48,469 nucleotides of DNA from Lachnospiraceae bacterium (GTDB taxonomy: Bacteria > Bacillota > Clostridia > Lachnospirales > Lachnospiraceae): assembly GCA_022796475.1 (NCBI GenBank), contig JAAWIS010000020.1:1-48469 (forward strand), read 5' to 3'. Numbering within the stretch: position 1 is the stretch's first letter; each line of letters starts with the position of its first letter. A model generated the notes under the pieces. The model worked only from the letters and a program-made list of their open reading frames with translations. It was not told the DNA's origin and did not search any database. A program made the position numbers and the translations under genes. Shown piece after piece: positions 1-48,469 of this stretch.

Positions 1-67
1 TATCTCTCATTTTTTACTTCATACTATATCTAGTAGTCGTCACACTTCCATACCACTATATGATTAC

Positions 68-2695
68 CTATCCAAGGGTAATAGCCGCCTGTGCTGCTGC
101 CAACCGCGCAATCGGAACCCTAAATGGTGAGCAGGATACATAATCCAGCCCAATCTTATGGCAGAACTCTACGGAAGAAGGATCGCCGCCATGCTCGCCG
201 CAGATGCCTACATGAAGCTCCGGACGAACTGGCTTGCCAAGCTTAATGGACATTTCCATCAGCTTGCCGACACCAATCTGATCTAATTTTGCAAATGGAT
301 CATTCTCAAAAATCTTTGCATCGTAATATGCATTCAGGAATTTGCCTGCATCATCACGAGAGAAACCGTATGTCATCTGGGTCAGGTCATTCGTACCAAA
401 ACAGAAGAATTCAGCTTCCTTTGCAATCTCATCTGCTGTCAGAGCTGCTCTTGGAATCTCGATCATCGTACCAACTTCGTACTTTAAGTCCGCCCCTGCT
501 GCTGCGATTTCTGCATCTGCAGTTTCCACAACAAACTTCTTAACATACTTTAATTCCTTGATATCGCCGATTAACGGAATCATGATTTCCGGTTCTACCT
601 TCCAATCTGGATGATTCTTCTTTACATTAATAGCAGCGCGGATTACAGCCTTGGTCTGCATTTTGGCAATTTCCGGATAGGTAACAGCCAAACGGCATCC
701 GCGATGGCCCATCATGGGGTTAAACTCATGGAGTGCATCACAGATAGCTTTGATCTGCTCTACAGTCTTTCCCTGAGCATCTGCCAGTTTCTTAATGTCT
801 TCCTCTTCTGTAGGAACAAACTCATGGAGCGGCGGATCCAGGAAACGAATCGTAACTGGGTTGCCTTCCAAAGCTTCATACAGCTTCTCGAAATCCCCTT
901 GCTGCTCCGGTAAAATCTTCTCTAATGCAGTTTCTCTTTCCTCTACGGTTTCTGCACAGATCATCTCACGGAATGCATCAATACGGTTTCCTTCAAAGAA
1001 CATATGCTCTGTACGGCACAGGCCGATACCTTCAGCACCTAACTCACGTGCCTTCTTTGCGTCAGCCGGAGTATCTGCATTTGTGCGGACTTTTAACTTT
1101 CTATACTTGTCAGCCCAGGACATAATTCTTCCGAATTCTCCTGCAATGGTAGCGTCTACAGTTGGGATAATGCCATCATAGATCTTTCCGGTGGAGCCGT
1201 CGATAGACAGCCAGTCGCCTTCATGGAACTCCTTGCCTGCAAGAACAAACTTCTTGTTCTCTTCATCCATGGTGATCTCTGAACAGCCAGATACACAGCA
1301 AGTACCCATACCACGTGCCACTACTGCAGCATGGCTGGTCATACCGCCGCGAACAGTCAGAATACCCTGAGCAGCTTTCATGCCTTCGATATCTTCAGGA
1401 GAGGTTTCCAGACGAACCAATACCACCTTTTCGCCTCTTGCCTTCCACTCTTTTGCATCCTCTGCTGTAAATACAATCTTTCCGCAGGCAGCGCCTGGAG
1501 ATGCAGCCAGTGCTTTTGCCATCGGCTCTGCTTTCTTTAATGCATCTGCATCAAACTGAGGATGAAGCAGTGTATCCAGGTTTCTCGGATCGATCATGGC
1601 AACTGCTTTCTTCTCATCAATCATGCCCTCATCTACTAAGTCACAAGCAATCTTTAAAGCAGCCTTAGCTGTTCTCTTGCCATTACGAGTCTGAAGCATG
1701 TACAGCTTTTTATCCTCGATGGTAAACTCCATATCCTGCATATCTCTGTAATGATCTTCCAATTTATGGCAGATACCTACAAACTGATCGTAAACTTCCG
1801 GCATAACTTCCTTTAACTGGTCAATCTTCTGAGGAGTGCGGACACCTGCTACTACATCCTCACCCTGGGCATTCATTAAGAACTCACCCATCAGATGCTT
1901 CTCTCCAGTTGCTGGATCACGGGTAAAGGCAACGCCTGTACCAGAAGTTTCACCCATATTTCCAAATGCCATCATCTGAACATTAACAGCGGTTCCCCAG
2001 GAATAAGGAATGTCATTATCCCGGCGGTACACGTTTGCTCTTGGGTTGTCCCAGGAACGGAATACAGCTTTGATTGCTTCCATTAACTGCTCTTTCGGAT
2101 CTGTGGGGAAGTCGTTTCCGATCTTCTCTTTGTACTCAGCCTTAAACTGGTTTGCCAGTTCTTTCAGGTCATCTGCAGTCAGCTCCACATCCTGAACAAC
2201 ACCCTTTTCTTTTTTCATCTTATCAATCAGTTCTTCGAAATATTTCTTTCCTACTTCCATAACTACATCGGAGAACATCTGGATAAATCTGCGGTAGCAG
2301 TCCCAAGCCCAACGCGGATTGCCGGATTTAGCAGCCAGAACTTCTACTACTTCTTCATTTAAACCGAGATTTAAAATGGTATCCATCATACCTGGCATGG
2401 ATGCTCTTGCGCCGGAACGAACGGAAACTAATAACGGATTTTCCTTATCACCAAACTTCTTGCCGGTGATATCCTCCATCTTAGCAATGTGATCCATGAT
2501 CTGTCCCATGATTTCGTCATTAATTTTTCTGCCATCCTCATAATACTGTGTACAAGCCTCAGTTGTGATGGTAAAGCCCTGCGGTACTGGCAGGCCTAAA
2601 TTGGTCATTTCAGCCAGATTTGCGCCCTTGCCGCCTAACAGATTTCTCATGGTTGCATTGCCTTCACTGAACAAATAAACCCATTTTCTTGCCAT
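68..2695 (-). CDS. ppdK: pyruvate, phosphate dikinase
   Basis: Cytoplasmic enzyme interconverting pyruvate + ATP + Pi and PEP + AMP + PPi; in anaerobic Clostridia it commonly supports PPi-linked glycolysis. The 875 residues match the usual full length. Visible marks are the N-terminal nucleotide-binding GGKGANLAEM (residues 21-30), the swivelling phosphohistidine motif GGMTSHAAVVARGMG near residue 455, and the C-terminal PEP-binding barrel with GTNDLTQMTYGFSRDD and the cysteine-bearing GICGEHGGDPSS near residue 830. The start is set by GAGGAGGAG about 6 bases upstream. It is the last gene of the minus-strand block in this window, and the stop lies 67 bases from the left edge. No PPDK regulatory kinase/phosphatase (DUF299) gene is seen here. 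Identification is near certain. Confidence 0.98.
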   Translation of the reverse strand: MARKWVYLFSEGNATMRNLLGGKGANLAEMTNLGLPVPQGFTITTEACTQYYEDGRKINDEIMGQIMDHIAKMEDITGKKFGDKENPLLVSVRSGARASMPGMMDTILNLGLNEEVVEVLAAKSGNPRWAWDCYRRFIQMFSDVVMEVGKKYFEELIDKMKKEKGVVQDVELTADDLKELANQFKAEYKEKIGNDFPTDPKEQLMEAIKAVFRSWDNPRANVYRRDNDIPYSWGTAVNVQMMAFGNMGETSGTGVAFTRDPATGEKHLMGEFLMNAQGEDVVAGVRTPQKIDQLKEVMPEVYDQFVGICHKLEDHYRDMQDMEFTIEDKKLYMLQTRNGKRTAKAALKIACDLVDEGMIDEKKAVAMIDPRNLDTLLHPQFDADALKKAEPMAKALAASPGAACGKIVFTAEDAKEWKARGEKVVLVRLETSPEDIEGMKAAQGILTVRGGMTSHAAVVARGMGTCCVSGCSEITMDEENKKFVLAGKEFHEGDWLSIDGSTGKIYDGIIPTVDATIAGEFGRIMSWADKYRKLKVRTNADTPADAKKARELGAEGIGLCRTEHMFFEGNRIDAFREMICAETVEERETALEKILPEQQGDFEKLYEALEGNPVTIRFLDPPLHEFVPTEEEDIKKLADAQGKTVEQIKAICDALHEFNPMMGHRGCRLAVTYPEIAKMQTKAVIRAAINVKKNHPDWKVEPEIMIPLIGDIKELKYVKKFVVETADAEIAAAGADLKYEVGTMIEIPRAALTADEIAKEAEFFCFGTNDLTQMTYGFSRDDAGKFLNAYYDAKIFENDPFAKLDQIGVGKLMEMSIKLGKPVRPELHVGICGEHGGDPSSVEFCHKIGLDYVSCSPFRVPIARLAAAQAAITLG

Positions 2696-2913
2696 TAGAA
2701 TCTCCTCCTCAAGATTTTAATCAATTCTTGTATCTTTTCCGTTCCTGCCTGTTTTTCCCTGTTCAAAGACAAATACGAAAAGTTTTCTCAGGCTGTATTT
2801 CATACCCAAGGACTTGTCCCCGGACAAATGCGTATCCTTACACACATCGAAATCGTATGCTTAATACGAATTTGTGCACCACAAAGAAAAACACCGCAAA
2901 ACGGTCTGGCTAT
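2696..2913 (-). other. long 5' leader of ppdK with a hairpin
   Basis: No convincing gene lies here. The stretch is the predicted untranslated leader of ppdK. It contains a hairpin around 2845-2875 (arms AAATCGTAT and ATACGAATTT) and the strong ribosome binding site next to the ppdK start. No known riboswitch class was recognised by eye. Confidence 0.35.
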
Positions 2914-2941
2914 AGTATAGCACAAATCTTTTTCCAGTAAA
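2914..2941 (-). promoter_or_regulatory. putative sigma-A promoter of ppdK
   Basis: On the minus strand TTTACT (2936-2941) and TATACT (2914-2919) are separated by 16 bases. This predicts a leader of about 210 nt before the ppdK start. Confidence 0.5.
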
Positions 2942-3137
2942 GTTTTTTTTATCAAAAAACTGAGAAAATTTCATTATTTGTCTGTTTTATCCAACGAACA
3001 CAGTTTCATTATCCGTCAATTTCGGATATCTGATTTTTGTTCGCATATCCGAACACACAAATTTTTGATAATACCTGGAATCCACCTCAAAATCCTTCTC
3101 GATACATAAAAAAGAAATCGTTCTCGGCTCATAAAAA

Positions 3138-3579
3138 ATTAACTCCCCTTTTCGAAAAAGTGTATCCACTGCTTAAAATTTGAAGTATAATGCATATTTT
3201 CACATATGAACACTGATTTACACTCACCCAGCAACTCTTCAAGCAGACAATACACTAAAAGTTGTTTCAAAGAACACTGACTAATATAACTATAATAATT
3301 ACAAAAATAATATTAAATATCCATGTCCACTTATTTCCTAAATTCATTGTATAGCCAAACCCACTTCGCGGTCTTTTGATAATTACTCTTTTATCTTCCC
3401 TGTTGAAATATAGTCTTCCAGTTAACCAGCCATCATCTCTATTGCTTGATTTCATAAAGTTCTCCTTTACAACTTCTGATTTATATACTTGATTGTAAAA
3501 TATTTGCCTGTTGCTTGCAATGTATATTCATAAGCCTGTTTTTAGTGAGTACACAATTTCGAAAAGGGAGAAAATTAAT
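3138..3579. repeat. imperfect inverted repeat flanking the DUF5808 gene
   Basis: The left arm at 3138-3164 and the right arm at 3550-3579 are imperfect reverse complements. They share ATTAA, CTCCC, TTTTCGAAA and GTGTA blocks in the same order. They bracket about 385 bp that contain the small DUF5808 gene, in an otherwise gene-poor gap between ppdK and glyS. Confidence 0.5.
3267..3455 (-). CDS. small DUF5808-like membrane protein
   Basis: A 62-residue protein. Residues 6-45 resemble the DUF5808 pattern: an aromatic/Gly segment GWLTGRLYFNREDKRVII, then a Gly-rich GFGYTMNLGNKWTW, followed by one C-terminal hydrophobic helix (IFNIIFVIIIVILVSVL). The function of the family is unknown. The start is supported by AGGAGA six bases upstream. 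It stands alone in a gene-poor, AT-rich gap and is bracketed by an imperfect inverted repeat, so it may be a recent or mobile acquisition. The family assignment rests on pattern recognition only. Confidence 0.7.
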   Translation of the reverse strand: MKSSNRDDGWLTGRLYFNREDKRVIIKRPRSGFGYTMNLGNKWTWIFNIIFVIIIVILVSVL

Positions 3580-3621
3580 CATTCTCAGCTCATAAAAATT
3601 AGTCATTTTCAACTCATAAAT
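3574..3621. repeat. two tandem 24-bp units, with a third diverged copy upstream
   Basis: Units 3574-3597 and 3598-3621 agree at about 20 of 24 positions (core CTCATAAA). A third diverged copy lies at about 3114-3137 in the same orientation. No function is assigned. Confidence 0.5.
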
Positions 3622-3675
3622 TTTCCTTATACAAGGCTTTTCTAGAGCGTGTCTGGCCATATTAGATTCAGGCAT

Positions 3676-3925
3676 ACCTCCTTGCCTAAATTAGGCCTCA
3701 TAGAAGGAATTTATTTAGATAACTATAATGCAGACAGAAAACACATGCCGCTGTGCAAGCCGTTTTTTGTCTTATTAACACAATAAGCCGGCTCCCCATA
3801 AGGAGCACGGCCTAAATATGCTATCCCGTTTCAATTTTTCTGCAGGCAAAAGGACACGCCACCTTGTCCGCTGAAGATATCTTACGTATCTCTATCTCTC
3901 CTTCTTTGTTCACCAAAGGATATTC
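3676..3925. other. gene-free stretch downstream of glyS with hairpins
   Basis: No supported gene. A hairpin GCTCC/GGAGC lies near 3792-3810, and another, GGACA/TGTCC, at 3852-3869. The second could act in glyS transcript termination or processing, but it has no good U-tract. Bases 3862-3874 repeat, inverted, a 13-mer found at 6874-6886. Confidence 0.4.
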
Positions 3926-5314
3926 TTAAAATGAAAATTTATCTTCAAAATACTGTTTCAGTTCTGAAATCGGGACTCTTACCTGATCCATAGTATCCCG
4001 ATCTCTTACTGTTACGGAATGATCTTCTTCTGAATCAAAATCATAGGTGATGCAGAAAGGCGTACCGATCTCATCCTGTCTTCTGTAGCGCTTTCCAATC
4101 GCTCCCCGGTCATCAAATTCACAATTGTAATATTTGCACAGTTCCCTGTAGACCTTTTCAGCCCCTTCGTTTAACTTTTTCGATAATGGGAACACACCAA
4201 TCTTTACCGGCGCAATCGCTGGGTGGAAATGGAGCACGGTCCTTACATCTCCCTCCCCAATCTCTTCCTCATCGTAAGCTGCACAGAGGAATGCCAAAGT
4301 AACTCTGTCAGCGCCTAAAGACGGCTCAATTACATAAGGGATATAGCGTTCTTTCATCTCATCGTCAAAATAGGTCAAATCTTGTCCGGATGTATTCTGA
4401 TGCTGGCTCAGGTCATAGTCTGTACGATCTGCAATTCCCCACAGTTCACCCCAGCCGAAGGGGAACAGGAATTCAATATCTGTAGTAGCCTTGCTGTAGA
4501 AGCATAATTCTTCCGGAGAATGATCCCTGGCCCGCATTTCTTCCTCTTTTATTCCCAACGACTTCAGCCAGTTAATGCAGAATTCTTTCCAGTACCGGAA
4601 CCACTCTAAATCGGTTCCCGGCTTACAGAAAAACTCCAGCTCCATCTGCTCAAATTCACGGGTGCGGAACGTAAAGTTTCCAGGCGTAATTTCATTTCGG
4701 AAAGACTTTCCAATTTGTCCGATGCCAAAAGGAATCTTCTTTCTGGAGGTCCGCTGCACATTTTTAAAATTCACAAAAATTCCCTGAGCGGTTTCCGGAC
4801 GGAGATATACAGTATTCTTTGCATCCTCGGTAACGCCCTGGAAGGTCTTAAACATCAGATTAAACTGGCGGATATCTGTAAAATCGTGCTTGCCGCAGCT
4901 TGGACAGCAAATATTATGGGAATCGATATAAGATTTCATCTCTTCCTGGGACCAGCCGTCAATTCCGGTTTCCGGAACGATCCCCTGCTCTGCCATATAG
5001 TCCTCAATCAGCTTATCAGCCCGAAAGCGCTCTTTACAAGACTTACAGTCCATCAGCGGATCAGAAAATCCTCCCAAATGTCCGGAAGCCACCCAGGTTT
5101 GGGAATTCATCAGGATCGCACAGTCCACGCCTACATTATAGGGGCTTTCCTGGACAAATTTCTGCCACCAGGCCTTTTTCACGTTATTTTTCAATTCAAC
5201 GCCTAAATTGCCATAATCCCAGGTATTTGCCAGGCCTCCATAAATCTCAGAACCCGGGTAAACAAATCCCCTGTTTTTTGCAAGTGCCACGATTTTCTCC
5301 ATAGTCTTTTCCAT
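3926..5314 (-). CDS. glyS: glycyl-tRNA synthetase (single-chain, dimeric type)
   Basis: Charges tRNA-Gly with glycine using ATP. The 462 residues fit the bacterial/eukaryal-type alpha2 GlyRS rather than the split GlyQ/GlyS form. Class II landmarks are [16 protein letters not shown], then the motif 2 segment [19 protein letters not shown], and a C-terminal motif 3 region with [13 protein letters not shown]. Cysteine pairs CKSC and CCPSC suggest a zinc-binding insertion. The anticodon-binding domain follows near residues 365-455. Transcription probably comes from the promoter ahead of the upstream lipoprotein gene, whose stop is 27 bases away. No T-box leader was seen, which is unusual enough for a synthetase gene to note. 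Alternative start at the Met four codons in (5302). Confidence 0.97.
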
Positions 5315-5341
5315 TTTCTCAACCTCGCCTCTCTCTGCTTT

Positions 5342-6013
5342 TTATCGAAATATCAGATAATGCCTTCCTTCCGGAACCTGAACCAGATTCTTTTCCAAAA
5401 GAGTCACATTTCTGGTCATATACAAAAGCGTACCTTCTGTCTGAATCGTAACCGGATGACTGGCTTCTACCATTACCATCCGTTCCTTCCCCAGTTTCTC
5501 CAAATCCTTTTTTTGGGCTTCTGTTATTGTTTCCCCTTTTCCAAGTTTTACAAATCCGCCATCTAAAAACCATCCGGCTTCCCGCCCCGCCTGGGCTGTT
5601 CCTGTTCCAAAGCTTACGGTCTGATTTGCTGTATCTTTATATTCATTTGCAAAAGCCCGGAATGCTTCACTATTTTCATATTGGTAAATTACAGTCAGCC
5701 TGCCGTTTTCTGCAAGACAGGAATTTACCGCCACCGGCAGAATCGTTTCTTTTGTATTTTCCGATGCGGCTGGCGCTCCAAGGCTTTCATTGTAAGAGGC
5801 CACCTCATTTGCAATAAATTCTTTCAGGGTTTCGCTGTTGTAATTTCCGTTTTCATATGGTTCCACTGTAGCGCTGAAAATTCCCCCGCTCCGATCCACA
5901 TAGATACTGCTGGTTTCCGGCTGAAACTGGCTGCTTTCTGTAGCAAAGCCTTTGCATCCGCTTATCATAAGCCCTGCTGCCCCTGCAATCCATAAAACCT
6001 TCCATTTATTCAT
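5342..6013 (-). CDS. putative lipoprotein of unknown function
   Basis: A 223-residue secreted protein. The N-terminus MNKWKVLWIAGAAGLMISGC is a type II signal peptide whose lipobox ISGC places the lipid-modified Cys at residue 20. The start at 6013 is chosen because GGAGG sits 7-8 bases upstream; an earlier Met at 6034 has no such site. The mature part is soluble-looking with no catalytic motif I recognise. The text reads as an exported domain with alternating beta-rich segments (for example RLTVIYQYENSEAFRAF). It precedes glyS by 28 bases and probably shares its transcript. Function unknown; the family is commonly encoded next to recO and glyS in Lachnospiraceae (from memory, unverified). 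Confidence 0.8.
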   Translation of the reverse strand: MNKWKVLWIAGAAGLMISGCKGFATESSQFQPETSSIYVDRSGGIFSATVEPYENGNYNSETLKEFIANEVASYNESLGAPAASENTKETILPVAVNSCLAENGRLTVIYQYENSEAFRAFANEYKDTANQTVSFGTGTAQAGREAGWFLDGGFVKLGKGETITEAQKKDLEKLGKERMVMVEASHPVTIQTEGTLLYMTRNVTLLEKNLVQVPEGRHYLIFR

Positions 6014-6075
6014 GCTTCTGCCTCCAAAATACATAAAAGAAACTCCATGCTGATAAGCGAAAAAGCATTTATATT

Positions 6076-6104
6076 ATCATACATGCTTTTCCCAGGTTTT
6101 TCAA
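6076..6104 (-). promoter_or_regulatory. sigma-A promoter of the lipoprotein-glyS unit, overlapped by an inverted repeat
   Basis: Minus strand TTGAAA (6099-6104), 17-bp spacer, TATGAT (6076-6081). A perfect dyad AAAAGCAT / ATGCTTTT (6061-6068 and 6083-6090, 14 bp apart) spans the -10 element and could be a repressor site. Confidence 0.65.
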
Positions 6105-6119
6105 TCCCTATTTTTCCCC

Positions 6120-6794
6120 TTAAAAAATCCTGTTTTCATTGTCACAAGACAAGGATTCTAAAATATCCAGGGAATGAAATCTTCTGTCTATGTATCGCAC
6201 CATATTCTCTTCCACACAGGAAGAAAACTCGCGGAGCACTTGTTCTTTTAAGGTAAACTGGTATAAGGTTTCTATGGGAGAGGCAATCACATACTCCCAG
6301 GTATAGCTGGCGGAATCACTGACCTGACGGCTTAGGATTTCTGTATATTCCCCATTCAGCACCATGGCTTTTAATTCAAACACCCGGCGCACCAGTTTGT
6401 TCGGAATGGCCGGCTTTAACAAAGCGCGCAAAGACTGGTAGACTAACTTCAAAAGCTGAGATCCATCCATATTTTCACGGCTGTAATAGTCAGCCAGCTC
6501 CAAAAAATAAGAACCGTAGCAGGCAGCTTCCATATCCATAGCGATCCCTTCAAAATAATTGCTGATCTCTGCTCCCTGAAGGCTGTATGCATCCCGTCCC
6601 TCTATGAGCCGGAAGCTGCCAAAGGCGAAAGTACGGCTTACCCCCATCAGAGGGCTTCCCGGCCGCTTAGCCCCTCTTGCGAAAGCTGTAATTTTCCCCC
6701 GCTCTCTGGTAAGGAGAACCAGACGGCGATCAGCATCCCCAAACGATGTGGATTTCATTACCATTCCTGTTGCACAAACTATATCCCGCACCAT
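6120..6794 (-). CDS. recO: DNA repair protein RecO
   Basis: RecO mediates loading of RecA at single-strand gaps in the RecF pathway. The N-terminal OB-fold region shows the family pattern VRDIVCATGMVMKSTSFGD, then LTRERGKITAFARGAKRPGS; a helical C-terminal half follows. The start is placed at 6794 (224 aa), because the family begins just before the VR.IV strand and AAGGAGG lies three bases upstream. The frame is open for 14 more codons, but those residues are atypical. It follows era on the same strand, a frequent Firmicutes order, with a 56-bp hairpin element in the 180-bp gap. Good family match; the start is slightly uncertain because of the short spacing. Confidence 0.93.
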   Translation of the reverse strand: MVRDIVCATGMVMKSTSFGDADRRLVLLTRERGKITAFARGAKRPGSPLMGVSRTFAFGSFRLIEGRDAYSLQGAEISNYFEGIAMDMEAACYGSYFLELADYYSRENMDGSQLLKLVYQSLRALLKPAIPNKLVRRVFELKAMVLNGEYTEILSRQVSDSASYTWEYVIASPIETLYQFTLKEQVLREFSSCVEENMVRYIDRRFHSLDILESLSCDNENRIF

Positions 6795-6872
6795 TCTCCT
6801 CCTTCCTGCCAGATCATGACGGAAGCCCGCTTTCATATTCTGCCGCTGCTTTTCTAATCATTGAGCCATACC

Positions 6873-6928
6873 CTCAGCGGACAAGGGGATACACGCCCCA
6901 AGGGCCATCGATCCCCTTGTTCACTGAG
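6873..6928. repeat. large hairpin between era and recO
   Basis: Arms CTCAGCGGACAAGGGGAT (6873-6890) and ATCCCCTTGTTCACTGAG (6911-6928) pair with two mismatches around a 20-nt loop. No U-tract follows on the minus strand, so attenuation or RNA processing is as likely as termination. The 13-mer TCAGCGGACAAGG recurs inverted at 3862-3874. Confidence 0.65.
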
Positions 6929-6975
6929 AATATTCAGCGATAACACCTTGCTGCTTCTTTTCCACTGCAGTACGA

Positions 6976-7887
6976 CTATCTTACATCCTGCGGGTGGTAT
7001 CCGTAGTTTTTCATATACAGTTCGCTGTCACGCCACTCTTTGCGCACCTTTACCCAAAGCCGGAGATTTACCTGAGCCTCCAGCATATCCTCAATATCAG
7101 CCCTGGCTGCCGTTCCAATCTTTTTCAGCATACTTCCGCCTTTTCCAATGATAATCCCTTTATGAGATTCCCGCTCACAGACAATCGTAGCTTCGATATC
7201 TGTAAGCCCGTTTTTCCTGCTGGTCATCTTCTCGATTGTCACAGCAATGCCATGGGGAATCTCGTCGTCTAAAAGGCGGAGAGCCTTTTCACGGATCAGC
7301 TCTGCTGCAATCTGACGGACAGGCTGGTCCGTTACGGTATCTTCATCATAAAAATTGGGTCCACAGGGCAGATACTGAAAAATCAAATCCGTCAAAAGCT
7401 GTGTATTCTGCCCCTTTAAGGCAGAGAGGGGGACGATTTCTGCAAACTTGCATATATCCTTATACGCATCAATATATAAAAGGATATCATCCGGATTCTT
7501 AACGGTATCCGTTTTGTTGATTGCTAAAATAACCGGAATTTTAGTCTGGCCCAGTTCCCTGGCAATTTGCTGCTCCCCAGCCCCGATAAATGTGCCTGGC
7601 TCCACCAGCCACACAATCACATCCACCTCATTTAAGGTACGCTGGGCTACCTTAACCATATATTCTCCCAGCTTATTTTTTGCCTTATGGATACCAGGCG
7701 TATCCAAAAAGATAATCTGTCCCCGGTGATCCGTATACACCGTCTGGATCCGATTTCTGGTAGTCTGAGGCTTTTTCGAAGTAATTGCAATCTTTTGGCC
7801 AATCAGATAATTCATTAATGTGGATTTTCCCACATTCGGCCTTCCCACTAATGCTACAAAACCAGATTTCTTCTGTTCCTTTTCCAT
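6976..7887 (-). CDS. era: GTPase Era
   Basis: Essential small GTPase that binds the 3' end of 16S rRNA during 30S assembly. The 303-residue length is typical. G1 GRPNVGKST at residues 15-23, G2 around TTRNR, G3 DTPG at 62-65 and G4 NKTD near 124 are present. A C-terminal KH domain follows with its GIIIGKGGSMLKKIG signature near 225-240. The start has AGAGGA five bases upstream. It lies 32 bp after the M16C peptidase stop and upstream of recO, the usual era-recO pairing, so peptidase, era and recO may be co-transcribed. No missing residues noted. Confidence 0.98.
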   Translation of the reverse strand: MEKEQKKSGFVALVGRPNVGKSTLMNYLIGQKIAITSKKPQTTRNRIQTVYTDHRGQIIFLDTPGIHKAKNKLGEYMVKVAQRTLNEVDVIVWLVEPGTFIGAGEQQIARELGQTKIPVILAINKTDTVKNPDDILLYIDAYKDICKFAEIVPLSALKGQNTQLLTDLIFQYLPCGPNFYDEDTVTDQPVRQIAAELIREKALRLLDDEIPHGIAVTIEKMTSRKNGLTDIEATIVCERESHKGIIIGKGGSMLKKIGTAARADIEDMLEAQVNLRLWVKVRKEWRDSELYMKNYGYHPQDVR

Positions 7888-7919
7888 TCTATCCTCTTTT
7901 TCCCTCTGCTCTTCCTAAT

Positions 7920-10853
7920 TTAATGAAATAAGTTCAATGTCATTTCAAACATTCCGGCTTCTGCCTTTACCTTTTCTTCATTTCCGATTACACACAAGCT
8001 TCCCGTGTTCAGCAAAGCCTCAACAATAGGCGCCAAACTGCGGATATCTTCCTGGGTTGCGTCTAATATTTGTTTTCTCTCTTCTTTCAGCATCTCATTG
8101 GTAACGCCAGATAAATAAGCGGATACCTCTCTTGCCCCTTTAATAGACGGAGTCAGCGGCACATCCAGCTCACCGATAGCGCCAATCACATATTTGGTCA
8201 TATCCCGTTCCTGGGCATTAAACTGCCTGATATATTCTGGAATTTTCTCATAAACCTGATTTGTTTCTTTTATATTCGGATCCCGGTAAGAAACCAAATA
8301 TCCTTCCTTTGAACGTCCAAAACCGCTCATGCATCCGTAAGCACCGCCCTGAACGCGAAGGTTCTGCCACAGATAGTCATAGTTTAAAATCACTTTTAAA
8401 ATCTTAAGAGCACCGGTATAAGAAAGCCCGCTGTTTTCAAAGCTTCCGCATCTTGCCACATAATTTACCTGGGATGATGTTTTAAAACCTTCATTCAGCT
8501 CACAAGGCCTGAATACAAACGGAAATTCTTTCCCGTCGCTGACCGCCAAAAGATCAGCAAGTCTTGCCATGGATTTTGGAAGTTTTTTGCAGGCTTCTTC
8601 CTCTGCCGTAAAAGCAACCATCATATGATCCCTGACGAACAGGCGGCTTACCACCTCCTTCAGCTTGCTGATTAAGCCGGCCCTGCACTCTGGCTTTTCA
8701 AAGTCCGCACACAGCTTCTCCAAAAAATGATAATATCCAATCCCGCCTGTTACATCATTAAAAGCAGAAGTGGGAGAAAAATAAGAGGTTGCCCTGGCTA
8801 CTGCTGCTGAATGGGACGCATTTTCTAACCGCATCCTGGCTCTGGATTTATTCTCTGCTAAAATTTCACCAAGCCGTTTCTCATCTTCCAGCTTGGATCT
8901 GGTCAGAATCTCTCCCAGGATATCAAAGGCAAAGTCCAGTTTTTCACTAAGTACCTTTGCTCTGGCAGAAAATACCCCGGTAAATTTCCCTGGTTCCCGT
9001 AAATCAGCATAAGAAACAACTGAAAAATCGATTCCGCCGCTGTTTAAATAAATTTCGCTGGTTAGATCACTGTAGCTGTAATGTTCTGTATCCACATATC
9101 CCAGCACCGACTTTAAAAGACCCACATAAGGCAAATCTTCCTGAGGAACTCCCTTAGTATCAAATAATACCTGAATATAACCGATTCCGGAGGTAAACAT
9201 AGGATTATAAAGCACCGTGATCCCATCTTCCTCCTTTGCCTGGCCTTGTATTAATTCCGGCTCCCGTCCAATCTCCTCCCTCTTAAGCATAGGAATCTTC
9301 TCTAAATCTTCCTGAGAAGAAGGCGTTTCCTGATATTCCCGCAGCGCCATCGTTTGTTCTCTGATATCAACCACCTGGCTGGGGGATAACGAGTCTTTAT
9401 ACGCTGCCAGCTTCTTAGCTAACGCCTGTTCTTCCTCTGCTGTCAGGTTCTTTTTTGGCAGCAGGGCAATAACCGCCTCAAAGGGATTATCCAAAAGGCC
9501 GGTTCGGATCAGCTCCTCAAAATATCCCTCTTCTACCGCCTTTTTTAAAAAGTCAAAGGTTTCCTGATATTCCAGATGCATCATGGGATCACCGCCGTAA
9601 AGCCAGCTATCCATACACCACAGGCCATACATCAGTCCCTTGGGCGCAGAACCGTAGTCCGCCTCCCGATAACGGAATTCATAATAATTCAGCCCTGCAA
9701 GAAGACTTTTCTTATCAATTCCCTGATCCGCTATCTTCCGCAAAGTTCCCTTCACTACAGCAAGAAATTCCCCCTTTTGGTCTGCATCCGCGTTTTTAGC
9801 AATCACCGAAAAATAGGGCTGCAAAACTCCGTTTTCATAGCCGCCAAACACATCATCTCCGATCCCTGCATCTACCAATGCCTGCTTTAAGGGCGCCCCC
9901 GGCGCATCCAGCAAGGTATATTCCAGAATCTGGAATGCCACATAACGTTTCGGATCTAAGTTTGTTTCCACCACCGTATTGACTGACAAATATGCATGGT
10001 TGGCCTCTTCTTCATCTTCTGTAATGGAATAAAATAATTCCTTCTCTACTGGTTTTGCAAAGGGCTTCTGGAGTTGGATGGAAGAGTCGATCTCTTTTGC
10101 TTCATATTTGCTTAAATAAGCTTCATCCAGCCAGCGAAGCCGTTCCTCCATATCCATATTTCCATACAGGTAAATGTAACTGTTGCTGGGATGGTAGTAC
10201 TGTCTGTGGTAGTCAAGAAACCCTTCATAAGTAAGATTTGGGATCTGGGACGGATCTCCGCCAGACTCAAATCCATAGCAGGTATCTGGAAATAATTCAT
10301 GGGTGATAGCCCGATCCAGCAGACTTTCCGGCGAGGAAAAAGCCCCTTTCATTTCATTGTAAACCACGCCGTTAATTGTAATTGGCCCATCCTCTTTCTC
10401 TAATTCATAGTGCCAGCCTTCCTGCATAAAAATCTTCGGTTCGCGGTAAATATTCGGATGAAAAACTGCATCTAAATATACATCCATCAAATTCTTAAAG
10501 TCCTGCTCATTGCAGCTTGCAACTGGATATACTGTTTTATCCGGATAAGTCATTGCATTTAAAAAGGTATTCAGGGAACCTTTTACCAATTCTACAAACG
10601 GATCCTTTACCGGAAACTTTTCTGAACCACAAAGCACACTATGCTCTAAAATATGCTGAAGCCCAGTGCTGTTATTCGGAGGCGTCCGAAAGCCAATACT
10701 AAATACTTTGTTTTCATCATCATTTATCATAAGAAACAGCTTTGCCCCAGTCTTTTTATGCCGGAGGACTGCTCCTTTGGAATTCATTTCCTTGATTTCC
10801 TTTTCTTTTATCAGTTCATAAGCTGATAACTGTTCCAAACCGGATTTTTTCAT
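7920..10853 (-). CDS. M16C-family zinc metallopeptidase (presequence-protease-like)
   Basis: A 977-residue insulinase-superfamily peptidase of the M16C (PreP/HypA-like) type, which folds as four homologous domains forming a closed chamber for peptide degradation. The inverted zinc motif HILEH occupies residues 67-71, with the probable third ligand Glu167 in NEMKGAF about 96 residues later. The family's R/Y substrate-binding region is represented near the C-terminal half by LRVQGGAYGCMSGFG. There is no signal peptide, so a cytoplasmic role in clearing oligopeptides is likely. The upstream ribosome binding site is weak (AAAGAAAGG). It is upstream of era with a short gap. Substrate unknown. Confidence 0.93.
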   Translation of the reverse strand: MKKSGLEQLSAYELIKEKEIKEMNSKGAVLRHKKTGAKLFLMINDDENKVFSIGFRTPPNNSTGLQHILEHSVLCGSEKFPVKDPFVELVKGSLNTFLNAMTYPDKTVYPVASCNEQDFKNLMDVYLDAVFHPNIYREPKIFMQEGWHYELEKEDGPITINGVVYNEMKGAFSSPESLLDRAITHELFPDTCYGFESGGDPSQIPNLTYEGFLDYHRQYYHPSNSYIYLYGNMDMEERLRWLDEAYLSKYEAKEIDSSIQLQKPFAKPVEKELFYSITEDEEEANHAYLSVNTVVETNLDPKRYVAFQILEYTLLDAPGAPLKQALVDAGIGDDVFGGYENGVLQPYFSVIAKNADADQKGEFLAVVKGTLRKIADQGIDKKSLLAGLNYYEFRYREADYGSAPKGLMYGLWCMDSWLYGGDPMMHLEYQETFDFLKKAVEEGYFEELIRTGLLDNPFEAVIALLPKKNLTAEEEQALAKKLAAYKDSLSPSQVVDIREQTMALREYQETPSSQEDLEKIPMLKREEIGREPELIQGQAKEEDGITVLYNPMFTSGIGYIQVLFDTKGVPQEDLPYVGLLKSVLGYVDTEHYSYSDLTSEIYLNSGGIDFSVVSYADLREPGKFTGVFSARAKVLSEKLDFAFDILGEILTRSKLEDEKRLGEILAENKSRARMRLENASHSAAVARATSYFSPTSAFNDVTGGIGYYHFLEKLCADFEKPECRAGLISKLKEVVSRLFVRDHMMVAFTAEEEACKKLPKSMARLADLLAVSDGKEFPFVFRPCELNEGFKTSSQVNYVARCGSFENSGLSYTGALKILKVILNYDYLWQNLRVQGGAYGCMSGFGRSKEGYLVSYRDPNIKETNQVYEKIPEYIRQFNAQERDMTKYVIGAIGELDVPLTPSIKGAREVSAYLSGVTNEMLKEERKQILDATQEDIRSLAPIVEALLNTGSLCVIGNEEKVKAEAGMFEMTLNLFH

Positions 10854-11070
10854 ATTTAAATGCCTTTCTTTTCAAACTATTATTGTAAAAGCTTAACGCT
10901 CAAACACTGAGCCGTACAAAAACAAGGTTGCGGTTGCAGCTTGACGTCCGCTGTTCCTGTTTTCGCTGCAACTGCCAAATGCTCACAGGCTCCATCTTTA
11001 CTCATAGCAGCGCCCCAAAGCAGGCAGTGACAGTGCATTTGTAATAAGCGCCCTTTGCAGCCTTCCCTTA
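10854..11070. other. intergenic hairpin region between the YdcF-like gene and the M16C peptidase
   Basis: A stem GTTGCAGC/GCTGCAAC (about 10933-10973, long loop) and a small stem GCTCA/TGAGC (about 10900-10914) are visible. No gene or clean U-tract terminator, and no convincing promoter, was found. Confidence 0.4.
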
Positions 11071-12042
11071 TTACATATTACCCATAAATTTATCTTTTAA
11101 TATCGCAATGCTTTCCCGAACTAAAAGATGGATAAACAGCACTGGATCTGCACTGGAGGAAACGCCATAAAGCTGATCAAACCCGCATTTTTCTCCAATC
11201 TTCATGGCACGGAATAAATGGAAATTGCTGGTAAGCACGCCAATCTGCAGCGGCTTATCCGGCAGGATCTCCAAAGCTGCCATAGAAGGCTCCTTGGCAG
11301 GCGCCAGCCTTACCCGCTTTGCCTGAGCGCAAGGTCCCCGCATATCCAGTTTAGAAGGAGTATAGCCGGCTGCCTCCCATTGCCGTTCTCTCTCTTTCAG
11401 AAAATAGGCCAGCTCCATCCGAATCACTTGTTTCCTTATCTGGCTTTGCCTGGCCGCCTCTTTTTCTATTTTTCTCTGGTTATCAATTAAAGCTTTGCTG
11501 CAAAGCATATTTTCTCTGGTATTTGTGGAATAAACCTCCAAAAGCATCTGGTCCGGACTAATCCCGTTATATAACAGATACTCTGCCATGGCAAGCGCTT
11601 CTGAAGTAGGCTCATCCTCTCCCTGACCGCCGGAAAGCACAAGTTTCGTTTCCGGATGTTCCTGTGCATACCGGATGGCCTTGTCCAAACGACGTTTTAA
11701 GGAAGAGCTGATATCATCCTCCCGAACCTTAGCCCCCAGCACAATTAAGTAGTCCAGATGACTTGGGGCTGACTTTATCATTCCTCCAAAAATCAAAATC
11801 TGAAGAATCATCAGCACAACAAACCCGGTTATGCAAAGTGTGGCAACAGAAACCGGAATCCACAAAGGCACCTGCCGGCGGTGCTGGTGATAATAACGGT
11901 CACCTTTTGCCAGCAGAAAACAAACTGCAGCAAACACCGGCCAAATCCAGGCTGCTGAAGTTTCAATACCAGAATATACTGCAATAATCCCGAAATATAC
12001 CAGGCTGAGAACTCCCAAAATTCCAAATGCTGCTGTAAACAA
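11071..12042 (-). CDS. YdcF-family (DUF218) membrane protein
   Basis: A 323-residue protein with three or so N-terminal membrane helices (about residues 5-20, 30-45 and 60-88), then a DUF218 domain starting at DYLIVLGAKV. Family motifs seen are VLSGGQGEDEPTSEA, YLLYNGI and STNTRENM; the terminal block IGVLTSNFHLFRAM is also present. Members such as SanA/ElyC/YdcF are linked to envelope integrity, but the reaction is not established. An Arg/Lys/Glu-rich insertion of roughly 75 residues (about 190-265) separates the two halves of the domain. The start is TTG at 12042, supported by GGAGGTGAGG upstream. It lies downstream of the U32 gene terminator, so it probably has its own transcript. Confidence 0.85.
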   Translation of the reverse strand: MFTAAFGILGVLSLVYFGIIAVYSGIETSAAWIWPVFAAVCFLLAKGDRYYHQHRRQVPLWIPVSVATLCITGFVVLMILQILIFGGMIKSAPSHLDYLIVLGAKVREDDISSSLKRRLDKAIRYAQEHPETKLVLSGGQGEDEPTSEALAMAEYLLYNGISPDQMLLEVYSTNTRENMLCSKALIDNQRKIEKEAARQSQIRKQVIRMELAYFLKERERQWEAAGYTPSKLDMRGPCAQAKRVRLAPAKEPSMAALEILPDKPLQIGVLTSNFHLFRAMKIGEKCGFDQLYGVSSSADPVLFIHLLVRESIAILKDKFMGNM

Positions 12043-12073
12043 GGCCTCACCTCCCTATATCTCCATGTGCTTG

Positions 12074-12136
12074 TAAGCGCGAAGAGCGCATCCCCCGGAG
12101 GGTTTTTGCTTTAGTAGGAAGCAATTTCCTATAAAG
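12074..12136 (+). repeat. dispersed palindromic element, copy A
   Basis: A 63-bp sequence with a near-identical inverted-orientation partner at 31910-31972. It contains a GCGC-gaaga-GCGC stem, a short CCC/GGG stem followed by TTTTT, and a distal stem TAGGAA/TTCCTA. Both copies lie in intergenic gaps and run antisense to their neighbours. Confidence 0.75.
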
Positions 12137-12138
12137 TC

Positions 12139-12165
12139 AAAAAAGAATCCTGCTATGCAGGATTC
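12139..12165 (-). terminator. rho-independent terminator after the U32 gene
   Basis: A perfect 9-bp stem GAATCCTGC/GCAGGATTC with a 3-nt loop (12145-12165) is followed on the minus strand by a run of T (12139-12144). It ends the ireB-to-U32 transcription unit. Confidence 0.85.
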
Positions 12166-12198
12166 ACCGCCCATAATTCCTTTGCAGCAGAAACAATC

Positions 12199-13440
12199 CT
12201 AACAGGCTCCTTCCTCCAACACACGGCAGCGCAAAATATCATACTGGGCCAATTCTGCTCCTAAGTCAATCCAAAGTATCTGTTTTGCATGAGGAGCACT
12301 TTCCTGAAGCTCGCCAGTTTCGCTGCGGATCCCTCTTACTTGTACCGTAAGATTGGTTCCGTCTGGTTTCATCACTTCAATCTCATCACCTACAGAAAAC
12401 TTATTCTTCTGTTCAATCCGGCACCAGCCAGCCTCGTCTGTTTCCTCAACCGTTCCCAAATAGGTGTAATTTTTAATATAAGTGCTGTTTTCATAAATCT
12501 GGTTTTCTTCCGTAGGTTTTCCGAAATAAAACCCTGTAGAGAATTCCCTTACTGTACACTTTCCGATTTCTTCTTTATACCACTCCAGGTTTTGTTTGTA
12601 AAGAGCCGGATCTGTCAAATAATCATCAATTGCTCTCCGATACGTTCTGGCCACAGCCGCCACATAAAGAGCTGTTTTCATTCTGCCTTCAATTTTAAAG
12701 CTGTCAATTCCGGCCTCTATCAGCTCCGGCACATGCTCAATCATACATAAATCCTTGGAGTTAAAAAGGAAGGTTCCTCTTTCATTTTCATATACCGGCA
12801 TATATTCCCCCGGCCTGGTTTCTTCTGCCACTGCGTATTTCCATCGGCATGGGTGGGTACATGCCCCCTGGTTTGCATCTCTTCCTGCCAGAAAATTACT
12901 TAACAGGCAGCGTCCGGAATAAGATATGCACATGGCTCCATGGATAAAACTTTCAATCTCCATTTCGTCCGGAATATTCTGACGGATCTTACGGATTTCT
13001 GCCAGGGAAAGCTCTCTGGCAGAAACCACCCGTTTTGCCCCTAAATCCCACCAAAAACAATATGTGCCGTAATTGGTGTTATTTGCCTGAGTGCTGATAT
13101 GGATCTCCATGTCAGGCAAAACTTTTTTTGCAATCAAAAACACGCCAGGATCTGAAATAATAAGCGCATCTGGCCGAATCTCTTTTAACTCTTTAAAATA
13201 TGCTTCCACTCCAGGTAAATCTTCGTTATGCGCAAGAATATTCGCCGTAATATATACTTTTACTCCCCGGCTGTGGGCAAACTCAATCCCCTGGCGGATC
13301 TCATCATTAGAAAAATTTTTAGCTTTGGCTCTGAGGCCAAAGGCTTCCCCGCCGATATAAACTGCATCAGCGCCGTAAACTGCCGCAACCTTTAATACTT
13401 CAAGGCTGCCTGCCGGAATTAATAGTTCTGTTTTTCTCAT
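12199..13440 (-). CDS. trhP: U32 family protein, probable tRNA hydroxylation protein TrhP
   Basis: A 413-residue peptidase-U32-type protein. The N-terminal TIM-barrel begins TELLIPAGSLEVLKVAAVYGADAVYIGG. The cysteine-rich signature follows in the middle (SYSGRCLLSNFLAGRDANQG, then ACTHPCRWKY), where U32 proteins place an iron-sulfur cluster, and a C-terminal beta domain comes last. Though named peptidases, the close relatives YegQ/YrrN/YrrO (TrhP) are needed for prephenate-dependent 5-hydroxyuridine formation at tRNA position 34. The gene directly follows a trmR-like methyltransferase, as in the Bacillus subtilis yrrM-yrrN-yrrO cluster, which supports the tRNA role. Only one U32 gene is present here, where Bacillus has two. 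A terminator follows. Confidence 0.8.
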   Translation of the reverse strand: MRKTELLIPAGSLEVLKVAAVYGADAVYIGGEAFGLRAKAKNFSNDEIRQGIEFAHSRGVKVYITANILAHNEDLPGVEAYFKELKEIRPDALIISDPGVFLIAKKVLPDMEIHISTQANNTNYGTYCFWWDLGAKRVVSARELSLAEIRKIRQNIPDEMEIESFIHGAMCISYSGRCLLSNFLAGRDANQGACTHPCRWKYAVAEETRPGEYMPVYENERGTFLFNSKDLCMIEHVPELIEAGIDSFKIEGRMKTALYVAAVARTYRRAIDDYLTDPALYKQNLEWYKEEIGKCTVREFSTGFYFGKPTEENQIYENSTYIKNYTYLGTVEETDEAGWCRIEQKNKFSVGDEIEVMKPDGTNLTVQVRGIRSETGELQESAPHAKQILWIDLGAELAQYDILRCRVLEEGAC

Positions 13441-13466
13441 ATGGTTTCTCTCCCCGGAACAAGCAA

Positions 13467-14114
13467 TTACCTCTGTTTTACGCTTATGGTTACCCCGTCG
13501 CCGACAGGAACCACTGCTGTTTCCAGCCCCTGGGTATGCTTTAACACAAACAAATATTCACGCATCCGGCTGTGTATGGTTCGGTTCCTCCGCTCTACGG
13601 CAAATCTGGACTGAATGATATCCCCATCCTGAAGCACATTATCAGAAACCAGCATCCCTCCGGGAGCCAGCAGCTTTAGTACATCAGAAAGCCAGTGGAT
13701 ATACTGGCCCTTGGCCCCATCCATAAAAATAAAGTCAAATCCGCCTTCTGGCAGCTTTTTCAGCCATTCTCCTGCATCTCCCTCTAACAAGGTGATCTGG
13801 TTAAGGCGTCCTGCACGCTGGAAATTTTCCCTGGCAGCAGGAATCCTCTTTTCGTACTTTTCAATGGTAGTAATATGGCATCCTTCTTCCATTACTGATG
13901 CCATTAAAAGGGCAGAGTATCCCACAGCCGTTCCGATTTCAAGAATTGCTCTTGGCCTTACTCCTGCCACCAGCGTTTTTAAAAGGGCGCCGGTTTCCTT
14001 TCGGATAATCGGCACCAGACTTTCTGCAGCCTTACGCTCAATTTCCTCTAACAGCGGATCTCCTTCTGGTTCCAAGGAGCGGATATAGTCGGTAACTCTT
14101 TCGTTTTCCCTCAT
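13467..14114 (-). CDS. trmR: class I SAM O-methyltransferase, probable tRNA 5-hydroxyuridine methyltransferase TrmR
   Basis: A 215-residue methyltransferase of the YrrM/COMT-like O-methyltransferase family 3. The SAM-binding motif ILEIGTAVGYSALLMA lies near residues 56-71, followed by acidic TTIEKYEKR and the metal/substrate region FIFMDGAKGQY and MLVSDNVLQDGD. In Bacillus, TrmR (YrrM) converts ho5U34 to mo5U34 on tRNA; neighbouring trhP makes the substrate. Here the U32/trhP gene is 26 bp downstream and the MltG-like gene overlaps its start by 4 bp (ATGA), matching the yrrL-yrrM-yrrN order. A small-molecule catechol substrate is the alternative, made less likely by synteny. Confidence 0.82.
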   Translation of the reverse strand: MRENERVTDYIRSLEPEGDPLLEEIERKAAESLVPIIRKETGALLKTLVAGVRPRAILEIGTAVGYSALLMASVMEEGCHITTIEKYEKRIPAARENFQRAGRLNQITLLEGDAGEWLKKLPEGGFDFIFMDGAKGQYIHWLSDVLKLLAPGGMLVSDNVLQDGDIIQSRFAVERRNRTIHSRMREYLFVLKHTQGLETAVVPVGDGVTISVKQR

Positions 14115-14512
14115 GTTCCAGGCTCCTTTTTTTCTTCAGCAGGCTCAGTTCCCAGAATATCCAAAATCTCCCTGGAAGTCATAGAAGTGTTCAGCAGATA
14201 GGAACCAGGGTATATGGTATAGTCGTAGAACTTGGCCTGCACGCCAAAGGCGTACCGGTTATGGATCAACCCTTCCTTTTCCAAAAGCTTTCCCACCTGG
14301 AAGCCGGACTGTCCTTCTTCTATCTGCACAGTTTTATCTCTTCCCGGCTCTGGCGCTACAGCAGTTGCAGCAAAGATCTCATAGCCGAATTCAAACCCTG
14401 CCGTAACCCCTTCATAGAAAATCAAAATAATCAAAGCATAGATAATTAGGCGCAGGGAAACCTTAATAATGGCGCCTGTTACCCGGTTAATATCTCTGGT
14501 CGTATCGCTCAC
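14111..14512 (-). CDS. shortened MltG/YceG-like membrane protein
   Basis: A 133-residue protein with one N-terminal membrane helix (about residues 17-42). An extracytoplasmic module follows that resembles the N-terminal LysM-like part of endolytic transglycosylase MltG (VQIEEGQSGFQVGKLLEKEGLI, then YTIYPGSYLL and MTSREILDIL). The long C-terminal YceG catalytic domain with its essential Glu is absent; full MltG proteins are around 340 residues or more. It occupies the yrrL (mltG) position of the Bacillus cluster, between RNase J/DUF1292 and trmR, and overlaps trmR by 4 bp. It is an intact gene, not a frameshift, so it probably binds glycan or a partner instead of cutting glycan strands. Confidence 0.75.
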   Translation of the reverse strand: MSDTTRDINRVTGAIIKVSLRLIIYALIILIFYEGVTAGFEFGYEIFAATAVAPEPGRDKTVQIEEGQSGFQVGKLLEKEGLIHNRYAFGVQAKFYDYTIYPGSYLLNTSMTSREILDILGTEPAEEKKEPGT

Positions 14513-14564
14513 GGCTTCCCTCCTTTCCCTAAAATACTGGAAATACGCGAAAAACCTTATCCTT

Positions 14565-16235
14565 CTATACTTCCATAATGATTGGAAGTATCATAGGATT
14601 CCGCTTCATCCGCTTCCACAAAAAGTCACTTAAATGATCTTTAATTTCATTCTTAATCTTTCCCCAGTCACTTACATGCCGGTTCAGACAGTCGCTTACC
14701 GCTTCATCTACCACCCGCTTTGCCTCTTCCAGAAGGTCTTCCGATTCCCTTACATATACAAAGCCTCTGGATACAATATCCGGTCCGGCTAAAAGCTGGT
14801 TGCTGTATTTTTCCAAAGTCAGAACTACCACAATAATACCGTTCTGCGCCAGGTTCTGGCGATCCCGCAGAACAATATTTCCCACGTCGCCTACTCCAAG
14901 GCCGTCTACCAAAATCGCTCCAGCCGGAACATGTCCGATGATCTGTCCCTTTTCTTCATTGATTTCCAAAATATCTCCTGAATTAATCATCAGGATATTT
15001 TCCTTTGGGATCCCTACTGCCTGGGCCAATGTAGCCTGAGTCATCCGATGGCGGTACTCGCCGTGGATTGGAACGGAGTACTTGGGATGTACCAGAGAAT
15101 AAATCAGCTTAATCTCTTCCTGGCAGGCATGGCCGGATACGTGGGTATCCTGGAAGATTACCTCAGCCCCTTTCATGGACAATTCATTAATTACTTTAGC
15201 CACTGCCTTTTCATTGCCTGGAATCGGAGTTGAGCTTAAAATAATAACATCATTAGGGGTGATGGAAACCTTCTTATGAATAGAGGAAGCCATTCTGGAT
15301 AAAGCTGCCATGGATTCCCCCTGGCTTCCCGTAGTAATCAATACCGTTTTTTCCGGCGGATAATTTTTAAGCTGCTCGATTTCAATTAAAGTTCCCTCTG
15401 GAATTTTAATATACCCCAGCTCGCTGGCTGTACCGATAACATTAACCATGCTGCGGCCTTCCACTACCGCTTTCCGTCCGTATTTGTAAGCAGAATTAAT
15501 AATCTGCTGTACCCGGTCCACATTAGAAGCAAAGGTAGCTACTATAATTCGTTTATTCTGATGATCTGCAAATATCGAATCAAAGGTTTTCCCTACTGTC
15601 CGCTCTGATGCCGTAAACCCGGATCGGATGGCATTGGTACTGTCACATAACAGGGCAAGGACTCCTTTTCTTCCCAGCTCCGCAAACCGCTGTAAATCAA
15701 TGGAATCCCCAAATACCGGAGTATAGTCAATCTTAAAGTCGCCCGTATGAACAATCACCCCTGCTGGTGAAAAAATAGCCAGGGCCGATGCATCCGCAAT
15801 ACTATGGTTGGTTTTAATAAACTCAACCCTGAAACATCCCAGATTCACAGACTGTCCATGTTTAATTACTTTTCGCCTGGTGGTCTTAAGCATATTGGTT
15901 TCTTTTAGTTTATTCTCAATTAATGCAATCGTAAGCCTTGTACCATACACCGGTACATTTAATTCCTTTAACACGTAAGGCAGAGCGCCTATGTGATCTT
16001 CATGCCCATGGGTAATCACAAACCCTTTTACTTTGTCTATGTTTTGTTTTAAATAGGTTACATCCGGGATCACCAGGTCAATTCCCAACATATCGTCAGT
16101 TGGAAACGCCAGTCCGCAGTCTACGATAATAATGCTGTCCTGGCATTCAAAGGCCGTTATATTCATCCCTACTTGCTCTAATCCGCCTAAGGGGATAATC
16201 TTTACGGTCCCATTATTTTTATCTTTTCCTTTCAA
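14565..16235 (-). CDS. rnj: ribonuclease J
   Basis: A beta-CASP metallo-beta-lactamase-fold RNase with 5'-3' exo- and endonuclease activity, central to mRNA turnover and rRNA maturation in Firmicutes. From the chosen start the protein is 556 residues. VKIIPLGGLEQVGMN opens the catalytic fold, HGHEDH near residue 80 binds the two zinc ions, and TGSQGE and the HVSGHA region belong to the beta-CASP insert. I place the start at the TTG of 16235 because CGGAGGT lies 7 bases upstream. The frame stays open to a GTG at 16283 that overlaps the preceding stop but lacks a site. It sits 44 bp after DUF1292 in the ireB-ruvX operon, an unusual companion there. Confidence 0.95.
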   Translation of the reverse strand: MKGKDKNNGTVKIIPLGGLEQVGMNITAFECQDSIIIVDCGLAFPTDDMLGIDLVIPDVTYLKQNIDKVKGFVITHGHEDHIGALPYVLKELNVPVYGTRLTIALIENKLKETNMLKTTRRKVIKHGQSVNLGCFRVEFIKTNHSIADASALAIFSPAGVIVHTGDFKIDYTPVFGDSIDLQRFAELGRKGVLALLCDSTNAIRSGFTASERTVGKTFDSIFADHQNKRIIVATFASNVDRVQQIINSAYKYGRKAVVEGRSMVNVIGTASELGYIKIPEGTLIEIEQLKNYPPEKTVLITTGSQGESMAALSRMASSIHKKVSITPNDVIILSSTPIPGNEKAVAKVINELSMKGAEVIFQDTHVSGHACQEEIKLIYSLVHPKYSVPIHGEYRHRMTQATLAQAVGIPKENILMINSGDILEINEEKGQIIGHVPAGAILVDGLGVGDVGNIVLRDRQNLAQNGIIVVVLTLEKYSNQLLAGPDIVSRGFVYVRESEDLLEEAKRVVDEAVSDCLNRHVSDWGKIKNEIKDHLSDFLWKRMKRNPMILPIIMEV

Positions 16236-16279
16236 ATTCTTACCTCCGTTTTTTCTTTCCCCGGCACTCCTTGCTGAAG

Positions 16280-16558
16280 TCACATCTGAAGCTCCACATC
16301 GGCATCCTCCAAAAGCCGGGTAAAGATCTCAAATAAATCGCTTAATTCCTGTTCGTCCTCTACAAACTGGTAGACAGCCTCTGCTTCTTCTGATTTTGAA
16401 GTATCCTTTAGGATGTAGCATTCCCCGTCTGCATCTTCATCCTCTTCATCTGTAACCAGCAGGTAATTCATCCCGTTAATTCTGGTTTCTTCCAGCACAA
16501 AAAAATCAACTAATTCGCCCTCATCCGTTTTAAGGGTTATTTTCTCTTCGTTATTCAT
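16280..16558 (-). CDS. DUF1292 domain protein (YrzB-like)
   Basis: A small, strongly acidic 92-residue protein. It matches DUF1292 with [18 protein letters not shown], then [24 protein letters not shown] and a C-terminal acidic helix. The molecular role is unknown. Across Firmicutes it follows ireB and ruvX, as it does here. The start at 16558 is preferred: AGGAGA lies 8 bases upstream and the frame then overlaps the end of ruvX by 8 bp, indicating translational coupling. Upstream in-frame codons exist but look non-native. Confidence 0.9.
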
Positions 16559-16988
16559 AAGCCTTTCTCCTGTTTGCATCCAAATAGTTTTGTAAGATGA
16601 AGACTGCCGCAATCTTATCAATCACACGTTTCCGGTTTTCCCTCCGGACTCCGCTTTCCATCAAGGTCCGCTCTGCCGATACTGTACTGAGCCGCTCGTC
16701 CCATAACACCACAGGAAGCTGACTTCGCCTTTCCAGCATTTCTTTAAAATCCCGGGTTTTTTCAGCACGTTCCCCTTCGGTATTATTCATATTCTTAGGA
16801 TACCCCAAAACAATCTCCGTAACCTGATATTCTTTAATCAGTTCCTCAATCCGGGCGCAGGTCTGACGAAGTTTATTCTCGCTTTTCCGGGAAATGGTTT
16901 CCACGCCCTGGGCGGTAATTCCCAGCTCATCGCTTACTGCTACCCCTACGGTCTTTGAACCGTAATCCAACCCAAGTATCCGCATCAT
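16551..16988 (-). CDS. ruvX: RuvX/YqgF-family RNase H-fold nuclease
   Basis: A 145-residue protein. The RNase H-fold carries the first catalytic Asp in [16 protein letters not shown] (residues 5-20), a mid-protein [15 protein letters not shown], and the second acidic site in [12 protein letters not shown], followed by the final Asp in [15 protein letters not shown]. YqgF proteins were proposed as Holliday-junction resolvases and act in 16S rRNA 5'-end processing in E. coli. The position after ireB and before DUF1292 is the standard Firmicutes arrangement. GGAGG lies just upstream of the double Met start (16988 or 16985). Confidence 0.95.
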
Positions 16989-17016
16989 TTTCCTCCAAAT
17001 TCACCCACAACAAAAC

Positions 17017-17036
17017 CAGTTGACATATGCCAACTG
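17017..17036. other. near-perfect 20-bp dyad between ireB and ruvX
   Basis: The 20 bp at 17017-17036 form arms CAGTTG/CAACTG around CATATG with one mismatch pair. On the minus strand it is followed by GTTTTGTTG. It could be a weak terminator/attenuator or a protein-binding site; the sequence alone does not decide. Confidence 0.4.
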
Positions 17037-17098
17037 ATTTCATCTCCCCCTATCCAGGCAAAGGTTTTCAGCCAATGCCTTTTTCTCTAACCGTCCAA

Positions 17099-17365
17099 TT
17101 ATCGTTTCAGCTTTGTATCAATATATACTGCCATCATTTCTTCCAAAAGCTCATCCCGCTCCACTTTCATGATCAGGCTTCTGGCGTTCTTGTGGCTGGT
17201 AATATACGTTGGATCCCCCGACATAATATAGCCGACAATCTGATTTACAGGGTTATACCCTTTTTCCGTCAGGGCAATATAAACCTGTTCCAGGACCTGT
17301 GCCGCATTTGCTGTATTTTGCTGGAAAGTTATAAACTGTGTGTCATACATATCGCCCATCTTCAT
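17099..17365 (-). CDS. ireB: IreB family regulatory phosphoprotein (UPF0297)
   Basis: An 88-residue protein matching IreB/UPF0297 along its whole length: DTQFITF near the N-terminus, [19 protein letters not shown] in the middle, then [13 protein letters not shown] and a C-terminal DELLEEMM. In Enterococcus IreB is a substrate of the PASTA kinase IreK and restrains cephalosporin resistance. Threonines near the N-terminus are the known phosphosites, and Thr residues occur here at 8 and 12. The start at 17365 has AAGGA six bases upstream; a GTG one codon earlier is possible. It is the first gene of the ruvX operon. Confidence 0.95.
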
Positions 17366-17390
17366 CACGTCCTTATCACTATTCTATCTT

Positions 17391-17419
17391 ATTCTAAACC
17401 ATAAATGCCGTTTCGGCAA
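17391..17419 (-). promoter_or_regulatory. putative sigma-A promoter of the ireB operon
   Basis: Minus strand TTGCCG (17414-17419), 17-bp spacer, TAGAAT (17391-17396). The short stem GCCG/CGGC at the -35 may also terminate mtaB. Confidence 0.5.
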
Positions 17420-17435
17420 GAACATATTTCTTGTT

Positions 17436-18815
17436 TTATCCTATTTTTCCGTTTTTCGGGATTAATTCCATAATTTCCGGGGTAAGCATTTGCTTTCCAT
17501 ATCCTTCCAGAATCTTCCCTTTCCAGTCCTGCAAATGCTCTGGATTGACTGCCGCTTTTACATATTCCCTCGTATAGCCAGTCACGTATATTTTCCCATT
17601 AATTTCCATATTTTCTTCCAGCAATACTGTTATCGGCTGTCCGATAAAGGCTTCCCGGTATTGGACAGACATCTTTTTTTCCAATTCCAGCAGGATATCG
17701 CTGCGTCTGCCCTTTACCTCTTCCGGAACCTGATCCGGCATAGATGCTGCCCTGGTGCCTGCCCGCCTGGAATATTTAAAAACGTGCATCTCATAAAAAC
17801 GGACGTTCTCCAAATATTCTCTGGTTACTGCAAATTCCTCCTCAGTTTCCCCCGGAAACCCTACGATTATGTCCGTCGTAATGGCCGGATTAGAAAACAC
17901 ATCCCTTAAAATCCTGCACCTTTCCAAATATTCTTCCGGGGTATAATGGCGGTTCATCCGCTTTAACGTTGCTTTACAGCCGCTTTGAAGGGACAGATGG
18001 AAATGAGGGCATACCTTGGGAAGCTGTGCCAGCTCACCAGCAAAAGATCTGGTTATAATCCTTGGCTCTAAAGATCCAAGGCGGATCCGATCCAGTCCTT
18101 CAATTTCATGAATGGAGCGGATTAATTCCAGCAAAGCCGGGGAATGGCTGTCTGTAAAGTCAATTCCATAGGAGCTTAAATGAATTCCGGTCAGCACCAC
18201 CTCCCGGCATCCTGCTTCCGCTAATGTTTTTACTTCACGTAATATGGATTCTGGTCTTCGGCTTCTTACTCTTCCTCTGGTATAAGGAATGATGCAGTAA
18301 CTGCAAAATTGGTTGCACCCATCCTGTACTTTAAGCATAGCCCGGGTATGCTGGGAAACCCTGGAAATGCGAAGTTCTTCATATTCATTTGTTTTGCTGA
18401 TGTCAAGCATATGGATATCATGAACTGATTCCTGTATATGGGGATCACCGGCAGATTCCTGTTCTGCCTTTTTAAAATGTTCCTCTAATATTAAGGCAAT
18501 TTCCTTTTTTCTGTTATTTCCCACAATAATATCCGCTGCTCCGTCCAGCTTTAGCTCCTGGCTGGCAGCCTGAACATAACAACCGGCTGCTACAATTACT
18601 GCTTCCGGATTTTTAGCCCTGGCCCGGTGAAGCATCTGCCTGGACTTTTTATCTGCCACATTAGTAACCGAACATGTGTTGATAATACATACATCTGAAG
18701 GCTCCCCAAAGGGTACAATCTGGTATCCTGCTTCCTCTAAAAGCTGCTGCATTGCTTCCGTTTCATAAGCATTTACCTTACATCCCAGATTATGCAGCGA
18801 TGCTTTTCTTTTCAT
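17436..18815 (-). CDS. mtaB: tRNA (N6-threonylcarbamoyladenosine37-C2)-methylthiotransferase
   Basis: A radical-SAM methylthiotransferase converting t6A37 to ms2t6A37 in ANN-decoding tRNAs. The 459 residues hold a UPF0004 domain with cluster cysteines Cys12, Cys48 and Cys79. The radical-SAM triad CNQFCSYC (Cys167, 171, 174) follows, and a TRAM domain occupies about the last 65 residues. The opening MKRKASLHNLGCKVNAYE distinguishes the MtaB/YqeV branch from MiaB and RimO. A GGAGA site lies eight bases before the start. It is divergently arranged from the HPr-like gene and lies 70 bp upstream of ireB. Confidence 0.96.
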   Translation of the reverse strand: MKRKASLHNLGCKVNAYETEAMQQLLEEAGYQIVPFGEPSDVCIINTCSVTNVADKKSRQMLHRARAKNPEAVIVAAGCYVQAASQELKLDGAADIIVGNNRKKEIALILEEHFKKAEQESAGDPHIQESVHDIHMLDISKTNEYEELRISRVSQHTRAMLKVQDGCNQFCSYCIIPYTRGRVRSRRPESILREVKTLAEAGCREVVLTGIHLSSYGIDFTDSHSPALLELIRSIHEIEGLDRIRLGSLEPRIITRSFAGELAQLPKVCPHFHLSLQSGCKATLKRMNRHYTPEEYLERCRILRDVFSNPAITTDIIVGFPGETEEEFAVTREYLENVRFYEMHVFKYSRRAGTRAASMPDQVPEEVKGRRSDILLELEKKMSVQYREAFIGQPITVLLEENMEINGKIYVTGYTREYVKAAVNPEHLQDWKGKILEGYGKQMLTPEIMELIPKNGKIG

Positions 18816-18849
18816 ACAAAATTCTCCAATCTTTTATGCAATCTCACTA

Positions 18850-18878
18850 TTGACTTTTCCCAGGTATCTCTGTAGTAT
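18850..18878 (+). promoter_or_regulatory. putative sigma-A promoter of the HPr-like gene
   Basis: TTGACT (18850-18855), 17-bp spacer, TAGTAT (18873-18878), upstream of the small plus-strand gene. Confidence 0.6.
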
Positions 18879-18882
18879 GGAA

Positions 18883-18925
18883 TTAAGGTAAACAACATAT
18901 CCTACACATACATACCTTAAGGAGG
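18883..18925 (+). promoter_or_regulatory. leader hairpin abutting the ribosome binding site of the HPr-like gene
   Basis: TTAAGGT (18883-18889) pairs with ACCTTAA (18914-18920), which is immediately followed by GGAGG (18921-18925). Folding would place the binding site at the base of the stem and could modulate translation. Confidence 0.4.
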
Positions 18926-18932
18926 CATTTAC

Positions 18933-19166
18933 ATGAAGACAGTTCGCATTTCTTTAAATTCCATTGATAAGGTCAAATCATTTGTGAATGATTTAACTAA
19001 ATTTGCAGTGGATTTTGACTTAGTATCCGGAAGATATGTGATTGATGCAAAATCTATCATGGGCATCTTCAGTTTGGATCTGTCCAAGCCAATTGATTTA
19101 AATATTCATGCTGAAAACGGAATCGATGAAATCTTAAATACACTGGCTCCTTATATTATCCAGTAA
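18933..19166 (+). CDS. HPr-like protein lacking the phosphoacceptor histidine
   Basis: A 77-residue protein with the HPr fold pattern: VRISLNS at the N-terminus, VDFDLVSGRYVIDAKSIMGI in the middle (containing the Ser46-equivalent Ser41 motif AKSIMGIFSLDL), and a C-terminal helix. The active-site loop that should read LHARP is IDKVK, so the PTS phosphorelay His15 is missing and transfer from enzyme I is not expected. The regulatory Ser region is preserved, so a Crh-like regulatory role is possible (Crh also lacks His15, but I infer no orthology). It is monocistronic, with its own promoter, an excellent AAGGAGG site and a terminator region downstream. Similar proteins are usually annotated HPr family phosphocarrier. 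Confidence 0.8.
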   Translation: MKTVRISLNSIDKVKSFVNDLTKFAVDFDLVSGRYVIDAKSIMGIFSLDLSKPIDLNIHAENGIDEILNTLAPYIIQ

Positions 19167-19279
19167 CCCCGTATTTCCCATTTGGGCACCATCATAAAGA
19201 AAAGGGGTTGCTTGTGAGCCTTCGTCGAATGCACACCAAATGCCAAAACGCATTTGGCGCTGGTACGGACAGCTTTCAT

Positions 19280-19308
19280 TCCCCATGTCACTGCTGCATG
19301 GGGATTTT
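19280..19308. terminator. terminator between the convergent HPr-like and thiI genes
   Basis: An 8-bp stem TCCCCATG/CATGGGGA (19280-19304) is followed by TTTT on the plus strand. A second hairpin CCAAATGC/GCATTTGG lies at 19236-19257. Together they fill the 187-bp convergent gap. Confidence 0.6.
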
Positions 19309-19353
19309 CACTTTCCTGATCTGTTTCATGTATTCTTTGATCCTTTCCAGGCC

Positions 19354-20535
19354 TTATTGACACAATATCATTTCTGTGGTTTCCAAAGCAGTTTTTACCA
19401 TCTCATCAATTTTTTCTGCTAATTTCCCCTCTGATTTATGAATCATGTTAAGATTCGGCTTTGTAACAGGATGCTTTGCTACAAAGATGGTACAGCAGTC
19501 CTCAAATGGCTGGATTGACGTTTCAAATGTTCCTATTTTTTCAGCAATATCTACAATTTCCTGTTTGTCAAAGCCAATTACCGGCCGGAATACAGGCATT
19601 GTGCAGACCTCATTGGTTGCTGCAAGGGATTGTACGGTCTGAGATGCTACTTGGCCTATACTTTCCCCGGTAATCAGGCCAAAACACTTTTGCTTTCTGG
19701 CAATGGCTTCTGCAATCCGCATCATATAGCGCCGCATAATAATTGTTAGCTCCTCATGGGGACATTGGTCATAAATATAAAGCTGGATCTCTGTAAAATT
19801 GACAATGTGCAGCCGGATTGGCCCTGCATACCGGGAAACCAGCCTGGCTAAATCCATTACTTTTTCCTTGGCACGATCACTGGTATAGGGAGGTGCATGG
19901 AAATATACGGCCTCAATCACCACCCCCCGTTTGGCTATCATGTATCCTGCCACCGGGCTGTCAATTCCGCCGGACAAAAGAAGCATTCCCCGTCCGTTCG
20001 TTCCTACAGGCATCCCCCCTGGCCCTGGAATCACCTGGGAATACAGGTTAACCCGGCTTCGGATTTCTACATGAAGCATAACCTGGGGATGATGGACGTC
20101 CACTGAAAGCCCCGGATAAGCTTTTAAAATTGCCTCCCCTAAATCCCGGTTAATCTCCTCTGAAGTTTTAGGGTACTGCTTATTGGCTCTTCTTGCGTTT
20201 ACTTTAAAACTGAAATTTTTCTCCGGATATACGTGATCCAGGTACTGGAGCACCTGGGATTTCAGCGTATCGTATCCTTCATCCTCCACCTGTACCATAG
20301 GACATATAGCCGAGATCCCGAATACACGTTTCAGCACAGTCACCACATCATCCTGGTCAAATGATGACAGGGCATTTACGTAAATCCGCCCGGATTCTTT
20401 CGTTACCTCAAAATTCCCTTCCACTTCTTTTAAAGCAAACCGGATCTGCTTTACCAGGGCATCTTCAAACATGTAGCGGTTTTTTCCTTTTATTCCGATT
20501 TCCGCATATTTAATTAAAAATGACTGAGTATTCAT
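19354..20535 (-). CDS. thiI: tRNA 4-thiouridine synthase ThiI (no rhodanese domain)
   Basis: Adenylates and thiolates U8 of tRNA to s4U; also contributes sulfur to thiazole synthesis in some bacteria. In the 393 residues an N-terminal ferredoxin-like/THUMP region is followed by the PP-loop LLSGGIDSPVAGYMIAKRG near 180-198 and a C-terminal region with FEDCCTIFVAKHP containing the conserved cysteine. The rhodanese domain of enterobacterial ThiI is absent, the usual Firmicutes form, which receives sulfur from a dedicated cysteine desulfurase. That gene is adjacent upstream with a 3-bp gap, as in Bacillus nifZ-thiI. A GAGAGGA site precedes the start. Confidence 0.97.
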   Translation of the reverse strand: MNTQSFLIKYAEIGIKGKNRYMFEDALVKQIRFALKEVEGNFEVTKESGRIYVNALSSFDQDDVVTVLKRVFGISAICPMVQVEDEGYDTLKSQVLQYLDHVYPEKNFSFKVNARRANKQYPKTSEEINRDLGEAILKAYPGLSVDVHHPQVMLHVEIRSRVNLYSQVIPGPGGMPVGTNGRGMLLLSGGIDSPVAGYMIAKRGVVIEAVYFHAPPYTSDRAKEKVMDLARLVSRYAGPIRLHIVNFTEIQLYIYDQCPHEELTIIMRRYMMRIAEAIARKQKCFGLITGESIGQVASQTVQSLAATNEVCTMPVFRPVIGFDKQEIVDIAEKIGTFETSIQPFEDCCTIFVAKHPVTKPNLNMIHKSEGKLAEKIDEMVKTALETTEMILCQ

Positions 20536-20538
20536 CTC

Positions 20539-21693
20539 TTATCCTCTCTGATACCGTCTGAATACCGGAAGCAATTCCTTCAGCATCTGAAGCGTGTAAT
20601 CCAATTGTTCCCTGGTGGTATCAATTCCTAAGCTAAAACGAAGGGTTCCGTCCAGCAGTTCTCTTTTTACCCCCACGGCCTTCAGGGTTCCGCTAAGGGC
20701 CGGATGGTTGGAGGAGCAGGCAGAACCGCTGGACACATAAATCTGTTTCTCCTCCAGGCCATGAAGCAGAACTTCGCTGCGCACTCCCTGAAAACTGGCG
20801 CTGATAATCTGAGGAGCGCTGTCCAACCCTTTTTTGCTGTTAAGAGTTACTCCCTCTATCTCCTGCAGACCATCAATAAAGTAGTCTTTCAGTTCTGTCA
20901 TGCGCTGAATCCGGCTGGAAAATTCAACTTCCATTTCCTTTGCTGCTGCTCCAAGCCCCGCTATCCCCGGTACATTCTCTGTACCCGATCTCATACCTTT
21001 TTGCTGGCCTCCTCCGTAAATTAATGGTTTTACCTTTACCTTTTCATTTATATATAAAAATCCAATGCCCTTTGGCCCGCATATCTTATGGCCGCTTACG
21101 CTCAGCAAATCAATATTCTGTTTTTTGGGCCGGATCTCATACTTTCCGTAAGCCTGGATGGCATCAGTATGAAAGATAATGGAGCTTCTGATTCCTTTTA
21201 TCAGCCGTCCAATTGCTTCTATCGGTTCCACTGCGCCAATTTCATTATTTACATACATAATTGAAACTAAAATGGTATCCGGCCGGATGGCATCAGAAAG
21301 CTCCTCCAAAGATATATGGCCGTTGGAATCCACATCCAGGTAAGTTACCTCAAATCCCTGGCTTTCCAGGTATGCAAGAGGCTGGTGCACAGACGGATGC
21401 TCAATTTTCGTGCTGATAATATGGTTTCCAGCCCTTCTGTTTGCCATAGCCGCACCGATAATTGCCGTATTGTTGGATTCCGTTCCCCCTGATGTAAACA
21501 AGATCTCTTTTTCCTGAACCCTGAGAGTCCTGGCAATCACAGTCTTTGCCTCTTTCATGTAATGCTCTCCCTGGATTCCTTTTCTGTGTTTTGAGGAAGG
21601 ATTCCCGTAATCTTCTGTCATCACCTGAACCATAATATCCCGGACAGAATCCAGGACTTTTGTAGTTGCTGCATGATCTAAATATACTTCCAT
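20539..21693 (-). CDS. cysteine desulfurase (NifS/IscS family)
   Basis: A PLP enzyme releasing sulfur from cysteine as an enzyme persulfide. It is 384 residues from MEVYLDHAATTK; this start (21693) is chosen because AGGAGA lies eight bases upstream and the family begins at this point. The PLP-lysine motif is SVSGHKICGPKG and the catalytic cysteine sits in SSGSACSSN. The 3-bp spacing to thiI implies that its main acceptor is ThiI (a NifZ-like role for s4U). No IscU/SufU partner is nearby, so iron-sulfur assembly is less likely to be its task. Confidence 0.95.
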   Translation of the reverse strand: MEVYLDHAATTKVLDSVRDIMVQVMTEDYGNPSSKHRKGIQGEHYMKEAKTVIARTLRVQEKEILFTSGGTESNNTAIIGAAMANRRAGNHIISTKIEHPSVHQPLAYLESQGFEVTYLDVDSNGHISLEELSDAIRPDTILVSIMYVNNEIGAVEPIEAIGRLIKGIRSSIIFHTDAIQAYGKYEIRPKKQNIDLLSVSGHKICGPKGIGFLYINEKVKVKPLIYGGGQQKGMRSGTENVPGIAGLGAAAKEMEVEFSSRIQRMTELKDYFIDGLQEIEGVTLNSKKGLDSAPQIISASFQGVRSEVLLHGLEEKQIYVSSGSACSSNHPALSGTLKAVGVKRELLDGTLRFSLGIDTTREQLDYTLQMLKELLPVFRRYQRG

Positions 21694-21747
21694 TTCTATG
21701 TTCTCCTGACCTGTCAATGTCTGCTGCCTCTTAAACATACAAACAAG

Positions 21748-22497
21748 TTACGCCCAGTACATAAGTTCCAGTTTCATCATAATAACCGAAAGCAGGGACA
21801 ATCCTGCTGTTTCTGTCCTTAAAATCCGTTTTCCCAGTGATACCGGGCAGAAACCAGCCTTTGCGGCAGCCTGGACCTCACATTCATCGAATCCACCCTC
21901 CGGACCGATTAATACGGCAATCCTTTGGCCGCCTGAGATCTTTAACAGTTCCCTTTTCGTCCCTGCCATGCCCTCTTCCTGTTCGTAAGCAATCAGCCGG
22001 CTTTCACAGACTGCCCCTTCCTGTAAGGCCTGTCCCAAGTTTATCACTCCGGAAACCTGAGGAATCCGGCTTCGCTTCGACTGCTTGGCAGCGCTTTCTG
22101 CAATCGCCTGCCACCGTTTTATTTTTCCCTCTTCCCGTTTCCCTTCCAGCTTTACCACAGCGTTTTTCGTTGCTACCGGAACAATCCGCGTAACCCCAAG
22201 CTCCACTGCTTTTTGGATAATCAATTCCATTTTATCACTTTTTGGCAGTCCCTGGTAAAGTGTGATGAAAGCCGGAAGTTCCCTGCTTTTTGTTTCCTTT
22301 TCTGTAATCTGTGCCAGGATACTGGTTTCATCTAATGAATATACCTGGCAGATATAGTCCATTCCGCAGCCGTCACTAACCAGAATCTCTTCTCCCGGCC
22401 TGATGCGGAGTACATTTTTCCCGTGATTTACATCGGATCCGGTTATCCGGATCTGCCCATTCTCCACCTGATTTGGCTTTACAAAAAAATGATGCAT
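21748..22497 (-). CDS. rsmE: 16S rRNA (uracil1498-N3)-methyltransferase
   Basis: A SPOUT-class methyltransferase of 249 residues. The N-terminal PUA-like part begins MHHFFVKPNQ. The C-terminal trefoil knot shows IAVLIGPEGGFDECEV, then VSLGKRILRTETAGLSLLSV, the RsmE signature. It methylates U1498 of 16S rRNA on assembled 30S subunits. It follows prmA by 8 bp, the common prmA-rsmE pair, so the two are certainly co-transcribed; the desulfurase and thiI follow 54 bp later. No anomalies. Confidence 0.97.
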   Translation of the reverse strand: MHHFFVKPNQVENGQIRITGSDVNHGKNVLRIRPGEEILVSDGCGMDYICQVYSLDETSILAQITEKETKSRELPAFITLYQGLPKSDKMELIIQKAVELGVTRIVPVATKNAVVKLEGKREEGKIKRWQAIAESAAKQSKRSRIPQVSGVINLGQALQEGAVCESRLIAYEQEEGMAGTKRELLKISGGQRIAVLIGPEGGFDECEVQAAAKAGFCPVSLGKRILRTETAGLSLLSVIMMKLELMYWA

Positions 22498-22505
22498 ACC
22501 TTATC

Positions 22506-23462
22506 CTACCGTTTCCTGGCTGTGATGCTGACCCATTCACCCTGACGGATTACTTCCAGAATTTCAAACTGGCTATTTGCTGCAAACGCTTCTTTTACCT
22601 CTTCTTCCTTCAGGTTAATAATACCGGAAGTAATCAAGATACCGCCTTTTTTTAAGTGGATCGGAATCTCCTTTTGAAGCAAAATAATCACCGGAGCCAG
22701 AATATTCGCCACTGCAATATCATAAATTTCATAGCCAGCCCAGTCTTTTATCTCTTTTTCTTCTATTATATTGCCTTCTGTCACATGAAACTTTTCGTCA
22801 GGAATGGAATTAGATTTCAGATTTTCCCCCACTGCCGTAATCGCATTTTCATCTAAATCCGTCGCCCACACAGCCTTTGCCCCAAGCTTTAAGGCCGTAA
22901 TTCCTAAAATGCCGCTGCCAGTCCCCACATCCAAAACCAGACTTTCCTTTGTAACATACTTCTTAAGCTGGCGAATACAGAGCTGGGTCGTTTCATGCAT
23001 TCCTGTGCCAAAAGCAGTTCCTGGATCGATCTGAATCACCAGCTTGTTTCCATGTTCTTTTGGAACCGGCTCCCAGGTTGGCTTAATCAGAATATCATCC
23101 ACTGTAAAAGGCTTAAAATACTGTTTCCAATTATTAATCCAATCTGTATCCTCTGTTTCCGATACATAGATTCTTCTCTCTCCTACATCCACAAAATCGG
23201 AAAGCTCATTCAGCCCTTCTTCTACCTTTTTAAGAATTTCTTCCGTATCCTGCTCTTCATCCAGATAAAAATGAATCTTGGCACTTCCGTCATCCGGCAG
23301 CGTTTCCGGAAGGATGTCAATAAACATTCCCTTCGTTTCTTTTTCGGTTAAAGGAATATTGTCCTCAATTTCAATTCCTTCAATCCCGATCTCATCCAGC
23401 ATGCTGCTGATTAAATCCTCTGCTGCTGTAGTTGTAGTAAGAGTAAATTTTTTCCATTTCAT
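22506..23462 (-). CDS. prmA: ribosomal protein L11 methyltransferase
   Basis: Trimethylates ribosomal protein L11. The 318 residues comprise an N-terminal L11-recognition domain (MKWKKFTLTTTTAAEDLISS onward) and a class I methyltransferase domain. SAM motif VLDVGTGSGILGITALKLGA and the acidic loop WATDLDENAI are seen, followed by the NPPF-equivalent region YDIAVANILAPV. It is first in the operon prmA-rsmE-desulfurase-thiI, behind a near-consensus promoter 50 bp upstream of the start. Confidence 0.97.
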   Translation of the reverse strand: MKWKKFTLTTTTAAEDLISSMLDEIGIEGIEIEDNIPLTEKETKGMFIDILPETLPDDGSAKIHFYLDEEQDTEEILKKVEEGLNELSDFVDVGERRIYVSETEDTDWINNWKQYFKPFTVDDILIKPTWEPVPKEHGNKLVIQIDPGTAFGTGMHETTQLCIRQLKKYVTKESLVLDVGTGSGILGITALKLGAKAVWATDLDENAITAVGENLKSNSIPDEKFHVTEGNIIEEKEIKDWAGYEIYDIAVANILAPVIILLQKEIPIHLKKGGILITSGIINLKEEEVKEAFAANSQFEILEVIRQGEWVSITARKR

Positions 23463-23512
23463 AAATCATCCAATCCCTTTCAAACTTCCCGCATCATAAA
23501 AACGTATTACCC

Positions 23513-23541
23513 ATCATAGCACAGTTTTTTTCCGCTTTCAA
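23513..23541 (-). promoter_or_regulatory. sigma-A promoter of the prmA operon
   Basis: Minus strand TTGAAA (23536-23541), 17-bp spacer, TATGAT (23513-23518). This closely matches the consensus and is the same pair as the glyS-unit promoter. Confidence 0.75.
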
Positions 23542-23804
23542 GCACACGATAACAGGCTGTTACAGTTTTTCAAAACTTTTTTAAAAAAATTTTTAAATCA
23601 TTGCAATAAAACTTCTTTCAAGTGCATTAACTTATTGAACGGATGAAGATGTTATATTGAAGCAGCACAGGAACAGGCACAAACTAAATCAAGAATATAA
23701 ATTCCTTGACGCATTACACCCCATCACACAGCCTTTTCCTAATTTGCTTCGATAGAGATTTTCAAATTACAATCTAATTGGCAATTAGAATTTGTGATCC
23801 ACAC
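23542..23804. other. gene-free AT-rich stretch with a 17-bp dyad
   Basis: No coding signal. A dyad TCTAATTG-g-CAATTAGA occupies 23773-23789, flanked by CAAATT/AATTTG outer arms. With the hairpin at 23805-23855 it could be the 3' part of a small RNA, but no clear promoter was found. Confidence 0.35.
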
Positions 23805-23855
23805 AAAACGGAGTGTGCAGCCGCCTGGTGACGGGGCGGCGCACACTCCGTTTTT
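23805..23855. terminator. large GC-rich terminator-like hairpin
   Basis: A near-perfect long stem: AACGGAGTGTGC pairs with GCACACTCCGTT and inner GCCGCC with GGCGGC, flanked by AAAA and TTTTT. It would terminate in either direction, though no gene ends here. This suggests either an unannotated RNA or insulation of the citrate synthase promoter. Confidence 0.7.
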
Positions 23856-23860
23856 CCTGC

Positions 23861-24001
23861 GGTTACTGTTCACAGATACCCTGTGAACGTAACCCCATAT
23901 GCCCATTTAGAATCGCCTGCGGCGATGGGGCATATGCTTTGCTCCCATAACGATATTGGCTCGTGACGAATCAGCGGGGTGATTCGTCACGGTGTGAACA
24001 G
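23861..24001. repeat. cluster of three strong hairpins
   Basis: Hairpin 1 (23861-23894): GGTTAC and GTTCACAG arms. Hairpin 2 (23896-23936): CATATGCCC/GGGCATATG with inner ATCGCC/GGCGAT. Hairpin 3 (23962-23991): 12-bp arms CGTGACGAATCA/TGATTCGTCACG. CTGTTCAC (23866-23873) and GTGAACAG (23994-24001) could close the whole block. Confidence 0.7.
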
Positions 24002-24023
24002 AAACTTCCTGCGCTCTGTTGCC

Positions 24024-24053
24024 TTGACAGATATCTGTCAATTATGGTATAAC
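24024..24053 (+). promoter_or_regulatory. promoter P1 overlapped by an 18-bp perfect palindrome
   Basis: TTGACA (24024-24029), 18-bp spacer, TATAAC (24048-24053). The perfect palindrome at 24024-24041 (TTGACAGAT and its complement) contains the -35 element, a typical repressor layout. It is oriented toward citrate synthase. Confidence 0.6.
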
Positions 24054-24124
24054 TATACAATAACTAGTAATTACGCTTAAGCCACTATCGTTTCTATTTG
24101 AAGAGAATCTAAAGTTTATTATCA

Positions 24125-24153
24125 TTGATATCTTAGTTGTATCTGACTATAAT
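24125..24153 (+). promoter_or_regulatory. promoter P2 of citrate synthase
   Basis: TTGATA (24125-24130), 17-bp spacer, TATAAT (24148-24153), near consensus. It leaves a leader of about 135 nt before the gene. Confidence 0.7.
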
Positions 24154-24293
24154 CGCATCTTTTCTCACTTACTGTTGAAACGAATCCACTTTTTCCAAAT
24201 TCATACGAACAATGGAGTTTCATGCTCCGTTAACAGATAGACAGCGCAGCCAGCGGTGCCTTTATCTGACATTTTTTTTAAGGAGGTATTTAT

Positions 24294-25667
24294 ATGGCAG
24301 ATAACAGACAATTTGTAGAGGATTTCGCAAAAAGCCAAACCCAGCTTTGCCTGGAAAACAGCACCATAAATCCTGAACTGTTTCAAACTTACGGTGTAAA
24401 ACGAGGCCTTCGGGATAAAAACGGAGCCGGCGTATTAGCAGGTTTAACTAATATTTCGCTGATTCAGTCCAAAAAAGAGGTAGATGGAAAAATGGTTCCC
24501 TGTGACGGACGCCTGTTATACCGTGGGTATGATATCAACGACTTGGTACGCGGGTTTTTATCAGCATCTACCAGGCATTTCGGATTTGAAGAAATTTCCT
24601 ATCTTCTTTTATTCGGAGAGCTTCCCACCAGCTCCCAATTATCCCAGTTTCATGAAGCCCTAACGAAAAGCAGCTTTCTTCCTACAAATTTTGTCCGGGA
24701 TGTTATTATGAAAGCCCCAGGCAAGGATATTATGAATTCCATTACAAAAAGCGTTCTGACTCTGGCTTCCTATGATGAACAGGCCTCTGACAATTCCCTT
24801 CCCAATGTACTGCGGCAAAGTATGATGCTGATCAGTGTATTTCCTATGCTGGCCGTTTACGGTTATCACGCTTTTAATCATTATGAATGCGGTGACAGCT
24901 TTTATATCCACCGTCCGGAGCCCAACCTTTCCACAGCCGAAAACCTGCTGCGGATGCTTCGTCCCGATACTCAGTATTCTGACTTAGAAGCCCGGGTTCT
25001 AGATCTGGCTCTTGTACTTCATATGGAACATGGCGGAGGAAATAATTCCACCTTTACCACCCGTGTTACCACTTCTGCCGGTTCCGATACGTATTCCGTA
25101 ATTGCCGCCGCCCTTTCCTCATTAAAAGGCCCGAAGCATGGCGGGGCTAACATTAAAGTAGTGGAAATGATGGCAGACATGAAAGAGCATTTATCTGACT
25201 GGTCTGACCAGGAAGAAGTAACCCAATACCTGACCAAACTGTTACATAAGGAAGCATTTGATCAGAAAGGGCTGATTTATGGAATGGGCCACGCGGTGTA
25301 TTCTATTTCAGATCCACGTGCCCTGATTTTTAAAGAATTCGTAGAAAAACTGGCCGCTGAAAAACACCGTGAAAAAGATTTCGCCCTGTATTCCATGGTA
25401 GAAACTCTGGCCCCGAAAATCATTGCCGGAGAGCGGGCAATCTACAAGGGAGTAAGTGCCAATGTGGACTTTTACAGCGGTTTCGTTTACAGTATGCTTG
25501 ATATTCCTACTGAGCTGTTTACCCCGATTTTTGCCATCGCCAGGATCGTAGGCTGGAGTGCTCATCGGATGGAAGAATTGATTAATGTAGATAAAATTAT
25601 CCGTCCTGCTTATCAAAGCCTTCTTCCATCAGAGAAAAAAGAGTATACGGATTTAAAGCACCGTTAA
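24294..25667 (+). CDS. gltA: citrate synthase
   Basis: Condenses acetyl-CoA and oxaloacetate to citrate. The 457 residues show the family's active-site elements: MEHGGGNNSTF with a conserved His, LKGPKHGGANIKVVEMM with the second His, GMGHAVYSISDPR, and the terminal IARIVGWSAHRMEEL containing the Arg-Gly-Trp-Ala-His block. The AAGGAGGT site six bases upstream fixes the start. It is monocistronic with no aconitase or isocitrate dehydrogenase beside it. A partial TCA branch making 2-oxoglutarate for glutamate is a reasonable role in an anaerobe. Two promoters and a palindromic site upstream suggest regulated expression. 2-methylcitrate synthase activity cannot be excluded from sequence alone. 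Confidence 0.95.
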   Translation: MADNRQFVEDFAKSQTQLCLENSTINPELFQTYGVKRGLRDKNGAGVLAGLTNISLIQSKKEVDGKMVPCDGRLLYRGYDINDLVRGFLSASTRHFGFEEISYLLLFGELPTSSQLSQFHEALTKSSFLPTNFVRDVIMKAPGKDIMNSITKSVLTLASYDEQASDNSLPNVLRQSMMLISVFPMLAVYGYHAFNHYECGDSFYIHRPEPNLSTAENLLRMLRPDTQYSDLEARVLDLALVLHMEHGGGNNSTFTTRVTTSAGSDTYSVIAAALSSLKGPKHGGANIKVVEMMADMKEHLSDWSDQEEVTQYLTKLLHKEAFDQKGLIYGMGHAVYSISDPRALIFKEFVEKLAAEKHREKDFALYSMVETLAPKIIAGERAIYKGVSANVDFYSGFVYSMLDIPTELFTPIFAIARIVGWSAHRMEELINVDKIIRPAYQSLLPSEKKEYTDLKHR

Positions 25668-25717
25668 AAGCCAATTATTTTTCTTTCTTTTTTGCTTTAT
25701 TTTCTTTTCATAAGCAA

Positions 25718-25747
25718 GTATATTACGCCAAATGCTGCGGATACTAT
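25718..25747 (+). promoter_or_regulatory. possible sigma-E-type sporulation promoter
   Basis: GTATATT (25718-25724), 15-bp spacer, GATACTAT (25740-25747), resembling the mother-cell sigma-E -35 and -10 patterns. It is placed 48 bp before a coat-protein-like gene. Confidence 0.4.
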
Positions 25748-25794
25748 TTGGGACGTATAAAGCTTTATGCCAATCATTACAGGAGGTAAGCGCT

Positions 25795-25968
25795 ATGAGC
25801 CCAAAAGAATTAACCTATATCGAAGACGCATTGAACCATGAACAGTTTTTAAAAAACCAGTGTGACGCTGCTATGAAATCTTTAACAGATGAGCAGCTTG
25901 TATCTTGCGTTCGGGAATTAAAGGAAAATCATCAGCAAATTTTCGACAGTTTATACAAATTAGTTTAA
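25795..25968 (+). CDS. small CotF-like spore coat protein
   Basis: A 57-residue protein starting MSPKELTYIEDALNHEQFL. The start at 25795 is fixed by AGGAGGTAAG upstream; codons before it belong to the leader. The helical sequence with KNQCDAAMKSLTDEQLVSC and a C-terminal LKENHQQIFDSLYKL is typical of the short half of the coat F family. It pairs with the next gene, 29 bp away. A role in the spore coat is inferred from family resemblance and the upstream sporulation-like promoter. No catalytic motif. Confidence 0.7.
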   Translation: MSPKELTYIEDALNHEQFLKNQCDAAMKSLTDEQLVSCVRELKENHQQIFDSLYKLV

Positions 25969-25997
25969 CATTATGAAACGAAAAGGAGGCCCATATT

Positions 25998-26243
25998 ATG
26001 GATGAAAAATGCACAATGGAAAATCTGCTTCTGACCACGAAAGGGGTTTGTGACTTATATCTTCATGGCACAATTGAATCTTCTACCTCAAATGTTCACC
26101 AGGCTTTTGATTCTGCTTTAAATAAATGCCTGGATATGCAGGAATCCATTTACCAGAAAATGAGCCAAAAGGGATGGTATCAGCAGCAGCAGGCAGAGCA
26201 GGAAAAAATGCTGAAAGTGAAAAATCAATTTGCAGGAATGTAG
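25998..26243 (+). CDS. small CotF-like spore coat protein
   Basis: An 81-residue helical protein. MENLLLTTKGVCDLYLHGTI is followed by HQAFDSALNKCLDMQESIYQ and a Gln-rich tail, matching the coat F / ferritin-like helical pair pattern with the recurrent KGW.. ending. An AAAGGAGG site precedes the ATG. It forms a two-gene unit with the preceding 57-residue protein; together they cover about one CotF domain plus. Expected to be mother-cell expressed and assembled in the coat. Confidence 0.75.
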   Translation: MDEKCTMENLLLTTKGVCDLYLHGTIESSTSNVHQAFDSALNKCLDMQESIYQKMSQKGWYQQQQAEQEKMLKVKNQFAGM

Positions 26244-26330
26244 TCTAAAAGAGTCCCCATTTGTTTTTCGATCAATTGAATGAAAGGGACCGGAATTTAC
26301 ACAAAATAATTGAAAACTTCCGAAATCCTC

Positions 26331-26359
26331 TTGAAAAGATTTCTGCAAGATGCTATACT
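26331..26359 (+). promoter_or_regulatory. sigma-A promoter of the 75-residue coiled-coil protein
   Basis: TTGAAA (26331-26336), 17-bp spacer, TATACT (26354-26359), near consensus, with a leader of about 40 nt. Confidence 0.8.
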
Positions 26360-26407
26360 CATTTTTAGGCAAGCCGTATTAACGGCAAATAAAAAGGAGG
26401 TATGCAT

Positions 26408-26635
26408 ATGCCGCGTGGAAGAAGAAAAGCGATTACAAACCCATCAGAAGAAATTCAGATAATTGACCAAAAAATTGCCGATTTACAAGAGCAGATTTCC
26501 GAATTAAAAAAGCAGCGCAAGGCTGCTGTTTCCAGAGCTGATGAAGCTGCAAAACAGCAGGTTGTTGACGCATTTGTTGCATCCGGAAAAACAGTGGAAG
26601 AATTTTTAGCCAGCGTAGCTCCAAACGCTGAATAA
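26408..26635 (+). CDS. small basic-headed coiled-coil protein of unknown function
   Basis: A 75-residue protein starting MPRGRRKAITNPSEEIQ; this start is seven bases from a perfect AGGAGG, whereas a Met two codons earlier is too close. The N-terminus PRGRRK resembles an AT-hook. Residues about 14-46 (IIDQKIADLQEQISELKKQR) form a heptad-patterned coiled coil, and the tail DAFVASGKTVEEFLASV resembles the short helices of some nucleoid-associated proteins. It has its own near-consensus promoter and a strong hairpin downstream, so it is probably abundant. A DNA-binding architectural role is inference; no family is recognised with certainty. Confidence 0.7.
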   Translation: MPRGRRKAITNPSEEIQIIDQKIADLQEQISELKKQRKAAVSRADEAAKQQVVDAFVASGKTVEEFLASVAPNAE

Positions 26636-26660
26636 TGTTCTGATTTTCTTATGAATTTAA

Positions 26661-26713
26661 AAAGCGCTGTCTGAGATGGAAAGGAAATCTCCTTTCATCC
26701 CAGGCAGCGCTTT
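26661..26713. terminator. strong hairpin after the coiled-coil gene
   Basis: Outer arms AAAGCGCTG/CAGCGCTTT and inner GATGgAAAGGA/TCCTTTCATC form a long stem with a 4-nt loop. Only a short T run follows, so termination is probable but not ideal. Confidence 0.65.
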
Positions 26714-26767
26714 CCTAATGTTTCCCTAAATGCTTCCCATTCCCTGTCTTGAGAGAACAGTATTGTG

Positions 26768-27997
26768 ATGAAAAAACCAGGTTATTACTCTTCCGGCGAA
26801 TTTTCCCGAATGGCGCATATCACCCTTCGGACAGTTCGTTATTACGATAAACAAAATATATTAAAACCTTCTCTTGTTTCGGAATCCGGCGCACGGTTTT
26901 ATACGGATCAGGATTTTGCCCGGCTTCAGCAAATCCTTTTGCTGAAATTTCTTGGCTTTTCTCTGGATGATATTAGAGAAATGCTGACAGGAGACTTTGA
27001 CTACCATTTTTTGCTGGATTCTCTGAATATCCAGTTGAAACTGGTACAGGATAAAATTGAACAGATGCAGCTTGTGGAACAGGCGATCCAGGATACCTCA
27101 AAAGCCATTCAGGCTGAACATTCCATTAACTGGAGCCAGATGCTGAATTTAATTCACCTGACTGGCATGGAAAAAAGCCTGAAAAACCAGTATCAGGACG
27201 CATCCAATATTTCTGCCAGAATTAACCTCCACCGGCTGTATTCTGCCAATCCGGCTGGCTGGTTTTCCTGGATTTACCAGCAGTGCCGCATTCAGCCAAA
27301 CCAACAAATTTTAGAAATCGGATGCGGCGACGGGACTTTATGGAATATAAATCTTCCCAAGATTCCCAAACAGATCCATATTACCTTATCTGATCGGTCA
27401 GAAGGAATGCTGCGGGATGCCAGACGCTCCATTGGACCCAAAGATCTGCGTTTTTCTTTCCAAATGTTTGACTGTCATCAAATCCCTTTTCCGGATCACT
27501 GCTTTGATCTTGTAATTGCAAACCATGTGCTGTTTTATTGTGAAGATATTCCGGCGGTCTGCCGGGAAGTACAGCGGATTTTAAAACCAGGAGGACTGTT
27601 TTTATGCAGTACTTACGGAAGTTTGCATATGAAGGAAGTCAGCCAGTTGGTTCAGGAATTTAACGACAGGATAAAATTGTCTGCCAACAAGCTTTATGAA
27701 CGGTTTGGCCGTGAAAATGGGAAGCCGGTTCTCTCCCCCTTTTTCCAATCTGTCCAGTGGTTGGATTATCCGGATTCCCTTTTTGTTACTCAGCCGGAAC
27801 CCTTGATCTCTTATATCCTTTCCTGCCACGGAAACCAAAATCAATACCTTTCCAACTCTTATCAGGAATTTCGCATATTTGTAAAGAAGAAAACACAAAA
27901 AGGGTTTTTCATTACTAAGGATGCCGGGATTTTCCTCTGTGAAAAGCAGGAGGAAGGAGCAAGTAAGAATAAAAAGGAAAATCAGGAAAAAGGGTAA
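26768..27997 (+). CDS. MerR-family regulator fused to a SAM-dependent methyltransferase
   Basis: A 409-residue two-domain protein. Residues 6-75 are a MerR winged helix (YSSGEFSRMAHITLRTVRYY, then FARLQQILLLKFLGFSLDD), residues about 80-117 a dimerisation helix, and residues from about 165 a class I methyltransferase. Motif I is ILEIGCGDGTLW (181-192), with post-I DRSEGMLRDARR and motif II/III FDLVIANHVLFYCED and LKPGGLFLCSTYGS. The methyltransferase takes the place of the usual effector domain, so SAM or a methylated ligand may be the signal, or the domain may modify a substrate. Start ATG 26768; GTG one codon before is possible and the binding site is weak. A MerR-type promoter lies 92 bp past the stop. 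Confidence 0.88.
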   Translation: MKKPGYYSSGEFSRMAHITLRTVRYYDKQNILKPSLVSESGARFYTDQDFARLQQILLLKFLGFSLDDIREMLTGDFDYHFLLDSLNIQLKLVQDKIEQMQLVEQAIQDTSKAIQAEHSINWSQMLNLIHLTGMEKSLKNQYQDASNISARINLHRLYSANPAGWFSWIYQQCRIQPNQQILEIGCGDGTLWNINLPKIPKQIHITLSDRSEGMLRDARRSIGPKDLRFSFQMFDCHQIPFPDHCFDLVIANHVLFYCEDIPAVCREVQRILKPGGLFLCSTYGSLHMKEVSQLVQEFNDRIKLSANKLYERFGRENGKPVLSPFFQSVQWLDYPDSLFVTQPEPLISYILSCHGNQNQYLSNSYQEFRIFVKKKTQKGFFITKDAGIFLCEKQEEGASKNKKENQEKG

Positions 27998-28088
27998 GCG
28001 AACACTCCTTTACCCATGCCTGCCTGCATCTCATTTCGGGATGCTATGTCAAAAATATGCACCGAATGAAAAAAACGATAAAAAGTAC

Positions 28089-28119
28089 TTGAAGGTGACC
28101 TAAGGTGACCTTTTATAAT
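28089..28119 (+). promoter_or_regulatory. MerR-type promoter with a 19-bp spacer and 21-bp dyad, upstream of rfbA
   Basis: TTGAAG (28089-28094), a 19-bp spacer, and consensus TATAAT (28114-28119). The spacer is filled by an imperfect palindrome at 28092-28112 made of AAGGTGACCT and AGGTGACCTT arms, also readable as a 10-bp direct repeat. The over-long spacer with a central dyad is the hallmark of promoters activated by MerR proteins. Confidence 0.75.
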
Positions 28120-28194
28120 AAAGCTTATACAGCGTTCCTGCAGGGATGAATAGCCAATAACGTCACATAATGATCAAAACAAAGGAGAATAACA

Positions 28195-29091
28195 ATGAAG
28201 GGAATTATTCTGGCCGGAGGTTCCGGCACACGGCTCTACCCTCTTACCATGGTAACATCCAAACAGCTTCTTCCAATTTACGACAAACCCATGATTTACT
28301 ATCCTCTGTCAGTACTGATGAACGCAGGTATCCGGGAGATTCTGATTATTTCTACTCCCCAGGACACCCCGCGGTTCCGGGAGCTGTTAGGTGATGGACA
28401 CCAGTTCGGAGTAACCCTTTCCTATGCGGTTCAGCCCAGCCCTGACGGCCTGGCTCAGGCATTTATTATTGGAGAAGAATTTATCGGTACAGACCCAGTG
28501 GCTATGGTATTAGGCGACAATATTTTCGCTGGCCATGGTCTGAAAAAAAGATTAAAGGCGGCTGTGACAAATGCAGAAACCGGAAAAGGCGCTACCGTCT
28601 TCGGATATTATGTGGATGACCCGGAGCGCTTTGGAATCGTGGAATTCAGCAGCGAGGGAAAAGCCATATCCATTGAAGAAAAGCCTCTAAAGCCGAAAAG
28701 CAATTACTGCGTAACCGGACTGTATTTTTATGATAATAACGTAGTAGAATATGCTAAGAATTTAAAACCCAGTGCAAGAAATGAGCTGGAAATCACAGAT
28801 TTAAACCGGATTTATCTGGAACAGGAAAAGCTGAATGTGGAACTTTTGGGACAAGGCTTTACCTGGCTGGATACAGGTACTCATGAAAGCCTTGCAGATG
28901 CCACAAATTTTGTAAAAACAGTGGAAACCCACCAGCATCGGAAAGTAGCATGTCTGGAAGAAATCGCTTATTTAAACGGCTGGATCTCCAAAGAAGATGT
29001 ACTGAAGGTTTACGAAGTATTAAAGAAAAACCAGTACGGGCAATATTTAAAAGATGTGCTGGATGGCAAATATATGGATGTGCTTCACTGA
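28195..29091 (+). CDS. rfbA: glucose-1-phosphate thymidylyltransferase
   Basis: First step of dTDP-L-rhamnose synthesis: glucose-1-phosphate + dTTP to dTDP-glucose. The 298 residues match the family exactly, with the nucleotide-binding [11 protein letters not shown] (8-18), [20 protein letters not shown], the metal-site region [12 protein letters not shown], and the sugar-binding [19 protein letters not shown] is 8 bases upstream. It is first in the order A-B-D-C and is preceded by the MerR-type promoter 75 bp upstream. It could also feed other dTDP-sugars, but the complete pathway follows. Confidence 0.98.
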
Positions 29092-29198
29092 CATGATATT
29101 TGTTAACCTTAGTTAAGATACTTTACGAAATGCTGTTTGGCAGGATTTTGTTCGAAAGAAAACTGCCTGCTGCAATATTAAAAAATTGGAAAGGACTT

Positions 29199-30224
29199 AT
29201 GAATATGACTATTATCGTTACCGGCGGAGCCGGATTTATCGGAAGCAATTTTATATTTCATATGTTGAAGCAATACCCGGACTACCGGATTATCTGCCTG
29301 GACTGTCTGACTTATGCTGGAAACTTATCGACTCTGGCTCCCATTATGGAGCATCCTAATTTCCGTTTTGTAAAGGAAAGCATTACTGACCGGGCTGCCG
29401 TTTACCGACTGTTTGAAGAAGAGCATCCTGACATGGTAGTAAACTTTGCAGCAGAAAGCCATGTGGACCGCTCCATCGAAAATCCGGAAATATTCCTGGA
29501 TACCAATATAAAGGGAACGGCTGTGCTGATGGATGCCTGCCGCCAATATGGAATCAAGCGTTATCATCAGGTTTCTACGGATGAAGTGTACGGCGATTTG
29601 CCTTTGGACCGGCCGGATTTGTTTTTTACTGAGGAAACTCCCATCCATACCAGCAGTCCTTACAGTTCTTCCAAAGCAAGCGCAGATTTGCTGGTACTGG
29701 CCTATCACCGGACTTACGGGCTTCCCGTTACTATCAGCAGGTGTTCCAACAACTATGGTCCCTATCATTTTCCAGAAAAGCTGATTCCCCTGATGATTGC
29801 CAATGCCTTAAACGATAAACCTCTTCCAGTTTATGGGAAAGGCGAAAATGTCCGGGACTGGCTTTATGTGGAGGATCACTGTAAAGCCATTGATTTAATT
29901 ATCCATAAAGGCCGGGTAGGGGAAGTATACAATATTGGCGGCCATAATGAAATGAAAAACATTGATATTGTAAAAATCATCTGCAAAGAACTTGGAAAAC
30001 CAGAAAGCCTGATTACTTACGTAACAGATCGAAAAGGCCATGATATGCGTTATGCCATTGATCCGGCTAAAATACACAGAGAACTTGGCTGGCTTCCGGA
30101 AACGAAATTTGAAGACGGCATTCAAAAAACCATTCGCTGGTACTTGGAACACAAGGACTGGTGGGAAACCATTATTTCCGGCGAATATCAAAATTACTAC
30201 GAACGCATGTATGGAAACCGGTAA
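29199..30224 (+). CDS. rfbB: dTDP-glucose 4,6-dehydratase
   Basis: Second pathway step, forming dTDP-4-keto-6-deoxyglucose with bound NAD. The 341-residue protein begins MNMTIIVTGGAGFIGSNF. I set the start at 29199 from the AAGGA site and the family N-terminus, although the frame is open for 33 codons upstream. The Rossmann GGAGFIG, the catalytic STDEVYGDL segment and the YSSSKAS Tyr-Lys pair are intact. The 107-bp gap after rfbA is unusually long for this operon and has no terminator I can see. Confidence 0.97.
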   Translation: MNMTIIVTGGAGFIGSNFIFHMLKQYPDYRIICLDCLTYAGNLSTLAPIMEHPNFRFVKESITDRAAVYRLFEEEHPDMVVNFAAESHVDRSIENPEIFLDTNIKGTAVLMDACRQYGIKRYHQVSTDEVYGDLPLDRPDLFFTEETPIHTSSPYSSSKASADLLVLAYHRTYGLPVTISRCSNNYGPYHFPEKLIPLMIANALNDKPLPVYGKGENVRDWLYVEDHCKAIDLIIHKGRVGEVYNIGGHNEMKNIDIVKIICKELGKPESLITYVTDRKGHDMRYAIDPAKIHRELGWLPETKFEDGIQKTIRWYLEHKDWWETIISGEYQNYYERMYGNR

Positions 30225-30292
30225 TTCTGAAATCGGACATGCTACGTATTGAACGATTGCAAACAATTTAAAATATGAAGGGTATGAATTCT

Positions 30293-31186
30293 ATGAAATT
30301 ACTGGTTACCGGTGTAAAGGGCCAGCTTGGACATGATGTTGTAAACGAATTGGAAAAGCGCGGCCATGAAGCCATTGGCGTAGATATTGAAGAAATGGAT
30401 ATTACCAATCCGGTTTCTGTCCAAACAGTTATGGACGAAACAAAGCCAGATGCGGTGATTCACTGTGCGGCCTGGACTGCTGTAGATGCTGCAGAAGAGG
30501 ATGAAAACAAGGAAATGGTCCGTTTCGTAAATGCAGAAGGAACCCGGTATATCGCCGAAGCCTGCAAAAAACTTGACTGTGCAATGATGTATCTGTCTAC
30601 GGACTACGTATTTGACGGCCAGGGCGATACGCCCTGGGATCCAGACTGTAAAGACTATAAGCCTTTAAATGTATATGGCCAGACCAAATTGGAAGGCGAA
30701 CTGGCTGTGGCCGAAAATCTCAATCGCTTTTTTATCGTGCGGATCGCCTGGGTATTCGGAATCAACGGAAAAAATTTCATTAAAACCATGCTGAATGCAG
30801 GAAAAAATCACCAGCAGTTAACGGTAGTAAATGATCAGATCGGCACTCCTACTTATACCTTCGACCTGGCAAGGCTTTTAGTTGATATGATTGAAACGGA
30901 CCGATACGGATATTATCACGCAACAAACGAAGGCGGCTATATCAGTTGGTACGAATTTGCCAAAGAAATTTTTCATCAGGCCAGTTTGCTTGGCCACGAA
31001 GAATATTCGGAAAGCCGCTTGACCATTCTTCCCGTTTCAACAGCCCAGTACGGAATTTCTAAGGCTTCCAGACCTTTTAACAGCCGTCTGGATAAAACGA
31101 AACTGGTACGGCAGGGATTTACTCCCCTTCCGGACTGGAAAGATGCATTAAACCGCTACCTGCGGGAAATTTTGGCATCATCTTAA
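30293..31186 (+). CDS. rfbD: dTDP-4-dehydrorhamnose reductase
   Basis: Final NADPH-dependent step to dTDP-L-rhamnose. 297 residues from MKLLVTGVKGQLGHDV. Three in-frame Met codons lie within 18 bases; the third (30293) is chosen because AAGGG is about 10 bases before it and the Rossmann strand starts there. Short-chain dehydrogenase motifs are VTGVKGQLG, STDYVFDGQG and VYGQTKLEGE (the Tyr-Lys catalytic pair). It comes before rfbC here. Confidence 0.97.
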   Translation: MKLLVTGVKGQLGHDVVNELEKRGHEAIGVDIEEMDITNPVSVQTVMDETKPDAVIHCAAWTAVDAAEEDENKEMVRFVNAEGTRYIAEACKKLDCAMMYLSTDYVFDGQGDTPWDPDCKDYKPLNVYGQTKLEGELAVAENLNRFFIVRIAWVFGINGKNFIKTMLNAGKNHQQLTVVNDQIGTPTYTFDLARLLVDMIETDRYGYYHATNEGGYISWYEFAKEIFHQASLLGHEEYSESRLTILPVSTAQYGISKASRPFNSRLDKTKLVRQGFTPLPDWKDALNRYLREILASS

Positions 31187-31210
31187 ATTTGATAAAGGAG
31201 CAAGTATACC

Positions 31211-31819
31211 ATGGGACAAATCAAAGTTGAGCAAAATGCTGGAGGAATCCAGGGGCTTTGCGTAATTGAGCCTACAGTCCACGGAGATTCCAGAGGATAT
31301 TTTATGGAAACGTATAATCAAAAAGATATGACGGAACATGGCCTTACTATGGAATTCGTACAAGATAACCAGTCCCGTTCCTCAAAAGGAGTGCTGAGAG
31401 GACTGCATTTCCAGAAATCATTCCCCCAGGGAAAGCTGGTCCGGGTAGTAAAAGGATCTGTTTTTGATGTAGCCGTTGATCTTCGAAGCGGAAGCGAAAC
31501 CTTCGGAAAATGGTTTGGCGTTGAACTGACAGAAGAAAACAAAAAACAGTTCTATATTCCGAAAGGCTTTGCTCATGGATTTTTAGTGTTAAGTGACATT
31601 GCGGAATTCTGCTATAAGTGTACCGATTTCTATCATCCGGAAGATGAAGGCGGATTAGCATGGAACGATCCTAAAATCGGGATTGCCTGGCCTAATGTTA
31701 CAGGAACTTACGACGGAACTGCATCTGCAGCCGGGTATCAGATGGAGGATGGAACTCCGCTTAATATCAGCGGAAAGGACCAGGTTCTGCTGCCATTAGA
31801 AGAAACCTTCCATTTTTAG
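31211..31819 (+). CDS. rfbC: dTDP-4-dehydrorhamnose 3,5-epimerase
   Basis: Third pathway step, double epimerisation of dTDP-4-keto-6-deoxyglucose. The 202-residue cupin-fold protein has the family's RSSKGVLRGLHFQ with the catalytic His, SVFDVAVDLRSGS, and PKGFAHGFLVLSD. AAAGGAG precedes the start. A strong terminator follows within 25 bp, closing a complete rhamnose-donor operon. Rhamnose is expected in cell-wall polysaccharide; no rhamnosyltransferase is adjacent, so the sugar nucleotide is exported to loci elsewhere. Confidence 0.97.
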   Translation: MGQIKVEQNAGGIQGLCVIEPTVHGDSRGYFMETYNQKDMTEHGLTMEFVQDNQSRSSKGVLRGLHFQKSFPQGKLVRVVKGSVFDVAVDLRSGSETFGKWFGVELTEENKKQFYIPKGFAHGFLVLSDIAEFCYKCTDFYHPEDEGGLAWNDPKIGIAWPNVTGTYDGTASAAGYQMEDGTPLNISGKDQVLLPLEETFHF

Positions 31820-31842
31820 GATATCTTCAATCATATAAATAG

Positions 31843-31898
31843 AAAGCAAAGGGGTTATGGCTGAATTACCGTTTCAGCACAGCCCCTTTTTTGCTTTT
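31843..31898 (+). terminator. rho-independent terminator of the rfb operon
   Basis: Outer stem AAAGCAAAGGGG/CCCCTTTTTTGCTTT with inner GCTGAA/TTCAGC; a T-rich 3' arm. Confidence 0.85.
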
Positions 31899-31909
31899 GA
31901 CACCCTAAT

Positions 31910-31972
31910 CTTTATAAGAAATTACGTCCTATAAAGCAAAAACCCTCTGGAGGGATGCGCACTTCGCGCTTA
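31910..31972 (-). repeat. dispersed palindromic element, copy B
   Basis: The reverse complement aligns with 12074-12136 over 63 bp with only about 8 differences, including one compensating single-base shift. Stems GCGC/GCGC and CTTTATA/TATAAAG are conserved. Confidence 0.75.
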
Positions 31973-31991
31973 AGGAAACTGTCTTCTGAAT

Positions 31992-32008
31992 CTTACATAG
32001 ACTGTAAG
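31992..32008. promoter_or_regulatory. dyad upstream of the BceA-like gene, possible response-regulator site
   Basis: A perfect CTTACA-N5-TGTAAG dyad, followed about 25 bp later by a -10-like TATCAT with no good -35. Such TTACA/TGTAA dyads upstream of bceAB are typical targets of BceR-type regulators. Confidence 0.5.
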
Positions 32009-32065
32009 TGTTATTTTTCAGAAACCTGTGTTATCATTTGAGCAGAAACCACAGGAGGTACTCAA

Positions 32066-32833
32066 ATGGAGCCGATTCTGAATATCGAAAACGTAAGCAA
32101 GACCTACGGCAGTGTGCCGAACCAAACTAAGGCGCTGAACGGAATTACCTTTCAGGTAATGCCCGGGGAATTTCTGGGGATTATTGGAAGCAGCGGTTCC
32201 GGAAAATCTACACTGCTTAACTGCATTGCAGCGGTAATGCAACCGACCGGAGGCAGTATTGTGATAGAGGGAAAAAAATTGCAGTCCCTTAAAGGAAAAG
32301 CATTGGCAGCATACCGGGGCCAAACTGTAGGTTACTTGTTTCAAAATTTTGAATTGCTGGACAACCTTACTGGTGAGGAAAATATCTTACTTCCTGCTTT
32401 TCTCCACAGTATGATAGAAAAAGAGGGCCATCGGCGCCTGAATCAACTGGCAGAATATCTGGAAATTACGGACGTACTAGACAAATTTCCCGCCCAGATG
32501 TCAGGAGGGCAGCGCCAGCGTGTGGCAGCAGCCAGAGCTATGATTCTCCATCCTAAACTGCTTCTTGCCGATGAACCTACAGGAGCTTTGGATAGTAAAA
32601 ATGCGAAGAATCTCATGAAAAAACTCTCCGGCCTAAACCAGGATGAACAGGCCACTATTTTGATGGTAACTCATGATTCCAACGCCGCCAGCTTTTGCAA
32701 GCGAATCTTATTCATCCAAGACGGGGTAATTTTCCACGAAATTCGCCGCGGCGATGAGAGCCGGCAGGATTTTTACCAGCGCATCCTAAAAGTTATGGCT
32801 CAGTTGGGAGGTGGAAGTTGTCATGTTCTCTAA
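32066..32833 (+). CDS. BceA-like ABC transporter ATP-binding protein
   Basis: A 255-residue ATPase with Walker [14 protein letters not shown]-loop region [18 protein letters not shown], signature [15 protein letters not shown], Walker [14 protein letters not shown] and switch His in [10 protein letters not shown]. The sequence is of the MacB/BceA exporter-like class, which frees lipid-cycle targets from antimicrobial peptides. The AGGAGG site fixes the start. It overlaps the permease gene by 11 bp, and a two-component system follows, the standard BceAB-RS detoxification and sensing module of Firmicutes. The inducing peptide cannot be told from sequence. Confidence 0.94.
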
Positions 32834-34904
32834 TTTAATCCTTAGAAACAGCAGCCGCAGCCGCAAGGAAAACGGGCTGTTCTTCAGCTCTCTGGTCATT
32901 TCCATTGTGGCTTTTTATATCATCCTCTCCCTTTCCAAACAGGATGTGATGGTTTTTCTTATGAAACTGGAAAGCAATGCAGTAAACCAGTTGCTGATGA
33001 TAATTCCCGTTTTCTATGGAATCACATTGGGAATCCTGTTTTTCCTAATTTATTTTGCCTGTAACTATCAGCTCCAGCGCCGCAGAAAAGAGTTTGCTGT
33101 CTATCTGATGATGGGGATGTCCGGAAGGAAACTCTTTGCCATGCTTCTTGCAGAAGATCTTTTGAGCAGTATCCTGGCTCTGGTTATTGGACTTCCCATT
33201 GCTGTGCTGCTTTCTGAGCTCATCAGTCTTATCACTGCCAAGCTTGTTGGAATCGGGATCATCGGACACAAATTTACCTTTTCCCTTCCTGCTGTAGGTT
33301 TTACCATTGCCGGGTTTCTTGTTATTAAGCTGACAGCATTTTTAGTCCTCAGCCGTAAAATCAGCCGTCAGGAAATCGGCACTCTTCTGTTTGATTCTTC
33401 TGGAAATAAAACAAAACAGAAGCCTGCATTTGTCCATGGAATTTGGGCAGCCTTAGGCATCATAATGCTGGCAGCCGCCTATGCCATGGCCATTGAAGGA
33501 AGCGTTTGGTATGAAATAGCCACGATGTTTCTTACTCTTTTCCTTGGCTTGTTGGGAACCATGTTTCTGTTCTATGGAATATGGGCAGTAATTGCCCTGC
33601 CCATAAAGGCAGGAAAAGCAAATCAGAACCTTTCTGTATTTACATTCCGTCAAATTCAGGAAAATGTGATTCACCAGTCCCTTTCTATGGCGGTTAGCTC
33701 CCTGCTGATTCTGGCGGCTCTGTGCTGCTTTGGTGTGGGAATTGCCAGCGCCAACCAGCAGGACAAAGAACACATGCTGGATTACACCTTCCGGGATTGT
33801 TCAGCGGAAAATTCCAAAGATTTCTTAACCCGTTTACAGGCTGTACTGATGGAAAACGATCTTGACAGCCAATTCTCCCAGCTCTCTGAAATGCGGATTG
33901 GACACATTTCCACTGCTGAGAATCACCGCAATGAGTTTCAGATGGATTCTGTTATGGAGTCCTTAAGCAGACTTCCCCCATCGGAGGATCGGAATATTCT
34001 TATGAATAATCTAAGCTATGTGGATTATCCCCATCTCATCTGCCTGTCAGATTATAACCGTCTGCTTAAGACTGCCGGTAAACCTGCACTGACACTGGCA
34101 GCGAATGAAGCTGCCGTCTATCAGGATTCCGATTTTACCAATTCATCCAGAACCGCCATGCTAAACAAAATCCTTTCCGGCAGTCCACAGGCCATGATAG
34201 GCAAAAAACCTGTGTATCTAACGGGAGAATGCCAGTCTTTGGATTTAGTAACCGACCGATCGATTACCTTGTTTTTTGCCCTGATCCTGCCTGATGAACA
34301 ATTTTTACATGATACAAAAGGGCATTATGATGTTTATGTCAACGGCATAATGAGCCAGGAAACCACGAAAGACTGCAGCCTGATAACCGCAATCTCTGAC
34401 TTGAACACCCGGCTGGATGGAATGAATCTCCAGGACATAGGCATCGAATATGAAAGCTACCTGCAAACGATAAGCAGGCAGTTGTTCTATATGGTGGCAA
34501 CCAGCTACATTACTATTTATTTAGCCATCATCTTTCTGGTAGTTGCCAATACCATCCTGGGCGTTCAGTTCCTGATGAATCAGCAGAAAACAGGCCGCAG
34601 ATACCAGACACTGGTGCGCCTCGGCGCTGCCTACGAAAATCTTTGTGACTCTGCCCGGAAACAAATCAACTGGTTTATCGGCCTCCCTGTCTTTGTGGCA
34701 TCCGTCAGCAGCTTTTTTGGGGTTAAGGCTCTGTTTCAAAGTTTCCTTTCCTCCCAGGTACAGGGAACACAGGAAGAAATGCTTCTGGTATCTGCCGCTA
34801 TGATTTTTGTACTTTGCGTGGTAGAATATATCTATGTAACTGCCATTAAGGGCTTAAGCGACCGGTACTTGCTGACATTGATGCAGCCCCGGAGAGAAGA
34901 ATAA
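32823..34904 (+). CDS. BceB-like FtsX-family permease
   Basis: A 693-residue membrane protein with about ten helices. The first lies in FFSSLVISIVAFYIILSLS, a group of six follows to about residue 310, then an extracytoplasmic domain of roughly 235 residues (about 315-550) and three final helices. This single large loop between helices 7 and 8 is the hallmark of BceB permeases, where it recognises the peptide-lipid complex. The start at 32823 (GGAGG upstream) overlaps the ATPase gene. It senses flux and activates the downstream kinase in studied systems. Confidence 0.92.
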   Translation: MFSNLILRNSSRSRKENGLFFSSLVISIVAFYIILSLSKQDVMVFLMKLESNAVNQLLMIIPVFYGITLGILFFLIYFACNYQLQRRRKEFAVYLMMGMSGRKLFAMLLAEDLLSSILALVIGLPIAVLLSELISLITAKLVGIGIIGHKFTFSLPAVGFTIAGFLVIKLTAFLVLSRKISRQEIGTLLFDSSGNKTKQKPAFVHGIWAALGIIMLAAAYAMAIEGSVWYEIATMFLTLFLGLLGTMFLFYGIWAVIALPIKAGKANQNLSVFTFRQIQENVIHQSLSMAVSSLLILAALCCFGVGIASANQQDKEHMLDYTFRDCSAENSKDFLTRLQAVLMENDLDSQFSQLSEMRIGHISTAENHRNEFQMDSVMESLSRLPPSEDRNILMNNLSYVDYPHLICLSDYNRLLKTAGKPALTLAANEAAVYQDSDFTNSSRTAMLNKILSGSPQAMIGKKPVYLTGECQSLDLVTDRSITLFFALILPDEQFLHDTKGHYDVYVNGIMSQETTKDCSLITAISDLNTRLDGMNLQDIGIEYESYLQTISRQLFYMVATSYITIYLAIIFLVVANTILGVQFLMNQQKTGRRYQTLVRLGAAYENLCDSARKQINWFIGLPVFVASVSSFFGVKALFQSFLSSQVQGTQEEMLLVSAAMIFVLCVVEYIYVTAIKGLSDRYLLTLMQPRREE

Positions 34905-35026
34905 CCATAGGCTCACAGAATTTTTTTGTAACCCGATTAATTTAGGTACGCCTGACAGAAAATCAGCCCCTAAACAGGTACAGAAAAAGACTCCAAGGAA
35001 CATTAATAAAAGAGGAAGGGCTTGAT

Positions 35027-35704
35027 ATGAAGAGGATTGCAGTTGTAGAGGATGAAGCCTATATGCGGGAAGAGCTTTGCAGTATGCTGAAGAAGGCGGG
35101 ATACCAGGCGTTGGAAGTAACTGCTTTTGAAGATGCTGCCGATCAGTTAGCGGCCCTAACTCCTGACCTGGTAATTCTGGATCTTAATCTGCCGGAAATC
35201 AGCGGCTTCCAGATTTGCCGGGATCTTAAGGGGAAAACCTTCATTCCTATTCTGGTCCTGACTTCCCGTGACCAGATGGCCGACGAATTGCAAGCCCTCC
35301 GGCTTGGAGCGGACGAATACTTGACAAAACCCTGCCGCAAAGAACGGCTGCTGGCCAGAATTGCCAATATTCTCAAACGCTATGAAGGGCGGACCAATCT
35401 TTTAGAAGGGCAGGGGTTTCTGCTGGATCGCGTCACTTACACGTTATATATAAACAACACATCTGTGGTGCTTCCCAAAAATCAGGGAAAACTATTGGAA
35501 ACATTACTTGCAGGAGGAAACAATTTGGTTACAGCAAAGCAGCTTTGCAGAGCACTCTGGAATACTGCAGAGTTTATTGATGAAAATGCCTTACAGGTAA
35601 ATCTGACCCGTCTTAAAAAGACCATGGCAAATTTAGGAATGAAACAAAAAGTAGTGGCTGTCCGTGGATTGGGCTATCGGCTGGAAACAGAGGATATGCC
35701 ATGA
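35027..35704 (+). CDS. OmpR-family response regulator (BceR-like)
   Basis: A 225-residue regulator. The receiver domain carries acidic VVEDE at 7-10, phosphoacceptor Asp52 in LVILDLNLPEISG, the Thr/Ser switch VLTSRD and Lys in LTKPCRKE. The C-terminal winged helix ends VAVRGLGYRLE. Located 122 bp after the permease gene and overlapping the kinase gene by 4 bp. It probably activates the transporter genes through the dyad at 31992-32008. The order transporter-then-regulator differs from many Bacillus loci, where bceRS comes first. Confidence 0.93.
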   Translation: MKRIAVVEDEAYMREELCSMLKKAGYQALEVTAFEDAADQLAALTPDLVILDLNLPEISGFQICRDLKGKTFIPILVLTSRDQMADELQALRLGADEYLTKPCRKERLLARIANILKRYEGRTNLLEGQGFLLDRVTYTLYINNTSVVLPKNQGKLLETLLAGGNNLVTAKQLCRALWNTAEFIDENALQVNLTRLKKTMANLGMKQKVVAVRGLGYRLETEDMP

Positions 35705-36708
35705 AGCAGCTTTGGAAAACCTTAAAACGCTATGCCCCGTGGCTCCTTTTGCTGCTGACCATAGATGCCTTTTTTGCATTGCTTCTCTGGCTTTCCGAGC
35801 GGCAGGCATTTCAGGCTCTTATAGGAATCACTGTATTGGCAAACCTTGTGCTGTTTTCAGCAACTGTGTTGATTTTTCATCTCAGCGGGCAGCAGAAACG
35901 AGTTCTGTTTCGTACTTTTCTATCAGATCCAGATCCGGTAAATACGAAAAAGCTTTTAAGGGCAGTAAGTCAGCAGGAGCGGGAACAGCTCGAACTGCTG
36001 GCTTCTGTTCTGGAGGACAAGCAGATTCGGATTCAGGAAATGGAACAATCTATTCGAGATTACGAAGAATATGTGGAAGGGTGGGTGCATGAAGCAAAAA
36101 CCCCTCTATCCCTGCTCACTATGATTTTGGACAATCGAACGGATGAGCTTTCTCCTCTGCTGCAAGCCAAATTAGACTATGTACGCAGCCAGCTTCAGAA
36201 AGATATTACCCAGATGCTCTACTATGCCCGGCTGGGAAGCAGTACGAAAGATTATCGGTTTGAAACTGTAGAATTAGGAGATGCTGTGGAAGAAGTTCTG
36301 GAGGATTACGCTCCTTTGCTGGAAGAAAAAAAGTTTCTCATCGAAAACCAATTACAGAGTGAAACTGTGTATACCGACCGCCGGGGCCTTCAATTTATGC
36401 TGGGGCAAATCATCAGCAATGCTGTCAAATACAGCAGCAGCAATCCACGGCTCACCATATCCCTTCAGCACTCCACTGCAGCAGAAATTCTGACCATTGC
36501 AGATAATGGTATCGGTATCAAGAGCTACGATCTTCCCTATATTTTTCAGAAAGGTTTTACCGGCGATTCCACGGACAGCCGAAAAAAAGCTACCGGCATG
36601 GGGCTATATTTGACAAAAATGATGGCAGATGCCCTCAATTTGCAGCTAACAGCAGAATCCAGGCCAGAAAAGGGCCTTTCGATTTCGATCCGATTTCCCA
36701 TCGTCTGA
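35701..36708 (+). CDS. BceS-like intramembrane-sensing histidine kinase
   Basis: A 335-residue kinase with two membrane helices (about 12-31 and 40-60) separated by only a few residues, so it has no extracellular sensor; such kinases take their signal from the ABC permease. The DHp motif EGWVHEAKTPLSLLTM has phosphoacceptor His130. The ATPase domain shows N-box IISNAVKYSS, G1 DNGIGIKSYD, F-box FQKGFTG and G2 GMGLYLTKMM. Start and stop of the pair overlap as ATGA. All catalytic residues look intact. Confidence 0.94.
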   Translation: MKQLWKTLKRYAPWLLLLLTIDAFFALLLWLSERQAFQALIGITVLANLVLFSATVLIFHLSGQQKRVLFRTFLSDPDPVNTKKLLRAVSQQEREQLELLASVLEDKQIRIQEMEQSIRDYEEYVEGWVHEAKTPLSLLTMILDNRTDELSPLLQAKLDYVRSQLQKDITQMLYYARLGSSTKDYRFETVELGDAVEEVLEDYAPLLEEKKFLIENQLQSETVYTDRRGLQFMLGQIISNAVKYSSSNPRLTISLQHSTAAEILTIADNGIGIKSYDLPYIFQKGFTGDSTDSRKKATGMGLYLTKMMADALNLQLTAESRPEKGLSISIRFPIV

Positions 36709-36763
36709 TTAACTGACAGAAGAAAACCCGGCTTTTCACGGATTATTGATTGGACAAGCGGCG

Positions 36764-38062
36764 TCACATCTTTATCCCATAAAACTCCAGATATTCTTTC
36801 AATCTGTCAAGATTTTCCAGATAGGAATCCAGTTTTGCCAACGTTTTAAAGTCCCTGTCATACAGCACAATCCAGCCCATATTTCTGGAAACACAGAACA
36901 CCTCTTTTACGGAAAATTTAGCGGCCCGGCCGAACCTGGAAACTGCATGAATCCTTTCTCCGTCTATTTTTACCTGGCATACCTTTCCGATGCGCAAATA
37001 AATAATCCCCATTCCCATCACGGCAAGTTCAAGGATACTAATCGCCCATCCTTCTGCCATAGTCAAAGTCCTAACGTCGATTAGCAGAAAAAGAGCCAGC
37101 CCAATCAATAAGAAAAACCAGCCAATTCCAATAAATCCTATCCGGGTAGAACGTTTTAGGCGAAGGGTAAACTGCTGCTGAGGAACAGAAACTTTTACTG
37201 ATTCCGGATCTGGGCTGGCTTCATCTGGAGAACGCCATCCAACAGGAGCCTTGTGGATTGGAATATTCCTTTGGATCAGCCAGACAAGCAGCAGATCGGC
37301 ATGTTCCATACTGCCTGCAAATTTAGCCAGCACCTGATAATTCTTGTCATAAATTACATTACACCCTCCGGAAGGACCCAGCACCACACCGGCAATATCA
37401 TGAACAGAACAAATGCGGTCTTTGCGAAACCGGCTTTTCCACTGAAGGCTGCTGCCCTCCACGATGATACGGGTTCCTGGTGCAAAGCGGCTGTGTACAA
37501 CAAAGCACACTGGCGGATTTTTATTAGGAAGTTTCTCCGGAAGCAGGTTGTAGGAAGCGCCGCCGGCATTTGCGTATGCTATATGCCATGGCCCCCTTTT
37601 CCAGTCTGCATAAGTCAGCAAAGTCCTTCTGGTGAAGAAAAAACCAGTAAGCCCTATACCGTCGCATAAAAGCAGCAGCTTAAAGGTCATGCTCCACCGC
37701 CGGTTCCAGTCATCCGCTGTTAATTGCGTTTCGGAAAGGGCAGCAGGCAGCAGGACTGATATTACCACCCAAAGGGAACAAGCTAATAGAGTGCAGATTC
37801 CTACCGTAACATAGGCGGCAGTTTTCGAACGCCGTCCATGGAACAGGCGGTAAAATCCCCCGATTACCAGTCCTGCAAAAAGCTGGAGGGTGATGCTGAA
37901 TCTTTCTATCTGATACAGCCAGCATAACAGCAGCACCAGAATGCAGACAAACATCCCTACAGCACTTCCTAAAATGCCGCCAAGAACACTGCCCTGCAGC
38001 TTGGGACACGCTTCAAAATTGGGGTATTCTTCATGATGCGATGGATTGAAATATTCTGACAT
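36764..38062 (-). CDS. membrane protein of unknown function with a duplicated PH-like module
   Basis: A 432-residue protein not matched to a family I can name. Four or so helices occupy the N-terminal 160 residues, a soluble stretch follows (about 160-300), then two further helices (about 310-360) and a soluble C-terminus. Two segments look like diverged copies: VIYDKNYQVLAKFAGSMEHA near 233-252 and IVLYDRDFKTLAKLDSYLEN near 398-417, each followed by an amphipathic helix. Together they resemble bacterial PH-like domains anchored to the membrane. AAGGAGGT lies before the start. It is convergent with the BceS-like kinase and 64 bp upstream of nothing on its own strand, so it is probably monocistronic. 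Confidence 0.8.
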   Translation of the reverse strand: MSEYFNPSHHEEYPNFEACPKLQGSVLGGILGSAVGMFVCILVLLLCWLYQIERFSITLQLFAGLVIGGFYRLFHGRRSKTAAYVTVGICTLLACSLWVVISVLLPAALSETQLTADDWNRRWSMTFKLLLLCDGIGLTGFFFTRRTLLTYADWKRGPWHIAYANAGGASYNLLPEKLPNKNPPVCFVVHSRFAPGTRIIVEGSSLQWKSRFRKDRICSVHDIAGVVLGPSGGCNVIYDKNYQVLAKFAGSMEHADLLLVWLIQRNIPIHKAPVGWRSPDEASPDPESVKVSVPQQQFTLRLKRSTRIGFIGIGWFFLLIGLALFLLIDVRTLTMAEGWAISILELAVMGMGIIYLRIGKVCQVKIDGERIHAVSRFGRAAKFSVKEVFCVSRNMGWIVLYDRDFKTLAKLDSYLENLDRLKEYLEFYGIKM

Positions 38063-38126
38063 CCAGCAACCTCCTTAATCCCTTAGATTGTTTACTGGAA
38101 AATTTTAGAAGTTTTCTAATATTTTT

Positions 38127-38690
38127 CTAAAAAATCCCATAAATCACCACCCCAAAACAGGCTGACAGCAAAATCAATTGAAGGGGCGGCAACCGTTTTT
38201 GAAACCACTTCTTCCATATTGCCATAGCAGCAATCAACAGCAAAACTATAACCAAATTTCGGATATCCGGCCTTATGCCGGGAAATGAAAGGAAACATAC
38301 GCTGGCTGTCATATAAGCGCCGGTAGCAAGGATAATACCGGCAATGCAGGGTTTTACTCCTCTTAGCACCGCTTGAATATATTTGTTTTTCACTGCTGTT
38401 TTTAAAAGGGCTGTAAGCAGCAGAATAATGAAAAAAGAAGGGAAAACAACTGCCAGGGTAGCCGCTGCTGCTCCCCAAAATCCTGCCTGGCTGCTTCCCA
38501 CATAAGTTGCAAGATTTACCATAATTGGCCCAGGGGTGCTTTCGCTAACCGCAATCAGATAGGTTAGCTCTTCCTCTCCCATCCATCCATAAGACAGCAC
38601 TACATCACGAATCAGAGGAATTGCTCCATAAGCACCGCCAAAAGCAAAGCATCCTACTTTTAAAAATCCTAAAAATAATTCCAGCAGCAT
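38127..38690 (-). CDS. chromate transporter family protein (half-size, second subunit)
   Basis: A 187-residue membrane protein of the CHR family. It shows the amino-terminal pattern FLKVGCFAFGGAYGAIPLI and the loop ESTPGPIMVNLATYVGSSQAG typical of one CHR domain, with about five or six helices. Short CHR proteins work as pairs. The partner gene ends 4 bp upstream, and the binding site GGAGGGG lies inside that gene, so translation is coupled. Substrates of such pairs are chromate or sulfate-like oxyanions in characterised cases; the in vivo substrate here is unknown. Confidence 0.92.
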   Translation of the reverse strand: MLLELFLGFLKVGCFAFGGAYGAIPLIRDVVLSYGWMGEEELTYLIAVSESTPGPIMVNLATYVGSSQAGFWGAAAATLAVVFPSFFIILLLTALLKTAVKNKYIQAVLRGVKPCIAGIILATGAYMTASVCFLSFPGIRPDIRNLVIVLLLIAAMAIWKKWFQKRLPPLQLILLSACFGVVIYGIF

Positions 38691-38694
38691 CCGG

Positions 38695-39279
38695 TTATTT
38701 CCCCTCCTTCCCTCTTATATGCTCCTGCAGAATAAACATAGCCAAACTGACAGCGCCTGCAAGCAGCATCAAACTGACCGTGGAAAAATTCCATGAAAAA
38801 ATATGGATAAAAAACATGACTCCAAAGGATCCGGCCATAATCGCCATCGGCAGGGCTTTCTTCTGCATTTTTTTAATCATAGAAACCGCCCCATTCCAGA
38901 TTAAAATTCCTACTGCTGCCTTTATTCCCTTAAACCCATTGGCAATCAGCCTGATTTCTAAAAAACGGTCAAAAAACAGAGAAATTATAAAAATAATGAG
39001 AAATGAAGGCAGAATCACACCCAAGGTGGCGCTGAGAGCGCCCAAAAGACCTGCCTGTTGGTATCCGACAAAGGTAGCGCAGTTAATGGCAATCGGCCCA
39101 GGAGTTGATTCAGCAATAATGGTTACATTAAACATATCATCATGAGTAATCCACTGCTTCCTGTCCACACAAATATCTTCAATGATGGAAATCATGGCAT
39201 AACCGCCGCCAAAGGTAAAGGCGCCGATTTTCATAAATGTAAAAAATAACTCCTTTTTGATCCCTTTTCCTTTTTCCAT
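38695..39279 (-). CDS. chromate transporter family protein (half-size, first subunit)
   Basis: A 194-residue CHR-domain membrane protein with FMKIGAFTFGGGYAMISII and IAESTPGPIAINCATFVGYQ. It is the first of the two-gene unit. The Met start at 39279 is the only in-frame ATG, but AAGGAGG lies 16 bases upstream, which is far. An in-frame ATT three codons earlier would have better spacing, so the start deserves caution. A promoter 150 bp upstream is plausible. Confidence 0.9.
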   Translation of the reverse strand: MEKGKGIKKELFFTFMKIGAFTFGGGYAMISIIEDICVDRKQWITHDDMFNVTIIAESTPGPIAINCATFVGYQQAGLLGALSATLGVILPSFLIIFIISLFFDRFLEIRLIANGFKGIKAAVGILIWNGAVSMIKKMQKKALPMAIMAGSFGVMFFIHIFSWNFSTVSLMLLAGAVSLAMFILQEHIRGKEGK

Positions 39280-39425
39280 AACGTAAATTCAAATGCCTCC
39301 TTACAGTTGGAACGGATTGGCTATGTTCCTTATCCAGCTTTTTACATGATATCTTGTGTTCTGCACATACTACGCTTTCGGGCTGCACACTCGCTGACGC
39401 TCGGTGCGGTATCATCTCTGTAGGG

Positions 39426-39456
39426 ATTATAGCATAAATTATTAGAATATTATCAA
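39426..39456 (-). promoter_or_regulatory. putative promoter of the chromate transporter pair
   Basis: Minus strand TTGATA (39451-39456), 19-bp spacer, extended -10 TGCTATAAT with TATAAT at 39426-39431. The spacer has no dyad. Confidence 0.5.
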
Positions 39457-39561
39457 GTCTTTTTAATCAAAACGGCTGATTTGAAAAATAACACGATTAT
39501 AAAATTCAGGAATCAAAAATACATTGGCTCCCAACTTGTGTCCTCAGAAAGGTTATGGTAA

Positions 39562-40458
39562 TATGAACGTGTATGCAATCGCAAACAGCAGCGTGTTTTT
39601 TCAGATTATGGAAATTGTATTAGTAAAATTGAAAAAATATTTACATTTGCACAAAGCTACAATGAAAAAGCAAATATAAGTTATAAAAAGGCAGAAATAA
39701 TGCTTTTGGACGCTTTGCACATGTCTAATTTTATGCCTATAGAAAGAAATGTTGCAATCAAAAACTTCTCTGACAGCTTTGGTACAAGCGGCAGATTAGA
39801 TGCGGAATATTATCAAACAAAATATGATACTCTGTTTGCAAAGCTGTCAGCGGTGAGAACGTATCTTTTGGGGGATTTAGTTTGGATAAAAAAATCTGTA
39901 GAACCAGGCAGTGACGAATATCTTTCAGAAGGCATTCCATTTGTTCGTGTATCAAATTTATCTAAATATGGACTTTCTGAACCAGAATTTCATTTGGGTA
40001 GAATACCATTCGCACATATGAATCTGCAACCTAAAAAAGATACTATTTTGCTCTCAAAAGATGGTAGTGTGGGGATTGCATATAAGGCAGAAAAAGATTT
40101 GGATATTGTGACTTCGGGTGCTATTCTGCATTTAGAGCTTAAAACCAATCAATTTTTGCCAGATTATTTGACACTGGTGCTAAATTCACTGATAGTAAAA
40201 ATGCAAGCGGAAAGAGATGCAGGAGGATCAATTATTCTACACTGGAAGCCATCTGAAATTGAAAAGATAGTTATTCCATGGTTGCCAGTTGACAAACAAG
40301 AACAGATTTCTTGTATCATTCAGAAGAGCTTTTCCTTGCGTAGAGAAAGTAAAGAACTTTTGGAAAGAGCAAAACAGGTTGTGGAAATGGCAATAGAGAA
40401 AGATGAACAAACAGCGATGGATTGGCTAAGCAGCCTCAAATCAACACCACCGGCTTAG
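39562..40458 (+). pseudogene. 5'-truncated type I restriction specificity subunit (hsdS remnant)
   Basis: The frame is open from 39562 (after a stop at 39559) but has no credible start until an ATG at 39700. Residues encoded before that ATG (ISKIEKIFTFAQSYNEKANI, then SYKKAEIMLLDAL) are the central conserved helix of HsdS. The second target-recognition domain follows from GRLDAEYYQTKYD through SKDGSVGIAYKAE and IEKIVIPWLPVDKQEQI, with the C-terminal helix KELLERAKQVVEMAIEK. The first TRD is missing, and no hsdM or hsdR lies in the window. The last three sense codons are supplied by the hairpin at 40447-40465. The fragment is AT-rich compared with flanking genes. Confidence 0.8.
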
Positions 40459-40465
40459 CCGGTGG
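40447..40465. mobile_element. IS200/IS605-like end hairpin (scar)
   Basis: A perfect 9-bp stem CCACCGGCT/AGCCGGTGG with a single central base, of the type found at IS200/IS605 ends. It contains the stop codon of the hsdS remnant. No transposase or tnpB remains nearby. Confidence 0.45.
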
Positions 40466-40587
40466 CTTACTGCTGCATCTGAATCCTTTTTTGTCTGGTT
40501 TGACCAAAACATCACTTAATAGAACACATTTCTTAAATCACCTGATACAGCAAATAACTAAAAAGAGTAATTTTTATAATTTATGCA

Positions 40588-40779
40588 ATGCCTGACCTGC
40601 AGTATTTTGATGACTGCTACATTGTTACTGGACACACTCCCACAAAATTTATCAACAAGAATTCTCCCGGAAAAATTTATCAGAAAAGCCATCATATCGC
40701 CATTGACTGCGGGGCAGTATTCAGAAATCCTCTGGGATGCATTTGTTTGGATACATTAGAAGAATTTTATATAGGGTAG
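40588..40779 (+). pseudogene. C-terminal fragment of a calcineurin-like phosphoesterase
   Basis: A 63-residue frame: [20 protein letters not shown], then [20 protein letters not shown] and [10 protein letters not shown]. This is the C-terminal end of PrpA/ApaH-like serine/threonine phosphatases, with the metal-binding GHT and the D-C-G block. The N-terminal catalytic half (GDxHG, GDxxDRG, GNHE) is missing, and stops lie upstream in the frame at 40555. No ribosome binding site is evident. A decayed gene, consistent with deletion next to the IS-like hairpin. Confidence 0.7.
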
Positions 40780-40887
40780 CTGTTTGCAGTTACCTGTCTG
40801 TGGTTTTATCCTTTCCTGCCAACCTTATAGCATAACTTACATTCATAAGTTTTTCGTGTATGTTGTATGCCTGTCTAATACCACCTT

Positions 40888-43005
40888 TTAATCTTTCCAG
40901 CGCATATCCCTATACTTTCGAATCCAATCTGGATCTTGATAGCTGTCTTCTAACATCTGGCAGCCATAGCACAGATCATCTGCCATTTCCAGAATTACAT
41001 CTTCCAGCTCTAAATTATGTTTCCATTTCCTGTCGATTCTGTCATAGCCCAGCAGCGCGCCAAGAATATTTCCAGTGACTGCCCCTGTGGAATCGCTGTC
41101 GCCCTTATGGTTTACGGCTGCAATAATTCCGGCAGAGAAGTCATCCTGATACCGAAGGGAGCAATAAATTCCGATTCCCAGTGTTTCTTCCGCAACCCAG
41201 CCCTCTCCAATCTGGTGTATATTATCCAAATCGCTCTCCCCATTTTCTGATAAACCTACTGCCAGGCTGATTATATCTGTCAATTCTTTCAGATGCTTGT
41301 CGCCAGAAAAAAGTTCAGTTATCGTATCTCTCGCCTCCAGCACAATTTCTTTCAGTGTCTGTTTCTGCTTCGGATAAACAAGACGGCTGATAATATGAAC
41401 CAGGACAGCAGCAGGCATATATCCAAGAGAGTGCCCATGTGTGATTGCAGCAATCTGGGCGCCCTGGCGATCAAGCTCTTTTATAGAAACAAATGGATCT
41501 TGTTGGAATGCAATTGGCGCAACACGCATAATGCCTCCACAGCCTTTACTGGCATTCTGGGGATTATCAATAAAATTTCCATCGCTGTTGCGCCTATTTT
41601 TCTGCTCACAGAGCGCAGACAGGCAGGTATTTCCGGGAGCCCTCAAGCAATACAATTCCGGAACATCTAAAAGCCATGAAATGCATCCCTTTCCATACCC
41701 CCTGGGCCGTTTCCTGCTCTCTTCAAACGTCACCTCCTGTGTCAGCAGCCAATCCTGATAAGACATGGCAACATCGCTGCTGGCAGCGCCTTTGATGCCT
41801 TCCATCACTTGTCTGGTTTTAGCTGCCAAAAGCCCATTTGCTGTAAACAGGGTCATCTGAGTATCATCCGAAATCAACGCCTTTCCGCTTTCAGGGTCAA
41901 GTTCATAATCTTGTATGCCATTTTTTCCAAATTGGGAAAAAATCTGTTTTTCACTGAAAAATTCCACCGGATAGCCAAGAGAATCCCCCGCTGCACCGCC
42001 AAACAGACTTCCTCTGATTCGGTCAAACTGACTATCTGTTTCTCTGATTTTTTCTATTGTCACTTCATGATCTCTTTGATTTTCTTCTCTATAAAAGCTG
42101 CCAGAAGCAAAATTCCGGTAGAATTCGTTTAAGTTATATTGTCCGGCTGTTCGGTCAAGGACGGCGAAATCAATCTGTCGGAAACAATCATTCCCCCTCA
42201 GGCCATAGAAGCTCATTTCTTTAAAAGCTTTGTAAAACAAATCTGAAATCACGCGGGCATCATTTCCAAACGCACCACATCCCCATGCACCAAGAATCAG
42301 GTACTGATAGCCAAAATAAGCGGCGCATTTCAGCATCTTTGTAATTCGTCCAAAGAGCATATCCTGGTATTTTTCTTCGCTCATCCCTTCTTTTCCATAA
42401 GTAACCATAGGTGCCCCACAGGTTAGAACTGCCACAATCACCGTTTCCGAAAGAAGATTGCCCTTCTCATCCTGAAGGATTTCCACCTGGGGAGAAAAAA
42501 TCATTGCATCTGATCCCATATATGTGTTTCGCCCTCTATTGTATCTATAATAGTCTGCGGCGCTCCTGCTCTCTAATGACCGCAAAAGAGAACTTTTTCT
42601 GCACAAATCTTCCTCCTGTGCCCTTGCTCCCCATCGGACACCGCCTCCTGGGTTCACAGGATTGGCAAAGTTCAGAACTAATACCGGCTTTGCATCTTTC
42701 TCAAAAGAAAATCCAAACCTTTCATACTGACGCCTTGCAGCGGTAAATGAATCTATATTTTCACAGCTAAAGCCACATCGCCCTGTCGCACTGGCTTTCT
42801 TAAAATCCCTGGAGCGGGAATGAATGTTCCGGCACGCCCTGAGGCTGCATATATCCTGCACATCTTCCGGAAGCAGGACACAGGCCTTTTCCATCTCTTC
42901 TTTCGACAGCTTCAGCTTAATGGTTGTTCCATTCATCGTGTAGCTGCCCTGTTCTAAAATCTGCAAGGTTTCCTGCAGTATTTCTGTAGCATGATTTTTG
43001 TTCAT
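40888..43005 (-). CDS. fused PARG-signature (TIGR02452/DUF2263) and ADP-ribosylglycohydrolase protein
   Basis: A 705-residue soluble protein joining two unrelated ADP-ribose hydrolase folds. The N-terminal part (about 1-295) is a TIGR02452-type macro-like domain with LNFANPVNPGGGVRWGARAQ. The canonical PARG motif GGG-X7-QEE is at Gly120-Glu132, and GAWGCGAFGND is at 239-249. The C-terminal part (about 327-690) is a DraG/ARH domain: RGSLFGGAAGDSLGYPVEF, metal-binding SDDTQM (379-384), GCGGIMRVAPIA, ITHGHSLGYMPA, and metal-binding GDSDSTGAVTGN (635-646). All expected catalytic residues are present. The likely role is removal of ADP-ribose from proteins or nucleic acids, or free ADP-ribose metabolism. 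The start has AAAGGA upstream. No ADP-ribosyltransferase is adjacent. Confidence 0.9.
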   Translation of the reverse strand: MNKNHATEILQETLQILEQGSYTMNGTTIKLKLSKEEMEKACVLLPEDVQDICSLRACRNIHSRSRDFKKASATGRCGFSCENIDSFTAARRQYERFGFSFEKDAKPVLVLNFANPVNPGGGVRWGARAQEEDLCRKSSLLRSLESRSAADYYRYNRGRNTYMGSDAMIFSPQVEILQDEKGNLLSETVIVAVLTCGAPMVTYGKEGMSEEKYQDMLFGRITKMLKCAAYFGYQYLILGAWGCGAFGNDARVISDLFYKAFKEMSFYGLRGNDCFRQIDFAVLDRTAGQYNLNEFYRNFASGSFYREENQRDHEVTIEKIRETDSQFDRIRGSLFGGAAGDSLGYPVEFFSEKQIFSQFGKNGIQDYELDPESGKALISDDTQMTLFTANGLLAAKTRQVMEGIKGAASSDVAMSYQDWLLTQEVTFEESRKRPRGYGKGCISWLLDVPELYCLRAPGNTCLSALCEQKNRRNSDGNFIDNPQNASKGCGGIMRVAPIAFQQDPFVSIKELDRQGAQIAAITHGHSLGYMPAAVLVHIISRLVYPKQKQTLKEIVLEARDTITELFSGDKHLKELTDIISLAVGLSENGESDLDNIHQIGEGWVAEETLGIGIYCSLRYQDDFSAGIIAAVNHKGDSDSTGAVTGNILGALLGYDRIDRKWKHNLELEDVILEMADDLCYGCQMLEDSYQDPDWIRKYRDMRWKD

Positions 43006-43216
43006 GGGGGATTCCTTTCTTGTTTTTATTATAGCCTCCGCAAATTTCCAAATCAGAATTAACTACTGAAAAATGCTTAAACAGTACCATTGTATCTATA
43101 ATTTACATGATATTTATCTGCATGTCCACACAATATTTCACCCACAAGAACTTTCTTCATCTGGCCTTCTCCCGGAAATCTTTCATTAACAGAAAATCTT
43201 AGCCAAATTTAACATA

Positions 43217-44383
43217 TTACTTATATCCGAATTTAGTCATTTTTCTAACTATACTCATATTTTTTATCCATATCTTTATTTTTCTTTTTTTTGATATAGG
43301 CGTATACTTTTTTTCTAACTTATCAAAGGACATTTTACTCATATCTTTATAGAATTCACTTCTTTTTTGTGGTTGGTAAACCGAACTGTATTCTGCAGGA
43401 TTCTCAGCTACACTCACAGCATAATTGCAAGGTTTGCACAATGCTTCTGCTCTTATTTTATCTACCAGATTTTCTCCTTTTTCTGTTCTGGAGATCACAA
43501 GTGATGTACCTAATCCATCATTCATTTCTGGAACAGCACGTTCAATTCCCCAAAAATCACCTATTGTCAAATCTGATTTTTTACTATTTTTTGCTTTACA
43601 TTTATAGCATGATGGCCTTAAGCTATAATTTTTTAAAAACATTATCATATACGGGTGAAATCCCATTGGAATATAATACCGTCTTCCTTTAAATTGTTCT
43701 TCTACTCCATAATCTTTCCAATCATAAATTTTACTGCGAAAATTTACATTTATAATTTTCTTTCCCATTCTTTTTTGAGTAAAAGCAACATATTTTTTCC
43801 ATAATTTAGGTGATGGTACTCCATGACATATTACATCAACACATATCAAATTATCATAACTCTTATGTAAATATTTTACTAATCCATTAACTTGACAAGC
43901 AGTCCCAGAAAATAAAACAAGTTTTCCTTCTTCCAAATTTTTATAAATTTCCTTATATATTGTATTCATATAGCTTTGTAAGTATTTTGAACCACGCAGT
44001 TTTAGCAGCTCATGCTCACTTGTTGCTTTTCCCACAAATGCCCCTGTACAGTCCTCATTCATTTGTGTCCCATAAACAACCCCATCTCTCCTTAAAACAT
44101 ATTGTGCAAGCAAAGAAAAAACCGCACCAGAAGAACTATTTTTCCTAAGTTGTGTATTTTTAGCTGCACATGCATACGCATTAATAACTTTATTAGTTGT
44201 TTTAATTTCTTTACCAAACGGACATACTTTATCACAAACATTACAATTAATACAGCTATTAGAGTCTACTATAGGGTATAAAAATCCTTCATCATCTTCT
44301 ATCATACTAATGCACTGCTTTGGACATACATTTTGGCAAGCACCGCATCCACAACAATTTACTTTTTCTTTTATTGTTATCAT
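43217..44383 (-). CDS. coenzyme F420 hydrogenase/dehydrogenase beta-subunit family protein
   Basis: A 388-residue iron-sulfur flavoprotein-like enzyme. An N-terminal two-[4Fe-4S] ferredoxin region has Cys10/13/16/20 and Cys44/47/50/54. The FrhB N- and C-terminal domains follow (RKNSSSGAVFSLLAQYVL, then LFSGTACQVNGLVKYL, DVICHGVPSPKLWKKY, and KSDLTIGDFWGIE). Despite the name, homologues beside polysaccharide pyruvyl transferases in Clostridia and Bacteroides are thought to serve polysaccharide modification. Start 44383 has AAGGAA eight bases upstream, whereas eight extra codons upstream lack support. Last gene of the AT-rich surface polysaccharide cluster. Confidence 0.9.
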   Translation of the reverse strand: MITIKEKVNCCGCGACQNVCPKQCISMIEDDEGFLYPIVDSNSCINCNVCDKVCPFGKEIKTTNKVINAYACAAKNTQLRKNSSSGAVFSLLAQYVLRRDGVVYGTQMNEDCTGAFVGKATSEHELLKLRGSKYLQSYMNTIYKEIYKNLEEGKLVLFSGTACQVNGLVKYLHKSYDNLICVDVICHGVPSPKLWKKYVAFTQKRMGKKIINVNFRSKIYDWKDYGVEEQFKGRRYYIPMGFHPYMIMFLKNYSLRPSCYKCKAKNSKKSDLTIGDFWGIERAVPEMNDGLGTSLVISRTEKGENLVDKIRAEALCKPCNYAVSVAENPAEYSSVYQPQKRSEFYKDMSKMSFDKLEKKYTPISKKRKIKIWIKNMSIVRKMTKFGYK

Positions 44384-44442
44384 TCTTACTTTCCTTAAAA
44401 TTTTCACGCCTATAAATTCTGAATTTTGCGTTACTTATTCTT

Positions 44443-45942
44443 CTACTTTTTTAACAAATTTCTGATAATATTTCTTTCATCCTCGTTCATTCCCCAAATC
44501 CATAAAAACGAAACAAACAGAATCACATAAATAACCCCTTGAATAATCCAGAGCCGTAAATTATGAATAGGAAACATATAGCTTAAAACAATTGATATTA
44601 TTATTGGAATCATAAATGATGGAATTATCCTAATTATTTGTTTCCAAAAATAAATAATATCCAAATGAATCTTAGCATCATAATACCAGTTCATAAAAAT
44701 CACATTTCCTATTATCAATGAAATCGAAGTTCCTAATGCCGCTCCCAGTGCCCCTAACTTTAATATGAATGGAATACTCAAAAAAATATTTCCTATTGCT
44801 ATAAAAAAATATACGATCGAACGTGCTTTATGCATATTCTTTGCACGTTGTATTTCTATTCCTATGTTTTGTATCAGCGGAACTGTTACTGGCAGCATCA
44901 GAGCAATTGAAACATAGTATGACTGCTCATATCCCTCTCCTGCCCATAAATGAATAAAAAATTTTCCAAATAATATAAAACCTGATAGAATGAATGAAAG
45001 AATCATAAACTGTATTCTTCCGACTTTCGTAAACAATAACGTTAACTCTCTATCACTATTTGAATTTACTACAATATGGTTAACCCTGGGTATAAATACA
45101 TTCGATACTGATATGGATAATTCTAAATACAATGTATTTATTTGTGCTCCCACTCCATAAACTGCAACAATAGCAGTTCCAGTCAGTCTTCCCAGCAAAA
45201 ATTTATCAACACTCCAATTAATTTGATCAACTATCATATTGATAAAAATTAAGGATGTAAAAAGCCACATTGTTTTTAACAGCCTAAAATCAAAATTTCT
45301 GAAAGCAAATCTCGCATGCAGTTTTTTTACGCAATACCATATGCTAACCATCATTTTTGCAACAGTTAAACCAGTAGTTACCATAACCATTGCTACTGAT
45401 CCATATCCCAAAATAAGAAGCGGTAATGTAATAAATGGATTTAGTAAATTCTGTAACACTACGATTAACTTTTGAAAGAAAAACTGTTCATTAGCAGCCA
45501 TTATCGAATCAAAAACACTACATGGAAAGGTCATAGCCAAATTAATAACCATAAGAAACATAAGGAACTTCGCTGTTTCGTACTCTTGAGATGATAATCC
45601 ATTTCCAAAAATATTTTTAATATTTATTACCATTACATTTCCGCATATTAAGCAAATAATACCTATAACCAAGAAGATCGATAGAAACATACCATTAAAG
45701 GATTCTAATCTCTCTTCATTTTGTTCTTTCTTAATTTGAGCATAAAACTTCATATATGAGCTTGAAAAGCCAAGACTTAATAAACTTAAATATGAAACTA
45801 CAGAATATACAAGCTGGTACAGCCCATATTCATTTTGCCCCAGCAGCCTTAACATAATGGGAGTATAAAGGATTCCGGATATAATATGAACAAATTGCGA
45901 TACATAGGATAAAATGACTCCTATTTTTCTCTGATTTCTCAC
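44443..45942 (-). CDS. polysaccharide flippase (Wzx-like, MATE/MOP superfamily)
   Basis: A 499-residue integral membrane protein with about fourteen hydrophobic segments. It starts RKIGVILSYVSQFVHIISGI, followed by YGLYQLVYSVVSYLSLLSLG, the family's typical N-terminus. It would flip undecaprenyl-linked repeat units across the membrane. The start is GTG (45942) with AGGAGG eight bases upstream; it begins 3 bp after the pyruvyl transferase stop, so the genes are coupled. Its presence implies a Wzx/Wzy-type polymer; no polymerase lies in the visible part of the cluster. Confidence 0.93.
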   Translation of the reverse strand: MRNQRKIGVILSYVSQFVHIISGILYTPIMLRLLGQNEYGLYQLVYSVVSYLSLLSLGFSSSYMKFYAQIKKEQNEERLESFNGMFLSIFLVIGIICLICGNVMVINIKNIFGNGLSSQEYETAKFLMFLMVINLAMTFPCSVFDSIMAANEQFFFQKLIVVLQNLLNPFITLPLLILGYGSVAMVMVTTGLTVAKMMVSIWYCVKKLHARFAFRNFDFRLLKTMWLFTSLIFINMIVDQINWSVDKFLLGRLTGTAIVAVYGVGAQINTLYLELSISVSNVFIPRVNHIVVNSNSDRELTLLFTKVGRIQFMILSFILSGFILFGKFFIHLWAGEGYEQSYYVSIALMLPVTVPLIQNIGIEIQRAKNMHKARSIVYFFIAIGNIFLSIPFILKLGALGAALGTSISLIIGNVIFMNWYYDAKIHLDIIYFWKQIIRIIPSFMIPIIISIVLSYMFPIHNLRLWIIQGVIYVILFVSFLWIWGMNEDERNIIRNLLKK

Positions 45943-45945
45943 ACT

Positions 45946-47058
45946 CTATTCCTCCTGTACCGCCTGCTTAACATATGCATATAGTTTATTTCTCTCCACT
46001 TCTAAAATACGATTGGCTTCTCTAAAATCGGTTAAAAAAATATTACTATCTTCAATTGTTGAAGAAAATCTATTATTCAAATGAAACTTATTTAATAATG
46101 TAACAACTCTGTCTGTCATATTCGCCCGGTAATCTTGACGTTCATAGCAAATAAAGTTAATGTTAAATAAAATAGAAAAGACACAGCCATGAAAAGAATT
46201 CGTGCAAATTAATCTTGCCCGCTTTACTAAATATATAAATTCACATGGTCCCACTGCATAATACTGTGGATAATTATCTTTATCATAAATATTAATGATT
46301 GGAAGTCCTGTTTCTCTGCTAATCTTACTAATTTCTCTAATTATGTTCATATTTTCGTTGCCTAATAAATAAACCATAATAAACTTATCTGGCAATTCAA
46401 AATCTGGTTTTACTGAAATATCCAGCCATTCCTTTTGCATCAGCGCCATTGTCGGATCAGACAAAGTTACCACCTGTCTGCCTGTTAATTCTTGAATCAA
46501 TTTTGAACCACTATCTTCTCTACATGATAACAGTGAAAACTGTTTAAGTTCACTTTTAAATAAATTTTCATATTTACCGGGTATTTCTATTCTCCCAATA
46601 CTTGGCGCGATACAAATCCTTTGTTCGGGATCCGAAAATGAAAGTAAAAAATATCTCATTTCATCTACAGTATCCGTCCAATTTCTCCATACTTGATCAC
46701 TTCCAACAGAAAAAAAATGATATTGTTTTTTTAGATCAATTGGTATTTTATTAAAACTAATTTGTTCTGCTAAATTCAAAAATCTATTTGAAAATTCTGC
46801 AATTTTTTCGATTCTTTTTTTATCAAGAATATACTTGTCGATTCTTTTATTTCTTATTCCTAATTTAACCATAATTTCCTTAAGGAATATTTTTAGCTGC
46901 TGCTTAGAGGCACCTGTAGCTTCCAATTCATTAAGCGCATAATAAATCGTATATGACTCTAAATTTAAATTTCTATAAATTCGCTCAACTGCATAATTCT
47001 GAAGCTTATTTCCGATATTATAATTACCATATAAGGTTACAATACCTATCTTTTTCAT
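45946..47058 (-). CDS. polysaccharide pyruvyl transferase family protein
   Basis: A 370-residue protein of the PF04230 family, which transfers pyruvate from PEP to form a ketal on sugars. The opening KKIGIVTLYGNYNIGNKLQN, the central FFSVGSDQVWRNW (family SD.VW motif), CREDSGSKLIQELTGR, VVTLSDPTMAL and late CTNSFHGCVFSILFN with the conserved Ser-Phe-His-Gly are all visible. GAGG lies 11 bases before the ATG. With the flippase and FrhB-like protein it forms a common surface-polysaccharide decoration unit. Some members lack proven pyruvyl transfer, so the exact reaction is inferred. Confidence 0.92.
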   Translation of the reverse strand: MKKIGIVTLYGNYNIGNKLQNYAVERIYRNLNLESYTIYYALNELEATGASKQQLKIFLKEIMVKLGIRNKRIDKYILDKKRIEKIAEFSNRFLNLAEQISFNKIPIDLKKQYHFFSVGSDQVWRNWTDTVDEMRYFLLSFSDPEQRICIAPSIGRIEIPGKYENLFKSELKQFSLLSCREDSGSKLIQELTGRQVVTLSDPTMALMQKEWLDISVKPDFELPDKFIMVYLLGNENMNIIREISKISRETGLPIINIYDKDNYPQYYAVGPCEFIYLVKRARLICTNSFHGCVFSILFNINFICYERQDYRANMTDRVVTLLNKFHLNNRFSSTIEDSNIFLTDFREANRILEVERNKLYAYVKQAVQEE

Positions 47059-47164
47059 TCTTGTTTAACCTCATTTTTTAAATTTTACTCATATTCTGCA
47101 TTTGTTACATTGGAATATTTTCTTGTAATAAATAATGGCTGTAAATATTTCAAACATAATATTA

Positions 47165-48397
47165 CTAATACAGTGCCACATCACTGAAAACAAATTTTGA
47201 CTCAGGGCTTCCTGTATTATCAAAATAACCGCCATTAAAAATCATTGTTGCTTTTCCATTAACCTTGGATATATCAATCAAGTATTGGTGCCATTCCTCA
47301 TCCAAGTCGTGATAACTTGTTCTACATTCTCCAACAACACATCCTTCTTCGTCATAAACATATACGCTTAATTGGCCATGATCCATAATCTTTTTCCCGT
47401 AAAACACAAGATATTTGTACGGAGATGCATCCTCTATATCACATTTAAAGCCAATATATTCCTTATCCTTCAAATACTGGCTTACTAAAATATCGCTTTC
47501 ACAGGGCCTTTTTAAACTGCCCTGGCACACAATTCCAATATTACCGTTATGCTGTTCTGTCCTTATCTCTGCTTTAGACATTTCGATTAAATTTTGATCG
47601 CTCAGATCCAAATGTAGCGGCATAACCCCTCCATTCAATTCTTTGTTAAGCAGAGCAGCCGCATAGTAATCATTTTCATAATCTTCCTGAGTATTTAATA
47701 CAGTATAGTCGTATGTTGAATAAAATCTTAACTCATCATCAAGATATTGTTGATAATTCTCTGAAGTAAGTAATCCTTTTCCTTCTCGCATATAATTAAG
47801 TAGTAAACTATTGATCCATTCTCCATAATGTATAAAATCTTTATAATTATTCAGATTTGTTGTGATGTCTGTAAGGCAATTAAATGAATAAAGTTTTATA
47901 TTGTTATACTTTAATAACTCTTCAATAATGATCCTTTCTGCTTCTATCTGTTTGTTTAGCGTTCCATCAATTAATAATGATTGCCACCATGCAGCACTAT
48001 ACGGAGTAAAAAAATAATAAAAATCCACATCCGGATATTTGTCTGCCAGAAATGTAACATTTTGTCCAATATTTTCTAATATCGTATTGATCTCTTTTTG
48101 TGTCAACTCAATTGGTAAAGCTGGTTTTCGTGCCGTTATTCCCTCCGGAAATAAAGTATTTTTTCCAAAAGTATAGTCATCCATCCAATTTGAATAATCA
48201 TCAAACGATAAGATTCCACCTTGAAAAGCGGGATTATCATTTTCTTTTTCCATTGGATACACTCTTGAAAATATAACATCCCGGTTAAATACATATTGGA
48301 CATCATTAAAAATATTGTTGTCATACAGATATGTTGGATAAGTTCCCAAATCTTCTCTCATTTGATCTTTATCGGCATAAAACTTATTCATGTCCAA
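47165..48397 (-). CDS. 5'-truncated SGNH/DltD-like protein with a C-terminal beta domain
   Basis: About 410 residues remain. The apparent TTG start at 48397 lies inside the terminal inverted repeat, so the true N-terminus, probably a membrane anchor, is missing. The central region VDFYYFFTPYSAAWWQSLL, then IKLYSFNCLTDITTNLNNYK and DFIHYGEWIN, resembles an SGNH-type hydrolase core whose Asp-x-x-His pair would be in KDFIHYG. Residues from about 295 form a beta-sandwich-like domain ending SKFVFSDVALY. Such proteins occur in polysaccharide clusters as O-acyl-transfer or esterase partners. The assignment is by general resemblance only. Confidence 0.6.
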   Translation of the reverse strand: MDMNKFYADKDQMREDLGTYPTYLYDNNIFNDVQYVFNRDVIFSRVYPMEKENDNPAFQGGILSFDDYSNWMDDYTFGKNTLFPEGITARKPALPIELTQKEINTILENIGQNVTFLADKYPDVDFYYFFTPYSAAWWQSLLIDGTLNKQIEAERIIIEELLKYNNIKLYSFNCLTDITTNLNNYKDFIHYGEWINSLLLNYMREGKGLLTSENYQQYLDDELRFYSTYDYTVLNTQEDYENDYYAAALLNKELNGGVMPLHLDLSDQNLIEMSKAEIRTEQHNGNIGIVCQGSLKRPCESDILVSQYLKDKEYIGFKCDIEDASPYKYLVFYGKKIMDHGQLSVYVYDEEGCVVGECRTSYHDLDEEWHQYLIDISKVNGKATMIFNGGYFDNTGSPESKFVFSDVALY

Positions 48398-48469
48398 TAT
48401 GTATTTAACCGGGATGTTATATTTTCAAGAGTGTATCCAATGGAAAAAGAAAATGATAATCCCGCTTTT
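48224..48469. repeat. 80-bp perfect inverted repeat at the right end of the window
   Basis: Bases 48390-48469 are the exact reverse complement of 48224-48303, with an 86-bp spacer. The distal arm runs to the very last base of the window, and the pairing breaks exactly at 48304/48389. Confidence 0.95.

Follow-up and report, generated by a model that had tools for sequence, protein, structure and literature searches.

The window analysed here (48,469 nucleotides of contig JAAWIS010000020.1, from a Lachnospiraceae bacterium) carries on its reverse strand a gene encoding a microbial PARG macrodomain joined to an ARH/DraG domain. The gene and its parts are as follows:

40888..43005, reverse strand: complete PARG-ARH fusion gene, 705 aa, an uninterrupted ORF with ATG start, stop included; both Pfam domains present
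43012..43018, reverse strand: putative Shine-Dalgarno-like AAAGGAA ahead of the ATG, read from the sequence
42106..43005, reverse strand: PARG macrodomain, residues 1-300
42610..42648, reverse strand: PARG signature GGG-x7-QEE, residues 120-132 (GGG 120-122, QEE 130-132; motif pattern search)
42031..42105, reverse strand: linker, residues 301-325, entering a predicted long helix (residues 307-347 of the model; low pLDDT at 303-310)
40888..42030, reverse strand: ARH/DraG domain, residues 326-705, and stop
41959..41976, reverse strand: ARH Glu-flap-like GYPVEF, residues 344-349 (pattern; Glu invariant in 12 aligned ARH rows)
41854..41871, reverse strand: ARH metal motif SDDTQM, residues 379-384 (pattern; invariant in 12 aligned ARH rows)
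41083..41103, reverse strand: ARH metal motif GDSDSTG, residues 635-641 (pattern; invariant in 12 aligned ARH rows)

The two-domain composition is confirmed. PARG_cat_microb (PF10021) matches residues 11-178 with 109.9 bits against a cut-off of 23.5, ADP_ribosyl_GH (PF03747) matches residues 332-658 with 192.9 bits against a cut-off of 26.2, and the microbial PARG model TIGR02452 is passed as well (170.7 versus 50). The spacing range of the PARG catalytic signature is GGG-x6-8-QEE; this signature and the macrodomain fold accompany the profile match of the first half, as the dinuclear-metal motifs (DD-T and D-x-D), the Glu flap and an all-helical fold accompany that of the second. The protein scores below the cut-offs of the DraG (TIGR02662, 63.9 versus 337.05 bits) and Tri1 (NF041672, 53.7 versus 490 bits) equivalogs. 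QEE and the first two glycines of GGG are invariant among 33 aligned PARGs, the third being kept in at least 90%, and a pattern search located THGH at residues 522-525. In phmmer searches against PDB, the PARG half matched the Deinococcus radiodurans and Thermomonospora curvata PARGs (E 9e-32 to 3e-27), and the second half matched MJ1187, DraG, ARH3 and ARH1. The gene is the sole match of its kind in its own genome (E 0.001; 100% identity to itself). A preliminary description of this DNA had read it as a single polypeptide combining two different ADP-ribose hydrolases, and is borne out, both Pfam models being over cut-off and both motif sets intact. The position it gave for GGG-X7-QEE (residues 120-132) is exact, and the complete ARH motifs SDDTQM and GDSDSTG are present where it placed them, the distance being 247 residues instead of the 250 it named.

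AlphaFold models had a mean pLDDT of 85.7 and pTM of 0.63 for the full-length protein, and of 89.4 and 0.90 for the PARG part alone; the folding alignments used 30-31 of the 80 viral PARG rows kept, and the structure alignment left out L219, which has two stops. Domain search and structure prediction, proposed earlier as a check, agree: both domains are over cut-off and both modelled halves align well on solved ADP-ribose hydrolases. Structural kin of the PARG half are the T. curvata (3sig) and D. radiodurans (5zdb) enzymes, whose chains are PARG alone, in contrast to the fusion with ARH found here. The second half resembles ARH3/DraG/Tri1-type chains (2qty, 1t5j, 6dre, 8za7, 2woc), which were solved without a PARG; identity in the structural alignments is 19-25%, too low for the linkage preference (Ser, Arg or other) to be read from them. 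By their titles, two of these structures, 6dre and 8za7, belong to pairs of an ART toxin and its immunity protein. Both DraG and Tri1 are partnered by a transferase.

A polysaccharide/pyruvyl-transferase cluster adjoins the fusion gene on the same strand (43217-48397), and chromate-transporter genes lie nearby. The G+C content is approximately 0.30-0.32 at 43000-47999, across this cluster, versus 0.44-0.47 in the fusion gene. On the other strand there is an orphan type I specificity-like ORF of half the usual size (252 aa; 39700-40458, forward strand; Methylase_S), for which the best NCBIfam match is MAD5 with 71.2 bits against a cut-off of 400, and a scrap resembling by eye the end of a calcineurin-like phosphatase (GHTPT ... 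IDCGA; 40558-40779, forward strand). The decayed defence-like neighbours mentioned in the preliminary description come down to this ORF and this scrap. PADLOC gave no hit for either the window protein or the three-domain protein described below.

Recurrence and surroundings of the fusion

Full-length matches in one uninterrupted frame were found in five other places: G003 (62% identity) and G017 (57%) among 299 sampled genomes of the family, G626 (61%) among 392 genomes of the order, G1090 (68%) among 138 genomes of one genus, and contig L034 of a Eubacterium MAG (63%). The gene of G563 is split over two contigs, C53 ending and C22 starting within it, with 76 of 77 bases matching between the contig ends, and G574 holds a broken remnant (two matches, 110-369 and 570-663). 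Linkers of related text occur in five of the seven fused proteins, the window's included, the pattern being blank for G017 and G626. Because the junction recurs in five ORFs, a split gene and a remnant, the fusion is not a sequencing error; an artefact of assembly or sequencing joining two genes, raised earlier as the finding that would undo the reading (an error around residues 295-325), is practically excluded by the uninterrupted ORFs at 57-68% identity and the related linker.

With the window's own genome counted, the fusion occurs in 3 of 299 genomes of the family sample, 3 of 392 of the order sample (the window's own, G017 and G626), 1 of 398 of the phylum sample (the window's own only) and 1 of 11 of the window's genus; the gene is therefore rare and patchy. 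Among 50,697 records of phages and 72,556 of plasmids, tblastn found no site covering 80% of the protein, the matches listed being single-domain. A scan of viral contigs with the window protein alone gave no match, and profile scans gave 25 ARH and 126 PARG relatives (80 PARGs were kept). One such PARG, at 57% identity on contig L224, the sole viral locus checked for a fusion, is cut by the locus end.

The fusion genes have no neighbour in common in the neighbourhoods seen (those of G017, G563 and L034 are cut by contig ends), and no recognised defence island was found around any of them. Neighbours are flavodoxin and DUF2935 genes in G003, a BspA-type LRR gene in G017, an IMP cyclohydrolase-like gene on L034, superoxide dismutase and QueH genes in G563 (with a weak TIR-like ORF approximately 7 kb from the fusion), and, in G1090, two ORFs without a Pfam match followed by ORFs that look by eye like kinase/PP2C/FHA. 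In G626 the neighbour is the following gene:

L152:3015-6332, forward strand: protein with TIR and RNase H1 N-terminal domains, 87 bases upstream of the fusion on the same strand

Architectures and descent

In G1090 the fused protein has a third domain:

L186:2024-4690, reverse strand: PARG-ARH-Macro gene, 888 aa, one frame (Pfam: PARG 13-171, ARH 321-640, Macro 715-827)

The Macro domain is of the MacroD type, since it is over the cut-off of the O-acetyl-ADP-ribose deacetylase model, its best match (208.5 versus 200). The G563 reading frame on contig C22 also extends into a C-terminal Macro domain. G173, G1124 and G1138 encode two-domain ARH-Macro proteins, as does G184 in truncated form; G126 has a separate Macro gene overlapping the end of its ARH gene, and G1158 has a 297-aa PARG only. 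Recent decay of a Macro domain from the window gene was considered and rejected, tblastn with one Macro seed having revealed no remnant in the window. The fusion is a new architecture built from known enzymes, conserved and more elaborate than first described; no PARG-ARH or PARG-ARH-Macro polypeptide was recognised in our literature search, in which subscription papers were thinly covered.

Trees were built from 75 ARH rows (match >300 residues; quick search, SH-aLRT support only) and 30 PARG rows (match >190 residues), with identical or contained copies taken once; G184, G574, other fragments and the second PARG of G432 were left out. In the ARH tree, the five PARG-ARH, three ARH-Macro and two three-domain rows and the single adjacent-Macro row share one 28-row set (SH-aLRT 94), in which the architectures are intermixed: three-domain G1090 is sister to ARH-Macro G1124 (support 99), and G003 to G626, both PARG-ARH (support 99). 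Multi-domain versus plain ARH requires 5 changes on this tree, the mean for shuffled labels being 10.5 and none of 500 shuffles being as low; five architecture labels require 10 changes, the shuffled mean being 10.9 and 15 of 200 shuffles as low. By these counts the multi-domain rows cluster, yet repeated loss from a larger ancestor is indistinguishable from repeated gain.

As far as can be judged with dS saturated, purifying selection acts strongly on both domains. For the window protein versus that of G1090, dN is 0.24 (PARG) and 0.19 (ARH), the corresponding dS of 1.9 and 2.9 being near saturation; the closer pair G1090/G1124 gave dN 0.108 and dS 1.0 for ARH, and dN 0.064 and dS 0.68 for Macro. 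Several relatives depart from the motifs: the G1090 protein reads GGA instead of GGG in PARG and THRH instead of THGH, the TH pattern gave no match in G003, and neither ARH metal motif was matched by its pattern in G173. Some macrodomains are binders only, and the altered third glycine of G1090 and the unmatched ARH of G173 would suit a protein in which catalysis is left to one domain, tethered to modified targets by the other, which would do no more than bind ADP-ribose. Such a division of labour is very improbable for the window protein, which retains QEE and the ARH metal motifs unaltered and whose two domains are constrained to a similar degree.

Candidate writers of ADP-ribosylation

No transferase is adjacent to the fusion, as had been stated from the sequence: the ART, sirtuin and KptA families are absent from the Pfam scan of 29 window ORFs, the fusion included (smaller and some other ORFs lay outside the scan), and these 29 proteins contain no SirTM-type operon, i.e., no Gln-for-His sirtuin beside an eraser. 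The survey of homologues' neighbours for transferases, also suggested earlier, gave no writer beside the fusions: sirtuin and KptA seeds found none there, nor did Pfam in ten nearby ORFs of relatives, two of them from viral contig L224. Searches for writers in whole genomes covered DarT, KptA and SIR2. A search of 12 genomes for DarT, the window's (95.6% complete) among them, found none, and a DarTG-type toxin-antitoxin pair is not supported.

SIR2-family matches number one each in the window genome, G003, G017, G563 and G1158, two each in G626 and G574, and none in G1090. That of the window genome lies on another contig and has the catalytic His of deacylases; His was found wherever the motif was read in the fusion-related genomes (6 of 9 loci). 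KptA is encoded in 8 of 24 genomes examined, including three of the six fusion or remnant genomes among these (the window's, on another contig, G626 and G563; not G003, G017 or G574). Given the lack of a common neighbour, of a sirtuin or KptA beside relatives' fusions and of DarT in all 12 genomes, and the His of the window genome's sirtuin, the earlier suggestion that the fusion is the surviving part of a larger ADP-ribosylation system is unsupported.

Sirtuin-like genes do adjoin close relatives of the PARG half. In the PARG tree, a clade with 100/99 support unites the seven fused PARGs, that of G1158 and eleven stand-alone ones; the fused PARGs and that of G1158 make no single clade on the best tree, although a tree with one was not rejected (p-AU 0.067). 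The eleven stand-alone PARGs, the sister clade of the fused ones, each lie beside sirtuin-like genes (11 loci in 10 genomes, L182 and L194 being the same locus and counted once):

L063, L065, L073, L075, L076, L078, L079, L081 and L194, with L050 and L052 partial: operon-like sirtuin/PARG loci

The gaps between sirtuin and PARG genes are -59 to 54 bases, with one exception of 258. Eight of the 11 loci have both SIRa and SIRb, each >200 aa; L073 has two SIRb-like genes, L050 has SIRb and a short SIRa piece, and L052 a SIRa piece alone. The motif could be read in 20 distinct sirtuins (not in one short piece), and each of them has Gln instead of the catalytic His, an exchange that marks the ADP-ribosylating SirTM class (PMC4518038, PMC11490716; both available in part). 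The best sequence matches of the G1076 sirtuins are archaeal and Thermotoga Sir2 deacylase entries, and no SirTM-named entry is among the best 60 of 92 and the best 60 of 86 matches. The two-sirtuin/PARG set is a candidate writer-eraser system, and PARGs of this type keep company with a likely writer that is not seen with the fused form. As far as the accessible text of PMC4518038 and PMC11490716 goes, the set resembles the SirTM/Zn-Macro pair in that an eraser adjoins Gln-for-His sirtuin-fold genes, and differs from it in that the eraser is a PARG, not a Zn-Macro, and in that most loci contain two sirtuins; no sirtuin adjoins the fusion itself. A two-sirtuin PARG operon was not recognised in the literature search, with the same thin coverage of subscription papers.

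Since this sister clade adjoins candidate writers, endogenous cycling is an alternative: the PARG half may have come from PARGs reversing SirTM-like sirtuins, the fusion serving a similar writer elsewhere in the genome. The common clade of fused, G1158 and sirtuin-neighboured PARGs and the Gln-for-His exchange are consistent with such a cycle. It is nevertheless decidedly improbable, because the SIR2-family matches of the fusion genomes include no close relative of SIRa or SIRb and carry His where read, because G1090 has none at all, and because the sirtuin-neighboured PARGs read carry PGGQ (G1076, G196, G198) or PGGR (G130), not PGGG.

Proposed function

On balance, the sequence evidence makes the fusion probably a self-contained, bifunctional multi-linkage eraser without a dedicated writer of its own, protective against foreign ADP-ribosylation. 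We infer its catalysis, exact linkages and protective role as follows. First, two independent active sites would be joined by the helical linker. Second, the N-terminal PARG domain would cut ether O-glycosidic bonds of the ribose-ribose type (2'-OH ADP-ribose, as in PAR chains and modified RNA) and may also remove ADP-ribose from phosphate ends. Third, the C-terminal dinuclear-metal ARH domain would release single ADP-ribose from side chains (Ser- or Arg-type), and in relatives a MacroD-type third domain would add ester-bond cleavage. Finally, such a portable, broad eraser could repair the cell's own molecules modified by antibacterial ART toxins or phage ARTs; leaky enzymes such as KptA may be another source of the ADP-ribosylation repaired. 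ADP-ribose tagging is a device that toxins and viruses frequently employ.

According to the available part of PMC7050489, PARG cuts ribose-ribose ether bonds and not the protein-proximal bond, MacroD-type enzymes cut ester and phosphate-ester bonds, and ARH1 and ARH3 cut Arg- and Ser-linked ADP-ribose. The preliminary description had credited PARG with terminal bonds as well; by this source it is right for ribose-ribose and wrong for the terminal protein-ribose bond, and because PARG spares the latter, its pairing with ARH makes more sense. With PARG, ARH and MacroD activities joined, several linkages could be cleared by one protein, and the same ARH set is repeatedly paired with hydrolases for other linkages. 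Stripping of chains together with removal of the linkage residue, or a role against toxins or phages, would fit the published specificities. Bacterial PARGs take ADP-ribose off the 2'-OH of RNA, thereby shielding E. coli from an ART toxin, and off phosphate ends, their role in ordinary bacteria being largely unknown (PMC11833690, available in part); according to the same text, the gene of the D. radiodurans PARG (DRB0099) forms a putative operon with that of an RNA/DNA ligase, which sets it apart from ours.

In the accessible part of PMC9503650, ARG-centred systems without a transferase are proposed to counter incoming ADP-ribosylation. As there, the ARH here has no coupled transferase or sirtuin (Pfam families scanned), and Macro occurs occasionally in the same neighbourhood. 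The fusion differs from them in having no Nudix/WYL regulator, phosphatase or chaperone family alongside (Pfam of eight other ORFs scanned, 36764 to 48397) and in carrying its extra hydrolases in the same polypeptide. With no writer nearby, this proposal that orphan ARH systems reverse intruders' ADP-ribosylation fits best, and the two-enzyme chain may extend it. The differing neighbours of the fusion genes and its presence in 1 of 11 genomes of the genus are as expected for a mobile protective gene.

Clearing of small molecules (free O-acetyl-ADP-ribose, Appr>p from KptA, ADPR products made by TIR, Arg-ADPr), with proteins and RNA not the main target, is an unlikely alternative in spite of several suggestive contexts. 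Roles of this kind have been proposed for phage Macro domains (PMC9503650, partial text), the C-terminal domain of the G1090 protein best matches a deacetylase of such a compound, KptA is present in the window genome, and TIR or TIR-like genes occur near the fusion in G626 and G563. In G081, a KptA-like gene and a second ARH are found <4 kb from a close ARH relative of the fusion:

L039:618-5511, forward strand: ARH, KptA-like gene and second ARH of G081, on one strand within 5 kb

Against this, KptA is limited to 8 of 24 genomes and to half of the fusion or remnant genomes among them, a TIR gene is directly adjacent in one of seven fusion neighbourhoods, and nothing in the literature consulted, part of it in incomplete text, indicated that PARG prefers soluble derivatives.

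Returning to the protective eraser, each of its domains alone is a known eraser of narrow chemistry, and two linkage specificities in one chain, or three in its kin, suggest that a single cell has to face several forms of ADP-ribosylation at one time. A wider scenario is possible, though rather doubtful: a Lachnospiraceae ARH lineage may have built a one-protein eraser from PARG (ether, 2'-OH), ARH (Ser/Arg) and MacroD (ester, phosphate), perhaps with a three-domain origin and scattered losses, as portable immunity against many-linkage toxins and phage enzymes without a partner toxin, its PARG being borrowed from or shared with the separate two-sirtuin and PARG operon. With one protein, the purpose of bacterial PARGs and ARHs becomes directly testable, and the fusion could serve as a reagent for stripping ADP-ribose irrespective of linkage.

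Other relatives of the two domains were also observed. G095 encodes an FHA-ARH fusion of 760 aa (L056:17240-19522, forward strand), long-branched in the ARH tree. Two ARH proteins have extensions without a Pfam match at E 0.01, one of approximately 245 C-terminal residues (L018:1498-3243, forward strand) and one of 157 N-terminal residues (L024:1453-3123, reverse strand). The window genome contains a second macrodomain-like gene (305 aa; L161:187-1104, reverse strand), located near a contig end.
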